Assembly: GCA_000310025.1 (NCBI GenBank)
Contig: FN648476.1
Span: 57,202 to 85,196 of the forward strand
Direction: 5' to 3'
Length of the DNA: 27,995 bases
Source: Ectocarpus siliculosus
Taxonomy: Eukaryota; Sar; Phaeophyceae; Ectocarpales; Ectocarpaceae
Shown here: piece by piece, positions 1 through 27,995 of the stretch
Position numbering within the stretch: position 1 is the first letter of the stretch
Layout: each line of letters starts with the position of its first letter
Position numbers and translations under genes: made by a program
The notes under the pieces: generated by a model
What the model saw: only the letters and a program-made list of their open reading frames with translations
Told to the model about the DNA's origin: nothing
Database searches by the model: none

Positions 1-36
1 GACCCCATACCCCCTCTTTCTTTCTGAATTCGCAAG

Positions 37-1360
37 TGACTATCGTTGGAAACTTGGAGCGTAAGGACACTCCATGCGTGAGAACGGGTGGTGGTGTGCG
101 CGTTTCGGTCCCACGGAATGCCTGTTGGAGTCGTGGCATAGGACCGATAACGGTGGAAGAGACTGCCGAGGTGGTGAAAGGGAGCGATGACTCCGTGTGC
201 GTCGTGCTGCAGGCCGTGCATTGCCGTCCGGCCGGAACGACGTTTTTGGAACCACTGACGCTGGACTTCGCCGTGAGGGATGGTCGTGCGTGGTGGTGGG
301 ACAGGGCGGCCGTACGCGAGGAGGTTTTGCGGGAATATCAGGTACCAAAGCACCAGCAGCCGGTTCTTGCAGTTTGTAAATTCTCTGTTGGTTCGGCTGA
401 TGCAACCTTCGCTGGAATCACGTTCGTGTTCACGTTCACATGTTAATGTCTTCTGTACCCTTCGCCATTATTCGCCAGATACTCTCCAAGCAAAGTGAAG
501 ATGACCCCTGGCAGGAGATGGACGTGCAGGACGTCTCCGTTGTGTCGGACGACCAGGGCTCCACGTGTCTTCGAGCTCGAATTCGGCATTTCACCTGGTT
601 CAGTGTGGCTAGACGCACAACTAGTGCTAGCGGGAATGTGGTGTCCCGTCATTGGGATAAATCGGTACTGGTGGTCAACGCCACCAACTCCGTTGCACAC
701 GTAACACCAATGCCCATTTCCTTCACCACCAGCAAAGAGGCGGTGAAAGCTTGTTCGCTGACATTTAGCGAGGTGGGTATCAGTTTTGAGACCGGGAGAC
801 GGACCGAACAGATAATGCTCCCAGTGAACACTTCATCAGAGGTAATCCCTGCAGGCGGCGCGGCTGAGCTGTTCCTGAGTGGAGGAGCTCGAGAGATGAA
901 GGTTATTGTCTGTTATTTGCCCGACCGCAACAAAGCTGAAGTGTCGTCATCCAATCAGACGGTTTCATCCAGCTCGGCAACCTCGCCCGTACCAAGAACG
1001 ACCTCTTCACCCGTCATCCCAACGACAGCGATGGGCACGCAGCAGGGCACATCGACGATTCCACAGACTTCCACGACTGCCGCACCCAGTTCAGGGGGCT
1101 CACCTCCGCTAGGGGCGGGACCATTGGTGCGGGTGACTTCGCCCACTTCGGAAGTAGCCGCCCCTCAGTCAGGCGGTCAAGGAACCTCACCGAGAGAAAG
1201 CGAAGAGATGGTATATTCCATGACTAAGGTCATGCCCGGCAGACGGCGGCTGACGCTCTTGCAGGCATCAGTTAATCGCAAGATCAACATAGAGCAGAAC
1301 GCGCGCGCCCTCGAAACGTATGCGATGATGCTGGCCGATTTTGGGACTGCCCTACCATAG
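37..1360 (+). CDS. ZU5-domain protein, 3' part (5' end off the window)
   Basis: Two exons can be joined: 37-375 and 501-1360, separated by a 125-bp intron (GTAAAT donor, AG at 499-500, phase 1). The join restores one reading frame reading PVLAVYDDPWQEM. The first exon appears to begin after a pyrimidine-rich stretch and an AG at 35-36, so upstream exons should lie outside the window; the frame is also open to the window edge, so coding continuation is possible. The fold resembles ZU5: a GGGVRVSVP strand, then the signature HCRPAGTTFLEPLTLDF, then the W-containing strand over the splice, and a closing RIRHFTWFSV that matches the family's HFS-hydrophobic end. A second beta-rich stretch follows (VLVVNATNSV to VIVCYLPD), which I do not recognise. 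Next comes a Ser/Thr/Pro-rich linker and a basic, helical tail. ZU5 domains usually act as protein-interaction modules in cytoskeletal or signalling proteins. No death or ankyrin domain is visible here. Confidence 0.6.
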
Positions 1361-2376
1361 ATGAAGCGTTTGTCTGGATTTGTCATGTTCAGAATACGCA
1401 TGCAGGAGACAACTTAGTTGCTGGTTGCACCGGAGTGTGCAGCACGCGGTAGGGGCGTGAAAAAATTGAAACTACATCGCATTTTTGTCAATCTTACTTT
1501 CGAGACGTTTTAAAGCACCGTCCGTTCTATTCGACACCCCAGCAAAATAAGCCGATACGTCTGCACAAGTAGTGTTGCCGTCTGATGTTCTTTCGCAGGT
1601 GCGAACGTGACTACTGTCGTCTCGTTTAGTTTCCGTGTTGAATTGTCCTCACCTTTGACATTGAGTGTGTTGGGTGGCCAACGTTGGGTCAACATGGAGC
1701 AGTACTATGCATGCATGGCCTCGAGTGAGTCTGATTCTTTAGTTTAAACCTCATTTACAATGTTCGACTGTGGGTATATCTCGAATGGGTAGTCTTTCTG
1801 TGTGTGTTTTTATTATTCCTTTATGTTTTTGTTCTTGTTGTCGGGGTCTTTCTTTTCTTCTTTTGAATTTTGGGCTTTCCATTGCCGCTTGAATGAGTTT
1901 AGTTTGTTTTTTTCCGAGCTCGGGTCTCTGCGAACAAAATTTGATTTTGTTTGTGCCACTATTTTATGTAGAAAAGAGGTTTGATGTATGCGTGAACGAA
2001 AAAATTGGATACGTAGGCCACAAACCCCCCTGGGCAGGGTTCGAAACGTTTCTGTGAATCACGACAAAGAGAATACGAGCCATTCCGTGAGCGTCCGCGA
2101 CCTTCTGAATGCCGTGTTCTGCTGCATACTCAGAGTCCACGCCGACCAGAAGAAGCACTGCGCTGTCGTAGAACTAGCTCCAGACAAACCAACCTGTGAA
2201 CGGCTTTATTTACTTGTTTCAAATCTACGTGATGTGCCCAATTCGTACACTGCTTGACTTCTCCGGTAGGTCTCCTCGAGGGTCTCACGGCAGCTTTCGC
2301 ATGCACGGGAAGAGCAAAAACGACTATTTATTTGGTGCTGGTTTCGTAACAACATCCACGCTCTGTTCTATCTCCG
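1361..2376. other. intergenic, no gene seen
   Basis: This stretch separates the end of the ZU5 gene from the end of the convergent mTERF gene. It contains a T-rich segment around 1735-1980. The small open frames here show no family motif and no convincing splice-linked continuation. A tRNA B-box-like string near 2037 lacks pairing stems. Confidence 0.6.
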
Positions 2377-4899
2377 TCACCTGCTAGCTTGCCTTCTCAC
2401 CCAGAAATCAAACGCCTCTCCTCGAGGGCCGAACGCGAGGTCATTCCAATGCGCCGAAAACGAAACTTTTACCCCGGCATCTTTCAATGTCGCCACCCGT
2501 GGCGCCAGCATGAGGTCTATGCTTATGAGCAAGAAGTTTGGGCTCGTCATTAGCACGGCCCGAACGTCCTCGAGGGTGGCACCCATCTCTTGGCAAAAAA
2601 AGGCCACCTGCACACGACGTCGAGGTCGGAAGGACAGAAAAGCATCGAACGGCGCACAGGGGTAGTAAGCCAACGTTCTACAGCAGGCGTCCAAGAGTAT
2701 GATGTACGGTTTCGTTGGTGCATCTTATGGCTCGGACAGGCAGAGCGATTGAATTAAACCGTGTGCGGTGCCAAAACCAGAACAATCACAATGGTGAATG
2801 CGTTTCAAGTACTCCGGAAGCACATGAGACTTCGTGAGCTCACGGGTACTGTTTTACGTTGGGGCTGCTGCGCACCTGGCGGTATCAAAAAGGCGGCTTT
2901 TGAGAACAACGCCCGCCGGGTACGTCACTGTGGTGTCCGATCACCCGCTTCTTGAGCTACAGCCCCGAGGCGATTTCTCGTGTCAATGCCAGGTCCACCC
3001 CGTGGTGACCACTCCAAGTGCGAAATCGTCGGAAGAAAGATGAGGAGAACGTTTTGGAAAGAAGGCGAATCCACTCTATACATACGTGGATACTAAATCA
3101 CTCGAGCCTGTGACGTGGAAATCTGTCCATAGAAAAACCGTCAGTCGAAACCTTCTCAAAGCGTAATAGCGTTCACAAACATTCATGGGGCAGGTAGTGA
3201 TCAAACCTTGGCGTCCAGAACTTCCGTGCTACGCAGCAGCAGTCGCGCATCCTTTGTCAGCACCTTCACCGCCTCCTCCTCCCCCAGCCCTACGCTTGTA
3301 CAAAGCCACTTCTTCGTTGAGTCGAACGTTTGCCTCATCGGAGTCAGGAACATGCGCGGGTTTCGAAAGAGGGTCTTCCTGATTTCGGCCTCGTCGAGGA
3401 GGAGTTCCGTCTTCAGGAAGTCGAACGTCGGCACCAATTTGTCCTTCTCACTGAGGTTCAGCAGCCAGGGATAGCTTAGCACCCTCTCCCGAAGGACAGA
3501 CCCGCCGATCTGCAGGTTTGTGTGGAGCCACCTTAGCCTTGGCTCGAGCGCGCCCTCGATGCTACTGGTCAACACCTGCGGTAGAGGCCGTAGGAGCAAA
3601 CGGGAGCAACAGCTCGCCTCATAAGAGAATGAAGGACAGGAGATCCGCCGTAGACGATCAGTGGATGCTCCGTTAGTTGAAAACGGGGGGTGCATGGCGC
3701 AAATTGGGAAACGCATATCTCAAGTCCGCTGAACGCGCGGTTGCAATTCTTCATACATCGTAATGTATTCCCCCGCATGCTCCATCATCCAATGAAACCA
3801 CGCAGCCAAGCAACCAAGCCCAAGTGTGACCGGACCATATACGCTGTGAACAAAAAACATCCCATTGAGAACAGTCTTTGCGTATTCTCGAGCTCATCGC
3901 GCTGCTCACTTGAGGACACGTGGTCACTACCGCAGCCAGCTCTTCGTTGGAGAGCATCAGCCGCCGGGAGAGCCAGTCTAGCTTGGGTGCCATGCTGCCT
4001 TCGATGCTGATGGTTAGGACGTTTGGTGCGGAGGAAACCATTGTCGCCACCTCGTCCGCACTCAGGCCTAGTTTCTCTTGGAGCCATTGAACCTTGGGGA
4101 AACAACCAAAAGTGAACGCAACGGAGTGGACACAACATGATAATGATTGCAGGTGTTGATCAACGTCGGCTGAAAAATGCAAAACTGGCAACAACAATAC
4201 GAGTAGGACGGGTGAGAGAGAGGCCAGCCCGCGTTACGCGCAGAACCCTGTGTGACGGCCGCAGCACCGAATGCGTATCAATCGCTGCTGCACCTTGGGT
4301 TCCATGCTATCGTCAACGCTCCGGCACAGTACGGAAGGCCTCCTGTGCACCAGACTCCTGATCTGCTCGTCGCTGAGCCGCAGTCTCTCTTTCAGCCACG
4401 CCAGCCTGGCGGATATCGCGCCGGTCTCTTGCTCCGCAATGCGCGGCTCTTGCTCCACCATATCCGCGATAGCCCGGGAGCTCATCCTGACTTTCCCTTC
4501 GAGCCATGTAAGGACTCTCTTCCGCTCGTCCGTCGCCTCCGGGGAGTACTTCTTCAGGTTGTTTATGCCAAAATCTTCGTAGAGTCTCTCGGCGACCTTG
4601 GACCCCTCTCCACCCGCGCGCCCGAAAGGCTGGAACCGAGGAGCATCGGCGTTCCTATGCTGTGGGCGCCCCGCGCGTTTCGCCTGCGCGACGGAGCCTC
4701 TCCCGGCATGTCCATCACCCCGTCCACGGCTGCCACCCCTTCGCCTCTCCGCGACGGTGGCCAATGACCGTAAGTTAGCTTCTTTCGGTGTGAGCCAAGC
4801 GTTGTGCGCACCACCGCATCGGACTAGCGAGCTGGCAAACCCGGGCGCTCGCCCCACCCCCACCATCAAACTCCGCGCGCTATTTCCGGTCAAAAACAT
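2377..4899 (-). CDS. mTERF-family protein (mTERF gene 1)
   Basis: Four exons on the minus strand: 4899-4294, 4092-3910, 3575-3207 and 2607-2377. Introns are 201, 334 and 599 bp, all GT-AG and all phase 0; the joined product is 462 aa. Residues 1 to about 100 are Arg/Ser/Gly-rich with few acids (MFLTGNSARSLMVGVGRAPG), as expected of an organelle transit peptide, probably mitochondrial because no signal peptide is evident. From about residue 125 on there are repeated mTERF motifs (P-x-L-x-x-S-x-E, then PK-hydrophobic-x-WL, then LGLSxxE), for example PNVLTISIEGSMAPKLDWL. Exon joins read MEPK|VQWL, CPQ|VLTSS and LDAK|VAFF, each rebuilding a motif. The protein ends in the mTERF C-terminal pattern FFCQEMGATLEDV to HWNDLAFGP. 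Family members bind organellar nucleic acid and affect transcription, translation or splicing; the target cannot be told from the sequence. The first donor (GTGCAG) is weak. The gene is a head-to-tail paralogue of the one at 8705-12988. Confidence 0.85.
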
Positions 4900-6115
4900 G
4901 CCCGTCGATGTGACGTTAGGTGGAAAAGCCGATCGCTGCCGTCTGTATCTGTCAACCTGCTCGTTTCAAAGGCTAAAAAACGCAGAGCCACGGCTGCCGC
5001 TGGTTCACCGCTTGCCCGTGCGCCCGTACTGATCTGTACCGTGGGGTACAAAAATAAGTTCGCCCTTCCGATCGCTGGCCTACAGTTTCGGCACCGGTTC
5101 CACCATCACCAATGTGTGTCGGCGAAGGAACGCGGAAACAAAGGCCAGAAGAGAGGTCGTCAGCAACAGGAAATTGGCCAGACGTGTTGAAAATGGTCGT
5201 CGAATGCATGCGGGTGGGAGATCCGCAAGGTATAAAAAATTGCCAGAGGAGAGGTTGTCAGCACACATGCGTACCCATAGCTGGCGGACTGCACATTATA
5301 CACCTTGATTTCGATACATCCATGTCTGAAGCACCACTCATGCACCACCGTTTCTGCCACAAAATTTTGTAGTGGTTCTGCATTCCTCCAGCCCGCTCGT
5401 TCATTTTGCTATTTTCGTTTTCGCCTCTTTTTGTAGCGCCTTTCTCTCTTGATACTACATTCAGTATGCACCACGTGCGGTTCCGAACGCGTACATTGCG
5501 GCGTTGCAAGCTCTTCTGCCTGATGTAAGGGTAGAATGTGCAAGTGTCCCGGAAATCCTCCCTGTCCACACAGGCGTTGTCTTGTGGAATAGGGCGTGTT
5601 ACATTAGCACCTTCTTTGGTTAACGGCGAAAACCCAGACGTCACGCTTCTCGGACTGCACACACTGCCGTTTTCCGTCTCGGTCATGCACACTGTATTTC
5701 CACCTTACAAACGGTCGATACGATCCTCCATCAAACTGTTGGATTGTCTCTTTGTACAATGCCTACCCGCCTCTTTCGCCTTGCGATTCGGGCCCCGCCG
5801 CCCAGAAGGGGCCCTTACCCTTCCTAGAACTGGAAGCCCAAATGGGGACACTTCGGGGACACAGCACCTAAATGCCTGTTTACCGCACCGTGGTCGTCAC
5901 TATGCGTGAAACGTGCGTGGGAAACCTTGGTCTAGCAAGCTTGTGTGATGTGGTGCGCTGTGTGATATACTGCTGTGTGATGCCTGTGTGCCCCTCCTGG
6001 GTCTCTGACTTGTCCTACATACGCATACACAATCTCCCTCGCCGAGAGTCCCCTTGTTGGTGAAAGTGTACACAGCAGATAGATACAAAAAACAGGCTAG
6101 CACTGGAAATTTGAT

Positions 6116-6182
6116 GACTTGGCTTCAGTATAGAAAGCGCGTCCCCAGTGCATTTGGGGACACTTTCCATACAAGCCAAGTC
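6116..6182. repeat. imperfect hairpin / fold-back, about 67 nt
   Basis: The left arm begins GACTTGGCTT and ends GTCCCCA. The right arm is its near-complement, TGGGGACACTTTCC to AAGCCAAGTC. The arms are about 28-32 nt with a few mismatches and bulges and close on a loop of roughly 6-7 nt. The size and the near-perfect pairing fit either a microRNA-precursor-like hairpin or a tiny fold-back element. Expression and strand cannot be judged. Confidence 0.6.
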
Positions 6183-6352
6183 AGCCTTCGGCCCTCGGGA
6201 CTGTACAGCCTCTCCCAATGAGCGGACGCGATATCATCTGGCCCCTAACTTGTAACCTGTGCCCTATCCACTTATTCTCCAAGCGCGCCACCACTGCTGT
6301 ACACCACCGTGATCCTATGCGTACCAACAGCAATACTTCGCTTCGCTTTGAT

Positions 6353-6353
<1 letters not shown>

Positions 6354-6390
<37 letters not shown>
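6354..6390. repeat. (GA)n microsatellite
   Basis: About 37 bp of GA dinucleotides with one interruption (GAGAAAGAG). Simple sequence repeat in intergenic DNA. Confidence 0.95.
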
Positions 6391-6391
<1 letters not shown>

Positions 6392-8293
6392 GCAGAGCCA
6401 ATTCATGCAGCTTGGCGAAGGCAAATTCAAAAACAAGCACAGCATCCGGCGTGGCCTTCTCATGGACCTTACCGCGTACCAGACCACGGCCGGCTCTCAA
6501 ACCAATTGCCTACCCAAGGAGGAATCTGTCAACCCCGACACAGCCACATGGATGCTCTGACCACAGGTACCAACACCAAGACAGCCGCCTTTGGGCATGA
6601 TGTAGTTTGTTTCGATGGAACACACGTACTAAGGGTTAGTCGGGATTGTTCATGGAGCCGGTCTTGGTGGCGATGCCGTGAGCACGCACGTGAGCACGCC
6701 CTACACTGGTGTGGTAGGCATAGCTCCAGCAACTATAGAGTAGTGGCCTGCAAGCACAAAACTGTTGCTGTGTTCATTGCACGATGCACTCACTCAAATG
6801 CGTGGTTGGTTTCTGTTGGCGTTGCGAGCACGCTGCCTAATGAAAACCTCGAATCCTTACCTGACACACCGATTCGCAGGCAGCTGACCTGATGACAATC
6901 AGCATCCTGCCTGCAACACCGCAGCGCCGCCGCTGTATTTGTGCGGCGTAACTAAGGCGTTCCAGGAGTAATTTGGCTACAATGGAGCGGGGGTATCAGT
7001 CCTTTGTACCCCCCACACGCAGGGGAGTTGAGGGGAGCTACAACGTCACTGGCGCTGTATGTCACGCGAGGGTCTAGAAACACAGGCAGGTCCTGGGTTG
7101 TTATCACGAATCAGATTTTATTTCGCATAGAGATATTGTACGGATTTTGGAGCTTGTACTTCCAAGGATCATGACAAGCCCCGTTTTTTTTTTTCTTAAT
7201 ATGACACAACGAAACCATCTTTATCATAGAAAAGAGTCTGAGACAAATTAGCAATGGATTCATAGCGTCAGAAAGTACCTGTATGTCTACGATTTCCCAG
7301 ACAGCATATAGGGACATCTCCCCTGCGGGTAACAGGCTCAACAAGACAGTTTGGTAGCTGTCTTGTGTGTCTCATATATGTTATGTTGGGAAGGTGCAGA
7401 TGGTATGTGTTAGGTACTGGTCGGGCGTTTTGTGTGTGGCACCCTTTTAGCCGTAGGGCATGCAATCTCCCTCAGTTTTCAAACGTATTTTCAATGTGGT
7501 ATGCGTATGTACCGGGTATTTGGGTATGTATATACGTATGTGTGGATACATTTCAGAGTGTGTGCGGACACACGGGCGTGGTCTCACCATTTTCTTACCT
7601 TTTTGTGTAACTTCGTGTTTTTTTTTGTCTCGTCATTCCATGTCCAATATTAGCGTTGACACCTTTGTGTCGTTACAAAATGGTGTATAAGGAAAGAGAG
7701 AATCAGATGGTACGCAGTGAAACAAAAGAGACAAGGGCTCACGTTCAATCTAGATCGAAACGAGGATCAGCGCTACTTTGTAGCACACATGACGCACATT
7801 TCTCCAGTGATTCAGCTCAATATTTCTGAGCAAACGTATACGTACGTACGTGTGATCACACGCGATGTTTTGGGATGGACACGTCTGTTGTTGTTCAAAA
7901 CTGAGAACCGCGGAGGAGGAGGAATCACATAAGAAGAGAATCAAAAAAGACAACTACAAGGTCGGGGTTCGAGGGCACCATCCGTTGATCATGTCCAACG
8001 AATCCTTACGGACAATGACGAGGGTAACCAACCTTCAGTGCAACGAACGTAGTCTATATCTAATTAAGGGCAGTCTCGGCCGTGTCTTTCTATATGTGCT
8101 TGTATTATACGCTTTCCAAAATTCTCCCATCGCTGTGCGTTTCTAATCACGCTAGATAGAAAACGAGTCTTGCTCGAAACGCTGCCCGCCCCTCCCGCCA
8201 CGTACTGCTGTAGAGAACCCCAAAACGCTTTTCCTCAAAATCACAAATTTCATCAAGTGAAAAAGAGGACACCCAAGGAGCGAGCGCACCACC

Positions 8294-8295
<2 letters not shown>

Positions 8296-8346
<51 letters not shown>
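8296..8346. repeat. (CT)n microsatellite
   Basis: About 51 bp of uninterrupted CT repeat, roughly 360 bp downstream of the stop of the second mTERF gene. Read on the minus strand it is (GA)n, possibly in the 3' untranslated region of that gene. Confidence 0.95.
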
Positions 8347-8349
<3 letters not shown>

Positions 8350-8704
8350 ACCATTACATTAAACAAACTCTAGGTTAACCAAACTGTACACTACATCGAT
8401 CGCCGAACGACACCCAACACGGACGAGGAGAACAGATGGCCCGAGCCACCTACTCCTGCCTCCACCGAAAATACCCCCATTCTTGGTTCCAGGGAACACA
8501 AATATTGTGACGGAAACAATTCCTTCCCGGCGCAGTTCCTCTCCCGACTGAAGAAGAGCACGCGTGCACCACGTTCGCGTTACGTTGGAATGGATGCGCA
8601 CGGATTCGGCACTGCTGTGCACAAAGATAGGCATACCGCAAACTTGTGAGATGCTTACAAAAGGTTGGTGTCTTTGCCACACCAGCCATCCATTTCCCCA
8701 GGCT

Positions 8705-11700
8705 CTACTGTAGCGTGGTCAGCCACTCATCAAACTTGGCGGGACTCCGGTTCGCGATAGGCTTCCAGTGGTCATGGAAACACGGTGTAACCCCCTTGGC
8801 TCTGATTCTCGCGACGCGCGGCTTCCAGCGCTTCTCCAGGCTGTACAGGAGGGCCTTCCCACCTCTGGCCACCACCTCCGAGACCTCTTCCTTTGAGGCA
8901 CCCATCTCGTCGTAAAAAAATTGTATCGTGGGCCCCAGATTTTTCTCGGTGCTCAGGTTCAGGAGATCCGGGTAGCTGGTGATGACTCTCAGGATGACGT
9001 CTCTGGGTAGGTTCAGGGTTTCTACCATCCACGGCACCTGTTTCGCAGAAGATATAATAGCAGCAAGTCTTTCTGAGTGCTTGCTCGATAACATAACAGA
9101 TGTATCAGCGCCATTTTCATGCGGCTCGGCAGTCTTAGCAGAGGCTTCGAGATCGCGGAAAACACTGCTGTCCATTCGCTGGCTTCAAAAGACCCTGTCA
9201 AGGGCTGCTCCATGAAAAGAGGGATTTTACACTGGTGAAGTGTCCATGGTTACGAGACGTGTACGCTCATGACAATGTCGGACCATGGCGTCATCTAGCA
9301 TAATCTGAACGACCACGAACCAGGCGTCGAAATCGGGTTTGCGTGCTTGGTATGTTTGCAACAGGGGCCAAACAACTCTCATAACGCAAGACATCTCCGG
9401 TGACACAGCACCTAACACCAACAAAAAACCCACCTTGTTCTTCAAGTTGTGCTCGAGGTTTGCGCTGAGGAGCCGCGGTTGTCGCACCACCAACATCCCC
9501 GCGACGGCCGCGTCCAGGCCTAAATCCTCTTCCAACCACGTGAGGGTTGGCTCTATGTTGTCCTCGACGCTGTACGCCAGGAGGTTTGGGTACTTCACAA
9601 TCACCGTAATAAGCTGTTCTTGGGTCAGGCTGAGGCGCTTCTGCAGCCACACAATCTTCCAGTCCATGGTGTCCAGGGCCATGCTCAGGATTGGAGGGAA
9701 GGTCATCACCACTCTTTTTACCCTTTCCCTGTCCGTGCCTAGTCGGCCCTCTAGCCACATAAGCTTCCGTTCAATGGTCTCCACCTGCAGATGTTCAACC
9801 ACGCGCGTTGTACATCGGGCAAGCGTTGGTCAGTTAGGAAAATACTTGATGCATTTTCCGAAAACCAAAAATATATTGTTCAATTGGATCACGAAGCGCA
9901 CATGAAGGGAAAGGTCAACACGACTCCACGTGCCATTTTCTCCCTCACCCCCAGGCATGCATGAAGCCATGTTAAGCTGTCCATCCTTCAACGAACGATC
10001 CCGGACGATACACGTTCGTTGATGAAGAAACACCTATCGCGTTGGGCTCCGATGTCCTACTGTTGTATCTCACGTAGAAACACCGGACGTATATACGACA
10101 CGAGATGTAACACCTACATCACAAAGAACACCTCGCCCAAAGTACAACACCCAGTGCCAAATATGTTGGATTTCAAACAAGGAGCCAAAATACCCCCGAG
10201 TTTTACGTAAGATGGCACCCCCCCCCGAGGTTGGGACGAATGAAATCACATAGCACTGCTACTGTGACCCCGGTTTTGTTGCAAAAAGCTGCATGGTCGT
10301 AGATGCAGCAGCATGTCTTTCTGTGTTAGTGGGGCGAGGGGGGGCAATCGATGGAAGCTCGTTGTACTCTGCGACCACGCGCCTCACGGCTGGTTGATCG
10401 AAGTTTCTTCAATGCAAACAAATCAACTATCACATGGCAAATCGTTCGCTGTTGTCGGGATGAGGGCGCTGTAGGCATTCATCGCCGGGGTCATGTGATC
10501 AGGGCGTTTATCACGTCCCCTGTTGTCACCCCCTCACGTCCCCTGTTATCACCGCCTCCCCCTCTCATTTCCACACGGACTGGAAGTACGCCCGGCAGGA
10601 ATTTAACAATAGGCAGGTGGGTATCGGTGGTACCACCCCTGCTCAGTACCGCACACCCTGCAAGTGCGGCAGCAGTACGGGAGTTCTTTGCAGGCAGTGT
10701 TATCACACACCCTCACCACGTGCCCTGCACGTATGGCAGCAGGCATGGTGCAAAAATATTTGCAGGCAGTGCGAACACGCACCTTGAATGGCCACACCCC
10801 TTGGGTGCAAGTGTTCTGTAGTGGTATCACACACCCTTCATACCTCCCGCGACCTGCGCTGTATCACCGGGCTACGCAAGATAACATCCCACACACACAG
10901 AGAATAAACAACCGGTGACATATTTCTCAAACACCCAAAACATGTTTCCCGGAGTGTGGTATCTTGGGCCGTCGGTCGTGCAGTTGTTCTTGTGCATATA
11001 CATCAATAGAAGTAGTTCAGACACGGGCCAGTCGTAGGACACGGCGTTTGCTAGCGGAGCATGGGTCAATGCATCACGAACACCAGGAGCAACAACTAAA
11101 GGGCAAACCTTGAGCGCCAAGACGCGAGGGCTCCGACCAACCAACTTCCGGATCCCGATCGCGTCCAACCCCATCCGCTCTCGGAGCCAGGCCAGCTTTG
11201 GCCTCATATTTTCCTCCACGCTGAAGGTGAAGAACGACGGCGAGTTCCTAACGATGCGCTTCACCTCAACCTGGTTCATGGCAAAACGACATACCTGGTT
11301 AGACGTAAAAAACGCCAAGTCTTCTTTGACAAAACCCTTCCAAATATTGCCGTTCGGCAGCGCTACACCGGTTTGTCTCAGACGAGCGGCAACAAGTGAG
11401 AATACGCTGAACAGAAACAAGATCGATGTACCGGGGGCGAGTGTTTCTGCAGGCATATACTATTTCCCTGGATCCGTCTCTTCCCCATACCGCCGTAAAG
11501 GCACTCACATCGGACAGGTTGAGTTCCTCGCCGCGCAAGAACGCGAGTTTCTTGTCCAGGGTGTCCTGCAGGAGTACCAGAACAGAGGGCACAGCCATCA
11601 CGAGTCTCGTCGAGGCCTTCTTGTCCAGGCCAAGGGTGTCCTTCATCCATTTCAGCTTGGGCTTGAGGTTCGCCTCGACGCTTAGCCCGAGGATCACCGG

Positions 11701-12988
11701 AGCTGTCGATATCATCTTGCCCAGGGCCTGGTCATCCAGACCCAACTCCTTCTGCAACCATTCCAGCTTCGGCTCGAGGTTTTCCACAATCCGGTAACTT
11801 AAACACTTTGATTAAGAATCCGTTTTCCGATTGGGAGGGAGGGGGGGGCGGCAGGTGGGCCGGGTTGTCAGGAATGAGTGATGCCTCTGGAATATACGGT
11901 CCTGAGTACATTAAAAGAATACAAAACACATGCTTGAAGGTCGAGCTGCGGAACAGCGACGGAACGCACCGAAAATGGCGACAAACGAAAAGAGTGAGCT
12001 AAAAACAAATCTCGCACGTCAAAGAAGCACCATCAGGACGACAGAAGGACCAGAAAATTCGCTGCAAAGAGCCTTCACCAAAAAAAAAGCTCAAAACAGG
12101 CTGTGCCAATGCCCCGCAAACCCAACATCAAACGGTTATTATCATGTCTATTGCGTATGAATAACGAAGCACCTGTGGATAGAACTCCATCATCTTCGCC
12201 AATGTCGCGTCATTGAGGAGCAGCCGCTCCTGGATCCACCGGCCCCTTTCCTCCGTCGTCGACTTTCCGGTCGCTTCCACAGGAACGTTCAAGAGCTCTT
12301 TCGCCTTCGCTGCTTTGCTCGCATTAGCCAGATTCTCCGCTTCTATCCGCGTCACCTCCTTCTCATCCCTCCTCTGTTGCGATTCCGAAGACTCCTTGAC
12401 CTCAACTAACGAAGGGTTCTTTCTCGGTCTTCCGCGTCTCTTCGGCTTTCCCCGTATCACGTGTTCCGTCTTCGGCCCCTTCATCGACACAACTAACTCC
12501 CTGGTCGCCTGCACCAGCTTTGCGTCAGCAGCCGCGGGTGGCGGTGGCTCCGGGAGAGCCGCAAACGCGGCAACCAGATCCTCCTCCTCTTCTTCATCCA
12601 GTCCGAGCCGCCCTATCCACCCCGGAGGAGTCTCCGGCGCGGGGGCTGCGGCGGACGCCGTCGTAGGACCGCTACTGCTCACCTGCTGGCACGCTACGGC
12701 GCCGTGGACAGGGTGTCGTTCCTTCGCACTTCGGCTTCGACGCCGACGGCTGTTTCGACTATCGTCGACTGCGGCGGACGGTGGGGACAACGACGACGAC
12801 GGTAACGACAAGAAGCACCGCAGGAGCCGCGTGCTGCCACCGATGCTGCTGCCGTGACGTCCGTCCCCGATGCCACCGCGGATTCCCTCGGCACCACCCC
12901 GCGCGCCCAGAAAAGGGCACGCATCCCAAAAATTGGCTATCAGCGGCCGGGGCGGGCCGCTGCTGGGCACCGATTGCACGGCAAACAT
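8705..12988 (-). CDS. mTERF-family protein with AT-hook-like N-terminal region (mTERF gene 2)
   Basis: Five exons on the minus strand: 12988-12173, 11805-11509, 11270-11109, 9784-9434 and 9037-8705. Introns are 367, 238, 1324 and 396 bp, all GT-AG and all phase 0; the product is 652 aa. Joins read FYPQ|CLSYR, LNLSD|VEVKRIV, LALK|VETIERKL and LKNK|VPWMVE, each restoring an mTERF motif. Residues 1-245 are not mTERF: a Ser/Arg-rich start that could be an organelle presequence, RRRRSR at 81-86, an acidic run DEEEEED at 131-137, Pro/Ala-rich segments, a GKPKRRGRPRKNP AT-hook core near 180-192, and a charged Ala/Glu/Lys helix. From about 247 mTERF repeats continue to the stop, for example VENLEPKLEWLQKELGLDD and PNLLAYSVEDNIEPTLTWL. 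The C-terminus (FFYDEMGASKEEV, HWKPIANRSPAKFDEWL) resembles that of the neighbour at 2377-4899, so the pair is a tandem duplication. A nucleic-acid role in an organelle is expected from the family. The first Met is the least certain point. Confidence 0.85.
10490..10880. repeat. degenerate short direct repeats inside the 1.3-kb mTERF gene 2 intron
   Basis: Near-repeats such as TATCACGTCCCCTGTT / TCACGTCCCCTGTTATCAC (10510-10550), TTTGCAGGCAGTG (about 10688 and 10758) and TATCACACACCCT (about 10700 and 10830) are interspersed. They suggest decayed tandem or transposon-derived DNA in the largest intron of the gene. No terminal inverted repeat or coding remnant was found. Confidence 0.4.
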
Positions 12989-15270
12989 GTGGAATCTTTG
13001 GACAACAACCCTTTCCCTATCTTCCTCCGCGCGCTGTTCCCCACTCCACCCGCTTTACTCGCCCTGGCTCTCGTTATCTTCGTTCCTGCCAGTGTGCATT
13101 CTCCGCGCACGACAGATGACGTTCTTTCCGAATATAGAGGCCCGCTGTCAGCCCGTGATCGCGCAGCTCAAGACACCTGAGCAGGCGGGTCAATGGACGA
13201 GTGAGTGACACTATTACATTACGGGCCATCGGTATCGCACGGAACGCTTTTGCCGAACGACATGCATGTGTTACCAAGAGGGCGTTGTACGCAAGACGAA
13301 GAAAAACAAGTGCGAACTCTTGTGTGCCCCCGGCTGATACGTCAAACAGAAAACGCCAAAAGGTGTGTAGAACGGCGCCAGAATAGACGGGAAGAACACG
13401 AAGTGCGCTGCAGCGGTAGTGACAACGATTCAAGCCACGAGTTCATGGACGAATTCGACAAGACCTATGTACACATAGTTTGCGTGGGTCGAGTTCTACA
13501 CATTTTCGGCATGTCTTTGGACGCACCACCAGAGGTGACGGGAAGAAGGCCACATTTGAGTGTGCATTCCAAACATGCAATTGCATCTGGGTTGTAGGTA
13601 TCAAACATGAACATGTAGCACACATCGCTGTTCCTGCATCGGTCTTGCGCACACATACGTTTGTGCGGAATGTCGACGTCGAATGGCAAGTATGTACACA
13701 TGATTCTTTGACCGTCGCGAATACATGAATGATTAAAGGATGTGCTTCTGCAATAAGAATGCGAGACAAGAGGAGAACGCAGGGCGTCGAGCATGTTCAT
13801 GGAAACTGGAGTTCGTAGTTCAGCTTCCTACGGGTAGTGGGTGTGTAAGTAACATGCGTGACGGTGAGCTAGGAAACCTTCCCGTGCAGCTGCCCAGGTC
13901 TCCGGAACGTGAAACCGCTTACCGAGGAAGTATCTCTCATTGAAAAGTCCAGGCTTACGTATCGCTTCCGAGTCACGTCGACCAACATCACACAACCAAA
14001 CCCGAGACCGCCACAGTAGTACCTTGCAGCGGCAAGCCCCCTACGCAGTCAAGTGTTACGGCTCCCGTTATGCACTCGACTCTGCATGAAGCACTAATTT
14101 GCGTCCAGGCGCCGACATGTTGCGCCCTCCCTTCCTCGAATAAGAAGGCACGGACATCCACTCACCGTCTTGCTTGCAACACGCCAAGCGCCGCCTCTGA
14201 ATGTAGCAGAACCTCGGTTGTATCCTTGAGGCCTCCGAAGGGTATGTGCCAAGTGCCAACTCCCTCAACCACCGCGACGCCGAGCTCTACCGGTCTGTGT
14301 CGGTGCTATGCAACATACACCAGCACGGCCCCCCCGATCAAAGCGGCGAGATTGGCGAAATGATTCTGCGGTGCCGCCGTCCATCCATCATGTTCCTGCG
14401 CAGTCAACAGGCAGTGCGCAGCAGTCAACAGGTCCTGTCCTGTCCTGTCCTGTGCAGTGGCGATTCCTCGGCTGATTCCATACTCCATACGCGTCGAGCC
14501 ACCGCCAACAAGGGCAAGTGAGTTTCGATCGTTCACGTGTGTTTTCGCCAATAAAATCAGTAAGGAGTCAGCGACAACGCACAACAGCAGTACGCTCCCT
14601 TCAGATTGCAGATATCTTTTCGCGCCCCCGATCGGGCTGCACGATTGGCGCAAGGGCGAGGCAACCGGGAAGCTCGACGAGCATATTCCTAAAGCTTAAG
14701 AAGTCCCATGTCCCTCCCGGGACATGTATCGGCCGTGCTATGGGACAGCACGCGTACGTGTTTGGTAGCGGCTAACGCTACACTCGCCCAAAGCAGCTAT
14801 ACCCATGATGCCTGCCCTTGGGAAGAGACAGAGGAGGCGACTGCGTGTTGTTCACTCCGCATCTTCGGCGCGGGAAAGGCAGTCGTTCGAGCCCAAAGAA
14901 CTTAATTAACTCTTGGGTGATTTTCTTAACGGCCGAAATAGCGCCCCGGCAATCACACACAAAAACGTCTTCTTTGCCCGCAGTCCAGGAGGTATGGGCC
15001 GTCACAGCAGTGGAACATGACAGGTTCGGACCCGGAGAGTTTGCGGAATGTTTCGGACAGACGCGACGGCCTTCGCCAGCCCACAGCATGTTTGACGAAA
15101 AACAAGCTCACACCGAGAGTAAGCGAGCATCAGCACGGGCAAAAAGATGGAAAATGCACTTTAAACTGCTCTGAGCGCATTTCGCATTTTGTTTACCCGC
15201 ACCCTCTCCTCTCTCCGCGCTTCTCGATTTGGCTTAGTCATCGCGCAACCAGGGGACATCGGATAAGACC
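12989..15270. other. intergenic, no gene seen
   Basis: This region lies upstream of mTERF gene 2 (minus) and of the ankyrin gene (plus), so it should hold both promoters. Open frames of up to about 130 codons on both strands show no recognisable motif. A (CCTGT)4 run sits at about 14432-14454 beside two copies of CAGTCAACAGG (14401 and 14422). No RNA gene or transposon end was recognised. Confidence 0.55.
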
Positions 15271-16110
15271 ATGCGGCAGGGGGGGCACTCCAAGCGGCCG
15301 CGGGAGGGAAACTCCGCCCTGTACACCGCCGTCTGCCGGGGAGACGCCGATCTCGTGGCGGAGCTCCTGAAGCCGAAGCCACATGGGCAGCGCGACGGGA
15401 GCGCGGCGGCTGCGGCAGGCGCACCGGCCGCGTTAGACTTGGAGGAGCTCTCCCGTGGCTCCACCGCCCTCCACGCCGGCTGCGGGACGGGGCAGTCCCG
15501 GATCGTGGCAATGCTGATCGAGGCGGGGGCCGACCCTAACACGGTCAGGCCCAAAGACGGCTACAGCCCTCTCCTGATTGCCGTGGAGGTGAGGGAGCGA
15601 GACATCGTCAAGGCTCTGCTGGAGGCCAAGGCGGACCCGGAATTGTCCAGCCACGCCGAGGGCATCGCACCCCTCCACATGGCCGCCTCGCAGGGGATGA
15701 CGGAAATCGTCTTCGACTTGCTGCGCGCCGGCGCGAACCAGCTGCAGCCCACGCTGGGCAAGCTGCTTGCCCCCATCCACTACGCCAGCTTCTCCGGTTG
15801 CGTGGACATCCTCGAGCTGCTCGTGGAGGGAGCAGCCGCGGCGGCGTGCGACGATGGCCTCCTCGCGCGCAAGCTCCTGCTCCAGCTGAGCGACGCGCGG
15901 GGCCACCAGCCCCTGCACTGCGCCGTTCGGGACGGGGCGCGCGCCCGGGACACGGTGCTGGCGCTGCTCGGGATGGGCGCGGAGGTGGACGGCGGGGCCC
16001 TCCCGGCCCTCCCGCCGCCCCCGACCCCGCTGATGCTCGCGGCCCTGAAGGTCTTGCCGGCGATCGCCAAGGTCCTCATCGAGGCCGGCGCGAACGTCAA
16101 CGCTCGATAG
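15271..16110 (+). CDS. ankyrin-repeat protein (ends at an in-frame TAG between repeats)
   Basis: A single open frame of 279 codons, much richer in G and C than its surroundings. The ATG is the first after an in-frame TAG at 15235-15237, although an AG at 15251-15252 after a pyrimidine tract could be a splice acceptor. About seven ankyrin repeats are readable: NSALYTAVCRGDADLVAELL; GSTALHAGCGTGQSRIVAML; DGYSPLLIAVEVRERDIVKALL; GIAPLHMAASQGMTEIVFDLL; LAPIHYASFSGCVDILELL; HQPLHCAVRDGARARDTVLALL; and TPLMLAALKVLPAIAKVLI ending GANVNAR. Ala-rich and Pro-rich linkers (about residues 44-53 and 243-251) break the register. Ankyrin repeats mediate protein binding; no catalytic or membrane segment is visible, so the partner is unknown. 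The frame stops at TAG (16108-16110), but the next repeat follows immediately in the same frame, so this end is probably a nonsense change. Confidence 0.75.
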   Translation: MRQGGHSKRPREGNSALYTAVCRGDADLVAELLKPKPHGQRDGSAAAAAGAPAALDLEELSRGSTALHAGCGTGQSRIVAMLIEAGADPNTVRPKDGYSPLLIAVEVRERDIVKALLEAKADPELSSHAEGIAPLHMAASQGMTEIVFDLLRAGANQLQPTLGKLLAPIHYASFSGCVDILELLVEGAAAAACDDGLLARKLLLQLSDARGHQPLHCAVRDGARARDTVLALLGMGAEVDGGALPALPPPPTPLMLAALKVLPAIAKVLIEAGANVNAR

Positions 16111-16743
16111 GTGGACGGCGAGACGGTCCTCCACATTTCGGCCCGCATGTGCGACGCGGCCACGGCCGGGCTGCTGCTCGCGGGCGGGGCCGACCCCCTC
16201 GCCCGGACCCGCGCCGGCCTGGACGCCGACGCTTGCGTGAGGATGCCCGTGAGGCCTCTCCGACCGGCCCACCTGCCGCCCCCGACGAAGGCCGACCTGG
16301 AGGCCTGCGGCCGGCTGCTGGCCAGGGCGCCGGCTCTCCGAGGCTCCTCGTGGCGGTGGCCAGTCCGTGGGGGGGGTAGCTCTTGTTCCGCTTCCGTGCG
16401 CCACGCGTCGACGCCTGCCGCCACGACTTTCTCGAAGGGACTGGACGTTCTCGTGCGGGGCAGCCGCAGCGACAGCCGACGGCAGCACTTGGACAAGCGC
16501 TGCCGCAGGGACGGCGATTGGGCTCCGCTATCGTCTTCATTGTGGAGGTGCGCGGTGTTTCCCGCGATTGGTGTTCCTAGGCCAGGCCTGGTTCAACCTA
16601 TTGTACTTCGTCTACGGTTTATCGTGGGTGTTGCTTCGTTCTGGGTGCCACAACGTCGTAAAATGTCCAAGTTCGTCCATGGAAAAAAGACACAAGTACC
16701 TGAATATCTTTGTTGTGGTCAACCTTCATCCAACTTATTTTGA
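16111..16743 (+). pseudogene. in-frame continuation of the ankyrin gene beyond the TAG
   Basis: The same frame continues without any length gap as VDGETVLHISARMCDAATAG followed by GGADPLART, a good ankyrin repeat. With the preceding GANVNAR it forms a canonical repeat boundary in which the stop occupies one normal residue position. After about 16215 the frame becomes Arg/Pro-rich and loses family character, so the ancestral end is unclear; GTGAGG at about 16237 could be a splice donor. It starts with GTG, so it is unlikely to be translated on its own. The open frame formally ends at 16743. Explanations are a C-to-T nonsense change (CAG to TAG), a sequencing or assembly error, or readthrough. 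Confidence 0.5.
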
Positions 16744-18119
16744 ACTGGCCGAGTGGCCTGCCGGACTGCCAGGTTCTGATCGCCCCGTGCTAAATTAATT
16801 TTGTTTTTTGCTTACGAGGCTGGGCCCTTGGCTTGGTTTGCATTTTGTTGCCGTCGAGTGTGCGCACGCAAAAATCGGTTCAGATCTAACCTTGGTTGAC
16901 AGGGACAATCGGCGGTGCGCGCCCCAAACCTCGGTTCAAATCCAATCTTAATTGACAAGGATATCCCTACACCAAAAGCTGCATTGGCTCGTCGCGGTTT
17001 GCTACCTACAAATATCTCGACGAACACTTAAAGCTTCGCGATCTCTTCTGAAGTCGTTTCTTCCGTGCATGGTTTAATTGGTTTTTCGGGCACTGCTGCG
17101 CTGTGTTTACTTGGCCGCGTTTTTTACACCAGGTATTCCTGCCAGTTGTGACACCCTGCCAGGAGGAGTCGAGGGATATCTCGAAACCAGGATAATGACA
17201 GCAGCCGCCGGGGTTATGTGTCGACCGGCCTGGCGTAAGACGCTTCCACTTGTTCCTTCACGCACTACTAAATAGTGAACCGGGAATCTTGTGTGCGTTT
17301 TACATTACGTTGTGTGGCCACTACTACTTTGAGGAGGTTGAGAACAGGGCGATGTGCAAAACGTGAAGATAAGTTTGGGCGTACTACACTAGTGCGCAAG
17401 GCTTCTTTTGGCCCGGCTTGGAGTGTTTTAACGCTTGAAGAGGTAGTTGTCCTCCGTTACCTTGTGGTGCAAGGCCAGTTTCGACGCGCTGCCACACACT
17501 TTGTGGCTTCGCTGTGACGGGCGCGGTAGGATAATCAGTATCACTACTTCTGCGGTGGAAGGTTGGGGTCGATCCAGGCACAGCGACGGGGTGCGTTGTT
17601 TTTAGCACTCTCTGTGCAGAATGGCCCCAGGATAAAGTCAAGGCGCGTCGGTTGGTTGGTGAGCATTGAGCATCGGGCGGTTGGTATGGATTGTGAACGC
17701 TTGGTCCACCAATATATCGCTAAGACTACCAAGGATTTTCGACCTCCTTCGGTCACGGCGGACTGTCAAAACGGCTTCCATGCTACAGACATAAATGAAA
17801 GACAGCCTCGGGGGCGTCCTCAAACCTCACACCGACACGCGTGCCGGCCATCCACGCCCGAAACGTCTCGAGCACAAGATGCGTCGTCAGCGATCAAGAA
17901 CCTCTTATTTTTGCGCCGGGATCGCGGCTATTTTCCTCTGTGTCGTATCCCAACACCGACTATGTTGGTGTGGTGCAGGATTCTCAACTGAGCAATTCTT
18001 CGTAAAGGTCAACTTTTTTTTCTCTACCTGGATTTTTTTCAAGGAACTCCCAGGTTCTCTAAGGGATGGCGCGTACTTTCGTATAACCCAAGGCCGCCTA
18101 ATGACCATCCATGGAGGGT
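16744..18119. other. intergenic, no gene seen
   Basis: This stretch holds a diverged 35-bp direct duplication (listed separately) and otherwise short open frames without motifs. The frame at 17563-17991 (142 codons, plus) has no recognisable domain and no compositional signature of coding. No RNA gene was recognised. Confidence 0.55.
16876..16966. repeat. diverged 35-bp direct duplication
   Basis: 16876-16910 and 16932-16966 align as CGGTTCARATCYAAYCTT followed by a TTGACARGGA core, with mostly transition differences. The second copy contains GGTTCAAATCC, a match to the polymerase III B-box consensus, but no tRNA stems can be folded around it. It may be a remnant of a tRNA-derived short element. 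Confidence 0.5.
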
Positions 18120-21100
18120 CTAAATGGGAGTCTTGGGGTCCAGGCCGACACACCCAGCGCTGAGTTCCCACAACCTCTTGCCCTTGGCCACGTCCCGCGC
18201 CTCTACCGAAACGGCCTGCTCCGAGAACGCCGACTCGGGTTTCCCCGGCTCCGTCGCGAAAAACCTACCGCCCGCCGCCCCGTCCTGCAGGGAGAGCTCC
18301 GTCACCATCTCCACCAAGGTGTCCCCCCCTTGTCCCACGGTGGCTGCCACCTGATGGAGAGGAAGGGTGTTGGCGCGCGCAGAGGGGGGGGGGGGCGTAC
18401 TCATGGTTTGCGTGTCTTCGCGGTTAGGGAGGGGGTTGTGGTGGGATATCGGCATACTCGGAGCCTCGAGAGACGTTCGATGCACGCGGGGCATGAACAC
18501 CAGGATGCTCTAGACCCACGCATGCCGGCGCTATAATACGTCATATAGTAGCCGCGGTGTTGGCGACAACATGACAAAATAAAGTTGCACGCGATTCCGC
18601 AGGTATTCCACCGTTCGACGGTGCACCGCCGTTTGAAGTCCTGTGGATTTGGCGGCGTTTTTCCCTTCTTTCGAGAGATGTTTTCAAATTGAGGCAGCGG
18701 GGTTGACAGAAAAAACTGTCGAAAGCCACTACTACCACACATCACGGCAGACAAACAAACTGGGTGGAATCATGGAGCGAATCTGCTGCGGCTCCCTTGA
18801 GATGCCACCCTTCCTCGCTCAACTTGGTGCGTTTCCCCAAGGTCGAGAGTGATGCAAGGCGCGGGTGGTGGAACTGAAAAGTGTGTATTCCACCCTGAGA
18901 ACTTGATAGCGAGATTATCAACTCGACACTCTTGACGGCACCGGCACAAGCAGTTGTGGTTGAGGAGAATTGATCTTTCAAATCGTCCAGCTTGGGGCTG
19001 ATATCGTGTGCATCAACGGGGACGATGCGCCATGACAGATAGTCCGCACACATTTACGCATTCTACCCGCAACATCAACAACTCTCCGGGGTAGTCAATT
19101 TCTGCTGAAAAGGCTCGAACAATGGGTAATTCACCATGATCTTGGCGCCCTTGCCTGGATCGAGAAATAGTCCGCCGTTGCTGCTGTTGACGGCAAAATG
19201 CTTGAGTTGCGACGAAACACATGTTCACAAATCTGAGCACACCTCTCTGGTCGCTCTTAGTAAATAGGTCCAACGAAAGAAAAAAAACGACGCTGGTCGA
19301 TAACCTTGGGCACAAATGTCGGGAACTTGGCTTTCGCAGCTGCTGGAGGCTACAAGTGGTGTACCAAGCGCGTAGGGTGTAAAAAATTCGTACACGACAA
19401 CACCAGCGGGAAGCTTTGCGACGAAACGCGCACCAAGTCTCCCTCGTGCGGCACACGACCAAACACACACATACCTTACACCCTCCCTCAACCAACACCA
19501 GCAACTCAACAATATTATTACGAACGCGCGTGGGTGCTCGCCTTGATGAGGTTGGTGGCCGCGAAGTCGAAGATCTTGGAGAAGATCGGGTTCTGGTTCC
19601 GGAACAAGCCGCTGCTGGGGATCAGCCCCGGAGAGAAGCAGTCCACCTTAACGGCGGACCGTCTCGCAGACAGTCGCCGCTGCGCCTCCAGCGTGAACAG
19701 GACGTTGCAGAGCTTCGAGTCCTTGTCTGGCAAATGGCGGGAGGGGGGGGGGTGTTCATGTTTTCCATGCCTTAGACCATTTGACCAAGCGTGAACAAGA
19801 TACTTCAGAGCTTCGTGTCCTTGTCTGGCAATTGGCAGAGGGGGTGCGGGGGGGGGGGGTCTCATGTTTTGCATGCCTGAGCTGTTGGAGCAATCGCCAT
19901 GCGTGGACAAGACATTGCACAGCTTCGAGCCCTTGTCTGGCAATTGAGGGATGGGGCTCGTGTTTTGCACTCCTTAGACCATTGACCACGCGTCCTCGAG
20001 AGGACGGAACGTTGTTCCCATCGGACCGATCACCCTTGGCCAATCGTTCCTTCCTACTTTGCCCAAGGCAGCTAAAAAAAAGCATCCCTATTATGTATCT
20101 ATTCCACTACTCCGGTAAGCCACCGTCTTCGTGTGGGTCAAGACCACAAACAGCAACACCGCAGGCAAAAAGGCCAAAAACCAAAAAGCAGCGTAGGCCC
20201 GTAGGGTAGTCAACAGCGAGGCTTCGATGAGAGACCTCGTATGCAAATGCACCGGCGACGATCGTCGGGCGTACGCTGCTGTTGGAGGCCCTGCTATAAT
20301 AAAGCACAGGGAGGCTCTGAGACTAAGGGCGATACCCCGTTTGGCGTGCAACGCACACACATTTCAAACATGCAAGATAAAAAAACTATAGGACGGGGTT
20401 TGTTTCGACTAGATGAGAGCAGCTTGCCATCCACCAAAAATGCGGTAGATGCGAATCCAGGCTCAACCTCAATCGCAACTATACATCGGTTTCGAAAGAA
20501 TACACAGCGTTGAGGCCGGGGGAGGGGGGCTTGGGCAGTCCCACCCATCTAACGGCCACCGTCCTGGACATGGCGGGGAAGAAACGAGAAGGGAGTTCAG
20601 TTTCCAAAGCTCTAGCGTTCAAGGTGTAGACACCCGAATCTCTTGAAGGCGAGACGAAGAGCAATTGCCACGTGCAAGACACGGGAGGAAGCTGGAGCGG
20701 GTGGCGAGGGTACAGACGCCAAAATGCTACCATTTCCAGAAAAAAACAAAAGGAGGTGTAGGTGATGGGATCGACACCCCTTGTCCCATCAGCGGAAACC
20801 CTGGAAAAAAAAATCAAAACTCACAAGCCTTGTCCCCGTCGTATTCGCCACCATCTACCATGTCGAATTTCTTGGAGTCGCCGTCCGCAGCGACATATCG
20901 CTCCAGCCCGCCCATGTCTCCCAGCGTCGCCTGCGGCATGGCCGCGTTGTTGAGGAGGGTGAATAGGGAGGGGGAGCCATGCAGGAGATAAGGGATGGAG
21001 GGGGTGCTGATGGGTGGCGGGACCGTTGCAACAACAACAAAGATGGTCGAGCTCTGCGTAAACAAGTTGCTGCAAGTAGAGAAAATAATTACTACACTTC

Positions 21101-24100
21101 GAAGTATCATGAAAGATAGTGTACCATGACAGCGCCAGGGACTTCGCATTTTTTCAAGCTTAGAAAGAGAGTACATGCCGTCCATTCTTCTCGAACTGCC
21201 GTCGAACAAACGCAGGTTCTTCCTCAGCAACCTGTTCGTTCACCGTGAACTCCTCCCAACTACCGTCTCTCGCATTTACAAACAAAGCTCCTGATATCTC
21301 CTATGTATTCATAAAAACAAAATTAAACGGGCACTAAGAAAAAAAGATCAGGTAGGTCGGAGCCCGAATATTGAGTGCTCCGTGCCGTTCGTCGTCACAT
21401 TGAAAAACCGTCCCGGTCTCTGCTAAACACCGTATACATCATCCACACCGTATATAGCAGTACCGCTTTTAACTTCGCTTCTTTTTCGGTCTGACCTTGG
21501 AGCCTTGGTTGCCCCCTGGAGTGTCCGGGTCATGGACGCTGCTCGCGGTCACCACAAGCCTCGGAGTTCGAAGGGCACCGGCCTCCAGCGGCTGCCGAAA
21601 CACACACACATACGTGCATGTATACGGAGCCCCGGGGGGGGGGAGGGGGGGCAGAGCAGCCAAGACGTTCAGGAGGGAGGGATGGAATACCCTTACCGCA
21701 TTGGAGGTTTGCGACAGAGCAACGAAACTCTGCGCCCCCTCGAGCTGCTCGCACGCGCTTGAATTCCACTACGGGAGCTTCACAGGGACCCAAAAATACA
21801 CCACCGACCTTGATGAGAAGGTTGGCAAGGAGGAAATGGCCCAAGTGGTTAGTCCCTACGGTCTCCTCAAAGCCTTCTGTGCAGTAGCCAGGAGAGCCTT
21901 TTGTGCTGGGGGCCATGCCTGGGGCGCCAGCAGGGAGTAGGGGGAGGGGGGGTCATGTGTTACGTCCGTCAATTGACCACCACCACACATGCCATAAAAA
22001 CAGGGCGCCCTGTCCTACACAGCCTCCACCACAAAAGCAAAGGAAGACCCACCCCCCAAACTATCGAAACGCGAATCCAGTCCAAGGAACTGTTCATTTC
22101 AAGAGGCACGCCACGCGAGCTTGCACAATCGCTCTAACACGTAATCTAAAATCGAGCCAAAGCAACGAATTACGACCCCCGCTCACCAGCGTTGAGGCAC
22201 AGCGTGTCGATGGGCTTCCCTTTCCAGGCGTCGACGAAGCCTCGAACGCTCTCCAAGGAGGACAGATCACACGCGAACGCCCCCGCGGCCCCCGACGCCT
22301 CGGCCGCCGCCTTGGCCTTGGCTTCCGTGCGGCAGGCCACGTGCACGTCGTGCCCCATCGCCACCTTCTCCGGAGAACCAACGTGACGGCCAAAATTGTA
22401 CTCTATTGTGCGTGTGGACTTTTGCCGCGGCCAGGGAGTTGGGGCCAAAAGGGTAGTACAATACATGAACGTTACTGCGGCCTTCGGAGCTTCGGCAAAA
22501 ATGGCAGTACAATACGTGAACTGTGCTACGGCCGGGGAGTTTCGGTCATTCAGATATTGACGGCAGCAGAACTGACCGATGGAAGGCACCGCGGGGCGTT
22601 CGTTGCCTCTGCGTTTTTCTAACAAAGCAGGATTCCGTTGTTTTCTGTGTACAACGTTGTCAACACGCTGGTGTACAATGCACAAACAAGGCGGCACACG
22701 CTGGGATGCCCCGGAGACGAATCATAAGCGCCGCCATGCGCGCACGCTCAAAACGACACGCATTGCCAACATTATGCTCGCTGCACGAGCACGACAACTG
22801 GTGGTCGAGTCCAGGAGTCCTTGCATTCACCTACAGACACGTCTAGGAGTTGAGCTGAAAATTTCAACGTATTTTACCGTCGATGAATCCAAAGCTCCAA
22901 CCAAACATAAATACCCAATGGTGTGCCGAACCGAGTTGGTGCCATTACGGCCACGCTGTAGCGGTTACCGTAGGTTGCATAAGATGTCACACCCCCTGGA
23001 CCGATTTTCGAAGCTCGAATTCTCGGCAGGAAAAGCAGTGACGGTGACGCCCAAAATGGTGGCGTTGGAACCGTGTCGTCGAGAACTTCCGAAAACACAT
23101 CCTTTGGTTTCGGCATCCTCTTCGTCGTGGAGTAATCGAGCTTTGAAAATCGGTCCAGGGGGTGTGATATCTTACATCATGCAACCTACGGTAGGCATCA
23201 GACGGTACGACGAGTGACTAACAAACACGCGTGGATTTAAGTGGCTGAGTCGCGCGTCCCGATTCCCGCGGTCGCAGCAACACCATAACCAGGACAAAAA
23301 AACGAAGTACGATATACATCTGCCACGGTTTAGAGGAGCACACGCGCACCAGCTTCGTTGCGGCATCAAGTCCAATCCCGCTGCTGGCGCCGGTCAACAC
23401 CACCGTCCTCTTCCCCGCCCCCTCCGCCTGCAAAAAAGAGACATGGTAGATCACCGCTGTGAGGGCAAGCCCTCAGGCTCACTGATCGCGCCGAGCAGTT
23501 ATGTAGCAGAGAGTACACAGCACCAGACTGTCTCCCACTACAGCATTTGTTCTACAGGCAGTGGAGCATTCTTGGTTTACTGCTGTGACACGCCAATTAT
23601 ATTATAGTAAGGTTGAGAGCAATGTCGGAAAATGTACATACAGCAGTACTACAATCACAGAAAGACTACCCGTTCGACTTGAAATCACAGAAAGACTACC
23701 CGTTCGACTTGAAACCACAGTCGACGGGGGGGTGTTGAAGTCTTGAAGTAGTGAGCGGGAAAAAAACCGGCCGGATACTGGGCGAAGCGTGTTCGTATCA
23801 GCAGTTAACAGTTTTCCCGCGGCCGTGTGTTCGCAGAAATCTCACCTGGCTTGGGCCTGCGAGCAGGGCGGCGAGCGCTGCGCCGGCCGCGGTGACGCTG
23901 AAACCCCCTCGCGTCATCTTCAGGCCCTCCTGGAATAAGTTCGAAGGCCATTTGCTGCTGCTGCTGCTGCTGGTACCCATACTGCTATCGCTGTCGCTGC
24001 TGCTGCTAGCGAGGGATCTCGCCGGGGTCTTACAGGGGGAGTAGGAGCGAGGGGCGTGGTATCGTGGGTGAGTGCATGTTTGGAGGAACGGGACTGTTCC

Positions 24101-24603
24101 GAAATATGGCAACATGGAAAATTTGCTGTCGGAGCCGCTTCTAGCCCTGGGTTCGTGCGCAGGATGCTGCTGTTCATCGCTGTTCTCCTTCCACCTGCAA
24201 GAACAAGTGTATCAACCCATGTGATCCGAAGTAAATATCGTACCCATGGTATCATCCCCGGCAGAGACAGACGTTGTTGGAAGGAATGTCGTCAGATCTT
24301 GACAAATCATGATAATCACGATTGTGGGCAACGAATTCGCATCTAAAGTACCGATATCCTGAAGCTAGCAGACCTCCTCGTGGCTATATACGGCCGGACC
24401 GCATCAGCACCTGACCCGACTGCTGTATCAGAACGGTGACACCAGCGGGCCGGCGGTGCGACATGATACATACCCACCTTCCTCATGATCGGATTGTAGG
24501 ACGATGATGATGAAGAGGAAGGTGTCGGGGCGACCATGAACGAAAGCGCATGTTGCGCAATACCCGCCGAAGACAGCAGAAGAAGCGGCAAAGCTTGCTT
24601 CAT
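18120..24603 (-). CDS. plastid-targeted short-chain dehydrogenase/reductase, protochlorophyllide oxidoreductase-like
   Basis: Nine exons on the minus strand: 24603-24478, 24028-23846, 23427-23350, 22364-22187, 21918-21809, 21591-21496, 20930-20825, 19726-19526 and 18343-18120. They sum to 1302 nt (433 aa plus stop) and every join keeps frame. Residues 1-21 are a signal peptide followed by FMVAP, the F-led plastid cleavage site of algae with complex plastids; a Ser-rich transit region follows, and then a hydrophobic stretch (TAAGAALAALLAG). Catalytic features are NADP-binding TGASSGIG (115-122), VACR (138-141), LNAG (186-189), TVGTNHLGHFLL with Asn212, ASSVHDP with the catalytic Ser at 242/243, and Y293-K-D-S-K297. 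DGGEYDGDKAYKDSKLCN and the C-terminal KRLWELS match the POR-like branch, but LNAG and SSVHDP differ from true POR (CNAA, VGS), so the substrate is uncertain. Intron 7 interrupts the Tyr293 codon. The exon 8-9 join (donor GTTCGT) is the weakest; an extra small exon in that 1.2-kb intron is possible. Confidence 0.85.
19692..19990. repeat. three tandem copies of an intron-exon junction (splice acceptor plus catalytic exon start)
   Basis: Units at 19692-19789, 19790-19901 and 19902-19990 (98, 112 and 89 bp) each carry, on the minus strand, a C-rich tract, the acceptor ATTGCCAG or ATTTGCCAG, and then the start of the catalytic exon ACAAGGRC. The first unit contains the true start of exon 8 of the dehydrogenase gene. 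The other two lie in intron 7 and have diverged. Confidence 0.9.
20825..20930 (-). other. exon 7 of the dehydrogenase gene, ending inside the catalytic Tyr codon
   Basis: This exon starts after CCGCAG and reads ATLGDMGGLERY to DGGEYDGDKA plus one base (T). The donor is GTGAGT, a strong site. The T joins AC at 19726-19725 to form the catalytic tyrosine codon. A competing strong-looking acceptor at 21070-21071 is out of phase with exon 6 and was not used. Confidence 0.85.
22427..22545. repeat. about 50-bp tandem repeat, 2-2.5 copies, in dehydrogenase intron 3
   Basis: Units beginning GCGGCC at about 22427 and 22477 and CGGCC at 22529 share GGGAGTT or GGAGCTT, CAAAA, and GTACAATACRTGAAC. The array lies about 60 bp from the acceptor of exon 4. 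Confidence 0.75.
22966..23193. mobile_element. MITE-like element with TA flanks and about 55-bp terminal inverted repeats
   Basis: The outer ends are CCGTAGGTTGCAT (22968-22980) and its exact complement ATGCAACCTACGG (23179-23191), each flanked by TA. Inside, 22987-23009 and 23145-23167 are a 23-nt perfect inverted match (TCACACCCCCTGGACCGATT and on), continuing imperfectly to AAGCTCGA. The core is about 110 bp with no transposase frame. TA target duplication plus short length fits a non-autonomous Tc1/mariner-type element. It sits inside intron 3 of the dehydrogenase gene. Confidence 0.75.
23653..23716. repeat. 30-bp tandem duplication in dehydrogenase intron 2
   Basis: Two identical 30-bp units starting AATCACAGAAAGACTACCCG, with a partial third (AAACCACAG). 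The perfect identity points to a recent duplication. Confidence 0.9.
23950..24006. repeat. trinucleotide (CTG/GCT) repeat coding for poly-Ser
   Basis: The repeat lies within exon 2 of the dehydrogenase gene. On the minus strand it reads as AGC codons giving two Ser runs, separated by an S/D stretch and MGT. It lies in the transit-peptide region, where length variation would be tolerated. Confidence 0.85.
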
Positions 24604-25160
24604 CGTGCGCTACGCTACAACGCTGCGGCGCTGACAGCAGTGCTCCGAACGAGCGGGGCGCGGGCGGCATTGCAAGCAAGTGCTGTGGTCGGGGCTACGT
24701 GGAATCGATATCGATTCTTGCACCATCTGAGTGCCCCCCCGGTGAGGCGGCGAAACCTTTTACACTCAGTGAATTGAGTCGAAAAGAACCGCCGAACCGC
24801 CGCAAAGCTGGCCCCACTGCCCTGCCCAACGTCAAGCACACACACAGCAGAGTCACACCACAACAACATCGAAGCACAGCAATAGGCTTGCGCACCTCCG
24901 TTCAGAGAGAGCTTAACGGGAAGATTGGAGAGTCGGGGCCCATTTTCCCTCGTCGCTGGTGTTGCCACAGGCTACGGCATAGACCGTTTTGTTCTGCTTT
25001 CTCCTTCTTCCGCCGCTGTTGTGTGTTTTGGAGGAGGTTGACATACAGACACCTGGTGGTGCGTTGTTGGCAGACATTGCGTACTACTACTGCTCTCGCT
25101 CGACCTGGGGGGAAAGCTCGTCTTCTCAGGGGCCGAGAGCCGGCAGCGGCGGCAACGACC
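24604..25160. promoter_or_regulatory. possible divergent promoter region
   Basis: This 557-bp spacer separates the start of the dehydrogenase (minus) from a possible start on the plus strand at 25161. No certain TATA or initiator element was identified. The assignment rests only on gene orientation. Confidence 0.3.
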
Positions 25161-25202
25161 ATGGGGAACATGCTTGATATGAGCATCCACGAATACGCAG
25201 AG
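25161..25202 (+). CDS. possible first exon of an unidentified plus-strand gene
   Basis: The start context ACCATGG is strong. Fourteen codons read MGNMLDMSIHEYAE and are followed directly by a GTGAGG donor in phase 0. The N-terminal MGN would permit N-myristoylation. The reading frame closes at 25268 if unspliced. No matching downstream exon was recognised before the window ends, so the next exon may be distant or this may be chance. The family is not recognised. Confidence 0.3.
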
Positions 25203-25890
25203 GTGAGGCTACGGGTGCGGGGTTGCTACAGCAGCAGGAAACCCACAGGCAGGTTCGTTGGGGTGTAAAGACTAATGATGCTGGGCGCAAGGGCGGATTT
25301 TGCTCTCTGTTCTGGCTCCAATTCTCAAATTTGACCTTTGACCGAATGGCTCACTTTCGCAAAGATTCCGTCTTGTATGTACACAGGCTTGCACAGATAC
25401 CAGTTTTGCAGTCATATCCGTGCCAATGCAATTATTGAGACAGACCTCTTGACGACAGACTGCTGTGGGTGCATGACACTGTAGACTATGGTTCGTACAT
25501 TTTTCACGTGTGAACATGCAAATACGTTTGGTTTTGACCCCTTCGTCTCACTGCTGTTCGAAGGAGAAAGCCGTAGGATACCTAGAGCAGCAGCGGTAGT
25601 TTACCATGGGTCTGGATTTCCTTCCTTCACACAGAGGAAGCTCCCGAGAGAGATCGAGCTCAGAAAAGAGCGGCCGAGACACAGAGCGATAAGAGAGACG
25701 CAGAGACGGGAGCACCAGCCGTGGGATATGTGTGCTAAGGATAAGGAGAGGGTAGCGGGTGATGGAATGCGCAGCAAGGTCAAAAACACGATACGAACAG
25801 TACAGAGCTATCCTATGCTATTTGCACATTCATCCGCGACGAACCTTTTTTGTACTCCTGTTGACTAAGGCCATTTCTTACGGTTCTTTT
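25203..25890. other. no gene recognised
   Basis: Mixed-composition DNA that would be intron if the exon at 25161 is real. The 126-codon frame at 25488-25868 (plus) has no recognisable motif. There is a purine-rich tract at about 25625-25755. Confidence 0.5.
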
Positions 25891-25895
25891 TTGGA

Positions 25896-26066
25896 GCTGT
25901 CTTTTCTTTTTTCCTTCTCAAAAAAAGACAACTGGCCACAGAACCCCTTCTCACGGTGTCTTTTCTCAGGGAAAAAAGTCTAACAATAAAAGACAACCCG
26001 TTTTGGACAGCCCATCCTGTCTTTTTCTGGGGCAGTTTTGGATAAGTCGGGGCTGTCTTTTTCTGT
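25896..26066. repeat. cluster of TGTCTTTT motifs in both orientations
   Basis: Copies lie at about 25897 (CTGTCTTTTC), 25922 (AAAAAGACAAC, reversed), 25956 (GTGTCTTTTCT), 25988 (AAAAGACAAC, reversed), 26017 (CTGTCTTTTTCTG) and 26053 (CTGTCTTTTTCTG), spaced by roughly 25-35 bp. They alternate in orientation over the first four copies. Confidence 0.65.
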
Positions 26067-26329
26067 GATCTGTTTTTGGTCACAACCACATGACGCTACC
26101 TACAAACTTATTCTCTCGACGGTTGATCCCCGCAAACTCTAACGGTGTTCACACGAGCTGTGTCATGTGACTGGTGCAGAGTCAGTAGCATCAGCGGTTG
26201 CGTTGTTTTTTCATTCGGCTGGACCGAGTGGACAACCCGATGGGTGCGGCGCAAACAAGCGGCAAACGAGCGGAGAGAGTCTGGACGCAGCAGCGCGGGG
26301 GCTTTGTTGGTGTCAACTTTTGCGAACCC

Positions 26330-26875
26330 AACTTTTGGGCGCCCTATAGCCTCCTGATCTGTGTCAACCACCACACAAGACGGACCATACGCGCAGCTCA
26401 TGGCGAATACCTTTGTCGTCGCTGTTGCTGGAATGGGTGGCGAGGGAGCATCGATGAACCAAAGTTGCGAGACGGGCGAAAGAGAAAAAAAATGCTTGAA
26501 GACGTGGCGGATCATTTTTCCCGCTGGTTCACGACTCTTGCGCTCACAATTTTTGAGCGCCCTTCAGCCTCCTGGTCTGTATCAACCACACAACGCGGAC
26601 CATACACACAACTCATGGCGGATACCTTTGTCATCGCTAGTGCTGGAGTGGGTGGCGAGGGAGCATCGATAAACCAAAGTTGCGACACAGGCCAAGGAGC
26701 AAAACAAAACTGGTTGCTGGCGCGGTGGGTATTTTTCCGGCGTTCAGTTGACCCTCGCCGCCTCAGTTTCCGTGCCTCCAATCGCCCTGTGGTCTCTAAC
26801 AGCCACCACCCAAGACGGACCATACCCACAGCTCGTGGCGGATGCCTTTGTCATCGCTGTTGCTTCACTGTATAA
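26330..26875. repeat. tandem array, about 215-220-bp unit, nearly three copies
   Basis: The anchor GGACCATAC recurs at 26382, 26597 and 26817. Shared blocks include GCCTCCTGRTCTGT, CTCATGGCGRATACCTTTGTC and GGGTGGCGAGGGAGCATCGA (first two copies), with the third partial and more diverged. On the minus strand each copy keeps an open frame (for instance SQLWFIDAPSPP), spread over separate frames at 26108-26515, 26512-26829 and 26744-27010. I do not call these genes. Confidence 0.85.
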
Positions 26876-26933
26876 GGAGATATCACCGAAATACCGTAGC
26901 GGTGGAAGGTGTACGTATGTGTGACGAACGGCC

Positions 26934-27081
26934 GTTGCAGGGTCTCTTTTTTCGGTCGATGACTCGGAATAGAAAAAAGGATGCACCAGCACCCACAAGA
27001 AGGGGGTCATCTTTTTTGTAGATCATTTTTTGGGTCGTCTCTTTTGGGGGGGGAAAGATCTAATAGAAAAGAGACCGTAAC
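26934..27081. repeat. short inverted-repeat segment, possible tiny MITE
   Basis: GTTGCAGGGTCTCTTTT at the left faces AAAAGAGACCGTAAC at the right, about 148 bp end to end. A further CGTCTCTTTT lies inside. No clear target-site duplication adjoins the ends. Confidence 0.4.
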
Positions 27082-27950
27082 AAGTGGCCTAAGCCATCTC
27101 CGAGAGGAACAGGAGATCTTGCGTGCATTATCTACAGCAGTACATGCACGCATGTTACGGTATCTACGATGAGCGGATTCTTGAGTGAGGAGCGCGTCTA
27201 GCGTTTTTCACACACTGCTATGTGCTAACTACGTACTCCTGTGGTGTAGCTATCTCGTTCGGAAAAGAAAAAACAAGATACACGGATACATGGATACATG
27301 CGCACAAACAAATGATGCACATATGCATACATACTTGAGGACGAAAACACACACACACTTGGAGTACCAGGTACTAACCAAATCTTCTTCTGCTGCTGCT
27401 GTAGTTCCTGTACACATGGGGAAGAGCGTGCTAAGGCAAAGCACCGCAGGAGGGGTGGTTAGGGGGCCTCAGGGAGAGGGACCCTTCTGTGTGACCACGG
27501 GTTGGAGCAAAAACGGCACAAATATGCTTCGCTGTGAGGACTGGTGATTTGAAGTGAAGACTGAAAAAAAAAAATCTCCATTCAATAGCGAAATATCCGA
27601 ACAGCGACGCGACGTGTTTCTCACGTGGAACGACAGACAGGTGCCTGCTGTACATAGTACGCTGAGTTGTTTTGAGTGCTTCAAAGACGAACGGAAAAAA
27701 TGGAAACAAACAGGAATTGACCCCCAAGTCTCGCGCTGGTTGGCCAAGCCCAACTTGCGCCGTTTTTTTTTTTGGCGCCTCGCGGGACCGTCGGTGTACT
27801 TCGATCTGGCTGCTGGATGCACATATTTGTAACCGTTTTCTGCCGTTCACGTCAACGCCTTCCTGTCGCATGGAACGCCCGCATAGATAGGCCGTAAATT
27901 GGAACCAATCTCCCCACCATTCCAAAAAAAAAAAAACGATGGCAAACACC
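27082..27950. other. no gene recognised
   Basis: Low-complexity patches (CACACACA, TTTTTTTTTT) and open frames without domain signatures. The 172-codon minus frame at 27431-27949 includes homopolymer-derived residues and looks spurious. Confidence 0.5.
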
Positions 27951-27995
27951 GGGGGGGGGGGGGGGAGGGGGGGGGGGGGGTTTTTTTTTTTTTGT
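27951..27995. other. G and T homopolymer run at window end
   Basis: Long G runs with one A, followed by 13 T. Probably the low-quality end of a contig, or an unresolved simple repeat. Confidence 0.8.

Follow-up and report, generated by a model that had tools for sequence, protein, structure and literature searches.

The intron that divides the codon of the catalytic Tyr in a POR-like SDR gene of Ectocarpus siliculosus ends in three tandem splice acceptors, each set in a copy of a unit that includes the tail of a LINE. The anatomy of this array, its kinship with the LINE, the graded context of the acceptors, the open 70-aa insertion from the acceptor farthest upstream (A) and the stop behind the middle one (B) can all be read from the sequence. 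The array was probably made by insertion of the LINE followed by tandem duplication, with the acceptor at the conserved exon (C) mainly used and with A and B as rare by-products and not as an evolved control; what seems a regulatory device in this gene becomes a likely by-product. A more general lead than the single array is that the LINE seems to target C tracts.

The window is the whole stretch of 27,995 nucleotides that was analysed, and sequences from it were used to search the genome (189 Mb in 492 contigs). Features are collected in Table 1.

Table 1. Features of the POR-like gene and its acceptor array, in positions of the window.
Feature	Position	Strand	Remarks
POR-like SDR gene	18120..24603	minus	conceptual splicing, 9 exons read
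Exons 3-9 of the POR-like gene	23427-23350, 22364-22187, 21918-21809, 21591-21496, 20930-20825, 19726-19542, 18350-18120	minus	
Intron 7 (1098 nt)	19727..20824	minus	Tyr codon split T/AC
LINE 3' part in intron 7	19974..20102	minus (sense to gene)	87% identity to the L033 copy over 129 nt; continues into the tail of unit A
Unit A	19901..19988	minus	LINE tail, short pyrimidine tract, CCAG acceptor (exon start 19936), 36-nt copy of exon 8 (YKGSKLCNVLST)
Unit B	19789..19900	minus	LINE tail, C tract, CCAG acceptor (exon start 19824), 36-nt copy of exon 8 (YKDTKL, then TGA 19807)
Unit C	19691..19788	minus	LINE tail, C tract, authentic CCAG acceptor (exon start 19726), start of exon 8 (YKDSKLCNVLFT)
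Segment retained with acceptor A (210 nt)	19727..19936	minus	open, +70 aa in frame
Further LINE-tail remnant, late in intron 8	18386..18427	minus	82% over 44 nt (E 1.6e-5); the acceptor of exon 9 follows 35 nt downstream

The POR-like gene and its split codon

Exon 7 ends at 20825 with GACAAGGCT T/gtgagt and exon 8 starts at 19726 with gccag/ACAAGGACTCGAAG (the slash marks the exon boundary), and the division of the Tyr codon of YKDSK by intron 7, which the earlier note had read from the same junctions, is confirmed. The junction of exons 1 and 2 is uncertain, a simple junction shifting the frame. Intron 8 has an apparent GC donor at 19541 (CAAG/gcgagc), inferred from the reading frame. Two other introns carry repeats of their own: a 30-nt tandem repeat of 2.3 copies in intron 2 (23653-23720) and, by eye, an element in intron 3 that has long inverted ends and resembles a foldback (23194-22966). 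Elsewhere, the minus strand between 3201 and 12988 holds open reading frames which, judged by eye only, resemble one or more mTERF-like repeat genes. No tRNA genes or known RNA families were found in the window.

The best NCBIfam match of the product is TIGR01289 (light-dependent POR), with 205.9 bits and below the cut-off of 331.35, and its best PDB matches are chains of chloroplast POR B. It resembles the light-dependent enzymes in overall alignment, in the motif NHLGHF and in the YKDSK block, which, when reached via acceptor C, supplies the Tyr and Lys of the YKxxK active site. It differs from them, apart from the score, in having Leu for the catalytic Cys (SPGLIPSSGLF, versus FPGCIAESPLF in the C8 gene, taken as the true POR of this genome, and YPGCVATSGLF in the cyanobacterial locus L147). 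Among 80 prokaryote loci, L147 is the only one with Cys at the aligned position, and in the parts covered of a published POR screening (PMC4337275) this Cys is required. In a tree of 27 rows, including 24 hand-picked from the 80 loci, the product is the sister of the C8 gene plus L147, branching outside the two with support 99/94. By these comparisons it is a deep sister of POR, here called POR-like and not filed as a POR because the catalytic Cys is missing. The label "plastid dehydrogenase", carried over from the earlier note, is plausible.

A repeated unit built on a LINE tail

The three CCAG acceptors stand at equivalent places in ungapped copies spaced 98 and 112 nt apart, and each of them would restore YKxxK, as YKDSK from C, YKDTK from B and YKGSK from A, in agreement with the earlier account of the array. 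For these two spacings the copies in units B and A are 81% and 76% identical over 63 nt to that at 19690-19752. Comparison of the array with itself by BLAST aligned 160 nt at 76% and 102 nt at 77%; the list of tandem repeats from a TRF scan did not include it. The similarity also runs beyond 19692-19990, the interval first noted, into the LINE-derived stretch at 20102-19974.

As the earlier note proposed, B would give a non-productive form, its YKDTK being followed by one Leu codon and the TGA. This is the only stop among the three acceptor forms, and A is not non-productive by frame. Acceptor A is in phase with C (112 + 98 = 210 nt) and meets no stop through exon 8, and because the added segment is in phase and stop-free it spells an in-frame insertion; use of A would put 70 aa directly after the catalytic Tyr. 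An open frame of this length arose in 0.088 of Markov-1 trials on the same segment, or 0.029 when the one-in-three chance of the phase is included, figures which are post hoc and do not show function. This in-frame isoform is the unreported and most testable prediction of the array.

Matches to the tail of the element recur in units B and C (19904-19840 and 19792-19736). When the genome was searched with 19690-20000, at least 41 matches were obtained with 40 of the 47 candidates scored, namely the array itself and 40 rows from 39 further places; 36 of these rows lie on the tail region of B and 4 on the tail of A. The LINE copy in intron 7 gave at least 39 further matches, counting the best 40 of 1526 rough first-look candidates. 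Exact matches to one 20-mer from the tail number 100 in the genome, and its backward control has none. Inspection of 20 and then 18 copies showed one dispersed element whose copies share their 3' part, mostly have a C-rich tail and are followed by unrelated DNA. The 3' end is fixed, and the copies start at many points on the 5' side, 37 of 98 loci reaching the start of a 175-nt probe. C runs are found on both sides of the copies, and a homopolymer cannot show an exact target-site duplication.

Longer copies of the element extend upstream, and in the two that were inspected (L045 and L046) a long open reading frame lies just before the tail. Of four frames scanned in these two copies, one, in L045, contains a reverse transcriptase domain (RVT_1, PF00078; E 8.5e-21), which precedes the tail by about 1 kb; none was found in L046, and none of the four, from copies which may be truncated, contains an endonuclease domain. 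The element is classed as a LINE because of this domain, the link between reverse transcriptase and tail being seen in one copy only. A tRNA-derived SINE had been considered as the source of the tail and was dropped after the reverse transcriptase was seen.

Proposed origin and expected use of the three acceptors

We propose that a LINE whose 3' end carries a poly(C) tail landed in sense orientation beside the 3' splice site of intron 7, and that a match of ACGC(G)TGG between the LINE and exon 8 then allowed mispairing. Tandem duplication of a unit of about 100 nt, made of LINE tail, pyrimidine tract, CCAG and the first 36 nt of exon 8, would have left three acceptors, each completing the split Tyr codon. 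By eye, the junctions within the array read CACGC/ATGG and CACGC/TTGG (the slash here marking the joint), compared with GACGCG/TGG in the LINE (GACGCG/TGGTCAA) and CACGC/TGG in exon 8 (CACGC/TGGAGG), and each unit spans from the TGG of the LINE to the CACGC of the exon. In the alignment the tail of B retains bases that are missing from the tails of A and C; for this reason the events would not have followed one another in a plain series, and conversion or repeated slippage has to be invoked. Short tail forms resembling those of A and C are present in further copies too (L006, L017 and L023), which likewise makes slippage or conversion a likely contributor beside tandem duplication. Both the order of events and the by-product status of A and B are what we infer from these comparisons.

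The context of the acceptors ranks C over B over A. The AG-free stretch before the acceptor measures 42 nt at C, 34 nt at B and 18 nt at A; the pyrimidine fraction is 0.86, 0.73 and 0.64, and the longest pyrimidine run 14, 12 and 6, in the same order. Since C combines the best context with continuation into the conserved exon, it is expected in most transcripts, and A and B rarely; the latter two look like decaying copies. By its AG-free stretch and its pyrimidine run the context of B is not bad, and some other acceptors of the gene are in some measures as poor as A, so that some use of A and B is conceivable.

If B through its stop, together with A, tuned the amount of active enzyme by regulated competition, one could understand why CCAG is kept and YKxxK completed at all three acceptors and why B has a long pyrimidine tract. 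The poorer context of A and B and the changes accumulated in them speak against such a role, and in B a divergence of about 20% together with the stop reads as decay, so that we regard regulated competition as unlikely. It seems similarly improbable that A is used to give a real second protein, in which YKGSK would replace YKDSK and a partly proline-rich insert of 70 aa would stand behind the catalytic Tyr. That the frame from A is open would fit some use of this acceptor, 210 nt in phase and free of stops having a chance of about 0.03 by a simple model, but A has the weakest context of the three, the frame crosses C runs whose length presumably changes easily, and the insert disrupts the YKDSKxCN block that is kept in the C8 gene.

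The extra copies might also come from mis-joined, low-quality sequence at C tracts. Such cases seem to be present in this assembly: at L227 and L229, low-quality-looking near-copies stand beside N gaps at long C tracts, a sign of assembly breaks at poly(C). At the array there is no N gap, and over 63 nt A and B diverge from C by 19-24%; because the copies are about one fifth divergent and no gap is present, an assembly duplicate is very unlikely here. Insertion of the LINE and later tandem duplication, with C as the working acceptor, is the reading that we prefer.

Other LINE loci were inspected for the same arrangement. A second tail copy lies nearby in 9 of 60 loci, and in one of these nine, L104 (the same place as L228, C22:2120200-2122600), the acceptor and exon start are duplicated without a gap. 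There the tail occurs twice, 177 nt apart, each time together with a C-rich tract, a TATAG acceptor and some 60 nt that look like exon, and the upstream copy reaches a stop after 11 codons. Three further candidates were set aside as likely assembly artefacts, L055 (L227) and L085 (L229) for the near-copies flanking their N gaps and L097 for a stretch of N.

C tracts as apparent insertion sites and comparison with known systems

The 5' junctions were sampled at 98 loci, of which 61 do not reach the start of the 175-nt probe and 60 of these have usable flanks. Within 30 nt of the junction a C run of five or more was present in 32 of the 60 truncated copies, compared with 1 of 51 at 60-90 nt upstream (Fisher 5e-10); a G run was present in 2 of the 60, and 28 had no C run of five. 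On the 3' side a C run follows within 20 nt of the end of the alignment in 63 of 92 cases, and is found at 40-70 nt in 11 of 91. By these junctions C tracts are the site of many copies, whose tails lie on the C strand.

The sequence downstream of the tails was scored with a codon model for which 2697 codons of the window, L025 and L026 served as training set, some of them chosen by eye. From the 100 exact matches 60 were taken in contig order, excluding places already inspected and not taking separately a second match inside L063, and 58 remained after L069 and L083 were dropped for N. The best 350-nt downstream segment scored on average 15.0 bits in sense and 11.3 in antisense, sense being higher in 38 of 58 loci (Wilcoxon 2.2e-4) and reaching at least 25 bits in 9 versus 1. 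Control C tracts (38 of 40, L127 and L132 being dropped), which follow the single pattern GATT(C)10 and are unmatched in length or place, gave 11.0 and 10.1 bits, with sense higher in 20 of 38 (p 0.76) and 3 versus 3 at 25 bits or more. The bias was kept when windows 40 and 60 nt downstream were used, which leave out the C tract itself, and when five N-gap loci were removed (p 2.7e-4 to 5.9e-4; controls p 0.61 and 0.97). A second sample, with 170 nt from 34 of 38 loci, showed the same direction, the difference not being significant (mean 9.4 versus 8.0, 19 of 34, p 0.12).

Six of the ten best sense peptides matched Pfam at 0.01 (DEAD, TPR, ribosomal S15, lysine methyltransferase, BT1 and homoserine dehydrogenase), the DEAD match being below Pfam's own cut-off and from an N-gap locus, and one of the ten peptides being supplied by the N-gap locus L097; none of the ten best antisense peptides matched at this threshold. 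L053 yielded a WD40 fragment resembling Utp7/WDR46. Sense copies upstream of exons of conserved genes thus appear common in the sampled loci, the sense bias being significant in one of the two samples.

The LINE may target acceptors as such, or C tracts in general. Tentatively, and with more doubt than for the origin of the array itself, we suggest that it may home to C-rich polypyrimidine tracts in front of 3' splice sites, oriented so that the tract is rebuilt by its poly(C) tail, and that insertions would hence be tolerated in essential genes; the new units of tail and acceptor would then tend to duplicate in tandem, giving competing acceptors, shifted introns and occasional in-frame insertions like that of 70 aa in this gene. 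Among the matches listed from the open-licence literature, as titles and starts of abstracts, there was no description of a LINE targeting polypyrimidine tracts. If the preference for C tracts holds genome-wide, the niche of this retrotransposon would be shaped like a splicing signal, with pyrimidines left where introns often need them, and the gathering of LINEs in introns of old genes with little harm could be explained. It would also be a testable source of duplicated acceptors and small shifts of introns.

A small shift separates the two POR relatives of this genome. The matching intron of the C8 gene (CACCAAG/gtaagc ... acccaaag/GCTTACAAGG, in L025) lies 4 nt upstream of intron 7 of the window gene, GCTT being on opposite sides of the intron in the two genes, and the exon preceding it starts at the same place in both (Q/AHLGD and K/ATLGD). 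Intron sliding and separate origin are both possible explanations of the offset. Published tandem duplications around splice sites, in the parts of that literature covered, are alike in the duplication of the splice site and in intron positions a few nucleotides apart, as are the 4 nt here; they differ in that the duplicated pieces are coding and alien insertions are not evidenced, whereas the present unit joins a LINE tail to the intron's own acceptor.

The LINEs of Ectocarpus have been described as abundant, often truncated at the 5' end, common in introns and overrepresented in old genes (PMC12477816), and the element found here is alike in abundance, truncation and intron location; in the parts of that work covered, C-tract targeting and acceptor duplication are not described, "polypyrimidine" and "poly-c" having 0 matches in its main text. 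With the target-specific non-LTR retrotransposons of microsatellites and multicopy genes, as far as covered in PMC4640811, the element would share an insertion preference for simple sequence, its own target being the C tract, which in the sampled loci lies in part close upstream of an exon.
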